Source: Rugalucina vietnamica
Lineage: Eukaryota > Mollusca > Bivalvia > Lucinida > Lucinidae
DNA: 64,000 bases
Assembly (NCBI GenBank): GCA_964017185.1
Contig: OZ024873.1
Coordinates: 52,066,760 to 52,130,759, forward strand
Reading direction: 5' to 3'
A program made the position numbers and the translations under genes. Below the pieces are notes generated by a model. The model searched no databases and was not told the origin of the DNA. It worked only from the letters and a program-made list of their open reading frames with translations. Positions 1-64,000 of this stretch are shown one piece after another. Positions within the stretch are counted from its first letter, which is position 1, and every line of letters starts with the position of its first letter.

Positions 1-430
1 CCTTAGATGATGACATTGATTTTTTTAGCTATTAAGCCGACTCTGGTTTTAGGAGTCGTTCCCAATGACTAAAGTATCTTTTTTTCCCAAATGCATGGTT
101 GAAAATTCCCAATCTGAATAAGTTTCCCAACTGTCATCTGCAACCATATACATGTACTGTCAAAAGCCCAAATGAGTCAATAAATCTGATATTTGTTACA
201 AGGAATAATGTTAATTTTCATGCATCTCAGTCATATATTGTTTACTTTTGGAAAAAAGAACCACGACCAACAACAACACGGTAACAATTAAAATGATATG
301 CCATTTTTTACTGATCTTTATTTAAAATTAAATGTTGCTGACTTTCCTAATTGGCAGGTAAATAACACAATTTTTCCCAAATCGAACCGGTACTAGTACC
401 ATTCCCAAAATGCTGAAAAAAATCACTGGA
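1..430. other. No feature recognised (left edge)
   Basis: AT-rich sequence with several short runs of ttttcccaa. I see no convincing exon, repeat end or RNA gene here. The short frame near 99-284 has no recognisable motif. Confidence 0.5.
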
Positions 431-537
431 TGAAGATGAATACTGGTTGTTAGGAGGTAACCATTTGGTTGCAGCAATGAAACAGCTTGACCCAGATAGA
501 ACTGTACTTTGCCACATTTATGAAGACCTTACCAGTA

Positions 538-717
538 TACAACTATTTCATACTTTCCTTTGCAACAGTCAAACCTATCATCCCGAGGTGCTGTGGATGA
601 CCCGATGAACTGTTGCACGAGGCCGAAGGCAACAGTTCATCGGGTCATCCACAGCTCCGAGGGGTGATAGTTATGACTGTCACAAAGGAAGGTTTGAAAT
701 AGTTGTTTTATTACCCA
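538..717. repeat. Long palindrome (hairpin-forming foldback)
   Basis: The arm around 590-618 (gatgacccgatgaactgttg) is repeated in inverted order at about 632-654, with a loop of about 20 bases around gaggccgaag. Outer flanks (ctttcctttg / caaaggaag, actatttca / tgaaatagt) extend the symmetry to roughly 180 bp. It looks like a small palindromic MITE inserted next to the coding-like piece at 431-540. Confidence 0.75.
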
Positions 718-819
718 ACTCAAACATTCATTATAAACTTCATAACAGACACATACTATATTATGACAAGACTGGCTGTAACAGTTAAACGTTAAAACTG
801 AAAATATGGTTGAAACATG

Positions 820-1200
820 CTTATATCCTGGTTCATGTTTGCTTGTTTGATTCTGATTTGCTTGTTTGTATTTTTTGTAAGTTCTGCTTGTTTATTTACT
901 TGTTTGCTTATCTTACTGTTTTGCTTATTCTGCTTGTTTGTTTGGTTCATTTTTTTGTTTGTATGATTATTTGTTTGTAATGTTTTATTCCGTTTTTGTT
1001 TGTTTTGCATGTTTGTTTGTTGTTTGTTTTGTTTACGTAATTGTTAGTTTTTGTTTCTGTTTTCTTATTTCATGTGCTTATTTGTGGTTAATGCTTGGTT
1101 GGATTTGTTTGTTTTATGTTTGTTTGCTTGTTTTTGTTTGTTTGGTCATGTTTTGTTTGTTTGTTTGCTTGATTCTTTTGTAGGGTTGTTTGCTTTTGAT
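820..1200. repeat. TG/T-rich low-complexity tract (tttg repeats)
   Basis: Degenerate runs of tgtttgttt fill about 380 bases. The open frames on both strands here encode only low-complexity Phe/Cys/Val or Asn/Lys/Gln strings and are not genes. Confidence 0.8.
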
Positions 1201-1913
1201 TACTTTTTGTTTGACAAAATTTGCAGGTATGGTGAGGCAGTATAAAAGCATGCAAAGCATGTCATATGACTGGGCAACAGTAAAAACTGTTGCACATGAA
1301 ACAGTTTGTCACATGACATGAAACAGTTCATTGAAACTGGTTTAAAGTGGCTTCAACTGAAATTGATTAAAACAGCCTGAAATGTTTTATTTCTCTTTAT
1401 ATAGTATGTTGGGTAATAAAGACAAATGTCTTAAGAGTGGCAGCAACCCACCAAAAAAAGAGTGTGGCATTGCCACTAACATTTCAGAATAGAGTAGCCA
1501 TTGCCAGGAGGCTTCCTGGTGGAGATGGGAGGCTGTCCACCCGCCTTAGAGAAGTTTTGGGAGAACTCGAAATGAAGGAAATCAAAGACAGTGTTTCGAC
1601 CATTGTGTCTGTTGCTAGATATACAGAGGAGCAATACCGTCTCTTCTGCAATCTAGCTGAAACAGAGACGAGGAACCAAAAGAGCTTAAATCAAAAGCTC
1701 TTCAAACCTTTACAGGGAGAAACGGAGGCCACAAGGACAGAGGTCCTGAAAGAGGCGATTGAGAAGGGACAACATGCAGCCTGCCAATGGCTTGAGAAAC
1801 AGAAGAAGCAGGCAGCTTTAAAACAAGTCTTTATTGGAGAGACGCAGAGTAACTCATGGGAAGATGCCTGCCAAAAGATGCCAGTGAAGAGCAAGATTAT
1901 TTCAGCTCAATGA

Positions 1914-3050
1914 ATTTCTCAAGTTTTTGCTAATTAATTTCAAAGATTTGACTCTAAGCTGCTTCACTATGTACACAAGACATTGTGGTTCCAAGCGTAA
2001 GCTCCAGGAAACTGAAGAAACGGGGCCGAGAGAGGAAATTGAAAGGGTTAATTTAATGGGTAATCCGCCGAGTTCAGGCCACCTGATAGATGTGTTAGAT
2101 GTGATAGATTTCTTATTCATTTTTTGGCAAAGTTATTCAATTTATAAGAAAAACATAGAGTGAATGTCAAAAATACAAGTTTCGGAATTTGTACCATCTA
2201 TCTCATGTTGAGCTGATGCAAGTCTAAGGCTTGGTGCCTTTGTTGTTCAAACACAGTTTTGTAAGTTGGGATGTTCAACATGATTATCATAGTCAAGGAA
2301 TTGTAATTGCCATGTGTTTTTGCATTTTTTTATTCTTCAATGGTCATGCTTGGGGTATAGTTAGGGTGCCGGTCATAAATTAATACTTTCTGTTTTCATG
2401 AACAGAAAGATAAATTGTGATTTTAATATCCAGTGCCTAATAATTCTTGTGTAAATAACTGATACATTGTTTTTAATTATTATCATAGGCACCTTTTGAA
2501 GGATCTACAACTCGCATTCATCATATCATGTCAGCATTTATAATATAGATAGATCACAAACAATTATGTCGTCATTTCTATTTGAACCCCTGGAAATCAG
2601 AGAAAAAATGGAGCTCCTAGTTTATTTTAAGCATTTCGGTGCCTGGAAATTGGTGTGATTTCACTATTACATCAAAAAACCTGTGATCATTTGTGATTAA
2701 TATATTTTTTTGTGATTAATATTAAAATTTAAGTTATTTAAAAAATAACAAATTGACAAAATGGCCATTATATTTCAATATACACGGGTATACAGGGGAC
2801 TTACCATATTAGTCAATGCCAACTGAAGGAGGACTCAAACCCACTATAAACCAAACCAGCAAAGATGGCGGACAACTAATGTGAAAAGACTGTGATATGT
2901 TTTAAATTATTGAACATTTTACTTCTATTTATTTGTTTCATCATGTCATCTTTCATTTTGTTTATTGTTGTTTTATAGGTGCATTTTTAAATATGTTCTG
3001 TGTATTTCAGACAAAATGTATATTTGTATAAATGTTTGTATCAATTTTAG
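1914..3050. other. AT-rich sequence with no gene recognised
   Basis: About 1.1 kb without a convincing exon, repeat family end or RNA gene. A loose inverted resemblance around atttgtgattaa at 2690-2720 is the only local structure noted. Confidence 0.4.
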
Positions 3051-3065
3051 ATAGTTAGCAGAGTC

Positions 3066-3243
3066 TTCTGATTTAGCATAAAAATGTTGCCATATCAACC
3101 ACAGTTCTTATCTGATCTGAACAAAAAACAGTTTCTGTCTCATGGCTTTGGAGGAGAAGCCATTTGAAAATGTTGACAGACGGACGCCAGGTACCTGCCT
3201 ATTCTATAAACTCATCTATGAGCCTTCAGCTCAGATGAGCTAA
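3066..3243. repeat. R1-family 3' end fragment
   Basis: Ends with gagccttcagctcagatgag followed by ctaaaa. This is the same palindromic terminus seen at 4968, 11300, 16118 and 39844. Only the last part of an element is present. Confidence 0.55.
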
Positions 3244-3305
3244 AATATAACATCTTCCTTATCCAACAGTAGTCTGTTAAGACTGCCAATATCACTAAAA
3301 CAGAA

Positions 3306-4968
3306 CAAGTAGCCCAAGGGCAATGATCGCTCACCTGAGAGTCATCAAGTACAGTCACGGGACAAAGTAATTGGGGTTTTTACCATATATGGGTATGGTG
3401 GCCATCTTGGTCATGTGACCTTGAAACCCTACTTACATCAGCAGAAGAGCTCTTGTCTGGATTGTGTATCCTCTTTTCTGCCATTTTGGTTCACTTGGAA
3501 AAATCATCTAACAAGGTCAGGGTCCTATAATGATGGGGCCATATTTGACCCCAGGGTCAAGATTGGCAGGATTTATGTAGAGCTCCACATGACAATGTTG
3601 TATATCAAATATACAAGCTTTGTGTCATGCTGTTGCAGAGAAGATTTTTTCATACATTTCCATTATAAGTCTATGGTAGATAATGACATGCCTGGGGCAT
3701 GGCCAGTATGGACCCCAGGGGCATTTATAAAGGAGAGTATTATACATTGGTCCACACAACATATGAAAGCTCTGGGCCATATGGTTTTGGAGAAGAAGAT
3801 TTTTTATGTTTTTCCCATGACGCCCCCGGAGCGGGGCCCGATGGACCCCAGGGGCATGGTTGGCAGGATTTACAGCAGGATTTATAAAGAGGACCACTAT
3901 ACTATGCTACGAACAAAATATGAAAGCTTTGGGCCTTGTGGTTTCGGAGAAGAAGATTTGTTAAAGTTTTTCCCATGACGCCCCCGGGGCGGGGCCCATA
4001 TGGACCCCAGGGGCACGGTTGGCAGGATTTATAAAGAGGACCACAATACATTTCTACAAACAAAATATGAAAGCTCTGGGCCTTGTGATTTCGGAGAAGA
4101 TTTTTTTTATGTTTTACCCATGACCCCCCCCCCCTGGGCGGGGCCCGTATGGACCCCAGGGGCACGGTTGGCAGGATTTATAAAGAGGACCACTATACAT
4201 TGCTACACACAAAATATGAAAGCTTTGGGTCTTGTGGTTTCGGAGAAGATTTTTTAAAGTTTTTCCCATGACACCCCCGGGGCGGGGCCCGTATGGACCC
4301 CAGGGGCACGGTTGGCAGGATTTATGAAGAGAACCACTATACATTGCTACTGACAAAATATGAAAGCTCTGGGCCTTGTGGTTTTGGAGAAGAAGATTTT
4401 TTTTATGTTTTTCCCATTGTAAGTCTATGGGAGCTAATGACCCCCGGGGCGGGGCCATTTATGACCCCGGGGGCATGACTGGCAGGATTTATAAAGAAGA
4501 CCACTATACACTGCTACACACAAAATATGAAAGCTATGGGCTTTTAGGTTTCGGAGAAGAAGATTTTTTTATGTTTTCCCCATGACGCCCCCGGGGCGGG
4601 GCCCGTATGGACCCCAGGGGCATGGTTGGCAGGATTTATGAAGAGGACCACTAGACATGGCTTCACACAAAATATGAAAGCTCTGGGCCTTGTGGTTTCT
4701 GAGAAGAAGATTTTTTTATGTTTTTCCCATTGTAAGTCTATGGGAGCTATCTGTTGCCATGGAAACCAGAGTTCTAATCCGACCTGGCCCATAACCTAAC
4801 ACAACCTTTCCCCCTCCTCAATGATGCTTTGGATAAAATTCGGTCACAATTGGCCTTGTTGTCTTAGAGATATTCAGGTTTCAAAATGTGGACGCACGCA
4901 CGGACGCACGCTGGCTCGACTACTATACTATAAGCTCACCTTGTGAGCCTTTGGCTCAGGTGAGCTAA
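3306..4968 (+). mobile_element. R1-family repeat element with 10-bp flanking duplication
   Basis: Begins near caagtagcccaagggc, carries cgctcacctgag close to its left end, and finishes with ggctcaggtgagctaa. The left motif and the right end are inverted copies of each other (ctcacctgag / ctcaggtgag). The 10 bases taaaacagaa stand immediately left (3296-3305) and right (4969-4978), as expected for a target-site duplication. The interior holds a GC-rich tandem repeat (next entry) and no transposase frame, so it is non-autonomous. Related ends occur at 41088-41935 in inverse orientation. Confidence 0.7.
3665..4760. repeat. Tandem repeat, about 150-160 bp unit, GC-rich segments
   Basis: Six to seven units, each with cccatgac, then cgcccccggggcggggcc, accccaggggca, ggcaggatttat, gaggaccactata, aaatatgaaagctctggg and tttcggagaagaagat. 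Unit starts fall near 3660, 3818, 3972, 4117, 4265, 4412 and 4580. Open frames on both strands across this block are repeat translations and not genes. Confidence 0.85.
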
Positions 4969-4978
4969 TAAAACAGAA

Positions 4979-5614
4979 AAGAAGTGTGTGTGATCATGTG
5001 ATGTGTAGGTCATTTTAGATTTATAGATTATAAAAAAAAATCCAATCATTTTGCTAATTTTGCTATCTTGTTTAACTTACAATTTAAAGTTTAATATCAA
5101 TGACTGAATATGGACATAAGCACAGGATAATTATCATTTTCATGTTTAGTTAATAGAACTTGAAACCAAATTACACCTTGCCCATATGTGCATACAAAAT
5201 ACATAGCTTCTGAAAACATAAACATGATATATAACTTAGTTTGCACATTCAAGGGATGCAACAGATTCAGTTTTATGTGGACAGTTTTTTCTTTGTTGTT
5301 GTTTTTGTAATGTTGTTTTTTTTGTTTTTCTTTGGGGGTAGGGGGGGGGGGGGGATTAAACTTAATGGTAGCGAGGTTGCTAGGTGTGAGAGCAACTCCA
5401 ACATTGTGCCCTATTACAGGCATATCAGTTTTAACAAATTAGACAGAACAAACTACTGATCTGACCATTAACACAAATATGATGCACCCCTTGTAATAGA
5501 TATCTATAAATGAACAATAAACATCCAAACTTAATAACGATAACATTAATTACTTACAACCTGCCTTTTTGTGTGTTTTTTATAAATTGACATAAATTTG
5601 ATAATGCAGAAGAT
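4979..5614. other. AT-rich spacer with poly-G run
   Basis: No gene recognised. A G-run of about 14 bases lies near 5341-5354. The overlapping frames are T/G low-complexity translations. Confidence 0.45.
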
Positions 5615-5857
5615 AGCTGAGCCTGTGCATGAGAAAACCAACAATTTGCATAGGCGAAAACAAAGCCGCAGATCAGCTTCGCGGTGACCGCGAAGCTGAT
5701 CAGCGCCTTTGTTTTCGCTACACGGATAGTACAATCCCTCTTCTACTTAAATGCAAAATTTCAAGCCTCTAACCATCTTCTGTGACTGTACAGGTCAGTT
5801 TGTGTCAGACCTGGTCGAAACCCAAATTGTTGGTTTTCTCATGCACAGGCTCAGCTA
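5615..5857. mobile_element. M1 palindromic MITE
   Basis: A good M1 example. Outer arms tagctgagcctgtgcatgag and the inverse at 5838-5857; centre gatcagcttcgcggtgaccg followed by its inverse, flanked by cgaaaacaaa / tttgttttcg. Confidence 0.85.
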
Positions 5858-6285
5858 TAAGCACGAAAGTTTGAATTTGGTAGTTGTACTACCATTATAA
5901 ATATGGAAAACAAAGGCATAGATCAGTTGCCACTTGCATGTTTGTCAAGCAGCCTGATCTGTGCTTTGGTTTTCTTTTAAAAAAAGGCAAACTTTTTCTT
6001 AACACAGCTCCACTAACGTATAGTTGTAACATCTTTTTACAAAATGTAGTTTACCTGCTCAGTCGGCTTAGGACTTCCTCTTCAATGCTCTTCACGGAAA
6101 AATTATTTTGTGATTTATCCTATTTTTAAGTTCCGTCACAATCATCTTTGGATACATGAAATCATGGTCACTAATGCTTCTAACCCAACTTAAGCTCTGG
6201 ATTACTGTTCTGATAGTACATTATTGTCCCTTAATTTCTTAAAATCAATAAAAATTCTGCCCATTAGTAATAAAATCTTGTTAAT

Positions 6286-6524
6286 ATGAGCCACCTCGTG
6301 GGAAAACCAACAATGTGGTTTCCGAACAGGTCCGACACAAACTGGCCTGCACAAGCACAGAAAAGTGTTAGAAGCTTGAAATTTCGGATTTAAGTAGAAG
6401 AGGAATTGTACTATCCGAGTAGCGAAAACAAAGGCGCTGATCAGCTTCGCGGTTACCGCGAAGCTGATCTGCGTCTTTGTTTTCGCCTATGCTGATTGTT
6501 GGTTTTTCCATGAGGCGGCTCATA
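6286..6524. mobile_element. M1 palindromic MITE
   Basis: Complete copy in the orientation opposite to the 5615 copy. Starts atgagccacctcgtgg and ends catgaggcggctcat. Confidence 0.85.
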
Positions 6525-6582
6525 TTTTAATATTTGGAACAAAAAAAAAATACCTGAGTAACTATATCTTACAAATCTTAAA

Positions 6583-6802
6583 TGAGCCGCTACACCAGAA
6601 AAACAACAATCTGCACATGCAAAAACAAAGAAGCTGTGAAGCTGATCAGCGCCTTTGTTTTTGCTACACAAATGGTATGTACAATCCATCTTCTTCTTAA
6701 ATCCAGTTTCAAGCCTCTAGCCTGTTTCTGTGACTGCACAGGCCGGTTTGTGTAGGCCCTGGTCAGAAACCCAAATTGTTTGTTTTCTCATGCAGAGGCT
6801 CA
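6583..6802. mobile_element. M1 palindromic MITE, centre shortened
   Basis: Same outer arms as the neighbours, but the central stem is reduced to gctgtgaagctgatcagcgc, so the left half of the inner palindrome is lost. Confidence 0.8.
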
Positions 6803-7031
6803 AATCTGATTAAATGCTCAGAATAATATCTTACACATGTGTCCCCTCTAAAACTTCCCTATTACTCTAATGTATGTCCCTGTATTGAGGTATTCAATCC
6901 TGACTATACCTGATTTCACAGTCCATACTCTGACCTGGTTAACCTGAGCTGACTAGCTACTGATGAGTGTAGAGACACTTTCTTGGATATATGGAAAGTT
7001 GACCACGACCAGCCATTAGAATTCGGATTCA

Positions 7032-7166
7032 TCATCTGAATGTGAGCCATCTCTGAGGATTTGTCTCCAGAATTTTGGTGATTGTCTCTTCACTGAAGCC
7101 CTTTATTTTCATTTTCGGTACTACATGAAGTAGGATATGGGAGTAGCCATGTCCACCATACTTCAT
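7032..7166 (-). CDS. PTER: PTER exon 8 with stop
   Basis: [20 protein letters not shown] through NPQRWLTFR and TGA. The conserved YGGHGYSH and the WLTF end match vertebrate PTER. The 3' UTR lies below 7032; no clear polyadenylation site was fixed before the M1 copy at 6802. Confidence 0.93.
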
Positions 7167-10100
7167 CTATTGGTGAAAAAAATAATAAATTGCATATTTT
7201 GTTAATTTGTTTGTATTGAGGCTTAACGTCCCAGTCAACAAATTTTCAGCCATATCGGAATGGAAATTGCATATTTTGAGGTAGTTGAAGGCTTATGTGT
7301 TTTATTCTGCATTTCCCGAATTAAGGAATATCAACAAGACAAATCAACAACAGGTCAACCTCATTTTAATGCTATCTTTGGGGTCCATGCAAACATGTTT
7401 TAAATGAACCCTGTTATAATCAGGTTATTTACAATAAACACAAAGTAAAATAATTAATTACGGCCACGTTATATTGAAAGCTGCACGATAGTGAGGCGCA
7501 TTACAATGAGGTTGAACTCTGTTCCTTTTGTATTTTGCTTAATGTCGACTATTATCAGCTTAGGCCCTGTATAAACTTGACCAATGTGAATAACCAGTTG
7601 TCAGTGCTCATCTTTTCACAACTAAGTGACAAGTTACAAAAGAATTTTGTGCAACCCCCATGAAAAGCCATTGTATCCTTGTGCTGACAAGACTAGGGCT
7701 TATGCTATGTTTATGCTATTTGCACGAAATGTAGAGTGGCATGAAATTTCGCTCTTTAATTTCTCTGTATTCAAGTTCTATTACGTCTTATTAGGTTTTC
7801 TCACACTGTATCATTGTAAACATGTGGCTGGAAATAAGCCAGTGTGTCCAGGAGGCGCTAGCATGCTCTACGGTTGTCCCATGATCCATCACTGTAGTAG
7901 TAGCATAATAAATTACATTAAAGTCCCTGCTTAAGAAAGAGTTTGATTTTTTTTTTTAACGTCCCAGTCAACAATTTTTCAGTCATGTTGGGACTGAGCC
8001 AACGCTTCCTGGGTTTAACCAGTACTGTAGGGAGTTAATGTGTCTTGCTCAAGGACACAACACAGTGACGCTTGTGGGGATTGAACCCTGGACCTGTCGA
8101 TCCAGAGTCCAACACTCTAACCACTCTCGCCACCGCGCTCCCTAAAAATTTGAATTTCAACCTGCATTTCAACCTACCAGTCTATGTTTTGTATGTATAT
8201 CCTGTCCGATGGTAACCTTGTCCCCAAACCCAGCCTCAACAAGGGCCTTAATCCTGTCCAGCCTCTCTGCGTCACTGGGCATGTCCGTGTCTACACGTTG
8301 CTGGTAGTTAGACGTCTCGATTCCAAACAGGTCGTAGTCAAGGTAACAGCCTAGCTTCGCAAATTCTAGGATTTCTGTTATCTCTAATATCGTTCCTGGA
8401 AAATGAGAGCTGTGTCATGTGATAACCGGATTTTTGCCTATGCGAAAACAAAGGCGCAGATCAGCTGTCAGTGCCTTTGTTTTCGCTACATGGATAGTAC
8501 AATTCCTGCTCTACTTAAATCTGAAATTTCAGCCTTCTAGCCATCTTCTGTGGCTGCACAGGCTGGTTAGTCTCAGACCTAGTAGGAAACCCTGAAGACC
8601 AGTTTTCTCGAGTTGTAACTCATTGCATTCATTCCATGAGAAGCCTGTTTGTACCCCAGCTTCCTGTGACTCACGACACATAGAGGTGTATACTTTCTCA
8701 ATTTTGCTCCAAAGCATATATTGTGGATACTTATTAGAACCCAGAGGACCAATGGTCCTGTAAACGCTCACCTGAGACCTGAGATATATACCGACTTTTT
8801 GCTTTGAATGGTAATATGCATGTATATAACCCCGGGGTAGGGGCAGAATAACCCCTGGAGTCAATCTCTTTTTCAAATCATAAAAATTCAGTCCATTTGC
8901 CAATTACCTGCAAGTTTTGCCCTTCAAATGACATTTAAAAAAAATTCCCCATTCAAATACATGGGTGACCTAAGTTGACCTTGCCAGAGAAAAGGTCAAG
9001 GTCACCCATGGGTCATGATTTTGCAAATTTTGTAGAGCTATATTCCCAGATGCTTCATGCCAAGCTTCAAAATCATAGGCCTTCTGGTTCTTTAGAAGAA
9101 GATTTTAAAAGGTTTTGCTATTTATAGCCATGAAGGCTATCTTGGTCATGTGACCTTGACCATTTATACATACTTTCATTTTCACTTCCTAAGTTTGCCT
9201 CACATTAAGTTTGGCTTTGATTGGACAAGCAGTTTCCGGAAAGATGTTCGAATATTTTGGTCATATACAATGGCTGAGACACAATCAAGGTTGCCTTTTG
9301 TGTTGCACTTGAGGCAAAAAAGTAAACTCTTTGTATTTTCATTTTTCTTGGTTTATAATAACTTATGACCTATCAGGTTTATATTCCAGAAATAATTCTT
9401 TTGGCTCTCGCGTTTTTCAAATTTCACCATAGCGGGTAATGGGAATAGTTCATAAAAGGAGTTTCAAACCAGTGTTTTGGGCTGCTTAAATAAGATCATA
9501 TGCAGCCTAGATAAGTCATTGTTCCATGCTGCAGTTAATTTAATACAATGTAACATGTGTGGTTGCATATGAAAAATTGAAGGAAACCTTGACTGCAACA
9601 CACATTTTATTTCTAGGGTGTCTCTTAACATGGGGCTACAGATTCTACAGGCCATGCAAAAAATATATTTGACCACATCAGCGGTCCTATACAATTTCTT
9701 GACAAAACCTTCAGCCATGTTTTACTAGTCCTCAGTCTGAAAAATAATAAGACCATTTCATCCTTGTTAATAGGAATCTGGCTTTGAACATCCATTATGA
9801 AAATAGGGGCTACGGACTCTACATAAAAATGATGATTTTTAAAAAAACAAGTACTCTTCACTGTGAGGATAAATTCAACTTCCATTGATTCTAAACTTTC
9901 TATTGTCTTAACAATGAAAGACTAGATACCAAAAAATCATGTTCTAATCATGGGTGTAAATGTTTTACCTGCCAACTAAAGACACCATGAAAAATTGAAA
10001 AACATAAGAAAAGTACTGTTTCACTTCATACTCCATACTTTGATTAATTCTAGTCCAAATTCAAAGCCGTAAAAAGTATATTACAGGGGACATTATGTCT

Positions 10101-13100
10101 CCTTTGTTCTAGAGCCATATGCAACATATTTCATTCATGAACATTAAAGCAAACATGTTTACAAAACACCCAAAATAAAAGTGCAACATCATAACATGTT
10201 AAAAACAGTGTATTTTTAGCATATAATCTCTCACTGACGCAAAATATTGTACACAATATGGTATCATTATATATCGTCAGAAAGCTTATTATCCCAGTGT
10301 TATAATAAAATAAAAACAATAGGTATTGGATAATATCACACTGAATTACAGATGCATAACATGACCAAGGTAGTAAAGGCAACCCTGATTGTGTCTCAGC
10401 CGACGTATGTATATAGCCCTGGGGCCAAAATATTTTCATGAGCATAAATCTTCTATCCATTTGCTCATTCCAAGCAAGTTTTTCTGACATATATTACGTT
10501 TTTCCTTTTTTCCCATTCAAATGCATGGGTCATCTAAGTTGACCTTGCCGTAAAATAGGTCAAGGTCATCCAAGTGTCATGATTTATACAAACTTTGAAG
10601 AGCTCCATTGCCTGATGCTTCATGCCAAGTTTCAAAATAATAGGCCGAATGGTTCTGCAGAAGATTTTTAAAGGTTTTTGCTATTTATAGCCATGGTGGC
10701 CATCCTGGTCATGTGACCATTTGTACAAACTTTCATTTCCTCTTCCTGAGGATGCTCCACATAAAGTTTGGCATTGACTGGCCAAGTGGTTTCAGAGAAG
10801 ATGATGTTTGAATAGCCCAAAATATTTTCATAAACATAAATCTTCTGTCCATTTGCTCATTCCTAGCAAGATTTCTCCATTTAATGGCATTTTCCTATTT
10901 TTTCCCATTCAAATGCATGGGCGACCTAAGTTGACCTTGCCATTGAAAAGGTCAAGGTCATCCCAGGGTCATGATTTATACAAACTTTGTAGAGCTCTAC
11001 TGCCTGATGCTTCATGCCAAGTTTCAAAATCATAGGCCTTCTGGTTCTGGAGAAGAAGATTTTTAAAGGTTTTTGCTATTTATAGCCATGGCGGCCATCT
11101 TGGTCATGTGACCTAGACCATTTATATAAACTTTCGTTCTCCCTTCCTAAGGATGCTCCGTATGAAGTTTGGCTTTGATTGGCCCCGTGGTTTCAGAGAA
11201 GACGTTTGAACATTGTGGACAATGAAGACGACGTCGACAACAGACGACAGAGCATGGCCATCCTATAAGCTCACCTGTGAGCCTTCGGCTCAGGTGAGCT
11301 AACAAGGTTCTAACATGTACACACGATCTCTGTTTTGAGCAAAAATATGAGAAATATTACAAATTTTCTACTGAATGTCTTTTATTTTTAGAGCTCTAAG
11401 AATGTGTTTTTGTAATGCGGCTCAACTTACTATCCATATGTGACATGAGCAGCCTGTCAGTACGCCCCCCAGCCTCCTGGAAGATCCTCACTGTTTCCCA
11501 TGCCGACTCGTTGTGACGTCCTGGGTGTATAGAGACAGGACAACCGAGCTCAGCTTCCACCTGGGCTGACGCTTGGATGGCAGCCCTCTCTGAAGCTGTA
11601 GAGATCAAAAACTATGACAATCAACAGAAGCATGCAAGCTTATAAGCTGGGGACACAAAACACATTGTTAGGATTTAAAACATCATATATTTTACTTTTA
11701 ATTGCTAAGAAAGCTTTATTGCTGCTTATGGAACTTGCTTGTGTTTTCTTTAAAGCATGATGTTGGCATTGTGTGGTCATAAGCGGTGTGGGAAACCAGA
11801 ATTACGATAAAATAACTGACTTTGGATAAGTAAATCTTTCACCATTGGTAGTATAATTTTAGCCACAAAATTTATTTACCCTTTAGGGGCAAGTTGCAGC
11901 CTATTTCTCCAATTATCCCCGCCTTGATCCCCGTCCCCTCACAACCCTCCAGTATCTCGGTTGTCATGGTAACAGACATCGCCTCCTGGGACAGGTTCAC
12001 AGTGTCTGGACGGGACACCTCAACGTAGTAACCTGGAGATAAAAACAGTGTACATTTCAAAATTGTCAAATTCAAACAAATTCACAAGAAAAATGTAAAA
12101 AGAATGATGCAGATCAAGTTTGCAGTAACTGCACAGCTGGTGAGTGCTTTTGTTTTTGCTTCAAGGATAGTACAATCCCTCTTCTCCTGTAATCCAAACT
12201 TTCAAGATTCTGGCCTTCTTCTGTGACTGTTCAAGTCGGTTTGTGTTGGACTTAGTTGGAAATCCTGAAGGCAGGTTTTCTCAAGACATGGCTCATTTCT
12301 TTCTGATTCATCAGGATAACATTTCCATGTAATATATACCCCTTTATGCCCTTTTTATATAGCAAAACTGGGGTATACAGAGTATACCTATTTTTCTTAT
12401 TTTTGATCTAAAACATAGATTGTAGGTATAGTACTCGTTAGAACCGCCTCGCTGAGGCAGTTCTAAGGTGTACCCACAATTAATGTTTTGAGCAAAAATG
12501 TTAAAAATATCTTTTTAATGAAAATTTCAATCTTTACAGCTGAAAAAAAAATCTCTGTATATTGCATAGGCAGGTTTTTGTAATGACTGTACCTGTGCCA
12601 GCTACAACATGGACACCAGACAACTGTGATAACTTCTTCAGAAACTGTATATCCCTCTGTAGACCATAGGTAGACTGTTCTACTATAGTACCACCACCGT
12701 TCTCCTGAGAAAAAATAACAAAATGTCAAGTGGTGCTGCTCTTGAACTGTTGAAACTGTGACAATGAATTACAACTTGTGCCTTGAATGTATGTCTCTCT
12801 GTCTCTACCTATGGTGTAGGTAAATTAAAGTATATAAACTAACTCAGCTTTACTTATTTCACTTAAAACTTGTAGCCGGTACAAGATACATGTAAATAAT
12901 CTTTTAATGAGTATCTAAAATCAACTTCAGTATTTGGTAAACTGATATAAAAGTGTAACAGCTACATTAAGACTATATCTGTCAATCATAGCCACATATT
13001 ATATGAGCCACGACGCGAGAAAATCGGTCTTCGGGTTTTCCAACCAGGTCTGACACAAATCGAGCTGTGCAAGCACAGAAGATGGAAATTCCGGATTTAG

Positions 13101-16100
13101 AAAATAGAATCGTAATATCCATGAAGAGAAAACAAAAGCGTTGATCAGCTTTGCAGTTACTGCGAAGCTTGATCAGCTTCGCAGTTACTGCAAAGCTGAT
13201 CTGCGCCTTTGTTTTCTCGTAGGCAAAAATCCGGTTTTCTCATGATGCAGCTCATATCCAATTTGAATAAAATTTGCATAAAATAGCTTTGTTTCAAACA
13301 TGCCCATTTCAGTTAAAGTCCAATCTACTAAAACATCAGCTCTTTCTTATCATATGAGAGACACTCTTATTATTTTATATGGTTAGAAACTAGTATATAT
13401 GAGCCGCCTCATGAGAAAACCAACAATCTGCATATGCGAAAACAAAGACGCAGATCAGCTTCGCGGTAACCGCGAAGCTGATCAGCGCCTTTGTTTTCGC
13501 TACACGGATAGTATACTTTCTCTTCTTCTTAAATCCAAAATCTCAAGTTTCTAGCCTGCTTCTGTGCTTGTACAGCTCGGTTTGTGTCGGACCTGTTCGG
13601 AAACCACATTGTTGGTTTTCCCACGAGGCGGCTCATATGTATTTCAGTTCAAAGTACATTGTAGAAACATACCTTGTAAAAGTTCATTTCCTCCATTAAG
13701 GCAGCTTTCTCCTCAAAATGACGGAAATTCTGCTGATTGGAATACCTAAAATATCATCAGGAAAACATGTCCGTGTAATGTATACCCCCTTGAACCCCAC
13801 TTTTATATAGCAAAACTGGGGTATGCAGGGGTATACCTATTTTTCTTATCTTTGCTCCAAAACATAGATTGTGGGTACACGTTAGGCGAGGCGGTTCTAA
13901 CGTGTACCCACAATCTATGTTTTGAGCAAAAATAAGAAAAATATCAATATTTTTTAGCTGAAAATTTTCAATTTTTATTGCTAAACTAACTTCAGTTTAT
14001 TGCATGGGCATGTTTTCGTAATGTCAAATATGGAATCTAGTAACTGCTAACTGCTCAATCTAAGACAGGCATACTGCTCAACTGTTATGGAATGGTCGGT
14101 TGGCTGTATTGATATTTTATGTATAATTGGTTTTATGTACAACTCAACAGTTAAGGTCATATAGAGATGGGGCCTCAATTAAAACTCTCCTCTGAAAGAC
14201 TGGAGAAGCCCTGGATTGCATTATGAAAACATGCCCATGCAATATACAGAGATTTTATCACCTGAAAAAAAAATAAACATTTCACCAACAAAAGATTTTT
14301 GATAGTTTTGCTCAAAACATATATTGTGGGTACCTAGGCGGTTCTAATGAGTACCTACAATCTATGTTTTGGATCAAAATAACAAAACTAGATAAACCCC
14401 TGTATATCCCAGTTTTAGTGTATAAAAGTGGGGTTTAAGGGGGTATTCATTGCACAGACATGTTTTCATGATGGAAATTACAATCCCTAGTTCACAAGGC
14501 AACAAAGCTTTACCACTGTGCCATTGAGACCTGCCATCCAGGAAAAGTAATACAACATTCCCATACCCCCCTCCCCCCCCCCAAAAAAACCAGAGGACCA
14601 ATGGTCCTGTAAACGCTCACCTGAGACCTGAGATATATACCAATAAACTTGTTTGACTAGAATGGTATTATGTATATATCCCCAGGTCAGAGTCAGAGCA
14701 ACCTCTGGAGTCAATTTCTTTTTTAAATCATAAAGATTCAGTCCATTTGCCAATTTACTGCAAGTTTTGCCCTTCAAATGACATTTTTTTCCTGTTTTTT
14801 CCATTCAAATGCATGGGCGGCCTAAGTTGACCATGCCGTAAAAAGGTCAAGGTCATCCCAAGGGCATGATTTATACAAACTTTGTAGAGCTTCATTGCCT
14901 GATGCTTCATGCCAAGTATCAAAATCATAGGCCTTCTGGTTTTGGAGAAGATTTTTAAAGATTTTTGCTATTTACAGCCATGGCGGCCATCTTAGTCATG
15001 TGACCTTGACCATATATACAAACTTTCATTCACTCTTCCTCAGAATGCTCCACATAAAGTTTGGCTTTGATTGGCCAAGCGGTTTCAGAGAAGAAGATGT
15101 TTGAATATCATGGTAATACACAAGTATATAGCCCCGGGACAGGGGCAGACAACCCTCTGAGCGCAAAATATTTTCATAAACATGAATATTTTGTCCATTT
15201 GTTCATTCCTAGCAAGTTTTTTGCCATTTAATGACATTTTCCTGTTTTTTCCATTCAAATGCATGGGCGGCCTAAGTTGACCTTGCTGTAAAAAAGGTCA
15301 AGGTCATCCCAAGGTCATGATTTATACAAACTTTGTAGAGCTTCATTGCCTGATGCTTCATGCCAAGTATCAAAATCATAGGCCTTCTGGTTTTGGAGAA
15401 GAAGATTTTTAAAGATTTTTGCTATTTACAGCCATGGCGGCCATCTTAGTCATGTGACCTTGACCATATATACAAACTTTCATTCACTCTTCCTCAGAAT
15501 GCTCCACATAAAGTTTGGCTTTGACTGGCCAAGCGGTTTCAGAGAAGAAGATGTTTGAATATCATGGTAATACACAAGTATATAGCCCCGGGACATGGGG
15601 CAGACAACCCTCTGAGCCCAAAATATTTTCATAAACATGAATATTTTGTCCATTTGTTCATTCCTAGCAAGTTTTTTTCCATTTAATGACATTTTCCTGT
15701 TTTTTCCATTCAAGTGCATGGGCGGCCTAAGTTGACCTTGCTGTAAAAAAGGTCAAGGTCATCCCAAGGTCATGATTTATACAAACTTTGTAGAGCTTCA
15801 TTGCCTGATGCTTCATGCTAAGTTTCAAAATCATAGGCCTTCTGGTTCTGGAGAAGAAGATTTTTAAAGGTTTTGGCTATTTATAGCCATGGCGGCCATC
15901 TTGGTCATGTGACCAGGACCATTTATACAAACTTTCGTTCCCCCTTCCTAAGGATGCTCCATGTGAAGTTTGGCTTTGATTGGCCAGGTGGTTTCAGAGG
16001 AGAAGATCTTTGAAATTGTGAACGACGGACGACGGACGACGGACGACGACGGACGACGACGGACGCCGGAGCATGGGTATACTATAAGCTCACCTATGAG

Positions 16101-19100
16101 CCTTCGGCTCAGGTGAGCTAAAAAGCTAGAAACCCTTTGTACAACTATAACATTTCATAAATTTTAAAGAAAGAGGCAGCAGTTGCATTACGATGGGTAT
16201 GGTCAAAATACCTGTACTTACGGATGTTGATGGAGCCACCACAGCATGTCAATAGTAATGTCGGCGTCCGAGAACTTCTGATATGGCCCCGTATCTTTCA
16301 CCTCCAATGGTTTTGAGTTACAACACAAGTGCTCATGGGCCATCGTCTTCCCCGCATCTTGTGGTCTGATGGTACCCAACACTGGAAATGTTAGCACTTT
16401 GTTACATTGACACCTAAGATGCACAACATTACGGAAACTTGCCCATGCAATATATAGAGAATTTTTCAAAAGCAAAAATTGAAAATTTCATTGGGAAAAC
16501 TTTGATATTTTTAGTAATTTTGCTCAAAACATTGATTGTGGGTACACCAAGGCTGTTCTAACGAGTACCCGCAATCTATACAAGAAAAGTAGGTATACAC
16601 CTGCATTCCCCAGTTTTACTATATAAAAGTGGAGTTTAAGGAGGTATTCATAGCAAGGACATGTTTTCCTGTTCAACTTTTTTACACTTTTAACATCCAA
16701 GGGTTTAGAGACTATGTTATAGCACAGATGTTCTTGGGCCATTGTCTTCCCCTCGTGTTGAGATGACACCCAACACTGCAAATGTTTAAGCTGTCTTACT
16801 TCAAACATTACAATATTCCTCTACTTTTTATTTGCTTTTCCAATTTTGTGAAAATATTTTACCAGTATTCCGGCAATTTGTCCCAAAATTTCTAAAATTT
16901 ATAATACACTATAATTTCTATAAGCAATGTTATAAACAAAGTGGAGGGGTTGCACAGTTAACACTTAAAGCACTAAATACAACATATGCAAAATAGCTAA
17001 AATAAATTAGTAATCTGGCTTATCATGAGCTCTCGTCTGAGCCTAATGCCTGTTTGCCTTTTAGCCTCTGAATTTTCAATCACAAACAATTTTAATAAAG
17101 TATTCTATTAACTTCCATAACTGCTTCTTGGCATGTTAAGGGTTAACTCTGGTAATTACTTTATACCTTTTTCAATTATACCAAATCATTAATATGCAAA
17201 ATAAAAGATCATTAATATGCACAATCAGGAATAGTTAAAATGTTTGAGCATGTGTATGCATATAAGCCGAGACATGAAAAAAACGGTCTTTGTGATTTCC
17301 GACCATGTCCGTCACAAATCGGCCTGTACAGTCACAGAAAAAGGCTAGAAGCTTAAGATTTTGGATTTAAGAAGAGGAATTGTGCTATCCGAGTAGCGAA
17401 AATAAAGGGGCTGATCCGTTTCGAGGTTACCGTGAAGCTGGTCTGCGCCTTTGTTTTCGCCTTGGCAAAAATCCAGTTTTCTCATGACGCGGCTCATATG
17501 GTAGATGGAAATCTTACTTCACAAAATTAATGTTATTGGCTTTACACTTTGGCCATTTCAAGTCACCTTCGGTAGCTGTTCAGCTCATTAACAGAGCTAG
17601 ACCTGGTCCCAAGACGATTGTTGCCATTGAACATTTATAAGCAGGAAAAATTTCAGGTTTTGGTGATTTAGACTGAAAATTTCAATTTATTTTGTCTATT
17701 TCAATATTTATGGACAATGTAAATAAATTTCAGTCTCAGTTGAGTTGAACATAAAAAAAGTTTTATAACCTCGGGGCCTGGTCCAAAGGTTATTAAACTT
17801 TTTTTCATGCTCAACTCAGCTGAGACTAAAATCATTCCTGCTCATAAATGGTAAAATGCCAACAATAATTGTTGTAAGCATTTTAACATTTATAAGCAGG
17901 ATAAACTAGAATTGTCAGAGAATCTGACTATAGCCCCGCTTCTCAGCTTTTTTGCAGGGTGAAAAAAACAAATTTGACAGGTAACTATCACAAGCTAGAT
18001 CTCGTCAATATTGATGCACATACAAAATTTGGTCTGATTATGTCAATTCGTTCTCAAGATATTGAGCGGAGACGAAATTCTGACCTCAATAACGGGCCAT
18101 AACTCCGTCAAAATTTTGCGAAAAATTATGGGTAATAATCCCAAGCTAGATCTTGTCAATGATGATGTGCATACAAAATTTGGACGGATTCTGTCAATTC
18201 GTTCTCAAGATATTGAGCGGAAACGAAATTCTGAAGTCAATCAAGGGCCGTAACTACGTCAAAATTTTGTGAAAAATGACGGGCAACAATCCCAAGCTAG
18301 ATCTTGTCAATGTTGATGTGCATACAAAATTTGGTTGGATTCTGTCAATTCGTTCTCAAGATATTGAGCGGAAATGAAATTCTGATGTCAATCAAGGGCC
18401 GTAACTCTGTCAAAATTTTGCGAAAAATGACGGATAATAATCCCAAGCTAGATCTTGTCAATGATGATGTGCATACGAAATTTGGTTGGATTCTGTCAAT
18501 TCGTTCTCAAGATATTGAGCGGAAACGAAATTCTGACGTCAATCAAGGGCTGTAACTCCGTCAAAATTTTTGCGAAAAATGACAGGTAACAATCCCAAGC
18601 TAGATCTAGTCAATGTTGATGTCCATACAAAATTTGGTTGGATTCTGTCAATTCATTCTCAAGATATTGAGCGGAAACGAAATTCTGACGTCAATCAAGG
18701 GCCGTAACTCCGTCAAAATTTTGCGAAAAATGACGGGTAATAATCCCAAGCTAAATCTTGTCAATGTTGATGTGCATACAAAATTTGGTCGGATTCTGTC
18801 AATTCGTTCTCAAGATATTGAGCGGAAATGAAATTCTGACGTCAATCAAGGGCCGTAAATCCGTCAAAATTTTGCAAAATATGACGGGCAACAAGCCCAA
18901 GCTAGATCTTGTCAATGATGATGTGCATACAAAATTTGGTCGGATTCTGTCAATTCGTTCTCAAGATATTGAGCGGAAACGAAATTCTGATGTCAATCAA
19001 GGGCCGTAACTCCATCAAAATTTTGCGAAAAATGACGGGTAACAATCCAAAGCTAGATCTTGTCAATGATGATGTGCACACAAAATTTGATCCGATTCTA

Positions 19101-19798
19101 TCAATTCGTTCTCAAGTTATTGAGCGGAAACGAAATTCTGACGTCAATCAAGGGCCATAACTCTGTCAACATTTTGCAAAAAATGACGGGCAACAATCCC
19201 AAGCTAGATCTTGTCAATGTTGATGTGTATACAAAATTTGGTCAGATTCTGTCAATTTGTTCGTAAGATATTGAGCGGAAACGAAAGGTTCACGGAATGA
19301 CGGAATCACGGAACCACGGAAGGACAGGGTGAATCCAGTATAGCCCCACTTTTCCAAAGCGGGGCTATAATAATTTGTAAACTTTTGTGTTCTTAACATC
19401 AAATTTCCACTGATTTTGGCTAGTTCAAATTAATGAGGAATTAAAAAAGTTTTATAACCTTGGGCTCTTTTGAAAGCTAGGGACTAAACCGCTCCAGTCA
19501 AACCCAGGCCATTCCCTGGTATGATCTTGTCAGATTCTGACTTTTTTCACCAGTTATACTTAATTTGAGATTCTCATCATACAATTTTCTTTAACTACAC
19601 ATCAACCTCATTATGCTGCACCTCACTGTAATGCAGTTTTCATTATGAAACAGCCATGTCGTAGCTCCTCAATTGCAAACTAAGTCACATTAATGTAACA
19701 TTTCACTTACAACACCTTTTGCTTCTGTGGACCCCAAAGGTAGCGTTATATGTACCTGTGAGTATCTTTCCTGACAGATCTTCTTTGTTCTTAGCCAT
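7032..19798 (-). CDS. PTER: Phosphotriesterase-related protein (PTER-like N-acetyltaurine amidohydrolase family), complete, 8 coding exons
   Basis: Joining 19756-19798, 16222-16381, 13673-13745, 12593-12704, 11880-12032, 11431-11595, 8178-8395 and 7032-7166 on the minus strand gives 1059 nt: 352 residues plus a stop, close to the 349 of human PTER. All introns are GT-AG and every exon phase fits. The protein is a TIM-barrel metal-dependent hydrolase. Expected binuclear-metal ligands are visible: H30 and H32 in AHEHL, E172 in IIGEIGC, H204 in IHPGR, H233 in MSHMD and D301 in GQDIH. The fourth ligand position is Glu, as in vertebrate PTER, where bacterial phosphotriesterases have a carboxylated Lys. 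Vertebrate PTER has been reported to hydrolyse N-acetyltaurine; that role here is inferred by homology. Expected to be cytosolic: no signal peptide. A 5' untranslated exon upstream is likely because an acceptor-like ttttcag precedes 19825. Introns are large because of inserted repeats. Confidence 0.93.
7200..7258 (-). repeat. S1 SINE 3'-end fragment
   Basis: Holds the S1 tail (gaggcttaacgtcccagtca, tttcagccat) flanked by tttgtttg. The tRNA-like head is missing. Confidence 0.6.
7345..7520. mobile_element. M3 MITE
   Basis: Arms caggtcaacctcatt and aatgaggttgaactctg are inverted, with tatctttggggtcca inside. Related copies at 19585-19754 and 52125-52392. It lies in PTER intron 7. Confidence 0.65.
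7955..8143 (-). mobile_element. S1 tRNA-derived SINE
   Basis: Minus-strand copy with head gcgcggtggcgagagtggtt, a degenerate box B ggttcaatccc, the block tccttgagcaagacac and tail gactgggacgtt. Its 5' end stops about 35 bases short of the PTER exon 7 donor. Confidence 0.75.
8178..8395 (-). CDS. PTER: PTER exon 7
   Basis: Longest exon, residues 236-308, with [25 protein letters not shown] and [13 protein letters not shown]301 is the last metal ligand by homology. Acceptor ttccag, donor gtaggt. Confidence 0.93.
8400..8626. mobile_element. M1 MITE, degenerate
   Basis: Retains gcgaaaacaaaggcgcagat and the inverse tttgttttcgc, with most of the inner palindrome deleted. It lies 5 bases beyond the PTER exon 7 acceptor region. 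Confidence 0.7.
8744..11300 (+). mobile_element. R1-family element, long copy
   Basis: Starts ccagaggaccaatggtcctg, with acgctcacctgag nearby, and ends ggctcaggtgagctaa. The interior has R1 modules with ttgaccttgcc, ggtcaaggtcat, catgccaagtttcaaaat, tagccatggcggccatcttg and tttggctttgattggcc, at about 8930-9270, 10490-10810 and 10870-11220. It is itself interrupted by a TIR element (9270-10401). No transposase frame. Confidence 0.75.
9270..10401. mobile_element. TIR element nested inside R1
   Basis: The inverted ends ggctgagacacaatcaagg (from 9271) and its complement finishing ctcagcc near 10399 bracket 1.1 kb unrelated to R1. The R1 module resumes with tatgtatatagccctgggg. No coherent protein was found inside. 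No flanking duplication could be fixed. Confidence 0.65.
11431..11595 (-). CDS. PTER: PTER exon 6
   Basis: Residues 181-235, with [20 protein letters not shown] and LLMSHMD. H204 and H233 are metal ligands by homology. Acceptor ctacag, donor gtaagt. Confidence 0.93.
11596..11879. other. PTER intron 5, nothing further seen
   Basis: Short intron without a recognised repeat. Confidence 0.5.
11880..12032 (-). CDS. PTER: PTER exon 5 (metal-bridging Glu)
   Basis: Residues 130-180, with [16 protein letters not shown]172 occupies the position of the carboxylated lysine of bacterial phosphotriesterase. Acceptor ctccag, donor gtaaat. Confidence 0.93.
12110..12297. mobile_element. M1 MITE, one-sided
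   Basis: Keeps the centre-to-right half (gctggtgagtgcttttgttt ... ttctcaagacatggctca); the left arm is mostly gone. In PTER intron 4. Confidence 0.65.
12308..12592. mobile_element. M2 MITE
   Basis: Left outer part with atacccctttatgccc and actggggtatac. Centre gttagaaccgcctcgctgag and inverse. Right arm gcaaaaatgttaaaaatatc to gcataggcaggtttttgtaa. Ends at the PTER exon 4 donor. Confidence 0.8.
12593..12704 (-). CDS. PTER: PTER exon 4
   Basis: Begins after ttctcag with [18 protein letters not shown] and ends [10 protein letters not shown] before gtacag. These are the NGGG and GVHII.G.G segments of the family. An M2 MITE abuts its donor side. Confidence 0.92.
13001..13256. mobile_element. 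M1 MITE with duplicated inner stem
   Basis: Full outer arms. The inner stem gatcagcttcgcagttactg occurs twice in succession, giving an extra half-palindrome. Confidence 0.85.
13395..13637. mobile_element. M1 MITE, near-perfect inner palindrome
   Basis: gatcagcttcgcggtaaccg and its inverse are intact; outer arms gagccgcctcatgag / cacgaggcggctc. It ends just downstream of the PTER exon 3 donor. Confidence 0.88.
13673..13745 (-). CDS. PTER: PTER exon 3
   Basis: Short 73-nt exon between ttttag and gtatgt, reading [17 protein letters not shown] and then MEEMNFYK. It aligns with the vertebrate segment AYSHKENLQLN and the following ELLYFK. Completed codon at the 5' side, phase 0 at the 3' side. 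An M1 copy ends 35 bases downstream in the intron. Confidence 0.9.
13758..14025. mobile_element. M2 MITE, reference-quality copy
   Basis: Centre gtgggtacacgttaggcgag and the inverse cggttctaacgtgtacccac; flanks gctccaaaacatag / ctatgttttgagcaaaaat; outer arm with gcatgggcatgttttcgtaa. Confidence 0.85.
14220..14474. mobile_element. M2 MITE
   Basis: tatgaaaacatgcccatgca to gacatgttttcatgat, opposite orientation to the 13758 copy. The centre is shortened to gtgggtacctaggcggttct. Confidence 0.82.
14589..16119 (+). mobile_element. R1-family element with tandem internal modules
   Basis: Starts accagaggaccaatggtcct after a C-run (14572-14581). Three head-to-tail modules of about 400 bp begin near 14790, 15230 and 15690, each with ttgacc(t/a)tgc, ggtcaaggtcatccca, tagccatggcggccatctt and tttggctttga. 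It ends in a gacggacgac microsatellite and ggctcaggtgagcta. In PTER intron 2. Confidence 0.8.
16021..16070. repeat. GACGGAC microsatellite-like run
   Basis: Repeats of gacggacgac just before the R1 3' terminus. Similar shorter runs precede the R1 ends at 11228 and 39768. Confidence 0.8.
16222..16381 (-). CDS. PTER: PTER exon 2 (metal-binding HxH motif)
   Basis: Acceptor ttccag, then residues 15-68 including [19 protein letters not shown] and a Trp-rich end (MLWWLHQHP), then donor gtaagt. Phase 1 in, phase 2 out. A decayed second copy lies upstream at 16687-16820. Confidence 0.92.
16430..16672. mobile_element. M2 MITE
   Basis: attacggaaacttgcccatg to aggacatgttttcctg, with gtgggtacaccaaggctgtt in the centre. 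It sits exactly between PTER exon 2 and its decayed duplicate. Confidence 0.82.
16687..16820 (-). pseudogene. Decayed duplicate of PTER exon 2
   Basis: On the minus strand the sequence after ttgcag at 16775 starts TGTTGGGTGTCATCT and contains gggaagacaatggcccaaga and cttggatgtt. This parallels exon 2 (TGTTGGGTACCATCA, GGGGAAGACGATGGCCCATG, ATTGGAGGT). It has a small deletion that shifts the frame and a Q for the first metal-binding His, so it cannot encode the motif. Homology also covers about 45 bases of the upstream intron (aaatgtt ... acattac), so this is a segmental duplication and not chance similarity. Confidence 0.75.
16821..17258. other. PTER intron 1, AT-rich, nothing recognised
   Basis: No repeat or exon identified; aatcattaatatgca is repeated once near 17190-17220. 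Confidence 0.45.
17259..17500. mobile_element. M1 MITE
   Basis: catataagccgagacatg to catgacgcggctcatatg. The inner palindrome is mutated on its left side (gatccgtttcgaggttaccg). Confidence 0.82.
17560..17915. mobile_element. M4 palindromic repeat
   Basis: Two inverted halves around 17780: aacatttataagcaggaaaa and gttttataacctcggggcct against the reverse order at 17800-17900. A related copy is at 26140-26320. The 151-bp array element starts immediately after it. Confidence 0.65.
17929..19369. mobile_element. TA-flanked element filled by a 151-bp tandem array
   Basis: Ends tagccccgct (from 17931) and agcggggcta (to 19367), each bordered by TA, suggest a Tc1/mariner-type non-autonomous element. 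Almost the whole interior is tandem repeat. A short non-repeated tail (cacggaatgacggaatcacg) precedes the right end. Confidence 0.65.
17985..19290. repeat. Tandem repeat, 151 bp x about 9
   Basis: Units begin near 17991, 18142, 18292, 18443, 18594, 18745, 18896, 19047 and 19198 at caagctagatcttgtcaatg. Each contains acaaaatttggtcggattct, tcaattcgttctcaagatat, tgagcggaaacgaaattctg and gggccgtaactccgtcaaaa. Open frames recur because 151 is not a multiple of three and each unit lacks stops in one frame; they are not genes. Confidence 0.95.
19585..19754. mobile_element. M3 MITE at PTER exon 1 donor
   Basis: acatcaacctcattatgctg to ggaccccaaaggtagcgtta. The right end lies 2-6 bases from the exon 1 splice donor at 19755. 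Confidence 0.6.
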
Positions 19799-19825
19799 AT
19801 TCGAAATGTACCTCCTCTACACAGC
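19756..19825 (-). CDS. PTER: PTER exon 1 (coding 19756-19798, with 5' UTR to 19825)
   Basis: Reads [14 protein letters not shown] plus one base, then a gtacat donor. LSGK matches the start of vertebrate PTER (LSGKVQT). Upstream an acceptor-like ttttcag ends at 19826, so the rest of the 5' UTR is probably on a farther exon that I could not locate. An M3-type repeat end (aacgctacctttggggtcc on this strand) begins only about 6 bases past the donor. Confidence 0.85.
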
Positions 19826-19948
19826 CTGAAAATGTATTAAAATAACTGATTATAAATTAATCTTTCAAAAATTCTAATTTTTGCACACAGATGCAGACCA
19901 GCTTCACTACAAAACAGGCAGAGCTGCTAACTGTTCATCGCCTTCATT

Positions 19949-20172
19949 ATATGAGCTGCCTCATCAGAAAACCAAACATTTTGTATGCAAAAACAAAGGC
20001 GCAATCAGCTTCACAGTAACTGCGAAGCAGATCAGCGACTTTGTTTTCGCTACACTGATAGTTTAATTTCTCTACTTTCTAAATCCAAAATTTCCAGCCT
20101 CTAGCCATCTTCTGTGCTTGTACAGCTTGGTTTGTGTCTAACTTGTTCGGAAATCACAATGTTGGTTTTCTC
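19949..20172. mobile_element. M1 MITE
   Basis: tatgagctgcctcatcag start; inner stem caatcagcttcacagtaact; right arm ends ttggttttctc. Upstream of PTER exon 1. Confidence 0.78.
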
Positions 20173-20247
20173 AAATTAATCCTTCAAAAGTTCCAATTTT
20201 TGTAAACAGATACAGATCAGCTTCACTACAAAACAGACTGAGCAGCA

Positions 20248-20453
20248 AATTTTGAGAAAACCAATTACCTCGGTTTCCGACCATGTCTGACACAAACCAG
20301 CCTGTACAGTCACAGAAGGCGAGGAGCTTGAAATTTCGGATTTAAGAAAAAGAGGGATTGTACTATCTGCGAAGCGAAACCAAAGGCACTGATCTGCGCC
20401 TTTGGTTTCTCATATAAACAATTGTTGGTTTTCTGATGCAGTGGCTCATATAT
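20248..20453. mobile_element. M1 MITE, centre deleted
   Basis: Both outer arms are present (ttgagaaaaccaatta, tgatgcagtggctcatat); the inner palindrome is reduced to ggcactgatctgcgcctttg. Confidence 0.75.
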
Positions 20454-21275
20454 CATGATAATAAAATATATCAGTGGGGTTGAGGTGCTAACTTGAAAAT
20501 GCAAGACAAATTTTCAGATTGCTCAGATCAAGGCTCTTCCACGGCTGAGATTCACTCCTTCAAGATTTTCTTGCCATCACTCCTTTGATTTTCTTGCCAA
20601 AGCACCAACACCATCACTTGCTGTTTTCCTCATCCACAGAATTCCCAGATTTTCAACCCCGCCCGTCCCCTCCTGAAACCCCACAGCCTCCGCAATTTTC
20701 TTTGTCTTGAGGTTTCTGGTACTTTTGTACAGTCCCGGTCTTTATCAAATTTTATGCCGCATAATGCCTTAAGATTTACCATACCGTTTCTTTTGTTTCA
20801 GTCTAATGATTTTTCTTACGCTTCCTGCTTTTCTATATGCTGGATATAGATACAGTGGAATACAATAAGATCAAAATCTGGTAAAAAAAAATATATATAT
20901 ATTTTGGCCTTAAAAAATTACCTCAGTTGCTATGGAAATGTGGCTTGCTGTGTTGTCCCAGCTGTTTTAAAACTACTTAAATGCAATACAAGTATTCCAA
21001 ACCATGTTCTAATATTAATATATAAAAACCTAGGGAACAAAGGAAAGTCATGTCACTGCCTTAATTTAAACATGACAAGAAAACAAGATAAACTTTATCA
21101 AAAATCTAAGTCACAATAAGAAAGGATTGGTTTACTCAAAGCAGGTCAAAGGCCTAGTTCTAAATAAAATCAAAATGACACCTAAAAACTCATAAGGAAG
21201 CCTTTATCATATCTTGGGGCTGAGCGCAAAACTACTGTCACAGACATTTTTATGATTGTGTCTATTTATACACAA
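20454..21275. other. Unannotated spacer, possible PTER upstream region
   Basis: CT-rich on the plus strand at 20520-20720, otherwise AT-rich. No exon could be supported. The missing PTER 5' UTR exon and promoter could lie here, but nothing in the sequence fixes them. Confidence 0.35.
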
Positions 21276-21277
21276 TA

Positions 21278-23760
21278 CGGTAAATGACCAATTAGTCCGA
21301 ACACTTAAAAAATAAATATTGAAATTGGTGTTCGAATTATTAGAAATTATGATCTATGAAAAAATACAGTGTTCGAATTAATAAAATGACAAGCAAACAG
21401 CCGAAAAATGACCGTACAAAAACGAAAGTAGCCAAACTTTCTGGCGTCTAGATCAGTCTGTGTAAACAACATCTCGCCAATTACGTCATCCTGAGTGGAG
21501 TAGCTTAACTTCGTATGACGTATGATAGTGTCAATTTTACTAACAAATCGGGTGTCCAGTCCAGTTTTATCTTTCATGTGTGTGACACCTTATGAGGTAT
21601 TGCCTTAGAACGAATTTGACTGCAGGATACTCCCCCATTTGCCTTTGTTTACAAGAACCACATGGCCCTGTCTTACTAGTCATATGAAAAGGCATCTCTT
21701 GATACACATGCAGATGACATGACATGCACAACGTGTGAATTCTGAGACCAACGGCGATCAGTTACGGTTGTAAAGCTGATCTGGTTTTGCTTTTGCTGGT
21801 AAAACGATTTCTCTTGACGCAGGCACTGGTAGGCGCGCTCAATTATTAGATCTATGTCCAGTTAAAAGGAAGATTATGATCAATACACAATCTTGTAAAT
21901 CAACAGCTATAAATACTGAAGGTTCAATTTGCAATTAATTATTAATTAACAATCATAAAGTGGTTTAGTAAATTAGTGATAAACCATGTTGCTGGAAGAA
22001 CTAAATCACCACGCACCATTCGTATTTAATTATAGACAAAGTCAAGACCTTTTAACGTGTGGCGCAGCGCTGAATGACCTTTCCAAAAAAGTGTGTCATT
22101 ACAACTTCCTCTAAAAAATTGATTGTAACCCAGTTTGTGAACTAAGGACTTTCATTTAAAAATGCAACAACTTTTTACTTTGGATTCATATGCTTCGTCT
22201 ATAGCAAGAAAATTTGGGAGAGAAATTTCAGATGTTTGCCATCACACACATCTTTTGTCTTGAATAATAAAATGATTAAAAAGCTGGAGAAATCAGCAAT
22301 AAATGTGCAGGCATTTTACAGGAGTTTCAGGGTAAGAGATATTTTTATTTGGTCCGTCCGCTACCATCATAATTAGTGCGAGCTGTCACGAGAAAAGAAA
22401 GCTTGTTCTGTAAAAAAGGAACCTCGTGTCATCCAAAAGACGTATTTGTTGGTCTTTATTTTACAAACATGCCAAGTTTTTCTTGTGTACGAAGTATTAG
22501 AAATTCAGGGATTCAGTTTGGCGTCAGCCCTCGGACATAGTCCGGAACAAATTCTAGATGTCCGGGAGCAAGCTGGTCAGGTCGGACATTTTGTCCGAGA
22601 GCATTTTCGTCAATGCACCGTTTTTAATCTGTTAGATTATCGCTGATTGGTCAGAATTTCCAGCGGATGTCTTCCCTAGACTGGTATTATTTTTTTACCT
22701 GCTCAAATCTCGTACCGACAGAGATAATATGACAAGCTCATGACACAGTCAAACGCTTCTTTAACGCTGCTTTTCACTGGTTGTCAGAGAGAGAATGCCA
22801 GGGCTTGCGCACTGTAGAGACTACTTTCTGTTTCGCCTTTGCAAACAGTCCGCAATTTCAAGGCCCATTTCTTTCAATTTTGTTTAACTTTGTCTGTAAA
22901 TTGTATGGCTGATCAATTTGGTGGCCGACTCAAAGGTTCTTAGTGTCAAAAAACGATCCAAATTGCACCCAAAAAGATCGTTCAGGCATGTACAGTAAGC
23001 ATCTGATTCTGAAAAAAAGTTGGTAGAGTGGGTCGTGACCTAAAATACTTCGTTTGAATGTGCAAAATACATTATAACCTTCTATTAGCCGCTATTTTAG
23101 CATTCAATAGACCTGTATTAAATTGTGTAACCTTGCAAAATCCCTGCTTCAAATGCATTTTCCAAATTTGCTCAAATTTTCTCTGCAAATTTACGTGAAA
23201 TAATACACAATGTTGTTGTTGTATATTGATATTCTGCCAGTAGTGACACACCTCCAACTGGACTTTTCTCCTTAGGGACTTATTTACAGGGGAAATATGG
23301 TGCTTTTCTCATCAATCTATTTACTATCACAGATGTAGACCCAACACCAACCATACCCCACAAGGCCATACCCCCACCCCACCCCCACATGTTTTTTTCA
23401 TCATTCTTAGTTTACCAAACTCAAATTACTTCTGATCAAGCTTGGAGTTCATGGTGATGATGATAATTTAAGACTAAGTTCCCTATCAACTCTATTGTAA
23501 CAAAATGTTTCCACCCCCTCTCCCCCCCAAAAAAGTATTTTTCTTTTGTCCGGAAGAAATGAAAAATGTCCGACTGAAATGGATGGCGTCCGGCCAAAGT
23601 GGCCGGACACAAATTTAGTCCAGCAAAATCACTGTTAAAAATTTAGGTCCTTGAAAAAAATAAACTGTTCGAACTATAAGAGCAATTTTTAGGGACCAGT
23701 TCCATGATAATTTTTGGTGTTCGAACTGCTAGGGTGTTCGAACTAATTGGTCATTTACCG
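21278..23760. mobile_element. TA-flanked TIR transposon, 2.48 kb
   Basis: Ends CGGTAAATGACCAATTAGT at 21278 and the exact inverse finishing at 23760, both bordered by TA (21276-21277, 23761-23762). Just inside, gttcgaa occurs several times at both ends (21330-21375; 23650-23735). TA target sites and ttcgaa-rich ends recall pogo/Tigger-like mariner relatives. I find no transposase frame, so it looks non-autonomous or decayed. It carries M1-like debris near 21735-21835 and a gtccgg-rich inner segment. Confidence 0.75.
22525..23625. repeat. gtccgg-rich inner inverted segment
   Basis: tcggacatagtccgg and tcggacattttgtccgag at 22525-22600 face gtccggaagaaatg, tgtccgactgaaat and gtccggccaaagtggccgga at 23548-23610. 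This suggests a second element nested in the TA element; its exact ends are not fixed. Confidence 0.4.
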
Positions 23761-23762
23761 TA

Positions 23763-24527
23763 AACAAGTTGATAAATTAGAAAAAGTTTATTCACAGATA
23801 CCTAACATATTCATGATCATTATTTCTAATGCTTAACACATAACTAAAAATATACTAATGTACATAAATTCACATTTACACAAAATTAAAAATAAAACTT
23901 TGGCTCTTTCTTCGGGGCAGCTCACTTCTACTATCTTATGTTTCTTGGCTAACCTGGGGATCAACCCAATATTCGGACTGATAAAACTGTTACTGCAGTT
24001 GAGCATAAGTGAATCATTCTGCAAGGCTGCAGCAAGCATGAAAACGGCCCATGAAAATTGGTATTTCCAAGCCTAAGAACAAGGCACATAATGGAGTTAT
24101 CTGAAGTCTGAACAGGCATGAATACGGGACATTCACACTTATATCGTAATGCTTGCTTGCCTGTCCAACATATAGGCTCGACTCCTAATTGCAGTTCTCA
24201 GACATAAGTACTGAATTGTTGAACAGAAGAAACAACATGTGGCATGAACATTGCTAAACTTAGGTAAATCCCATATTCAGGTTAGCCTGACGTTGCATAC
24301 TTGATATAAAAATCATGATATTTTGGGGGTAAAGAAGGCCAAACGAATTTGTGGTAGCAAGTGAGGCCCCCAAAATGTAAGAGCCATGATTGCAATTACG
24401 AAACATTATGCTACTTATTGCAATAAATGCCACCATAAAATAGTCAAATTAAAGGGCAAATAAAGCATATTTGTGGTAAACTTGTTAGATTGAATTTTAA
24501 TAAAGAAGAAAACTTCAGTTTATAATA
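23763..24527. other. AT-rich spacer, nothing recognised
   Basis: No exon or repeat terminus identified; opposed open frames at 23833-24076 lack motifs. Confidence 0.45.
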
Positions 24528-24535
24528 CTACCATC

Positions 24536-25830
24536 TAGTGATGGGACGATGATCGAAAGAAATCGAAAATCGATCGATTTTACCCAGATTTCGATTAATC
24601 GAGCTGAATCTCAGAAATTTCGATTAATCAAAATACAGAAAGTGCTAAAATTAGCCAAACTATTTTCACTTTTCATTTCCATAAAAACAGGATATAATTA
24701 GAAAATCATGTTCTTCTGCCACAAGAGGTCAATTTATGGGATTGGAGCAACAGAGTAAAGAATAAATTGTGTTTTTTTGTGTCTGAAGAAAGTGTTACTG
24801 TTTATAGCATCATATATAGCTTGACAAAAATATTCAAATTTTTAGGTTGCCTTTACAGTGGCTGACCAACACCCATCTAGGCCCCCAACAAATAATTAAC
24901 AACGAAATATAGCTGTGTGCCTGAATGATCAAATATATGACACATTGTGTGCAAAAAAACACAAGGAGTAGCACCAAAACACTACTCCAAAATATAGAAT
25001 TTGTTCCCAGGAAAAGTCTAAGAGTAATTAACAAGAATAAACAAAACTGTATAGATTTTAAAGAATGACAAACAGCACAGCAACCTGCTGCTCTCCATAT
25101 TAAGGATGAGTCTACACTGAAGCAAGCAGACTCTCACCTGTCAGAATAGGCTGACAGATTTTAACATTCAAATCTTAAGAGCAAGTATCACAAATTCACA
25201 AGTAAAATGGTTAAGATTGCAAACCATTTTTGCCAGTTTATTTGCATCATTGTTTACAGAAATACAAAACAAAATGTCAAAGCAAAACTATAAAAACTAA
25301 ACAACTAAAGTCAAGGATGTAAGATAATGAATAAAGGCTGTAAAGCTGCACTGTTAATATATATACATGTACTTTAGGCCAACCTTAAAAAATTCTCTGT
25401 TTGCCGTCACCCGACCGACCCACCAAAATTGCCCCTACCCAAAAAATTTTATTGACATTCTCAAAGAAGATTTTTTTTATTTGAATATCTTAAATTTCAG
25501 TCTCTGAATTACTTATTTTTTGATTATAATAATAGTCTGAATGCAATATTGTGCAGTCTTACAGTATGAAGAGTAACTGCCTATGTGATTCTGAACAGAA
25601 ATTTAAACCTATCCTCTGTAAAAGTCAAACAAAAATATTATCTTTCAGTTCTGTCCAAAAAATAAAAAAAAAAAAGCCTACCGACCGACCCAATCCTAAA
25701 ACCATGGGTCGGGTGACAGCAAACAAACTATTTATTAAGGATGGCCTTAGCAACAGATTTCGATTCGATAATTAGTCACTTGCTATGAACCGATGATCGA
25801 TTATGAAAATTCAGCCGATTCCCATCACTA
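24536..25830. mobile_element. hAT-type TIR element with 8-bp target duplication
   Basis: TIRs tagtgatggg and cccatcacta, with gatcgat-rich subterminal sequence at both ends. ctaccatc is present at 24528-24535 and again at 25831-25838. An 8-bp duplication with tagtgatg-like ends is the hAT pattern. No transposase frame, so non-autonomous. Carries a nested MITE (25376-25749). Confidence 0.82.
25376..25749. mobile_element. MITE nested in the hAT element
   Basis: Arms aggccaaccttaaaaaattc, then gccgtcacccgaccgaccca, face tgggtcgggtgacagcaaac, then attaaggatggcctta. A half copy of the same family is near 61543-61620. Confidence 0.72.
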
Positions 25831-26139
25831 CTACCATCCAGTGATTAATCTACCTTTGGATCTGGTTGAGTCAAATTGACTCACTGAGTTTGGAATGGTG
25901 AGTCAAATTCCAAAAGAGTGAGTCAATTTTGCCGACTTTAGATATTCTTATGTTTGACTCACTTGTTAGTATTCAGGATCAATAAATGGAAATAAAAAAA
26001 AAAAACAGTCTATTTGTTTTCATAATTTATTCTTGAACAAAAATTCTTAACTATATACCTTTAAATATAACAGGCAGGGTATAAGCAATGAGTTCAAATT
26101 CATAAGCAAAATGCCTGGCCAAGAGGTAGTATAACTATT

Positions 26140-26320
26140 CACAACTCAGTTGAGCATTAAATTGATTGTTCACAAATATAAAAAAGCCAAAATCAATGAA
26201 ATTGAATGGCAACAATTTATCCTACTTATAAATGTTAAAATGACATCATTTGTTGGTATTTTAACATTTATGAGCTAGATGAATTCCATGCTCAGCTGAG
26301 TGTGAAAAGTTTTATAATAC
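26140..26320. mobile_element. M4 palindromic repeat
   Basis: actcagttgagcatt ... gctcagctgagtgtgaaaag with ttataaatgttaaaatg and tattttaacatttatgag as inverted inner arms. Confidence 0.65.
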
Positions 26321-26409
26321 TCAGTGCCATGAACAAATCAAGACAAAATACAAACACTAAAACTCAACACTATCAAGTCATGCTGACCTTCAGTAAAGGT
26401 GAGTTGCTG

Positions 26410-26650
26410 ACAACCTCCAGTCTTTATGGAGCTGAAAGGATGCATTTGATTTAATTGGAAGAATTGCAAGGACTTAGCTTGACAAGAATTGCAGCCACTC
26501 CCCATTTCACTCTGATCAGGTATATGCTATTGCTTATTTGAAATAGCTGATTTCATACAGCCTTCTATCCTTGCAAGTCTTCCAATTGTGGAGTGCTGCA
26601 GGAAAATCAAATGCATCCCTTTCAGCTCCATCTATCTTTATCTGCCGATA
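26410..26650. mobile_element. Palindromic MITE
   Basis: atggagctgaaaggatgcat ... ggaagaattgcaaggact is repeated inverted at 26570-26632 (cttgcaagtcttccaatt ... atgcatccctttcagctcca). Confidence 0.7.
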
Positions 26651-27826
26651 GAGATGATGCCTTCTCGAAAAAACAGTTTTTGTTGGACAGTTTTCGGTCT
26701 TTTTTCGGCCGACGCCATCTTGGCGAGTTACCCAAAGAATATTTGTTAGGATGCACACGATTGGATTCCTGCGGATCTTTCGACCAATCAGATTCTATTT
26801 TACGTACCGCACGGAAGAATACGGCGGAAAAGACCAAATTTCGACGGACGTTATAAAACCCAGTACTCATTATAAAATCCGGTACTCTTAAAGGTACCAG
26901 ATCAAAAAACGATGCGTCGGACGTACGCTCGACAGGAAAAATCTTGCGTCATTACGTATTTTCTTGCGTAATATACGCGCGACGCAGAGGTAGATAAATC
27001 ACTGACCATCACAAGCCAATCCCAAAAAATCCAATTGATTTTGTTACATTGTAGTGCATGGACACCTTCTCCAACTTAGAAAAAATAAGTCCTCCTTAAG
27101 AAAAGGAAAACTCTCCCTCCAGAAGAAAAAATCTCCCTCCTTGCAATTTTATTGGTCTTAAAGCGTGCGCGGAAGTCAGAATCAGAATCAGAATAGTTTA
27201 CTGGTGAAACGTCAAACTGACAATACCACACCAGTCGCAAGCTCATTTGGACAAAAAATAGTTTTTTTGCGCAATCTCCCTCCTAGAATTTTCAGGAGGT
27301 TGACAGGTCTGATACCCTTAAGTATACCGGGTTACTGGCTTACCGCGGTACTTATGAGTCAATGGCTCGCCAAATATAAACAAGATAGCCCACTTTTTGC
27401 TCACACCCGTTTACATTTTTATCATTACCTCCTACGTTTTTCTAAATAGAAAAAATTAAATATTTTGTTGTTTTTGTTTTACAAATCATTCTTATCGCCG
27501 TCATATTGTTCAAGGTCGGTCAAATTTTGTTTCCTATATTACCGCGGAGTTCACGTTAATGGAAAACTGATTAGATTGAGAAGTCCAAACGATGTCGGAA
27601 CTTTATTGATTAAAAGATCAGATATTTTCAAACAACATTCAACAACATCAACTAAGGAGATTTAGGCAATTTAAATATTTTCGTGTTTGGACTTTTCATT
27701 GCTGCATGTTCATGTTCACCAATTAACACATAGCAATGCAGTGTGGACAACGGATTTCGTGACTATATATTTTAACAAAAAGCAAACATAATTATGATAA
27801 ATAATGTTGTTTACACAGAAAATAAA
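26651..27826. other. Unassigned, with one interspersed repeat
   Basis: At 27175-27235 the sequence agtttactggtgaaacgtca, then ctgacaataccacacca, is shared, inverted, with 47395-47455. The opposed frames at 26593-26870 (which include RRNLVFSAVFFRAVRK) show no domain I know. Confidence 0.35.
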
Positions 27827-27831
27827 TGTCT

Positions 27832-28992
27832 CAGTGCTTGCACTAACTTTTTGGGCCAGGAAGTCATGACTTCCACCCTTTAAGATTTGGAAGTCGCAGG
27901 CCCAAAATCTGGAAGTCATAGATTAGTCGCGGTGCCGCATGTCTAAATTACTCGCGTGCGATGTGTCAAGTGTGCATGCACACATTTAATTATTTTGTAA
28001 CTACATCCTATATATAGAACACTTCCAAGGTGAAAATTCTGTTATGGTTCTATTTGTCTATGTTTTAGTGTCATTTTTGTACTGTTTGCACCTATAATGC
28101 ATGTATTGATTGTATTCATATGTTTAGTGTTCAAAGTTCATGTAACTTAGTGGCCACCTTTAGGGAAATAGTCTCTCAATTTGCTTGGGGTATGTATTCA
28201 TTGTACCAGTTATGACTTTAAATAAATATAATTCATGAATATGTGAAAATTATTATTAATTTACATATTTCATTTTTTATTTTCATTTATTATTATACAT
28301 TTTAATCCTTATTAGTAGATCTATCTTATTTTATTATTGTTATTATTATTATTAGTGTCTGGTCAAGGTATTGTGTTCCCTAGATAGTTTGCTGAACAAG
28401 AAAAAAAAATCTTTTATTTTATTTTATTTTTTTTTTTCTACAACTTGCTTATTAAAAAAGTTTTGAAAGAAAAAATCCACCAACACTTGACTTTCATATA
28501 TGTGACAATAATAAAGTAGAAAATATCTCAGTTCAAAAAAAATGCAAAGTTGAGATGCTTCAAAAATGTGTATTGATTTCCTTCCCAGTATTGATATTCA
28601 GCCTAGAGTGGACTATTCCCTATTGCAGTTTTACCCAATATTAATGGATTAGTCCAATATACCTGTCTTAGTGTCTAGCGGTAAACTTTTGATCACACTT
28701 GACCTTGATCTGTTTATTGTTTTGACACAAATTTCTCTGCTCAGCAGTTAAAATAAGACACCTTTACACCCTGAAGGCATGGACTCGCTGTCACTAATTT
28801 AAGAGTTTTAAGATGGATTTCAATACACTGAAATAGGTAAATTTTCGTTTCTGACCATACGTCGCGTGCCTTGCTGCAGGACGTGGGAGGATTTTTCTGG
28901 AAGTCAGCTGACGTCTGCTGTGTCATTTTTCGACGTACGGGAGTCATTTCAAGACGTAAAAACGCCCAAAACGTCCACTAGTGCAAGCACTG
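27832..28992. mobile_element. TIR element with 5-bp target duplication
   Basis: Ends cagtgcttgcactaa and the inverse ctagtgcaagcactg. TGTCT stands at 27827-27831 and 28993-28997. Subterminal gaagtca motifs occur at both ends. No transposase frame; superfamily left open. Confidence 0.72.
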
Positions 28993-28997
28993 TGTCT

Positions 28998-30148
28998 GTC
29001 AAGGTTTCTGATAAAAATAGCGCGAAACCGCGGTCGAAATACATGTATCTTTAATTATTGTTCTATTTTCTACTGTACGATGAACTCCTCTATAGTTTTG
29101 CAATTTTCCCGTAAAAGGTACGGACATTTCCGAATCGTTTCCGGATACTTCCAAATAAGGCAATAATGTGACACATGGTGCATTCGTCATGTGACAGACC
29201 ATGCCGACATTCCTGCTATAAAAATAAAATACCAACATGTATTTTAAGAATAGCAGAGGCAACTTAGGGGTAAAGGGGGTCTGCAATATGTGTAAAATCG
29301 ATGTTTTTCTATGACTTTGACAAAAATATCATTTTAATTACCGGTAATCAAGAATTATCTATCAAAATGTGCCTCAAACTCGAGATTGACTTTACGTCGG
29401 AGGATCTCCAATGTAAAAAAACTGCTAGGGCGCGAAGCAAGCTAAAAATCACGAGCTATGCAAATACGTCGGTAACGTAGCATCCGCGGTAACGTAGGGT
29501 CAGAGTATATGATGGTACCTTCGAAATTCGGTGTAGTTAATGTTTAGTTGTAATTTAAAGCTCTCTCTAAAATCTCAGGTTTATTACAGTTCTTGCACAC
29601 ATCCAGTGACACCTGCTGAACTAAAACAGAATTGAGAAATTGGTCACTTTCATGTGTCAACATAACTATCCTTGATTAGAATCACTAAGGTAGGATTTTC
29701 AGCCAGACGAAAAGTCCCTTCTAAATTCGGTGTAGTAATAAACAATACTCAAAACAAAATTATCCAGTGGTGCCAGAACAGTCTGATTTTTACCAATTTG
29801 TAGAGCTGGATATCCCCAAAGTAGTCATGGTAATTAAACTTATCTATCCTGTCTGGTTTGTATTTGGGATGAATTTAATCTCAGGGACTATATTTTATTA
29901 AGAATTTGCTTTTTTTCCTTGTTGAAAAAATGAGTGTGTGAATTTAAATGCTTGTGAACTTGCACAACATTGTTGTTCAGATACATTTTTATACCATTTT
30001 AAAGTGCAAACATCAAGGTTTAAACTAAGGTTAAAATCTTTTCAGAACACTTCACAGAGAGAGAGAAACTATCAAAAATATAAATTACCCCGAATTTCGA
30101 ATTGCCCCGAATTTCGAAGGTTCCGCCATACGAACCTTTCACCGGTAA
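28998..30148. other. Unassigned, with ttcggtgtagt repeats
   Basis: cttcgaaattcggtgtagtt at 29518 and cttctaaattcggtgtagta at 29718 are similar. Near 30090 gaatttcga is doubled. No gene recognised. Confidence 0.35.
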
Positions 30149-30286
30149 CGGGTCGTTTCGGCCGTGAGTCGTTTCGGCCTTGAGTCGTTTCGGCCGTGGG
30201 TCGTTTCGGCCTGGGTCGTTTCGGCCTGAGTCGATTCGGCCCTGGGTCGTTTCGGCCAATTTTGGTGAGTCGTTTCGGCCTGATTT
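30149..30286 (+). repeat. FB1 left terminal array
   Basis: Direct repeats gggtcgtttcggcc / gagtcgtttcggcc / gagtcgattcggcc with variable spacers. Confidence 0.9.
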
Positions 30287-30404
30287 TTTATTCAATCCGT
30301 ATATACTATATTATATACTTTATGCAAGATGTGTATGCTATACAAGGCTAGTTTACCATGCAGCCAGTCCTTCAAGGGTTATTGGGTCTATTACAGGGTG
30401 AAAA

Positions 30405-31485
30405 ATTGCATCTTTATTCAATTAAAAACGATAGAGAAAATATACTTAACGACACTTCCAACGCTACCGATAGAGTTTCTGCTATAATTTCAAAACTATT
30501 CAAGATATTGAAATGAAATTTGCAGGGACGATCGCACAATTCATGAGACGTGTACTGAAGGCAGAATCATACCAGCAATCCTTTATTAAGAAACATCCCG
30601 GGCGTTTAGACAAACCACACCTCATTTTCAAAAGTCGCAAAACTTGAGGGATTAAACAAAACATTTTTCAGCAATAAACCTACAGCTTATTGCTATACTG
30701 TATTTCTTTTTGTATCTTTTATTCATGAAAAAAAAAGAAGAAACAAAAACAACAAACAAAACAATTGAAACTAAGCTATCACAGCAAAATATTCATCGGA
30801 TCCAATCACGTTACCCAGTTAGGCCGCCATTTATTTGAATGACAGCTAGCCAACAGCCACGTACCGCATACAAGTACGCTGCGCTATACCCTTCCACCCA
30901 CACCTTACAAATTGCTCAAACTGTAAAACATTTGCAGGGTACCGTCTCCTTACTACACAACTAATAACTTCCCAGATATGGGACAGAGTCTGCAAGCAAA
31001 CAGAGTTAATGTTTTAGCCATTCAAATCACCGACCTAAATTTGGATGGGTAAAACATTAACTCTGTTTGCTTGCAGAAAGTTTACAGTCTTGCGTGCTGT
31101 ATGAGACGTCGCACCGTCATGCAACAGGCGCATACCCCTGCGATTCCGTGCAAATGATTTGTTTTTCTGAGAACAAATCTTCCCTTAATGTGCTGTGACA
31201 AAAAGAGAAAACAAAATTAGAAGGAAATACGGAAGAACTGTTGTAACCGGATCTTTGTTCGCTATAAAAGGTTTTGTGACTTTTAAAAATGAGGTGTGGT
31301 GCTTCCAAACGCCCGGGGCGTTTCTTCATAAAAGTCTGCTGCCAAAATTTTGCTTTCAGTACACGTCTCATGAAGTGTTCTATCGTCACTGCAATTTTCA
31401 TTTCAATATCTTGTGTAGTTTTGAAATTATAGCAAAAACTCTATCGGTAGCGTTGGAAGTGTCGTTAAGTATACAATAGTCATTT
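30405..31485. mobile_element. Inner inverted repeat with protein-like arms
   Basis: About 230 bp at 30430-30650 recur inverted at 31260-31475 without indels over the aligned part. Both arms read in the same frame as FMRRVLKA, QQ(S/T)F(I/M)KK, then PGRL, PHLIFKS and KT; the right arm continues for another 45 residues. The differences favour third positions only weakly, so coding is suggested and not shown. A small inner palindrome lies at 30975-31080 (caaacagagttaatgtttta and inverse). Confidence 0.55.
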
Positions 31486-31715
31486 ATATGGCGTCATGGT
31501 TTATAAAACAAAAAAGCACAAACGGTTTAATTTCATAATGCAATCTAAGCTTTACATGTACAATGCAAACATCAACTTAACAACCCCATCTCAGAGAATT
31601 CTAAGAAGTCTATATAAAATCTGTAAACATAGTACATGTATCTATTAGAATTTGAGTTTTTTCATAACTTTTTAAAGCTACCATTTTAACGGTATTTAAA
31701 ATCTTTTTCCAAAGT

Positions 31716-31932
31716 CACATAAGAAAACCAACATGCATAGGCGAAAACAAAGGCGCAGGTAACTGCACAGCTGATCAGCGCCTTTGTTTTCGCTACAAAG
31801 ATAGTACAATCATTCTTCTTCTTAAATCCGAAATTTCAAGACTCTGGCCTGCTTATGTGACTGTACAGGCTGGTTTGTGATGGACCTGGTCGGATTCCAA
31901 AACTGGTGTTTTTATTCATGCGTAGACTCAAA
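31716..31932. mobile_element. M1 MITE inside FB1
   Basis: cataagaaaaccaacatgca to attcatgcgtagactcaaa; inner stem ggtaactgcacagctgatca. Confidence 0.75.
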
Positions 31933-32136
31933 TTAAATTGACAAGCACACGTTTTCACGCCTTAATTGAGTACATTAATAATCAATCACCATGGATTAGC
32001 ATTGCTGATTACAGACACGAGTTTTCACACCTTGTTAATCACCCTTATAATTTGATCACCGACAGCCGGTGCATCACTGAAAAGTTTTCCATTGCAATTG
32101 CCGATTACTTCATAACTACATGTTTAGTTTAATTGT

Positions 32137-32139
32137 ACA

Positions 32140-32199
<60 letters not shown>

Positions 32200-32240
32200 C
32201 ATTCATTCATTCATTCATTCACTCATTCATTCATTCATTC
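32137..32240. repeat. (tatc)n followed by (attc)n microsatellite
   Basis: About 15 tatc units and then about 10 attc/actc units. Confidence 0.97.
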
Positions 32241-32467
32241 ATCCCCAAAACCCTATCAATCCTTTCTATCGACAGTACTAATCATTAAATGTTAATGGGA
32301 ACTTCTTTCCGAGACACTAAGAATATGTGAGGCTGGAACTGTGACTACAATACTTTCAAAACACCCAACATGCATACATCATGTATATGTCCACTAAAAC
32401 GCATGTACTCAAGAAGATCGATTTATCTTTGAGTTATAACTTACCTGAAGATTTCCATATACTTTGG

Positions 32468-32617
32468 CCGAAACGACTCAGGGCCGAATCGACTCACCCA
32501 GAAAATTGGCCGAAACGACCCACCTACCAAGGCCGAAACGACCCACCCCCAAAGTTGGCCGAAACGACCCAGGCCGAAACGACTCAGGCCGAAAAGACCC
32601 AGGGCCGAAACGACCCG
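32468..32617 (-). repeat. FB1 right terminal array
   Basis: Inverse of the left array: ggccgaaacgactcag, ggccgaatcgactcac, ggccgaaacgacccac and variants. Confidence 0.9.
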
Positions 32618-32894
32618 GATTCCTTTCACCTTTGTGGTGCGAAACTGTCGAGGACCGATAACAGACTGAGCGTTTTTTCCTTAACCCATATGGTGACAGC
32701 CCTAAAGCTTTTCTTAAAACGCCATAATAATGCCCAAATAAAGATATTCTGACAAAATATAAACTCACGTACCTTCTGTTACCGCAATATTACGGGGAAA
32801 ATGAACTGAGACAAAAATAGTCAGCCGCGACACCGTTGTAGCGCCAACAACTCATTAGAGTATCTAAACACAGTTTTCACTAATCGGTGGGATC

Positions 32895-34130
32895 CTATAT
32901 TGAATTATCCGGGATCCAAGGAGGTAGTGCCCCCGGTAGTGCCATGTCGTCATCAATATCTCAAGTATTATGCACCAGTCATTTGTATCCCCGGCTCCCC
33001 CGGGGCCGGGGATAGCGGGGACATAGCGGGGCTAAAGTGCCCGGCTTTAACCTCTGATGTGTCCCGGCAGTGCCGGGGATTTGCCGGGGTTATGATTTCC
33101 CGCCAATACACTGTCACATTAATTCAAATTAGATTTTAATGATATTTTTAACATTTAATTATCTTTATGGTACTTATTTAATTTCCAAATGCACCTAAAC
33201 ATTTACATGCATAAAATGAGGCCCTTCTCCCATGTTTCAGTTTCATCAGAACAACTCCCAGCTGTTGTTCCACGTTATTGTCAGCCCCTGGGGAGCCGGG
33301 GCTTTTAGCAGGGGTTTTACCAAAACTCTTGCCCGGCAGTGCCGGGCTTTTAGCCGGGCTTTAAAAATTAAAAAGTTAAAAGCCCCGCTATTCCCCGGCC
33401 CCGGGGGAGCCGGGGATGCAAATGACTGGTGCATTACGCATCAGATTTTCATGATCTTGTTATCACATTAAAACTAAAGCTCTGATCTAAAATGTGATTT
33501 AAGAAGAAATCGACAAAAATAAAATTTAATATGTTATTTTTGCGTTTGAAATTTACAGGATCGATGAAAATCGCATCTGGGATCCAGTGGGTAGTGAGAC
33601 AATCTCTATTAATATCTCGATTAATTTATATCAAATTTCATTTTTTCATATGTCATATGAAAATGAAAGCTCTCATTTAAAGCATGGTTTAAGAAAAAAT
33701 CGAAAAAAAAACTATAATTGATTCGTTATTTTTGCGTTTGAAATTTCCGGGATCGCTCAAAACCGCATCTGGGATCCAGTGGGTATAGTGATACATATAT
33801 ATTAATATCTCGATTATTTTATATCAAAATTCCCTTTTTATATGTCATATGAAAATGGAAGCTCTGATCTAAAATATGATTTTAGAAAAAAAAAATCGAA
33901 AAAAATATACTTTAATATGCTATTTTTGCGTTTGAAATTTCCGGGATCGCTCAAAGACGCATCTGGGATCCAGTGGGTGGGGCACCCAGTTATTTCTTAT
34001 CATTTTTTTTATACGTCATTAAAATTAAACCTGCAATTTCTCATATGACATTAAGATTAAATAAAAACATTATTTTTAATGTTATTTTTACGTTTAAAAT
34101 TTCCGGGGTCCACTGGGATCACGCATACGG
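32895..34130. repeat. Tandem repeat, about 192 bp, interrupted by FB4
   Basis: gggatcca(g/a)(t/g)ggg recurs at about 32910, 33580, 33772 and 33967. Each unit has ttaatatctcgatta, tcatatg(a)aaatg, gttatttttgcgtttgaaat and ttccgggatcgct. The first unit is split by the element at 32971-33433. Confidence 0.8.
32971..33433. mobile_element. FB4: GC-rich palindromic TIR element with TTA duplication
   Basis: TIRs TGCACCAGTCATTTG start and end the element, bordered by TTA at 32968-32970 and 33434-33436 (a TWA target, as in PIF/Harbinger elements). The arms contain ccccggctcccccggggccg and repeats such as ggcagtgccgg. No transposase. Confidence 0.78.
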
Positions 34131-34140
34131 GATTTCGACC

Positions 34141-34518
34141 AAGGATTAGAAACTCAGCTTGATCACCTTATGGCAAAATTACAGGTTATGTTCTGGTTCT
34201 GACAGCTTTAAAGCTTTTATAAACTTATAAACACACAACATATATAGCATAAAACATTTAGAAGATCAAAATAAAATAACTCCATTTGAAAACTTACGGA
34301 TGATATTCATCCACTAGTTTTTTTTTTTTTTTTTTTTTTTTTTCTAGATCTAAATTGATTTAGTAAAAATAATTCCGTTTCATCTCTTTGACCATGCATA
34401 TAACATATTTCATTTATACATGTATTTTCTTTCAGATATTATTTTAAGTTTGTCCGTTTTAATTGTTATGTAAAAAATGAATTTGAAATTCATTAAATCA
34501 TGTTCCCAGATAGCATGA
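34141..34518. repeat. AT-rich spacer with poly-T run
   Basis: A T-run of about 26 bases near 34318-34343; nothing else recognised. Confidence 0.7.
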
Positions 34519-34889
34519 CAACGTTGGCCCAACGTTGGCATTGAATCGCATCGTTGGTAAATGGCTAGCCGTTGGCAGTCTAACGTTGGGCCTACGTTGG
34601 ATCTATGTTGACCCATTTGTGACACCAAATCTTATTAATTTAATTTAGACAGTCAAATAATACTTAAAGTTGGCATAGTGATGGGAAAACGTTTTCCTTT
34701 TATTGAAAAAAAAAATATTCTTTTTCTTTTCAATTATTGTAACGTTGGCCCAACGTTGGCCCAACATCGTAAGTTTCACCAAATGTACAAACATATGTGT
34801 AACGTTGGCCCAACGTTGGCCCAACGTCGTTGGTTTCCTAAAATGTTCATACATGTGTATAATGTTGGCCCAACGTTGGGCCAACGTTA
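34519..34889. repeat. aacgttggccc cluster, left
   Basis: About ten copies of the palindromic core caacgttgg. The unit taacgttggcccaacgttgg appears three times at a spacing of about 60 bp (34740, 34800, 34861). Confidence 0.88.
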
Positions 34890-35360
34890 GCACGTAAAAC
34901 CCGAAAAAGTGACAATTCAAACTCTTAAATGGGCAAAACAACTATAGAAAAGCCTTTACATTATCTGATCAGGCGTAAGTTGTTACATAATCTGATCAGG
35001 CGTAAGTTGCAGGTAGACCAGGACATTCCAGTTTCAATCTAACGTATTCCCGAATTTGACCAATCTTTGTTCTGCAAACATGTAATTAAGCCGTTTTACT
35101 TGTCGGCTTACCTCAAACCAACAGTCCATTTAAATGTGGTGTACAACAAGAAAACACACATTTTGCTCATGCAGAATCAAAAGTACAGAGCAGCTGCACA
35201 GTCAACCCACAGATGATCAGTGTTTTTTCTTATCGCTGCCTAAACTTAAACCCGTCTCATCCTAAATCTAACATTTCAAGGACATGTGTACTGTTTTGTT
35301 TCTTGTCATATGGTGAAATTCGCAAAAGGCAAACTTTTTCACGACATCATCTTTATACTA

Positions 35361-35638
35361 AGTGAGCCGCTGCATCAGAGAACCAACATTCTGAATATGC
35401 GAAAACAAAGACGCTAAAACAAAGGCGCAGCTGTGCAGTTACTGCACAGGTGATCAGCCGCTTATCATCTGTGCAGTAACGGCACAGCTGATCAGCGCCT
35501 TTGTTGTCGCTCCAGAAAAGGTACACTTGCCTATTCTTTCTAAATCTGAAATTTCTATTTTCTTCTGCTCTACAGTCTGGCTTGTGTCGGACCTGGTCAG
35601 AGACCAAGATTGTTAGTTTCCTCATGCATAGGCTCAGA
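35361..35638. mobile_element. M1 MITE with expanded centre
   Basis: gtgagccgctgcatcagaga to catgcataggctcagata. The inner region has three copies of the ctgtgcagttac-type stem. Confidence 0.8.
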
Positions 35639-35996
35639 TAGTAATTGACCTGCACTGATTGACTGTGTAGATGCACACGCTGATCGCACACGTAATGTAT
35701 TCCTGATGTGAAACCCAAATTTCGTCTTAAATAATATGTGTAACTATTTTTGGTGCAATTAAGAGTAGATTTAATATTCATATAATTATGTTAAAATTTG
35801 ATAAAATATTGATAAAATTTATTTTTCCATTTTTTCTAGCTTTTTGATGCACATGCTTAGATAAGAAACACATTAGGTATAATCAAATTTATTGTTATCA
35901 TAAAACAGACAGGTCACCTACTGCTTTCACCACAAATTAATCTGAAACATGATACCCAGAAGAACAGAATATTTAGTCACAATTATCTATGGATAA

Positions 35997-36232
35997 TTGA
36001 GCCGCACCACGAGATAACCGGACTTTTGTTTGTGCGAAAACAAAGGCGTAGATCAGCTGTGCAGTAACAGCACAGCGGATAAGTATCTTTGTTGGCGCTA
36101 CATGGATAGCACTATTCCTCTTCTGCTTATAGCCAATACTTCAAGTCTGTAGCATTTTTGAGTGTGGACAGGCCGGTTTGCGTCAGACCTGGTCGGAAAT
36201 CCCCAAAACCAGTTTTCTCGTGTAGCGGCTAA
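35997..36232. mobile_element. M1 MITE
   Basis: ttgagccgcaccacgagata to ttctcgtgtagcggctaaat; inner stem gatcagctgtgcagtaacag. Confidence 0.8.
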
Positions 36233-36239
36233 ATTAGCA

Positions 36240-37030
36240 ACAGATACTTATTGCAGTTTGAAGAGACAAAGAAAATGTTGCAGAAGAAAGAAATGGTAAA
36301 TTATTTTCTCCCTCCATTTTATTCTATTTTTCTGGTAATGTTCATTTTTGCTGTTGTTAAACCATGTTTTATTATTATCATCATTATTATCATGTTTTGA
36401 AAATTAGATAAATATGTCATTTGAAAATAAATGATGCATTTTATTTATTGATTTATTTTCAGATTGATATAAGTAGTGCCGTGATGAAGATACTTCTGCT
36501 AAAACAGAAAGGATCAGTTTGCGCATCCCAATTCAGATCAGCATGTACTCATTCTAAAAAAGAAATGGAAACCTCTAACAACGGAGCAGATCGGCCTGCA
36601 CAGTCGAACAGTCAAACAAGGGAATGGATCCTTTTGCACATCTACGCAGTCTATCAAGGAAGAATCATCCTGCACAGTCTATAGTAGGAAAAGACAACCT
36701 GCGAATTCACAATACCAGCGAATGAACAGACGAGCCAGCGCGTTCATGTAAGCTAACCCAAACAGACTTACAAGGAAACAGTTCAGGCTTAACGAGCAAA
36801 TAGATCGGCCTGCAGATCTATGCGCAGTCACCGCACAATCGGAAAAGGAACAGCCTTAACAATGACGACGGCTACAAAGGAGAACAACGGACTCATCCGC
36901 GCAGCCTTTCAAAGGAACAGATCTTGAATATATGTTTGTTTGATACATGTATTTCTAATAAAGATACCGAAACATGTGCAGTCTTTTTTGTCTATTTCAG
37001 TTTACTGCTAGCATACTTCAACATTTAGTG
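36240..37030 (+). other. Possible transcribed 3' exon of unknown nature
   Basis: An acceptor-like ttattttcag at 36453-36462 is followed by a frame reading IDISSAVMKILLLKQKGSV to a stop at 36682, and an aataaag at about 36956. Repeated gatcggcctgcacagtc/gatctatgcgcagtca motifs and no known domain. Could be part of FB3. Confidence 0.25.
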
Positions 37031-37095
37031 CACTAAGGCACAGGTACTAAGGTTGGCATTTGATAGGCAAACTAACAATAAGCCAACTTAAATGT

Positions 37096-37242
37096 AACGT
37101 TGGCCCAATGCTGAATCAACGTTGAATCGACGTTATCAGTACACTTTGGCCTACGTTGGCCCAATGTTGGCCCAACACGTTGGCCCAACGGAGGCCCGAT
37201 GAGCAAAATGACGTTGGGCCAACGTAAGCTACCGACGTTGGG
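37096..37242. repeat. aacgttggccc cluster, right
   Basis: Eight to nine cores of acgttggccc or its inverse, more irregular than the left cluster. Confidence 0.85.
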
Positions 37243-37489
37243 CCAATTTTCTTGTCATTTCCGGCGACAGGCTATCCGCACGATAAGGCTTATCCGGTTA
37301 TTGGACAACTTCTTCTTTGTGATAATGGCACTCCCTCAATTACTGAGGATTATCTGCCATGCGCTAGAATGGTATTTACAATGAGTTTGGAAAAAAGATG
37401 GGTATTTGTGTTAAAGGAGCGTTAAAAGTAAATTACAGAGTGGACTAAAACTTTGCATTAAAACTATGTACAGGGATGAACTCGGTTAG

Positions 37490-38550
37490 TCAAGGATGGG
37501 TATGAGGACTGGGGCAGTATGGAGGCCCTTGAAGCCTTCCACTGTCTCTGCAGTTACAATAGATGTTGGTAGCTGATTCCACTGCACAATGGTGCGAGGA
37601 TAGAATGATACTTAATATACATCTTTTCAGTCCGAATGTGTTTGTAGCAGTTAGGGTTTTATTGTCTGGTCCGGGTATCTGATTGAATAAGATGATCTGT
37701 GGGATAAAAATTGCAACTTGGAAGTGGATTATTTTATAAAACATGATAGTTTCTCTAGCTGTTTTATTTGATTAGTTTGTGCCGGATCCCAGATACATGG
37801 AGAGTATTCTAACTTTGTTCTATGCATGTTCACTGATTTTCTGTGATTTAACTTTTAAGTTCCTTTTCAGGAAATTTAGAGTCTGATTTGCTGTGATATT
37901 GTTAATGTGTTTGTCCCATTTGAGATTTGACTGTAGAGTGACACCAGAAATTTTGTCTAGTCTGTTTTTTCGAGAATGTGGCCATGAAGTTTGTAAGTAA
38001 ATTTGATTGGTTTTTGTTTGGAAGTGATACTGAGTATGTTACATTTATCTGGATGGAAGCACATGAGCCAATCTTGTTCCCGTCTTGCCGCTGCATTGAG
38101 GTCTTCTTGGAGATCTTTTGCATCCTGGATAGAGTGTATATGATACTGTCGTCTGCAAATAGCCGTAGAGTGCTATGTCTCGGGTATTCGTGAAAATCAT
38201 TAATTTAGACTAAAAAAAGAATGGGGCCGAGGACTGTCCCTTGGGGGACGCCGGATGTTACAGGTATGGTGTCGGATTTTTCACCTTCAAGGACAACAGA
38301 TTGTGTACGTTGGCTTAGGAAGTCAGATATCCAGTGTAAGGCATTGTTGTTTATACCATAGTATGAGAGTTTGTATAGGAGGTGACGGTGAGAAACCTTA
38401 TCAAAAGCTTTGGCAAAGTCCATTATAATGAGATCTGTTTGAATCTTTTTATCTGCTGACTGTGCAAGATCTTGAACAAATGAAATAAGTTGTGTTTCAC
38501 AGGACCGAGATGATCGAAACCCGTGTTGGAGATCATACACATAACAACCT
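37490..38550 (-). pseudogene. Non-LTR retrotransposon reverse transcriptase, 5'-truncated and disabled
   Basis: Minus-strand frame from about 38550 starts [15 protein letters not shown] and runs through [22 protein letters not shown] and, after an in-frame stop in the LVxINDF segment, LRLFADDSIIY. These are RT motifs up to the YxDD-equivalent FADD catalytic box of Jockey/CR1-group LINEs. A frameshift follows, then C-terminal pieces (ISGVTLQSNLKWDKHI; QWNQLPTSIVTAETVEGFKG). The start is abrupt, as with 5' truncation on insertion. Inactive copy. Confidence 0.88.
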
Positions 38551-38819
38551 CGGCTCATTACAAATCGGCTTAACTGGTACCCGCTTTATCACTAAAAGTA
38601 TATACGTATAGGACAGATACAAGTCGAAAACTCGGCTTAGTTTTCTATTGTGGATCTATTTGTTTTATGTTTTGGAGTCGATTTTTTGTGCTGTTTGAAC
38701 CTTATATGTACGTTTTCATAGTTTTAGAATAGTTAAGATCGGGTAACTGAGTGACCGATTGGGAAATAGCTTCTCACTCGGCTGGCTTACTATCTGTTTT
38801 CTAAGTATAATTTCAGGTC

Positions 38820-39845
38820 TCAGGCTGCAATGGTTTCCAAAATATCCATTGTTTTCGCCTTTTACCATGTAAAAGCCTATGTTTCCAAAATTGACCTTGC
38901 CGTAAAATAGGTCATTGTCATCTTAGGGTCATCATTTCAACAAACTATGATGGGCTGGAGTCCCGAATGCTACATACCAAGTTTAGCGAAAATCGGCCTG
39001 CCGGTTCTGGAGAATAAGATTTTTGAGTGTTTTTTACAATAGTTGGGCATGGCGGCCATCTTTGTCATGTGACCCGAATTTCTCTATCAAACTTTCGTCT
39101 CCCCTACCCGGCCCGCTGGTTCTGGAGAAGAAGATTTTTGAGTGGTTTTTACCATATATGGGCGTGGCGGCCATCTTGGTCATGTGACCTGGATTTTGCG
39201 ATCAAACTTTCGTTTCCCCTACCCATGGATGCTTCACATAAAATTTCACTTTCATTGGCCAAGCAGTTTCAGAGAAGAAGATCTTTGAAAAGTGTGTAGG
39301 TACGACAGACTAGCCAAGGTCAAGAGATGACCTTGACATAAATTAATCATATACCTTCATCTACTCTATTAGTTGTTCGCATCTACCACTTTTCAGGCCT
39401 CAGGCTGCAATAGTTTTCAAATCATCCATAGTTTTCACTTTTTCCCCATGTAAAAGCCTATGTTTCCAAATTTGACCTTTCCGTAAAATAGGTCAAGGTC
39501 ATCCCAGGGTCATCATTTTATCAAACTATGATGGGCTGGAGTCCCCGATGCTACATACCAAGTTTAGTGGAAAATTGGCCCACCGGTTCTGGAGAAGAAG
39601 ATTTTTGAAGGGCTTTTACCATATATGGGCGTGGCGGCCATCTCGGTCATGTGACCAAGATATCGCGAACAATATTTCAATGCCACTACCCAAGAAGGCT
39701 CCACAAAAAAATCAACTTGATTGGCATAGCGGTTTCAGAGAAGATCTTTGAAATTGTGGACGACGGACGGACGACGGAAGGACGGACGACCGATCATGGC
39801 CATCCTATAAGCTCACCTTGTGAGCCTCCGGCTCAGGTGAGCTAA
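38820..39845 (+). mobile_element. R1-family element, diverged modules
   Basis: Two modules starting with caggctgcaatggttttc-like sequence (38822, 39397), each with tttccaaa(a/t)ttgacct, aaaataggtcaaggtcatc, atgggctggagtccc and gggcgtggcggccatct. It ends in gacggacgac runs and cggctcaggtgagcta. The same module type reappears at 63410-64000. Confidence 0.72.
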
Positions 39846-41085
39846 AAAGATAATTGTCGAAGATTAATCTGTTCTGCAATAGGGTACAGGATGCATGATG
39901 TACATTTTATTTATGCTTTAGTCTAAAATATAAATCGTTGACAGTGCATAGAAGCTCAGTGATGTAGTAGTGATACCTAAGCACAAGATATATAGTTTTG
40001 GCACTGAAATCCATCTTTGACGGACACAAGACTAGTTTGCTCTGTTGTTGAAATGACATCACTACCTTAGCCTGACAGCTAAACGCTCAGTGAAAAAAAA
40101 TGTACCTATTCGTTTTAACGTTGACAGTTTTAATGCATATATACCTACCCCAAAATTCCTGGATATCAATCTGATGCAAAATAATAATAATAATAATAAA
40201 ATAAAATAAATAAAAATATCGTTATTGTGCGGGGAGCCCTACTCGTTCTGTGAAGCCGAACGCATCTTATCTACGATGGCCTGCATGGATCATAAAAATT
40301 CAAAATCCACAGATTTTTTATTTTAATTTTTCTTTGCAAAAGCTTTCGTCACACAAAAAGCGATTAAAATGAATAACAATAAGGATCAATGATGACTTGT
40401 ATAGTAAAAAAACATCATCTTAAAGTACTTTTTAAAGAGATGCAGTTTGTTGCCTTTTTCATCTTCCATATGGAAAAAACCCGGATGCAGGTCAAAAATG
40501 ATCTGAGATGTCTTCGACAAACAACAGAAGGTCAATCATAATCAAACTTTATCAGAGCATCATTGTGGTGGGGGGATTGCCTGCACTAGGTTTTGAAGCA
40601 GATTGAATTAGAACTCTGCTATGGTAACGGATAACTTCCATAAACTGTGTATGGAGACTTGCATTGAAGGAACAAGAACAACACAGGAGCTTGGATACGT
40701 ATGAAATTCGGACAGATCTGATCAGACATTGTGGAGTAAGCAGATATCAGAATTTTGTTTCTGCTAATTATCTTGAAAATGAATGGACAGAACTTGGACA
40801 AATTATGTTACAATGCACATCAATATTGGCAAGATCTACTTTGGAATTGTTACATGTCATTTTTTAGCAAATTTGTAACAGAGTTATGTCCCTTCATTGA
40901 TGTCAGAATTTTGTTTCAGCTCAATACATTTGTATCGTGAGAAAGATTTGCTGTATATTGTTTTCTTAATATTCATGATAAATCCAAGAGGGAATGAAAA
41001 ACGATTTATAATAAAGATTTGGAAATTTTCAATGCTTTGTCGTGATTGCTAAAAGTTGATGCTTTTAACATATCTATTATTTCAT
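39846..41085. other. Mostly unassigned; short R1-related piece near 40480-40640
   Basis: A cluster (aataataata) at 40183-40215. At 40530-40625 the phrase atcaaactttatcagagcat, then cattgtggtgggg, matches 41210-41240, so a repeat fragment lies here. No gene. Confidence 0.45.
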
Positions 41086-41087
41086 TG

Positions 41088-41935
41088 TTTTTAGCTTACC
41101 TAGGCCAAAGGCTCACGTCAGCTTATAGGATGGGACTCGAGCTGGCGTCGGTGTGTTCTTGCGTCCACACTTTCAAACATGTATATCTCGGAGACCAGCA
41201 GGCCGATTGCAATCAAACTTTGTCAGAAGCATCATTGTGGTGGGGATCGCCAACATTAGGTTTTTAGCTAGAATTAGAACTCTAGTTTCCATGGCAACAT
41301 ATCTCAAAAAGGGTTATAAAAGGGAAAGGTTTGTCAACACTATAACGGGCTCATTTTTAAACAAATCTTCTTCATTCTTGCAGGTAACGAGGATATAGAA
41401 TCTCAAATGAGTACGAAATTCAGCCAGATCCGCCCACTGACTGCGGAATTAGGTGCCGTTGAGCGTTTGAAAAAATCCCCATATACTTATAATGGGGAAA
41501 ATGGTGTCAACATGCTATCTTTGCTATTTTTATCGGAGCTTTTTCATACTTGCAAGAAACCAGGACAGGAACAAGAGCTCGGAGGAGTTTGGAATTTAGC
41601 TAGATTGGACCCGAGACTGCAAAGGTTAGCTAGCTGCCTTTGAACGTCTGAATATGTATGAATAAAATGTTGTCAACACTGTAGCAGCTTCATTTTTGAT
41701 CAGAACTTCTTTATTCTTGCAGGTAATGTATGGAGAAAACGTCGACATTCTAGTGGCTTCACTTTTACTGGATCTTCATTCATGCAGGTAATGTGGACCA
41801 GCATAAAACCTTGAATCAGTTCGAAATTTGGCCAATTCTGAAAAGCTGCCCTTGAGCATTCCTAAAAATTGCCTTAGGCTTCTGATGGCTCTCAGGTGAG
41901 CGATCATTGACCTTTGGGTTACTTGTTTTTAAATG
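41088..41935 (-). mobile_element. R1-related element, inverse of 3306-4968 type
   Basis: Starts agcttacctaggccaaaggc and ends ctctcaggtgagcgatcatt, then gacctttgggttacttg, which is the inverse of the left end at 3306. Contains three cttcattcttgcaggtaa-like repeats. The overlapping plus-strand frames have no domain. Confidence 0.6.
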
Positions 41936-42508
41936 ACTAGGTAACATTATCGACATCAGTCTTTTCTTTACATGATGACACGCCTATGTTGTCTGCATGG
42001 ATGTAAGTGACCTCAAACAAAAGCACCCCTATATAGTTTCTAAGATTGTGAAGTTTTCTTTCAAAAATTTACCCTTGATGGTGATCCGGCAAATAATCAA
42101 ATTGGGCGATTTGAACAAGTGTAAAAATATAGGCGACTACTTAATAATTATTTCTGAAAAACAAAAAAAAAACTAAATAAAAAAAATATCCAAAGTAAGT
42201 CTGCAGAAATCGTGAATTTACACAATTTACATTATAAATCTATGGGTATTAAAAGTTGCCATAGCAACCAGAGTTCTATCTTTAACAACATAATCTATGT
42301 GGAAGCTAATACCAGTAACCTGTGCTTAAAGCTCGGGCTTTATTCCTTAACAGTTTCTACTGAAAAGAGTTGATTTATTTACTAAAATTTACCATTTACG
42401 GGGCCCTACCGACAATCTTAAGCGAATTAAACAAAATTCAAATGAAATATAAAGGAGTACTCATTACATATCTCTGCAAAAAACAATTACACATATCCCA
42501 AATAAGAC
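41936..42508. other. AT-rich spacer, nothing recognised
   Basis: No exon or repeat terminus supported. Confidence 0.4.
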
Positions 42509-42510
42509 TG

Positions 42511-42597
42511 CTGAAATTCTATTCTATTCAATTCTATTCTATTCTATTCTATTCTATTCTATTCTATTCTATTCTATTCTATTCTATTCTATTCTCT
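42511..42597. repeat. (attct)n pentanucleotide microsatellite
   Basis: About 16 uninterrupted attct units. Confidence 0.98.
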
Positions 42598-42779
42598 ATT
42601 TGAAATACTGAATACAACATCAGTGATATCATACATTGCAAAGCATACATGACATACAAAATACAACAAAACATGATACACTACATGCAGTAACTGCAAG
42701 CACATATTGAATTATGTCAACCCTCATAAAGTTATGACTGTAAATCTCCATGACAAAGTAGTTATAAATCTCTTATTTC

Positions 42780-44430
42780 CAGGGCCTTCAACAGATATTT
42801 ACTTAGCATCGTTGCCTAGCTGGGTCCTATTTCTTGGGTTAAGTATTAGTTTCAATGTATTAAACTCATTATCTTTACATAACTTTAATTTATCAATATC
42901 AAATTCTTTTAGTAATCTATCCCTAAATGTATCGTAAGTTTTACAAAATAAAATAAAGTGTGATTCACTTTCTACTTCATTGCAAAATTTGCATATTCTT
43001 TCTTCTCTTGGGACTTTGGGTCTAGAATACCTGCCTCTTTCAATATTTAGTTTGTGAGAACTCAGTCGGAATTTAGTGATTATAGAGGTACAGGTTTTTT
43101 TTTTTATTTTTTTTATTTGCTATTACTGCAGCTGGTGTTGTGCCGTGTGGCGGCCCTAAAAAGTCTCCCCGTACATCATCCATAGTGCAGATTATATTTT
43201 TCTTTTGATCCTTTGGGATCAGTGACTATATTTGGAGTATTTCAAATATATTGTTCGTTAAGAATCATCTTCTTAACTGTATTTTGATTATTTGGCTCCT
43301 TTGGGATTATGAGTCTTTGATTTGGACTACACAGATGCAAATTATTGAAATTGCAGCAAAAATGTCTGGCTTTCACTGCCAGTTTTGTAAAGGGTCACTG
43401 ATGAAGGTTCATTACCCGAAATTGTACAATATGGCCCATCTTTTCGCTTTGAATGTTTTACTGCTTCCAAAGGATCTAACAATTATTTTTATTTGCTTAA
43501 GATTCAATTTTTAATAGTCTGGGACATTATCATTGAAGTTAAAAACAGTAGAATATAATTTAAGTTTACTGTCATCATGTAGTCTTAAATTGTTTAAATT
43601 ATTTTTGTTTGTTGCATATAAAATTTAGTCAACAATTTATCAATTGTTTCAGAGTCTAAGAAATTAAAATTTTCTTTAATACCAACAGATCTTAATGTTT
43701 TTTCTAGGCAAGAATACCAAGATTTGTATTCATTGATATGTAAGTCCTGATCAGTTTGAAATGCTTTTGATAGTAACCTATTGGTAGGTCAAGTCCTTAG
43801 TCTTTCATAGTATTTAAACATAAGTTTGATAGCAAATAAAACAATTGGGGTACGCAGCATTTCACAACGACTTGCCAGGTTTGAAGAATTGCGGGTTATG
43901 CCTAAAACAGACTTACAAAACTTATGTTGCAGTTTTTCTGTTGGAAGGAGATCTATATTATTCAGATTTATTACATAGTCAGCTAACCAAACCTCACTTT
44001 CATATGTAACAATGGGTCCGATCAAAGAATCAAAAAGTTTTGAGCTTAGTTTTGTAGGAAATTGGGAAAAATTCGAAAGTTTTTTCTTTAACGAGAACAT
44101 TGCCTTTAAAGCCTTACTGTATAAATCATCTGCCGCATGCTTAAGATTTCCATTATAAAAAAGTGTTATTCCTAGATATATATAGGTATCTGTTACATCA
44201 AGTTTATGTCCCTGATATATAAAATTATAGTTTTCATACTTTCGCCTGCCATTGCTGAATATCATTATCTTTGTTTTGTTTAAATTTACATCTAGTTTCC
44301 ATTCTTGACAGAAGTGTCCCAATTTATTTAAACAGTTTTGTAAAGCATTACTGGTTTCAGATAACAAAAGTAAGTCATCTGCAAAGAGGAGGTAATTTAA
44401 ACGAGAATCACCCAAGAGAAATGGCCTTAA
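42780..44430 (-). pseudogene. Non-LTR retrotransposon (LINE) RT and C-terminal domain, truncated and interrupted
   Basis: On the minus strand, YLLFADDLLLLSET (RT catalytic box), KLDVNLNKTKIMIFSNGRR, YIYLGI, then a long thumb/connection region to about 43515. After an inserted segment (43086-43515) the protein resumes with FRLSSHKLNIERGRY, a Cys-His knuckle CKFCNEVESESHFILFC, and NTLKLILNPRN. The order FADD, thumb, CxxC...HxxxxC is typical of CR1/L2-like LINEs widespread in invertebrates. The N-terminal endonuclease and fingers are missing (5' truncation near 44430). Not functional. Confidence 0.85.
43086..43515 (-). mobile_element. Retroposon-like insertion in the LINE
   Basis: On the minus strand it ends in an A-rich tract (43097-43120) where the LINE frame resumes. 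Contains ggatccaaaggatc-type inverted bits and tttcgggtaatgaacct near 43405-43425, as in LINE 3' UTRs. Source family not identified; no duplication fixed. Confidence 0.45.
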
Positions 44431-44505
44431 TACAACCACCTCAGCACACAAAAAGAGGAACAATGTTCCGTATTTATGTTCACTCATTAATGTCAAATGG
44501 AATCA

Positions 44506-44676
44506 GGACAACTCGCCCCAAAGACAACTCGCCCCAAGACAACTCGCCCCACATAAAACTCGCCCCAAGACAACTCGCCCCACTTTCAGAAGACAACTCG
44601 CCCCACTTTAGAAGACAACTCGCCCCACTTTAATAGACAACTCGCCCCACTTTAAAAGACAACTCGCCCACTGTCT
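44506..44676 (+). repeat. FB2 left terminal array
   Basis: agacaactcgcccc repeated with spacers aa, a, cacttt-cag/aga; ends at a C-run of about 14. Confidence 0.93.
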
Positions 44677-44794
44677 TAGACCCCCCCCCCCCCCCTATGG
44701 AATTTGCTCCTTATTATTAGACCGTCCTTCCTACTCCTACTCTTTATCCCTGGTCCCTCTCGGTCTATATGTCAACTCAGCTCATCTCCTTCCC

Positions 44795-44915
44795 CAATTT
44801 TATATAGTAAAACTGGTGTTTACGTGGGTATAACAAACCAACAAGCCTTGACTGAACTTTTCTCATTTTACTACTGAAAATGTTTATGGCATGGGCAAAT
44901 TTTCGTAATGCAAAA
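44795..44915. repeat. M2 fragment inside FB2
   Basis: tatagtaaaactggtgttta and ggcatgggcaaattttcgta are the outer M2 arm sequences; the centre is missing. Confidence 0.6.
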
Positions 44916-44924
44916 CAGGCCGAC

Positions 44925-45070
44925 TAAGATTTCAATTTCACGAAAACAATAAGCATCTTCTGGTGTCTCTCCTAGTACCACCATATCATCAGCAAACAGA
45001 AGCAAAAGTAAGTTTATATCTTTAATATTCAAACCCGTGTTCGGTCTGTCTTGCATGTGCATCTCTGGCA
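44925..45070 (-). pseudogene. Reverse transcriptase fragment inside FB2
   Basis: Minus frame reads DINLLLLLFADDMVVLGETP, the catalytic FADD box of a LINE different from the neighbour at 42780-44430. Only about 45 codons are present. Confidence 0.65.
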
Positions 45071-45322
45071 CCAGCTGGCTGAGCTGGGAACTATGAAAAG
45101 GTATGCTGTAAATATACATACAACAACTTACATGTATGTGTGTATATGAACAGCATCTTATTAAAATAATAAACCTTTTCATAGGCTAACGTGATGAGTC
45201 GAGTTTTCCTTGTGGATTTTTACTTTCAGAAAGAAAACAAAGACTTATTTAGGCAGCAAAAACGTTTGTTTGGTATGTTCTGTAATAATATGGAGCAAAT
45301 TCCATGGAGTGGGGGGTCTAAG

Positions 45323-45522
45323 ATAGTGGGCGAGTTGTCTTTTAAAGTGGGGCGAGTTGTCTATTAAAGTGGGGCGAGTTGTCTTCTAAAGTGGGGCGAG
45401 TTGTCTTCTGAAAGTGGGGCGAGTTGTCTTGGGGCGAGTTTTATGTGGGGCGAGTTGTCTTGGGGCGAGTTTTATGTGGGGCGAGTTGTCTTGGGGCGAG
45501 TTGTCTTTGGGGCGAGTTGTCT
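45323..45522 (-). repeat. FB2 right terminal array
   Basis: ggggcgagttgtct repeated; includes a second ttttatgtggggcgag unit, one more than the left array. Confidence 0.93.
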
Positions 45523-45530
45523 GTAATTCT

Positions 45531-45635
45531 GTTAAATCTTAAGGCGCGTCCTTACAGCGCAAGCACGCATCCAGTACCGCTTTCTTACTAAACTTAGAAG
45601 GCTTGGTTGTAGGATGTATGACGCTGTCGGAGTTA
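45531..45635. other. Short unassigned spacer
   Basis: Nothing recognised between FB2 and the TRIM cluster. Confidence 0.4.
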
Positions 45636-45819
45636 AACCTGTAACGGGATAGTCTCCCTTGTAGAATACGTTGGTGCAACGTATTAGCGGCATATTAGCG
45701 GGTAGTAATATGCAAATTAGAAACTCGAAACTTTGTGATTAGAGTAAGTGTTAGGTATATAGCGCAATAAACCACCCTTGGTGGATGAGCATGCTTTTCC
45801 ACCGACGGGGTTTCTGTAA

Positions 45820-46022
45820 TGTAACGGGATAGTCTCCCTTGTAGAATACGTTGGTGCAACGTATTAACGGCATATTAGCGGGTAGTAATATGCAAATTAG
45901 AAACTCGAAACTTTGTGATTAGAGTAAGTGTTAGGTATATAGCGCAGTAAACCACCCTTGGTGGATGAGCATGCTTTTCCACCGACGGGGTTTGCTGTGG
46001 CTCAGCTCGGCTGTACGTTACA
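45820..46022 (+). repeat. TRIM-1 5' LTR
   Basis: 203 bp, TGTAACG...CGTTACA. A TATA-like ggtatatagcgc sits about 110 bases in. Confidence 0.88.
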
Positions 46023-46127
46023 TTTGGTGGCAGCGGTGGGATGATGACAACTGCCAGAACGGAGTTGCCTTACCCATGTAGTCCCCAGGCCAAGACTCGG
46101 GGCGAGTCTTCTCGGAGGGGGAAGTAA
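46023..46127 (+). promoter_or_regulatory. TRIM-1 internal region: tRNA-Leu primer site and purine tract
   Basis: Two bases after the LTR comes TGGTGGCAGCGGTGGGAT. It is complementary over 18 bases to the 3' end of animal tRNA-Leu(AAG), which ends ATCCCACCGCTGCCA plus CCA. Just before the next LTR stands cggagggggaag, a polypurine tract. These two are the only LTR-element functions in the 105 bp. Confidence 0.8.
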
Positions 46128-46330
46128 TGTAACGGGATAGTCTCCCTTGTAGAATACGTTGGTGCAACGTATTAGCGGCATATTAGCGGGTAGTAATATG
46201 CAAATTAGAAACTCGAAACTTTGTGATTAGAGTAAGTGTTAGGTATATAGCGCAGTAAACCACCCTTGGTGGATGAGCATGCTTTTCCACCGACGGGGTT
46301 TGCTGTGGCTTAGCTCGGCTGTTCGTTACA
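46128..46330 (+). repeat. TRIM-1 3' LTR
   Basis: 203 bp, nearly identical to the 5' LTR; differences are in the last 25 bases (cttagctcggctgttcg). Confidence 0.88.
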
Positions 46331-46334
46331 AACC

Positions 46335-46722
46335 TTAATCTGAGCTCTTCGTACATCCATAGTACTTTGATTGCCATCCAATTAATATCATCCACAATGC
46401 TGCTAAACGGAACATGTATCAGTCATTCCAAAATCAACGGGCAAACTGTAAGAAGTACACCAGTCAAAAGTGATAACTACTTTTTGTTCCCCTAAAGGTT
46501 TATATCAATAGACGCATCCTCACAGAAACTAAAATAACACATTTTTATTGTTCTGCTTTAATTTGATTTAACAATTTCATGTATAGTCTTGCACTCAAGT
46601 GTCAACTCAGTTACGAATATTTTTGGCTATAAGGCACTGTGTTTATGCAATATATCAAACACTTTGTTATGAGTCCGCATTTGTTTAATGTGCAAATACG
46701 AAAGAAGCAGTATCAAATAATT
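46335..46722. other. AT-rich spacer, nothing recognised
   Basis: No exon or repeat family end supported. Confidence 0.4.
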
Positions 46723-46726
46723 TTAC

Positions 46727-47064
46727 TGTCACAGGGGCGGAAAAAGAACGTGGCCCGATCGGGACTCGAACCCAGGGTCTCTCGCTTACCGTGCGAGCAC
46801 TCTACCACTAAGCTACCGAGCCACTCGATCGACCGGTTACATTTTCCCCCTGCTTAATTGGATTTGTCCCCGAATCTGCTCGGAACCATGACGGAACCGA
46901 CGAGACAGTCTCTTTCAGGTTGCTGCTCGCAGCCCGAGCACGGACCCACACTAAGCCACCAAATGTCACAGGGGCGGAAAAAGAACGTGGCCCAATCGGA
47001 ACTCGAACCCAGGGTCTCTCGCTTACCGTGCGAGCACTCTACCACTAAGCTACCGAGTCTTACA
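46727..47064 (-). mobile_element. TRIM-2: miniature LTR element with a tRNA-like unit in the LTR, target duplication TTAC
   Basis: Read on the minus strand: 5' LTR 46964-47064, 122-bp internal region, 3' LTR 46727-46841. LTRs begin TGTAA and end TGACA. Internal part starts TTTGGTGGCTTAGTGTGGG (primer-site position and same TTTGGTGGC start as TRIM-1) and ends GCAGGGGGAAAA (purine tract) directly before the 3' LTR. TTAC occurs at 46723-46726 and 47065-47068. Over their shared 94 bases the LTRs differ at about two positions, so the insertion is fairly recent. No coding capacity. Confidence 0.83.
46752..46825 (-). promoter_or_regulatory. tRNA-like pol III unit inside the TRIM-2 LTR
   Basis: Acceptor arms GTGGCTC and GGGCCAC pair over 7 positions with one G-U. 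Box A is TAGCTTAGTGG and box B is GGTTCGAGTCC. The anticodon arm CTCGC-ACGGTAA-GCGAG has the 7-base loop with GGT in the anticodon place. No CCA or discriminator context and C in place of the invariant U33, so it is a tRNA relic used as part of an LTR, not a working tRNA gene. The second LTR keeps boxes A and B but lacks the acceptor 5' strand. Confidence 0.75.
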
Positions 47065-47690
47065 TTACAATGCAATATTTCACTTTTGAGAAAAAAGTGT
47101 CAATGTTAAGAAAATAGACCAGTGTTTTTTGTTCAATATTGCGATTGCTGCACATATGGAATAAAGTTGAATCGAAAAATTGACATTTTGATAATAATTC
47201 TGTTATAAAAATGTGGAAATGTTTATTTAAGCTCAGCTTAATATTTTACCTCATGTAAAATGGAATGGATTGGAATTTAAGTAACAGAGTGGTTCCGTTC
47301 CGACTCGATGAAATTCCAAACCTTATCCCAAAAAATAGGCATTGTAGGAATCAACACTCCTTGGCATTTCAGATACCTTCAGCAAGTACAAATACAAATA
47401 CATGGTGTGGTATTGTCATTTGACGTTTCACCCAGTAAACTATTCTGATTCTGAATGCAATGGGCCGAAGTGTCCAGAAATTAGTTTTCTCTGCTTTTAG
47501 ATACACTAGTCTCTATCAATCGGATGTTTGTTCAAGCGTTTAAATGTTGACACCTGTGATCAATATTTCATTTACAGGTAAAATATATTCCTTTTTTGGT
47601 TAATAAACGTCATATAGATTTAGCTATCAGTGGGTGTTGCTAGATAACTTGTCTAAAACTTACCTCTGATAATGTTTTTTTTTTCGCAGA
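47065..47690. repeat. Spacer with interspersed repeat at about 47270-47460
   Basis: gtgtggtattgtcatttgac, then gtttcaccc and agtaaactattctgattc, is the inverse of 27175-27235. No gene. Confidence 0.45.
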
Positions 47691-47692
47691 AA

Positions 47693-47695
<3 letters not shown>

Positions 47696-47757
<62 letters not shown>
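47696..47757. repeat. (ct)n microsatellite
   Basis: About 30 ct units. The Arg-Glu string read from the other strand is an artefact. Confidence 0.98.
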
Positions 47758-47759
<2 letters not shown>

Positions 47760-48300
47760 ACTTCTCCAAGGCCTTTGATGATCTTTGACGCCGACACAGG
47801 AAGCTTCTACACAAGATGTAACCCGAGTCTTCTCTGGCTGCAAATCCATAAAGGGTCTGTTTTAATAGCCGCCAGTCAAAAATAATCGAAGGCTATTTAA
47901 TGTCAGAGCAGTCTCAGATTAATAGCCGCCAGTCAAAAATAATCGAAGGCTATTTAATGTCAGAGCAGTCTCGGATTACACAAGATGGAACAGTATTGTT
48001 GGTGTCACTGGCAACATCAATGCATGGCTATGTGACGTCTTATCTAACAGACAGATGAAGGTTGTTGTAGGTGGTGGAGAGTCAGAAGCTGTTCACATCG
48101 ACTCTTGTGTCTCTTAAGGTACAGTGTTAGGCCCCCTTTTATTCTTATGTAATATGCTACATCAATGACCTCCCAGTCCCTGATGCTGTGAAGTCCATAG
48201 TCCGTCTTTTTGCTGATGACTGCCTGCTGTATCATCCCATAACATCTCCACACCTGGTAAAGACCTGCAAATTGACCACCGTTGGTGGTCAACGTAAAAA
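47757..48300 (+). pseudogene. Non-LTR reverse transcriptase fragment, split by an insertion
   Basis: Plus frames read DFSKAFDD then HRKLLHK, and after the insert GVTGNINAWL, NRQMKVVVGG, GTVLGPLLF, INDLPVPDAVKSIVRLFADD. This is the order of RT motifs in Jockey/CR1-type LINEs, with stop and frameshift lesions. Different copy from those at 37490 and 42780. Confidence 0.8.
47819..47976. mobile_element. 158-bp insertion in the RT fragment with 11-bp duplication
   Basis: TACACAAGATG stands at 47808-47818 and again at 47977-47987, exactly where the RT frame is broken. The insert holds two tandem 57-bp units (ttaatagccgccagtcaaaa ... gtcagagcagtctc). An 11-bp duplication fits a LINE-mobilised short retroposon. 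Confidence 0.72.
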
Positions 48301-48306
48301 AAGTTG

Positions 48307-48508
48307 TGTGATGGGATAGACTCCCATGGTAAAATACGTTGGTGCAATGTATTAACGGCATATTGAGCGCTTGTAATATGCAAATGAGAAACTAGAAACT
48401 TTGTGAATCAAGTAAGTGTTGACTATATAGCGCAGTTAACCACCCTTGGTGGATGAGCATGCTGTCAGCTGATGGGGTTTGCTGTGGCTTGGCTCGGCTG
48501 TTAGTTAC
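48307..48508 (+). repeat. TRIM-1 LTR, diverged
   Basis: TGTGATGGGATAG ... GTTAGTTACA followed by tttggtggca; about 85 percent like the 45820 LTR by eye. Confidence 0.8.
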
Positions 48509-48669
48509 ATTTGGTGGCATTTGGAATATTTGATAAACTAACATTATCACGAATCCAAGCTTCAATCTAAGAAATAGGGACGATCAAGATAGTCCAGCTG
48601 CAAAGATTGGCAAACTTGGCATACCCGACCACACCAATTGATGTAAGGGACACCCTTGCCAAGGAGTAA

Positions 48670-48909
48670 TTTGAGCCGCCTCGCGAGAAAACCAACAATG
48701 TGGTTTCCGAACAGGTCCGTCACAAACCAACCTGTACAAGCACAGAAAAGAGCTAGAAGCTTGAAATTTTTGATTTAAGTAGAAGAGGAATTGTACTATC
48801 TGAGTAGCGAAAACAAAGGCGCTGATCAGCTTCGCGGTTACCGCGAAGCTGATCTGCGCCTTTGTTTTCGCCTTTGCAGATTGTTGGTTTTCTCATGTGG
48901 TGGCTCATT
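48670..48909. mobile_element. M1 MITE, intact palindrome
   Basis: gagccgcctcgcgagaaaac to catgtggtggctcattt; inner stem gatcagcttcgcggttaccg and inverse. Confidence 0.88.
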
Positions 48910-48947
48910 TATTGATGCTCTGCATAGTTCTGACATGAGATTAAGAG

Positions 48948-49250
48948 TGAAACAGCCGAGCCAAGCACAGCAAACCAGTCAGTAGAAAAGCATGATCATC
49001 CACCAAGGATGGTTTACTGCACTGTATATCAACACTTACTTGCTTCACAAAGTTTCTAAAACTTTTCTAATTTTCTAACAAGCACTCAATATGCCGCTTG
49101 TATGTTGCACTGACATATTTACCAAGGGAAGCTATCCCGTCACATTACTTCCCCCTATGAGAAGACTAGTTTCGAGTCTTGGCCTGGGGACTACATGGGT
49201 AAGGCAACTCCTGTCCAGCATTTGTCATAATCCCACCACTGAAATGTTTT
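48948..49250 (-). repeat. TRIM-1 LTR plus internal region, diverged, minus
   Basis: LTR 48948-49144 ends gctatcccgtcaca. It is followed by ttacttccccctatgagaag (purine tract inverted), cttggcctggggactacatg and tcccaccactg (degenerate primer site). Confidence 0.78.
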
Positions 49251-50376
49251 GTAACGTTTTGTAAAGTTCCGAGCTGTCCTATCCACAAATGCAACAAATA
49301 AAAACACTATATAAATTTTCCACAGGACAGATTGTCAAATGTTTGGTTATGCATAAACTATTTTACAACAAAACTAGACAACTATGTCTGCAGTCTTGAT
49401 TAGGATTTCATTCAGCAATAAAAGAATCACAGAATAATCACCAGAAAAAGGTACAAGTAGGCAAAGATCAGGAAAAGGCGCAATCAGAAAAAGATTCCCA
49501 CTCCAAAAACCGAGGTGGGAAAAAACCAAACTAACAATCAGGTACTCATACCATGAAACATATCGTAAGCCGAATGAGCAGCTATTTTCCCAATAGGTGG
49601 CCACTCAGTTACCTTAACTTAACTAAAAATATGAAAACATACATAAGGCGCCAACAGCACAAAAAAAATTTTATACACCAAGACATAAAACAAAAAGAAC
49701 CACCACAGAAGTATCAACTTGGAACGATCAGTAACACAAAGTTACTGGCGGGCTTAAACCGGTTTTACATGGCCATAACCTCACCCTCAGCTTCTGCAGT
49801 GGTTCATAACATGATTTAGTTAGTTATTCGGTCCTCGTGGTGAATCTCTAACTAGTCAATGAATCATCAAGAACAAACAAATAAATCATGATAAACATCC
49901 TGATGAATCAAAAAACATATATATAAACATATATATGAGTTCAAGCTTTTCTCAACTGAGATGGTCTGAAACCTCCCAGGCCACTTGCTGCTCAAAGACT
50001 ATCCAACTCTCAAACCTTCTCGCAATCCTATGGTTTGCAACTCTTAGTTGCAAGGCTATCCCATGGCCTGAACGTCTATATGGCTATCTCTTTATAGCCA
50101 ATATGTCTCTGGAGCTTCCCAAGAGCTTGTCTGAGACCAGCTGGTTCAACTACCGCAATGGTGTTTATACCGTATAGGCCTCAGGTGTGCTCATAATTGT
50201 TTTCCGTCCATTATCAGTTCATTGTGTGAGGCGTTTGATTGCAAGCGTCTATCGATCTTATTAAAACATGGCGCCCCCCGTGAAATTTAAGAAACACAAA
50301 ATGAAAACAAAGAAATAAGGTGCATATAACAACATTTCAAACAATTTCTGGATAATAATGCAATAAAATCACCAAA
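49251..50376. other. Unassigned interior of the composite
   Basis: AT-rich; short frames such as 49553-49819 and 49935-50177 carry no domain. Possibly remains of a longer partner LTR element, which I cannot show. Confidence 0.35.
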
Positions 50377-50570
50377 TGTAACGAACAGCCACAGCAAACC
50401 CCTTCAGTGGAAAAGCATGCTCATCCACCAAGGATGGTTTACTGCGCTATATAGTCAACACTTACTCGATTCACAAAGTTTGTAGTTTCTAATTTGTATA
50501 TTACAAGCACTCAATATGCCGCTAATACATTGCACCGACATATTTTACCTAGGGAGGCTATCCCATCACA
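50377..50570 (-). repeat. TRIM-1 LTR, minus
   Basis: tgtaacgaacagccacagca to ggctatcccatcaca, preceded by accaaa, the remnant of the inverted primer-site start. Confidence 0.82.
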
Positions 50571-50613
50571 GTTGAATTACATCTGATGGTCATTTTGAGC
50601 ATTTTCTGTTATT

Positions 50614-50853
50614 AGTTAAATTCACTGAGGTGAAAGGTACGGTAATTTTTCTAGTGCTCAAATTCAAACCAAGATTAGACAGACACATACAGCCAGATAG
50701 ATTTAATCTGAGATATAACCAACATGTAACATTCCGGGAAGCACGAAGTCGGATAGAGAAAAGTTTAGAGAAAGTGTACAAGCTCCAACGAGCTTTCAAG
50801 ACTCAAGATTCAAATCAAGAATCAAGTCAAAATCTTGATCTTAGTTTGTCCTA
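50614..50853 (+). CDS. Terminal-exon-like frame, protein not recognised
   Basis: After an acceptor-like ctgttattag (to 50613) the frame reads KFTEVKGTVIFLVLKFKP, then RLDRHIQPDRFNLRYNQHVT, a helical REARSRIEKSLEKVYKLQR and a Gln/Ser-rich tail ending SLS-TAA. Composition is like a real soluble C-terminus: charged, low in Cys, no repeats. No upstream exon was located, it adjoins a mobile-element boundary (50570), and I know no family with this pattern. It could be a captured exon, a pseudogene piece or chance. Confidence 0.35.
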
Positions 50854-51034
50854 ATAGGACCTGCAAAAATAAAAAAAAAAAAAAAATAGGTGAACAGATA
50901 AAGTTTTATGGCCAAAAGGAATTTTGAATAGGGATTTTGTATTGGCAAGGGAGATAATCGATGCTCATGAAAATGCATCCTTTTTGGAGATTTTTTAACT
51001 TGATCATGAAGATTTCATCTCAGATATGTCATTT

Positions 51035-51246
51035 GTTTGTTTGTTTGTTTGTGTTGAGGCTTAACGTCCCAGTCAACAATTTTTCAGTCATGTCGGGACG
51101 GAGCCAACGCTTCCTGGGTTTAACCAGTACTGTAGGGAGTAGATGTGCCTTGCTCAAGGACACAACACGGTGACGCTTGTGGGGTTCGAACCCAGGACCT
51201 CTCGATTCGGAGTCCGACGCTCTACCACTACGCCACCGCGCTCCCT
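51035..51246 (-). mobile_element. S1 tRNA-derived SINE, best copy
   Basis: Minus strand: gcgcggtggcgtagtggtag with box A, box B ggttcgaacccc (51184-51194), gtgtccttgagcaaggcaca, the tail gttgactgggacgttaagcc and an acaaacaaac end. Same family at 7955 and 60957. Confidence 0.85.
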
Positions 51247-51617
51247 ACGATATGTCATTTGTTCATTTTATAATGATTTTGAGCAATCATGTTGAAATAC
51301 TAAGAATTTAAAGTTTTTGTGGGAAAATATTTACCGGTACCTCCCTACCATGAGATTTTTGTACAGGAAATTGCTATTCAAGAATAGTCACATGTCAGTC
51401 AGTGACATGTGGGTCAGTTTTTAGTCTGAGGTTCTCGTGGCTATTGAAAGGTTTATACCAACAAAAATGATCAAGACAGTTTGATTAAACACCTTATTAA
51501 GAGCATTTGTCAGTTACTGATGAAAAAAGTTTGCACTTAGTATTGGTAGGCTGCCTCTGGGAAGCTTGCTCAGGAACAGTATGGCTAAGATAACTGAACA
51601 TCCCAACATGACCATAA

Positions 51618-51690
51618 GTGTTGTTTGTTTGTTTGAATTGAGGTTAAAACATCTCAGTAAGCCATTTTCCAGTCATGTCAGGACGTACCT
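51618..51690 (-). repeat. S1 SINE tail fragment
   Basis: gtttgtttgaattgaggtta and cattttccagtcatgtcagg correspond to the S1 3' part only. Confidence 0.6.
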
Positions 51691-51737
51691 TAGCTGTTGA
51701 TCATGGACATAAAGCAAAAATACAGATACAGTTTTGA

Positions 51738-51942
51738 GTGGCTGCACAAGAAAACCAATAATTTACTTATGCAAAATCAAAGGCGCAGATCAGCTGTGCA
51801 GTAATTGCTACACAGATAGTAGAATCCCTCTTCTTCTTAAATCTGAAATTTCAAGCTTCTAGCCTGCTCCTGTGACTGTGCAGCCCGGTTTGTGTCAGAC
51901 CGGGTCAGAAACCTAGATTGGTTTTCCCATGCAAAGGCTCAA
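51738..51942. mobile_element. M1 MITE, centre reduced
   Basis: gagtggctgcacaagaaaac to cccatgcaaaggctcaa; inner stem gatcagctgtgcagtaattg without its inverse. Confidence 0.78.
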
Positions 51943-52066
51943 ATATTATTATCTACTTTCCAGCAAAATCAGCCATGACATAGATGTAGAGAAATGAGCA
52001 GTAAAGTAGAGGAACAGAATCTCAAATCTACAGTGTAGTGGTGTAGTCCAGAAGAATGGCTGACGA

Positions 52067-52392
52067 GTCGTATAAAGAAGGAGGTAGGATGTATACTGAT
52101 TAGCTTTAAATACAGGTCAATCTCATTATAACACTATCTTTGGGGTCCATTGAAACAGACCGAGTCATATAAAGAAGGAGGTAGGATGTATACTGATTAG
52201 CTTTACAGGTCAATCTCATTATAACACTATCTTTGGGGTCCATTGAAACAGACCGTATTATAAGTGATTCTGTGTTGTAATGAAGTTATTATTAGACATA
52301 ACAAAATAATCATTTTAGGAGCCATTGACATGGTCATCTTTTATTGAAATCCGCACTATAGTGAGTCACGTTATAATGAGCTTGATCAGTAT
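52067..52392. mobile_element. M3 MITE with local tandem duplication
   Basis: aggtcaatctcattataaca and its inverse gttataatgagcttgat bound it. About 100 bases (gtcgtataaagaaggaggta to ccattgaaacagaccg) are duplicated head to tail at 52067-52160 and 52160-52252. Confidence 0.72.
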
Positions 52393-52846
52393 ATACTGAT
52401 ATACCATTTATGCAAACAAAGGACAGATAATCTATTTGTTAATCGGGCTCCTTTCTTTTTGTTACATAGCCAAGTTTTTGGCTACTAAAATTCTTTGGAT
52501 GACCAGTCTGGACTGTCAAATGAATTGTTCTTGGAGATAGTTTATCTTGCTATGGTGCTTGCTTACTTAACTCAAAGAAGCTTGGGAGTCCTTTTTATGG
52601 GAAATAGGCTAACAGTAAAGCCCCAGATGTGACGCCGCATTCTGCGGCGTCCCATCTCGGGCTATTCTGTTTGCTAAATTCAAAAACACGTATGATGCGG
52701 CTAAAAATGAAAGTAGACTCACCCTAATGATAATGATGGGCAAGTCCATTGGTCACAAGTTGGTTAAGGGCAGGGGCTTATAATTTTTCTCTGTGGGAGA
52801 ATTATAAGCCTCTGTTAAGGGATAAATTGCTTGTTTTTCCTTAAAC
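52393..52846. other. Spacer with a short GC hairpin at 52614-52672
   Basis: agccccagatgtgacgccgc ... gcggcgtcccatctcgggct forms a stem with a ttc loop region. Otherwise nothing recognised. Confidence 0.5.
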
Positions 52847-52852
52847 CTATGT

Positions 52853-53931
52853 CAGTGCTCCAGATAATTTTTAGCTCAGTCAGTACAGTACTGGTCGAAA
52901 TTTGAGCCTGTCAGTATCAAGATTTTGGCTTCAGTATCTGCTCCAAGACTAATCTGCTTCACGGACACTGACCGTTTAAGTATGTTATTTACGCATGTAT
53001 AAATGTTTAAATAATGTAAATTGAGATTTGAGAAATAAAGTTAAAAAAAAAAAAAAAACAGAAGTCCAACCCTGTGAAAAATTTGAGCATAGGTTCCCCA
53101 GTTTTTTGCATTTGATTTTTCACCTCTCCCAAATAACCCTAGCCTATTGAAAGATATGGGCAAGGCAGAAGTAAAAGGGAAGGTGGAGGGGAGTACATAG
53201 GCTCATAAAGACTTGCAAGTCTTGACTTAATGTCAGTGTCCAATGCACAACCTTTCCCTTTAGTGACCTTAGATAGATATGAAAAGGGTACATACTCTGG
53301 CTTCAAAGTTATGTGTCAGCTTTAAAATGGGTGGAGTTTTGTGTATTTGGCGTGTCACCAGTACACAATTCATAGCCTCTTTCTAATTATACTCAGATTG
53401 ATCGGTACCAACCAGTGTGCCTCTTCTGTTTTTTAACCGCAAGCTGAATGACAGTATCTGTAGTTATCTGTATCTGTAGTTATACGTAGGAGGACCACTT
53501 CTGGTATATATCCTACGGGAGTGGAGGAACTCTAGTCGAGTTTCTGGAGGGCTAGTATCAATGATACTGTTGATGAGCGAAGCCGCCATCTGTCTAGGCT
53601 CATTTTCACTAATTTCTGTCTTGCAAAACTTCAGGATGGAAAGCTGTTTCGCCATTGCGCCGTTTGTTCTACTTTCAGTTTCGATTCTAGACTGGTTTAC
53701 GAATATTAACCCAACGCGTCCATGAAAACATCGAATAAAATTAAAGTTTGTTAAACCAGTCAAAACGGCTATTGGTATAAAATCCGTTTTAGGGTACGGT
53801 CAACAAACTATTACCGAACCGTAACGGTCATTTCGTTCCCGTATTTGGTACTGACAAAAATTCAATTTCTACCGTATTTGGTAAAATGAAGTCCGTAAAT
53901 TACGGCTGTACGGACGCTATCTGGAGCACTG
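52853..53931. mobile_element. TIR element with 6-bp target duplication CTATGT
   Basis: Ends CAGTGCTCCAGATA and TATCTGGAGCACTG. CTATGT at 52847-52852 and 53932-53937. Includes a minus-strand frame 53464-53763 with MAKQLSILKFCKTE, similar in style to N-termini of hAT-derived proteins (K-Q-x-x-L-x-x-F), but the 6-bp duplication does not fit hAT. Superfamily left open. Confidence 0.7.
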
Positions 53932-53937
53932 CTATGT

Positions 53938-54046
53938 TGTGGGTGCTCATTAATATTGTCTCACCAAGGAATTCTAATGAGCACCCACAACATTGGTTTA
54001 TATGAAGAAATAACAAAAATTAACTTTCAGTTATCATCAATTATTA
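53938..54046. repeat. M2-related fragment
   Basis: gtgggtgctcattaatattg ... aattctaatgagcacccaca, a short palindrome like the M2 centre. A second such piece is at 55085-55200. Confidence 0.6.
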
Positions 54047-54050
54047 TCAG

Positions 54051-54246
54051 ATGAGCCACCACACCAGAAAACCAACAATCTGCATTTGCGAAAACAAAGA
54101 CGCACATCAGCTCTGCAGTAAATGAATAGCTGATCAGCGCCTTTGTTTTTGCTACACAGATTGTACAATCCCTGTTCTTCTCAAGTTCAAAATTTCAAGC
54201 CTCTAGCCCACTTCTGTGGCTGTACAGGCTGGTCAGAAACACAAAT
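54051..54246. mobile_element. M1 MITE, first of a back-to-back pair
   Basis: gatgagccaccacaccagaa to ggtcagaaacacaa. Its right arm is truncated where the next M1 copy begins. Confidence 0.8.
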
Positions 54247-54484
54247 GAGCCGGGACGCGAGAAAACCGGTCTTCGGGGTTTCCGAACAGGTCCGACACAA
54301 ACCGACCTGTACAGTCACAGAAGCAGGCTAGAAGCTTGAAATTTCGGATTTAAGAAGAAGAGAAATTGTACTATCCTTGTAGCGAAAACAAAGGCGCTGA
54401 TCAGCTTCGTGGTTACCGCGAAGCTGATCTGCACCTTTGTTTTCGCATAGGCAAAAATCAGGTTTTCTCACGATGCGGCTCAAA
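54247..54484. mobile_element. M1 MITE, second of a back-to-back pair
   Basis: tgagccgggacgcgagaaaa to ctcacgatgcggctcaa; inner stem gatcagcttcgtggttaccg. Confidence 0.85.
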
Positions 54485-54612
54485 TTGGCTCAGATACTCT
54501 CTTTACCGGCTGTTCTGTGTTTCCAGGTGCTTCTTGTGTCTGTAATAAAACATTATCTCTATATTTACACAGCAATTCATATGTAGTTGATAAAAACTTA
54601 TCTTATTCAATA

Positions 54613-54826
54613 TATGAGCCGCCTCATGAGAAAACCAACGTTTTGTATATGCGAAAACAGAGGTGCAGATCAGCTTCGCAGTAACTGTTTTCACTACATG
54701 GATAGTACAATCCCTGTTCTTCTTAAGTTCAAAATTTCAAGCCTGCTTCTCTGGCTGTATAGGCTGGTTTGTGTTGGACCTGGTCAGAAACCCAAATTGC
54801 TGGTTTTCTCATGTGACGCCTAAAAT
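54613..54826. mobile_element. M1 MITE, one-sided centre
   Basis: tatgagccgcctcatgagaa to tctcatgtgacgcctaaa; inner inverse deleted. Confidence 0.8.
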
Positions 54827-54829
54827 ACT

Positions 54830-55083
54830 CATTACGAAAATATCCCCATGCAATATATGGAGATTTTTTTAAGCCGTTAAAATTGAAATTTTCAGTAAAA
54901 AAAATGATATATTTTTGCTCAAAACACAGATTGTGGGTACACGTTAGAACCGCCTCACCAAACCGCCTCAATCTGTGTTTTTAGCAAAAATAAGAAAACT
55001 AAGAAAACTATATAAATAAAAAATCTACTGAAAATGTTAAATTTTTAAAAAAATCTGTATATTGCGTACATTTCGTAATGATT
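54830..55083. mobile_element. M2 MITE
   Basis: cattacgaaaatatccccat to ttgcgtacatttcgtaatg; centre gtgggtacacgttagaaccg, then caaaccgcctcaatctgtgt. Confidence 0.82.
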
Positions 55084-55084
55084 A

Positions 55085-55310
55085 ATATTGGCTTGCCAAG
55101 GATTTCTGATGAGCACCCACAACATTTTTTAAATATGAATTTTATATGAAGAAATAACAATAATTATCTTTGAGTTATCACCAATTATCATCAAATACTC
55201 CCCATATCTGATGTTCTGTGTTTCCAGGTGATTCCTCTGTCTGTAATAAAACATCTATCTCTCTATTTACCCAGCAATTCATATATAGATGATAAAAACT
55301 TATCTATATT
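55085..55310. repeat. Copy of the 53938-54600 flank
   Basis: gagcacccacaacatt, aagaaataacaa(t/a)aatta, ttatcatcaa, gttctgtgtttccaggtg and cagcaattcatat occur at both 53985-54600 and 55120-55300. This marks a segmental duplication of about 300 bp of unique sequence, with M1 copies inserted in different places. Confidence 0.7.
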
Positions 55311-55314
55311 TAAT

Positions 55315-55435
55315 ATATGAGCCGCCTCATGAGAAAACAAACGTTTTGCATATGCGTTTTTCTGTGACTGTCCAGGCCGGTGTGTGTCAGACCTGTTCGG
55401 AAAACACAATGTTGGTTTTCTCATGAGGCGGCTCT
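55315..55435. mobile_element. M1 MITE, 120-bp internal-deletion form
   Basis: tatgagccgcctcatgagaa joined to tttctgtgactgtccaggcc and catgaggcggctc; the whole centre is gone. Confidence 0.82.
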
Positions 55436-55900
55436 GGGATCCATATTGTATCATTTTTAGATTAAGTTAGTTGTAAGAAAATCTACCCATATGTATTACA
55501 TGTATATTGTTTTTGACCTGGTCAGGCACTAGTAAGCCTGCGCCATTTCAGATGTAAGCTGTAGGATATAAAAGCTGAAGATTTTGCAGGCAAAAATGAG
55601 GAAGCTGATATGCCTGCACTACAGCACAGCTGATACGCTTTTTTATTTTTATTTGCACAGTATTTTAAAACAAGTTTTTCCATGATGATCATTTGATATC
55701 ATTAATTGGACATGCGAAAATTTCATGAATATTACTGTCATATATTTTGTAACAGACTGAACACCTGTATTCTATACTATAAGCTAAGCCTTGGCTCAGG
55801 ATAGCCTGCTTTCAGGGTCTTTTTTGATACACACTCGGATGAGCACAATTTCCTTTTTGATCTTATATTTTGCTGGATATTTTTTTATTAGCACTGATTT
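55436..55900. other. Unassigned spacer
   Basis: No exon or repeat end supported. Confidence 0.4.
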
Positions 55901-56175
55901 TCATGAGCCGTTACAGATGAAAACCAGTCTTCTATAAGTTTCAAATCAGGTCTGACACAAACCAGTCTGTACATCTACAAAAGATGGTTAGACGTTTGAA
56001 AGTTTGTATTTGAGTAGAAGAGGGTTTGTACTATCAGTAACTGCACAGCTGATCTAACCTTTTTTTCACATACGCAAAAAGTCGGCTCCTATGTTCAATC
56101 ATCGCGTAAGTGTACATAATAGTTTGTGTCTGACATTATAAGAAACCGAGGAGAGAGGTTTTCTCAGTACAAGCC
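55901..56175. mobile_element. M1 MITE, old copy
   Basis: catgagccgttacagatgaa, gtttgtattt/agtagaagagggtttg, taactgcacagctgatct and aggttttctcagtac; strongly diverged. Confidence 0.6.
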
Positions 56176-56471
56176 GATTGATAAATTCATATTCCTCTTA
56201 CTTCGCTTTTGTAAATTTTGTTAAATAAAGACATTGTAATGGAATTATTGTCTTCTTGTGTAGAAAGTGATTTTGATGATAATACATGGGATGACATAAC
56301 AGAGACAAGTAGGCATTTTCTTTTCTTTTTATTCTAAATTTTCTTGATCTTTCTTGTAGCATGTGAAAAAAGAGAAGAACAGAAAAAGTAAATTTTAGAA
56401 CTGTTTTAAGTTTTAAAAGTCTTGAGAGCTCTAATGTTTGAAGCAGTGCAGGGCAGAAGTATACTCCGACC

Positions 56472-57054
56472 CTACTATATCGCGGCATCTACTGTATCGC
56501 AGCATTTGCATATCACGTGAACTTTCGGGCACAGCGCCCCCTAGTGATTATTTACGTTCAAGGCAAATGTCAAACTCTCATTTCCAGAAAAAATTGTGCA
56601 AAAATGTCAAGTATACTGGTTAGTAAAATTATAACTTTACAAAAATCATGTAGAAAATGTGTTTTTGCACAAACTGGTTACACCCTTCCCATAAAATGTC
56701 CCCTCAGTCCATCAAATATCCATTGTTTTTATTTTCTTCAAACTGCGATCTGTCGGCTGCATGTCAGAGCTTACGTTCCGTTACTAGGTCACGTTATCTC
56801 CTTATATGGAAACTGACATTCGCATTTTAGGTGAACCCCGCGATACAGAAGTCACTTTTGGCACATGAGCATAAAACAACATGGCAACACAAATGCTTAA
56901 GCCAAGCGGTATTGACAAATATCTTGTAATTTTCGTTATTATAACAGGGTTGCAGCGGAACATTTTTGGAAGTTGTTGAGGTAAAATAAATTTCAATTAT
57001 TGATCTTGTGTATTTGCTATTTCACGTTTACAATTAAGGGCCGCGATATAGTAG
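56472..57054. mobile_element. Small TIR element (ctatatcgcgg ends)
   Basis: CTACTATATCGCGGC at the left and GCCGCGATATAGTAG at the right; a TA lies at each end inside the match, so a TA target is plausible. A further cgcgatacag occurs at 56841. Probably a pogo/mariner-type MITE. Confidence 0.62.
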
Positions 57055-57440
57055 GAAGCCAGTATATTTATGAAAAAAAAAAATTGCAATAGATGCTAAA
57101 TGTATATGGATCAATTGTGAATTTAGTATAAATTTCAAAATTGCTTGAAAATTAGTCATGGGGCCAAAATATGGACCAGACCCAATAATTTGATATACAG
57201 AGGGAGGGGTCAGCTGTTTTTTATTCTATGTACATGTATCTTTTCCTTGTAGCTCAATGGAATTGGGTGTGTGAGCATACAATCAGAAGACCTTTTTTTC
57301 TCGACTCAATGTTTTACTTATATATAAAATGAAAGATGTAGCTTGCAGTATTTTTTTTGCATTTATTTATTTATTATCATTTTCATTTATTTGTATTTTA
57401 GTAATAATCATTTAAAATTATCTTCTATTCTCATCTACAG
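57055..57440. other. Upstream intron or promoter side of the transporter gene
   Basis: AT-rich, ends in a good pyrimidine-rich acceptor (ttctattctcatctacag). No first exon with a start codon was found to the left. Confidence 0.45.
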
Positions 57441-57653
57441 AAACCTTGATCAGTCGCCATGGTGACAGACAGGTCGACCTTGACTCTGACGACGGCGAGT
57501 TCTGCCAGATTGAGCTACAGGATCAGCAACAAGATGGCCGCTTCATGGAACCCAGAGGCTCAGACCCAGCACCTGGCCAGAGGACCAACTGTTTTGTGTT
57601 TATGGCCTCTGTCATGGCATCTCTTGGTGGAATTCTGTTTGGTTATGATATAG
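57441..57653 (+). CDS. Transporter exon A (N-terminus and TM1)
   Basis: Acidic linker [14 protein letters not shown], then TM1. Phase 2 entry, phase 1 exit (atatag/gtctgt). The frame is open from the acceptor, so translation probably starts on an earlier exon; ATG at 57545 (MEPRGSDP) is an alternative start. Confidence 0.88.
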
Positions 57654-60600
57654 GTCTGTTACTTATTAATTTTGTGAATACAGTAGTGCTAAGATGAAAG
57701 GTAACATCCTTGTGCACATTGAGTGCACTAGTAAGTGCACTAATTACTTTAAAATATTGCAATTAAAGCAGTAAATGCACAGCTAATCAGCGCCTTTGCT
57801 TTTGCTACACGGATTGTACCATTTCCCTCACCCTTCATAGTTTCAAGGACTGTAAAATGCTCCTACTGCAGACTGATCGATGGATATATTAATATAGCCT
57901 TAAGATGTCATTATAATATAAGCCACGATGCAAAAAAAAAGAGTCTTTGGGGTTTCCAACGAGGTCCGACGCAAACCAGCCTGTACAGCCACAGAAAAAT
58001 GCTAGATGCTTGAAATTTTGGATATAAGTAGAAGAGGGATTGTACTAACCGAGTAGCAAAAACAAAGGCGCTGATCAGCTGTGCAGTCACTGGCTGATCT
58101 ACACCTTTGTTTTCGGATAAGTAAAAGTCCGGTTTTCTCATGGCGTGGCTTATATAAAATAAAATTGCACGATAATTTTATACAACTGTTCTTGTGACAG
58201 AATTCTTTAATCAGCTTATGGTTACTCTTTGATATATTCAGGGATCATATCGGGCGCTATTCTCCAACTACGAGATGTTTTCTGCTTATCCTGTCTGTAC
58301 CAAGAGTTAGTTATCAGTGCCATGCTCATGGGGGCTGTACTGGGCTCTCTGATTGGAGGTAGGAATATCATTTGAGCCATCTTGTGAGAAAACCAACATT
58401 GTGGTTTCCAAACAGGTCCGACATAAACCGGCCTGTACAAGCACAGAAGATGGCTATAAGCTTGAAATTTTGGATTTAGAAAGTAGAGGAACTGTACTGT
58501 CCATGTAGCGAAAACAAAGGCGCTGATCAGCTGTGCAGTTACTACACAGCTGATGTAACTGCACAGCTGATCTGCGTCTTTGTTTTCGCTTATGCAGATT
58601 GTTGGTTTTCTCATGAGGCGGCTCATTTATTGCTTTTTGCATTAAACAAGCCATGGTATTGCTTCATGTTAATGTGGTCAGTTCATAACAAAGTCAAATT
58701 AATTGGGTTATGATAAATCAGACTCCTTGTAAGAAGAAAGATGATTGACTCAGTATTGCCACATTTAAATAATTTAAAGATTAGAATTATTATCATCAAC
58801 GTTAGAGGCCATTATGAAAACAAATCTGTTTCTACAATATACAGATTTTTCTTGAAAGTGTAGAAATGCAAATAAATTTTTAGTCAATTTTTTTATAATA
58901 TTCTTATTTCAGCCATAGAACCGCCTTGCCAAAATGAGTACCCAAAATCTATGACTTAGATCAAAAATATGAAAAAATGTCTACCCCTGTTTACCCCAGT
59001 TTTACTATAAAGGGGGTATACATTTCCAGGACATGTTATCCTGATGCTTATCTCATTTCAGGCTTCCTGATAGACTGGTATGGCAGAAGACTGACCATCA
59101 TCTTGAATTCTGTGGTGTTCCTTATTGGTGCACTCATTCTAGGTCTGACACCAAACTTCCCTGTATTGGTGAGTCATCATATACTCTGTGGTGTTCCTTG
59201 TTGGTGCACTCATTCTAGGTCTGACACCAAACTTCCCTGTATTGGTGAGTCATCATATACTCTGTGGTGTTCCTTGTTGGTGCACTCATTCTAGGTCTGA
59301 CACCAAACTTCCCTGTATTGGTGAGTCATCATATACTCTGTGGTGTTCCTTGTTGGTGCACTCATTCTAGGTCTGACACCAAACTTCCCTGTATTGGTGA
59401 GTCATCATATACTCTGTGGTGTTCCTTGTTGGTGCACTCATGCTAGGTCTGACACCAAACTTCCCTGTATTGGTGAGTCATCATATACTCTGTGGTGTTC
59501 CTTGTTGGTGCACTCATTCTAGGTCTGACACCAAACTTCCCTGTTCTGGCGAGTCATTGTGAACTCTGTAGTATTCCTCATGGGTGCACTCATTTTAAGT
59601 CTGACACCAAACTTCCCTGTCCTGATGAGTCATTGTGAACTCTGTGGTGTTCCTTGTAGGTGCACTCATTCTAGGTCTTACACCAAACTTCTCTGTCCTG
59701 GTGAGTCATTGTGGACTCTGTGGTGTTTCTTGTAGGTCTGACACCGAACTTCCCTATTCTGGTGAGTCATCTTGAACATTGTAGTATTCCTTGTTGGTGC
59801 ATTCATTCTAGGTCTGACACCTGGTGAGTCATTGTGAACTCTGTGGTGTTCCTTGTAGGTGCACTCATTCTAGGTCTTACACCAAACTTCTCTGTCCTGG
59901 TGAGTCATTGTGTACTCAGTGGTGTTCCTCATTGGTGCACTCATTCTAGGTCTGACACCAAACTTCCCTGTTCTGGTGAGTCATCATGAACTCTGTAGTA
60001 TTCCTCGTTGGTGCACTCATGCTAGGTCTGACACCAAACTTCCCTGTTCTGGTGAGTCATCATGAACTCTGTAGTATTCCTCGTTGGTGCACTCATGCTA
60101 GGTCTGACACCAAACTTCCCTGTTCTGGTGAGTCATCATGAACTCTGTAGTATTCCTCGTTGGTGCACTCATGCTAGGTCTGACACCAAACTTCCCTGTT
60201 CTGGTGAGTCATCATGAACTCTGTAGTATTCCTCGTTGGTGCACTCATGCTAGGTCTGACACCAAACTTCCCTGTTCTGGTGAGTCATCATGAACTCTGT
60301 AGTATTCCTCGTTGGTGCACTCATGCTAGGTCTGACACCAAACTTCCCTGTCCTGGTGAGTCATCATGAACTCTGTAGTATTCCTCATTGGTGCACTCAT
60401 TCTAGGTCTGACACCAAACTTCCCTGTTCTGGTGAGTCATCATGAACTCTGTGGTGTTCCTTGTTGGTGCACTCATGCTAGGTCTGACACCAAACTCCCT
60501 CTCCTGGTGAGTACTGTTAGGCAGCTAACATTGCGAAAACATGCCCATGCAATATTCATTTTTTTCTTGCTCTTGGTAAAAGTACAGTCTTTCATTCAGG

Positions 60601-61271
60601 ATTTGAGGTTGAAGGTCGGGGGTGAGCATGTGTGGGAGGTTGGGGGGGGGGGGGGGGGGGCTTGGGGCTGTACCAACCAGGGGTATATGTTCCTCTCAAG
60701 GCACTTTTTCTAGTTTTTATTGCATGATTCAAATGTTACACTCTCTAGACTGTTTGCCTTAAGTCAGGATGAACATTATTTTGTCACCAACATGACAGGC
60801 ACGTAAAGGCCTTAGTTTGAACTGACAAGCTCCTGATTGCAAAGTGAATATGCTATACATTAGATCTCTGCTGCCATTCATATCTTGAAACTAGCAAAAA
60901 ATCATATATTATTGAAGCTGATTTCCAAAAGCAATACATGTATTTTGTTTGTATGTTTGTAACGAGTTTAAACGTCCCGGTCAACAATTTTTCAGTCATG
61001 TTGGGACACAGCCAGCACATCCTGGTTATTAACCAATACTCCTGGAAATAATGTGTCTTGCTCAAGCACACAACACAGCGCTCAGTGTGTGCAACAAACC
61101 CAGGACCTCTCAATAGAGAGTCTGATATTCTACCACCAGGCCAAAGCTCTTCCTTGATGCCTATACATGTTTATATTTGTATTGTAGGTTGTAGGCCGTC
61201 TACTAGTAGGGTTTGCAGTGTCAGTGTCAGCTACAGGAGAATGTATCTACATATCAGAGATAGCACCAGCT
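57441..61271 (+). CDS. Facilitative sugar transporter, SLC2A10/SLC2A12 (GLUT10/12) type, 5' part
   Basis: Four in-phase exons: 57441-57653, 58242-58358, 59062-59168 and 61188-61271 (521 nt). Together they read a hydrophilic N-terminus, TM1 ([20 protein letters not shown]), [15 protein letters not shown]2 ([19 protein letters not shown]), the sugar-porter loop [12 protein letters not shown]3 ([18 protein letters not shown]) and TM4 ([20 protein letters not shown]) ending [17 protein letters not shown] and GR....G.....Y.SE.AP are major facilitator sugar-transporter signatures; the IISGA(I/L)LQ stretch matches GLUT12/GLUT10 best. It would move hexoses across the plasma or an internal membrane. 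The start codon exon is missing to the left and at least eight helices lie beyond 64000. The third intron holds the 76-bp exon-end array. Confidence 0.9.
57770..57885. repeat. M1 fragment
   Basis: cacagctaatcagcgccttt, then gcttttgctacacggatt; only the centre and right part. Confidence 0.5.
57918..58153. mobile_element. M1 MITE
   Basis: ataagccacgatgcaaaaaa to ctcatggcgtggcttata; inner inverse shortened. In transporter intron A-B. Confidence 0.82.
58242..58358 (+). CDS. Transporter exon B (TM2)
   Basis: Between atattcag and gtagga: [20 protein letters not shown], then [19 protein letters not shown]. Confidence 0.9.
58370..58625. mobile_element. M1 MITE
   Basis: tttgagccatcttgtgagaa to catgaggcggctcatt, starting 11 bases after the exon B donor. 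The inner stem ctgtgcagttactacacagc is followed by a second stem copy. Confidence 0.85.
58812..59046. mobile_element. M2 MITE
   Basis: cattatgaaaacaaatctgt to ccaggacatgttatcctga, ending 15 bases before the exon C acceptor region. Confidence 0.75.
59062..59168 (+). CDS. Transporter exon C (YGRR loop, TM3)
   Basis: Between atttcag and gtgagt: [16 protein letters not shown], then [20 protein letters not shown]. Its last 60 bases and its donor are the founder sequence of the array that follows. Confidence 0.92.
59109..60513 (+). repeat. 76-bp tandem array of exon C 3' end plus splice donor
   Basis: Unit: about 60 bases of exon C (tctgtggtgttccttattgg ... aacttccctgtattg) plus gtgagtcatcatatac. 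Donor-like gtgagt recurs at 59169, 59245, 59321, 59397, 59473, 59701, 59762, 59824, 59900, 59976, 60052, 60128, 60204, 60280, 60356, 60432 and 60508; at 59549 and 59625 it is gcgagt and atgagt. Two sequence types: the first five units (catatactctgtggtgttcc) and the 59976-60432 block (catgaactctgtagtattcc). One unit shifts the frame; three restore it. Confidence 0.95.
60531..60565. repeat. M2 end fragment
   Basis: attgcgaaaacatgcccatg, then caatattc; only the outer arm. Confidence 0.6.
60641..60661. repeat. Poly-G run
   Basis: About 20 consecutive G. Confidence 0.95.
60957..61147 (-). mobile_element. S1 tRNA-derived SINE
   Basis: tttgtaacgagtttaaacgt, cccggtcaacaatttttcag, cttgctcaagcacacaacac and gcaacaaacccaggacctct; box B is degraded. 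It ends about 40 bases before transporter exon D. Confidence 0.75.
61188..61271 (+). CDS. Transporter exon D (TM4)
   Basis: Between attgtag and gtaagt: [20 protein letters not shown], then YISEIAPA; 84 nt, phase 0 at both ends. Joins directly to exon C in frame. Confidence 0.92.
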
Positions 61272-61288
61272 GTAAGTTTTTGAGGCTT

Positions 61289-61522
61289 ATGAGCCTATGT
61301 GTGAGAAAACCAACAATTTGGGTTCAGACCAGGTCCAACACAAACCAGGCTGTACAGTCACAGAAGATGGCTAGAGGCTTTAATTTTGTATTTAAGTAGA
61401 AGAGGGATTGTACTCTCCTTGTAGCGAAAACAAAGGCACTGATCAGCTTTGCGGTTACTGCGAAGCTGATCTGTGCCTTTGTTTTTGCCCAAGAATTTTG
61501 TTGGTGTTCTTATGCAGTGGCT
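61289..61522. mobile_element. M1 MITE
   Basis: tatgagcctatgtgtgagaa to ttatgcagtggctcttat; inner stem gatcagctttgcggttactg and inverse. Starts 17 bases after the exon D donor. Confidence 0.85.
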
Positions 61523-61542
61523 CTTATAAAAACTTTGTTACT

Positions 61543-61625
61543 TAGGCCAACCATAGAAATATTCTTGTTTCCGCTTTCCCAACCCTGTTTTGCAGGTATG
61601 GGTCGGTCGGTCGGAACCAAATTTT
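61543..61625. repeat. Half copy of the 25376 MITE family
   Basis: aggccaaccatagaaatatt and atgggtcggtcggtcgga; the other arm is missing. Followed by G/T-rich low complexity to 61840. Confidence 0.55.
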
Positions 61626-61839
61626 TCTCAGATTTCATACAGAACGAACTATGTTGGAAATTATTCTGATTTATTGTACAAGTTCTTGACTGTTTTTTTA
61701 TTTCATGATATTCCTGAAAGCGTTAGACAAGTTATTCATCTAACACATTTTGCCTTACTGTATTGGGACAAAAGAAAAAAAAAAATTTCTGTCAAAGTGC
61801 AATAATTTTTTTTTGGGGGGGGAAGGGGGGGTTGAGCCA

Positions 61840-62050
61840 TTTTAGTAGGGTCATTGTGAAAGAGGAAACAAATGAAATTTTAATTTTGGCCTTATCATGT
61901 ACATGTATTCATTTAATTATTGAAAAATATAAGTTAACATTTTTTTTTAAATTATTTTCATCAAAATGTGTAGCTTTAGCTTAATCGAAACCTGAAATAG
62001 CAGACAGTATTATCTTGATTATGACCTGCACTTTTTACACAATCTGCATG
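61840..62050. other. AT-rich intron sequence, nothing recognised
   Basis: No exon for transporter TM5 found here. Confidence 0.4.
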
Positions 62051-62056
62051 TCAGAA

Positions 62057-62262
62057 AATTTAAGGGGCTGCTGTGGCCTAGTGGAAGAGCATCAGAGTTG
62101 AAGTGAGCAGTGTCGAGTTCTAACCACACTGGCACCAGGTTGTGGCCATAAGCAAGACCCACTAACACACACACACAGTACCCGTTAATACCAAGATATT
62201 GGTGGCTCCATTCAGACATAAATGAAAAACTGTTGACAGAAGTTACACCACACAATAAAAAT
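62057..62262 (+). mobile_element. S2 tRNA-derived SINE
   Basis: gctgctgtggcctagtggaa gives box A (tggcctagtgg) and gtgtcgagttctaacc a decayed box B. Then an unrelated body with acacacacac and a short AT end. Distinct from S1. Confidence 0.65.
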
Positions 62263-62447
62263 ACCAGAGGACCAATGGTCCTGTAAACGCTCACCTGAGA
62301 TCTGCTTCATATACCAATAAACATATTTGAATATTATGGTATTTAACCCCAGTGCAGGGGCAGATGAAGCCCTTGGGCCATTTTCTTTTTTCAGAATAAT
62401 CAATATTCTGTCCATTTGCCAATTTCCTGCTGATTTTCCCCTCAAAT

Positions 62448-63388
62448 TGTAACGGGATAGTCTCCCTTGTAGAATACGTTGGTGCAACGTATTAGCGGCA
62501 TATTAGCGGGTAGTAATATGCAAATTAGGAACTCGAAACTTTGTGATTAGAGTAAGTGTTAGGTATATAGCGCAGTAAACCACCCTTGGTGGATGAGCAT
62601 GCTTTTCCACCGACGGGGTTTCTGTGGCTTGGCTCGGCTGCACGTTACATTTGGTGGCAGCGGTGGGATGATGACAACTGCCAGAACGGAGTTGCCTTAC
62701 CCATGTAGTCCCCAGGCCAAGACTCGGGGCGAGTCTTCTCGGAGGGGGGAGTAATGTAACGGGATAGTCTCCCTTGTAGAATACGTTGGTGCAACGTATT
62801 AGCGGCATATTAGCGGGTAGTAATATGCAAATTAGGAACTCGAAACTTTGTGATTAGAGTAAGTGTTAGGTATATAGCGCAGTAAACCACCCTTGGTGGA
62901 TGAGCATGCTTTTCCACCGACGGGGTTTCTGTGGCTTGGCTCGGCTGCACGTTACATTTTGGTAATGTAACGAACGGCCGAACCAAGCCACAGAAACCCC
63001 GTCAGTGGAAAAGCATGCTCACCCACTAAGGGTGGTTTACTGCGCTATATACCCAACACTTACTCGATTCACAAAGTCTCGAGTTTGAAATTTGCATATT
63101 TCCAAGGGAGGCTATCCCGTCACATTACTTCCCCCTCCGAGAAGACTCGCCCCGAGTCTTGGCCTGGGGACTACATGGGTAAGGCAACTCCGTTCTGGCA
63201 GTTGTCATCATCCCACCGCTGCCACCAAATGTAACGAACGGCCGAACCAAGCCACAGAAACCCCGTCAGTGGAAAAGCATGCTCACCCACTAAGGGTGGT
63301 TTACTGCGCTATATACCCAACACTTACTCGATTCACAAAGTCTCGAGTTTGAAATTTGCATATTTCCAAGGGAGGCTATCCCGTCACA
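62448..63388. mobile_element. Head-to-head TRIM-1 dimer with target duplication AAAT
   Basis: LTR(+) 62448-62649, internal 62650-62754, LTR(+) 62755-62956, 9-base spacer, LTR(-) 62966-63124, internal(-) 63125-63229, LTR(-) 63230-63388. The minus LTRs share one internal deletion (159 bp against 202). AAAT at 62444-62447 and 63389-63392. Both outer ends are TGT...ACA in inverted orientation. Confidence 0.88.
62652..62669 (+). promoter_or_regulatory. TRIM-1 primer-binding site (tRNA-Leu)
   Basis: TGGTGGCAGCGGTGGGAT, identical to the 46025 site. The same site occurs inverted near 63211-63228. Confidence 0.8.
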
Positions 63389-64000
63389 AAATAACATTTT
63401 AAAAGCAGATGGGCCCCGGGGTCCATTTTTTTTCAGAATCATTAAATTTCAGTCCTACTGCCCATTTCCTGCAAGACTTTCACTTAAAATGACATTTTAA
63501 AAGTTTTCCCCATTCAAATGCATTGACGACCTATGTTGACCTTGCCATAAAGTAGGTCAAGGTCACCACAGGGTCATGTTTTATATACACATTGTAGTAC
63601 TTGAGTCATCCATACTTCATGCAAAGTTTCGTTGAAATCGGTTCACCGGTGCTGGAGAAGAAGATATTTTAAGGGTTTTTACCATATATGGGCATGGCGG
63701 CCATCTTGGTCATGTGACCTAGATTATTTATATACACATTGGTTCCCACTTCCTATAGATGCTTCATATAAAATTTGGCTTTGATTGGCCAAGTGGTTTC
63801 AGAGAAAAAAATCTTTGAAAAGTGTGTATGGATGACACCGGCCAAGGTCAAGAGATGACCTTGACCTAAATTAATCATATACCTTCATCTAATCCATTAG
63901 TTGTTTGCATCTACCACTTTTCAGATCTCAGGCTGCAATAGTTTTCAAAAAATAGCTAATTTTCACTTTTCCCATTATAAGTCTATGGAAACTTAGAGTT

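Follow-up and report, generated by a model that had tools for sequence, protein, structure and literature searches.

A Helenus-type miniature LTR retrotransposon with a tRNA-like unit in its LTRs in the bivalve Rugalucina vietnamica

A 64-kb stretch of Rugalucina vietnamica DNA (the window) contains a miniature LTR retrotransposon of 338 bp, located on the minus strand at positions 46727-47064, whose LTRs each carry a tRNA-like unit. We interpret it, with a probability of about 0.93, as a TRIM of the Helenus type, i.e. a non-autonomous LTR retrotransposon without genes. An earlier, sequence-only reading had already proposed a TRIM with a tRNA-like pol III unit in the LTR; ARAGORN, Rfam and the copies detected elsewhere in the genome support that identification, and the sequence of the unit suggests a role in pol III transcription. 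The same reading knew of no described example, a statement superseded by the description of Helenus (TRIMp3) as TRIMs with tRNA-derived sequence in their LTRs, reported from fungi, a plant (a lycophyte) and six animal phyla in the sections used here of Kojima 2024 (PMC10886601).

The element is bounded by two copies of the target-site duplication TTAC, read directly from the sequence (46723-46726 and 47065-47068). Alignment of the LTRs to each other, and comparison with copies elsewhere, define a 3' LTR of 115 bp (46727-46841, minus strand; TGTAAC...TGTGACA), while LTR alignment delimits a 5' LTR of 101 bp (46964-47064, minus strand) without 14 bp near its start. The LTRs start with TGTAA and end with TGTGACA. 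They have in common a 94-nt block, 97.9% identical (BLAST E 1e-42), and in a global alignment over their whole length they differ by 3 mismatches and a single gap of 14 bp, located in the 5' LTR. Between them lies an internal region of 122 bp (46842-46963, minus strand), recognized by alignment and found in the same position in many copies. It is closed, directly before the 3' LTR, by GCAGGGGGAAAA (46842-46853, minus strand), judged by its sequence a fair polypurine tract (PPT); the position of the primer binding site (PBS), TGGTGGCTTAGTGTGGG (46945-46961, minus strand), lies 2 nt in from the end of the 5' LTR and holds the tRNA-Ile type PBS of the family in imperfect form. All frames overlapping the element are shorter than 120 aa. 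The minus-strand LTRs, the internal region, the PBS and PPT positions and the TTAC duplication were all found, by sequence and alignment, where the sequence-only reading had placed them. Its 338-bp unit holds for the window copy but not as the family length: undamaged copies elsewhere measure 352 bp and consist of two 115-bp LTRs in the order LTR-internal-LTR. Most printed copies have CTCAG both in the PBS and in box A of the two LTRs; in the window copy these sites read CTTAG.

Two further readings of the internal region were tried and rejected. The first, a conserved RNA structure, was dropped because the folding of the region is close to that of its shuffles (z -0.71 and -1.09; 38 and 27 of 200 shuffles equal or better it). 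The similarity of the start of the region to a second, decayed tRNA-like unit is weak, being matched by 31 of 5000 dinucleotide shuffles, and overlaps the PBS.

The tRNA-like unit is complete in each LTR (3' LTR, 46750-46822; 5' LTR, 46987-47059; both minus strand), and ARAGORN calls both as tRNA-Thr with anticodon GGT. The tRNA covariance model that had been suggested as a check (Rfam RF00005; gathering score 29) gave 51.9 bits for the 3' LTR and 36.3 bits for the 5' LTR; besides these two units, no Rfam match above the gathering score was found in the 64-kb window. The box B previously read as GGTTCGAGTCC is present in this form in the 3' LTR only, that of the 5' LTR differing by one change. 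Behind each unit, on the minus strand, a T5 run follows: the one in the 3' LTR (46741-46745) is a putative pol III terminator, and the one in the 5' LTR (46978-46982) would have to be read through by pol III. Comparison of copies places the unit at a fixed position inside the LTR. The anticodon GGT is kept in 56 of 61 ARAGORN calls from the 33 loci submitted, and the downstream T5, at LTR positions 97-101, in 51 of 52 LTR copies; TTTT occurs in 0 of 24 internal regions.

The element could be a TRIM and yet owe its transcription to pol II and a different part of the LTR, with the tRNA-like unit as a passenger. Since the pol III role is deduced from sequence, here as in the published Helenus work (PMC10886601), this alternative keeps some weight, but we consider it unlikely. 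Only about 43 bp of the LTR, 19 before the unit and 24 behind it, would be available to such a promoter. In addition, between-copy variation, calculated on small numbers, is 0.8% in box A, 1.1% in box B and 0.6% in the T5 stretch, against 3.5% in the first 19 bp of the LTR; the corresponding values for the last 14 bp and for the tRNA-like unit as a whole, from equally small numbers, are 1.1% and 1.4%.

A different account of why the unit stays intact is that the LTRs spread working tRNA-Thr genes. Complete cloverleaf calls with a T5 behind them would suit this, as would the seven bivalve families described by Kojima as able to encode tRNA-Thr (PMC10886601). The LTR units, at 51.9 and 36.3 bits, nevertheless score below a tRNA-Thr-AGT gene of the same genome, which reaches 72.3 bits, and for this reason are unlikely to be working tRNAs. 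Few if any eukaryotes, moreover, are known to have a nuclear tRNA-Thr with anticodon GGT, which also speaks against working genes. We therefore hold this account to be very improbable; the LTR unit is probably a promoter and not a working tRNA.

Copies of the element were searched in the assembly containing the window (1,089,854,562 bases in 47 contigs), along the lines proposed by the sequence-only reading, and many copies of the unit were found, single LTRs included. The 338-bp element used as query gave at least 56 matches, from 40 scored out of 766 first-look candidates, and the 115-bp LTR at least 48, from 40 scored out of 990; both counts are lower bounds, from samples that lean towards window-like copies. 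Together the searches left 60 loci, which correspond to 39 distinct places. Four are single LTRs, one of which (L037) runs on into the start of the internal region and is thus a cut copy. Tandem forms, e.g. LTR-int-LTR-int-LTR, and clusters of mixed orientation were also found. Exact element patterns were present in 0 viral contigs and in 0 contigs of bacterial or archaeal genomes.

Target-site duplications were evaluated at the 27 of 39 places where both outer LTR ends were available. The 12 places left out comprise 4 of mixed orientation, 1 ending in internal sequence and 7 with an incomplete outer LTR alignment, the window copy, whose own TTAC duplication was read directly, being among these 7. 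An exact 4-bp duplication surrounds the whole element in 19 of the 27 copies, and is absent from the other 8. For the same copies, the tests with 3, 5 and 6 bp gave 0, 0 and 1, and in a control of mismatched left-right flank pairings a 4-bp match occurred in 13 of 702. Two copies (L023 and L024) have identical flanks and represent one event, which brings the figure to 18 of 26; two others among the 19 (L004 and L057) lie in simple repeats, where a duplication match is weaker evidence. The duplication was found in 18 of 23 copies with an internal region versus 1 of 4 single LTRs, the remaining 3 single LTRs being without it. Two tandem arrays (L040 and L051) are each bounded by one duplication, and a third (L009) is not. 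The association of direct repeats with a 4-bp duplication, on which the sequence-only reading had made its proposal depend, was therefore not refuted by the copies.

Empty sites were searched by joining the flanks of 13 copies, the window copy and 12 others, all chosen for having the duplication. For six of them (L054, L013, L011, L014, L016, L028) sequences without the element were found in related repeats among the loci collected, i.e. paralogous repeats and not alleles, with 87.7 to 97.5% identity for the first match listed for each copy. They contain one copy of the 4-bp site, in some cases with a base substitution, and in the three alignments printed per copy the 10 bases next to the junction are free of gaps. 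These paralogous empty sites indicate that the mobile unit is the whole LTR element and not its tRNA-like part. The outer LTR pairs of 24 copies differ on average by 2.1%, from 0/115 (L002 and L047) to 7/115 (L025); at least some insertions are recent.

The possibility, earlier named as a potential refutation, that a SINE had inserted into each LTR was not borne out, the unit having a fixed place in the LTR and the duplication surrounding the whole element. Likewise, the idea that two tRNA pseudogenes or tRNA-derived SINEs lie by accident around an unrelated spacer, for which one could cite a SINE-like sequence in the window (51060-51240, minus strand) with a tRNA-like unit 78% identical to that of the LTR over 54 bp, is refuted by the dispersal of the whole 352-bp unit with fixed ends, by empty sites lacking the whole unit and by duplications surrounding it.

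The PBS of the family was examined in 44 distinct contexts caught by pattern in the loci, 17 of which read TGGTGGCTCAGTGTGGGT and 16 begin with TGGTGGCCAGTGTGG; the window PBS is a one-base variant of the former. The assignment to tRNA-Ile rests on one locus, L066 (C4:21176765-21176784 and following bases), which contains, on the other strand, the 3' half of a tRNA with a CCA end, the complement of which begins with TGGTGGCCAGTGTGGGGATC. Its anticodon loop, inspected by eye, appears to be of the Ile type (GAT), so that the locus would be tRNA-Ile-like; ARAGORN calls no tRNA at L066 because the 5' half is missing. This 3' end is fitted by the TGGTGGCCAGTGTGG form and by the copies with TGGTGGCCAGTGTGGGG. 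The TGGTGGCTCAGTGTGGGT form carries one inserted base that breaks the tRNA-Ile match, and so does the window copy. As an observation on L066 itself, the locus could have arisen when a mature tRNA-Ile primer was reverse-transcribed, as inosine would then have been copied as G. A self-made primer, in which the LTR's tRNA-like unit would pair with the internal region, was also considered and discarded, as 1188 of 5000 shuffles did as well.

The PBS 20-mer occurs, with at most 1 mismatch, at 11 places in the genome: five family copies (L069-L071, L075, L076), L066, three places resembling tRNA-derived SINEs (L067, L072, L073) and two other contexts (L068, L074). The last of these lies inside an LTR retrotransposon for which a longer stretch, L078, was read. 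The 5' LTR of this retrotransposon, 717 bp long, starts with TGTAACAG and ends with GGTTACA; the LTRs are 99.1% identical over the 684 bp compared, and TGTC is found on both sides of the element. The PBS, TGGTGGCCAGTGTGGGGGTC, has 20 nt identical to the five family copies listed above. A reverse transcriptase (E 3.5e-33) is encoded upstream of an integrase (E 5.6e-15), and a protease match stays below the cut-off. Reverse transcriptase before integrase is the order of Gypsy/Ty3 elements, not of Copia, and by domain order L078 appears to be a Gypsy-like element. It is a plausible helper candidate for the miniature element because the PBS, the TGTAAC start of the LTR and the 4-bp duplication are common to both; the likeness goes no further than these three features. 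The other context, L068, read in a longer stretch as L077, was rejected as a helper, its 9.9 kb containing two frames of at least 150 aa, both on the other strand. At positions 274-2087 of this stretch (C1:12705500-12715400), a PBS-like 20-mer is followed by TGTCACAGGGTATAGG, and short direct repeats are present, along with purine tracts before the same motif; these are possibly the remains of another small LTR element.

On these grounds a cycle can be proposed for the Helenus-type element. In the 5' LTR, the tRNA-like unit would direct pol III to begin transcription near LTR position 20, and the polymerase would sometimes read through the T5 just behind this unit; the transcript would then cross the internal region and end at the T5 of the 3' LTR. 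The LTR would accordingly be divided into U3 (positions 1-19), R (20-101) and U5 (102-115), and the resulting RNA of about 319 nt would begin and end with the same 82 nt (R), a requirement for strand transfer. Transcripts stopping at the first T5 would be short tRNA-like RNAs. A tRNA-Ile may prime reverse transcription of the longer RNA, and a Gypsy-type LTR retrotransposon may supply the enzymes both for this step and for integration with a 4-bp stagger. A T5 inside R should, on the other hand, halt most pol III transcripts within the 5' LTR. We tentatively suggest, as a possibility less probable than its opposite, that one promoter would in this way produce two RNAs, only the read-through product being a template for retrotransposition, in a host perhaps outside the molluscan orders listed for Helenus. 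If true, leaky pol III termination would have the role that the repeated poly(A) site has in ordinary LTR elements. With a Gypsy-type candidate helper having the same PBS in the same genome, the whole cycle would be testable there.

The analysis adds whole-genome copy evidence, in the form of 4-bp duplications, empty sites and tandem arrays, for LTR elements whose pol III promoter is of the tRNA type, and points to a candidate helper within the same genome. For annotation, each intact copy produces two tRNA-Thr calls which are probably not tRNA genes.

Other repeats were noted alongside the element. A second dispersed tRNA-like repeat (L062-L065; C17:17768715, C16:11514365, C1:83114836, C4:80821156) is called by ARAGORN as Arg-TCT or Thr-TGT; an upstream sequence with the TATAAATAGCACA motif is common to three of the four loci, a T run follows the unit, and in L064 the repeat is present twice, 339 bp apart. 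The repeat may represent a further element that carries a tRNA, or else a tRNA gene that has been amplified. Within the window, the sole match in a Pfam scan of six frames is a reverse transcriptase fragment (PF00078, E 5e-11) at 43789-44496 on the minus strand, probably derived from a LINE. Tandem or clustered repeats are found at 59098-60512 (steps of about 76 bp), 17970-19286 (about 151 bp) and 45636-46330 (180-308 bp).

Among known systems, tRNA-derived SINEs lack LTRs and use target-primed reverse transcription for integration. The element resembles them in its tRNA-like unit with boxes A and B, a putative pol III promoter, and differs from them in having two LTRs, a PPT, a fixed 4-bp duplication and empty sites for the whole unit. 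With biv-TRIM of bivalves, described as having terminal repeats of 202-218 bp, 77-80 bp of internal sequence, the PPT GGGGAGA and no canonical PBS in the parts of the article drawn upon (PMC6934838), it has in common the condition of a small LTR element without genes. The 115-bp LTR and the PPT GCAGGGGGAAAA set it apart, and the two printed primers of biv-TRIM (PMC6934838) match the 115-bp LTR at no more than 5 and 8 of 20 positions.

Plant Cassandra elements are likewise TRIMs whose LTRs contain a unit derived from a pol III gene and which form tandem LTR-internal arrays (PMC10886601, PMC7215508); according to Kojima, their transcription runs from the unit of the 5' LTR to the 3' LTR (PMC10886601). 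Cassandra LTRs carry 5S rRNA sequence, whereas the unit is tRNA-like here, and Rfam detects no 5S rRNA match in the window.

The closest correspondence is with Helenus. The published account, as far as the sections cited go, gives element lengths of 311-1263 bp and reports that the duplications of animal members are of 4 bp, that solo LTRs occur and that one family, LTR-11_DR, forms tandem arrays; bivalve families are assigned tRNA-Lys, His, Ile, Pro, Glu or Ser primers, Gypsy-157_CGi is a tRNA-Ile user, the helper is taken to be Gypsy, and pol III transcription is expected, without experiments (PMC10886601). The present family agrees in being a TRIM devoid of genes whose LTRs carry a tRNA-like unit, in having a PPT, solo LTRs and tandem arrays, and in its 4-bp duplication (TTAC in the window; 19 of 27 copies, versus 13 of 702 in the control); its 352 bp fall within the published range. 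A Gypsy-like candidate helper is a further trait in common with Helenus, and the tRNA-Thr-like unit one in common with seven of its bivalve families (PMC10886601). As to the PBS, copies with TGGTGGCCAGTGTGGGG fit the tRNA-Ile-like L066, and the window copy does so imperfectly; the form with an inserted base is not mentioned in the cited sections of the Helenus description (PMC10886601). The comparison, made with the published description, revealed no difference in kind, and the family may already be in Repbase. The element is thus a well-preserved member of the recently described Helenus kind, and opens no category beyond the one described in 2024.
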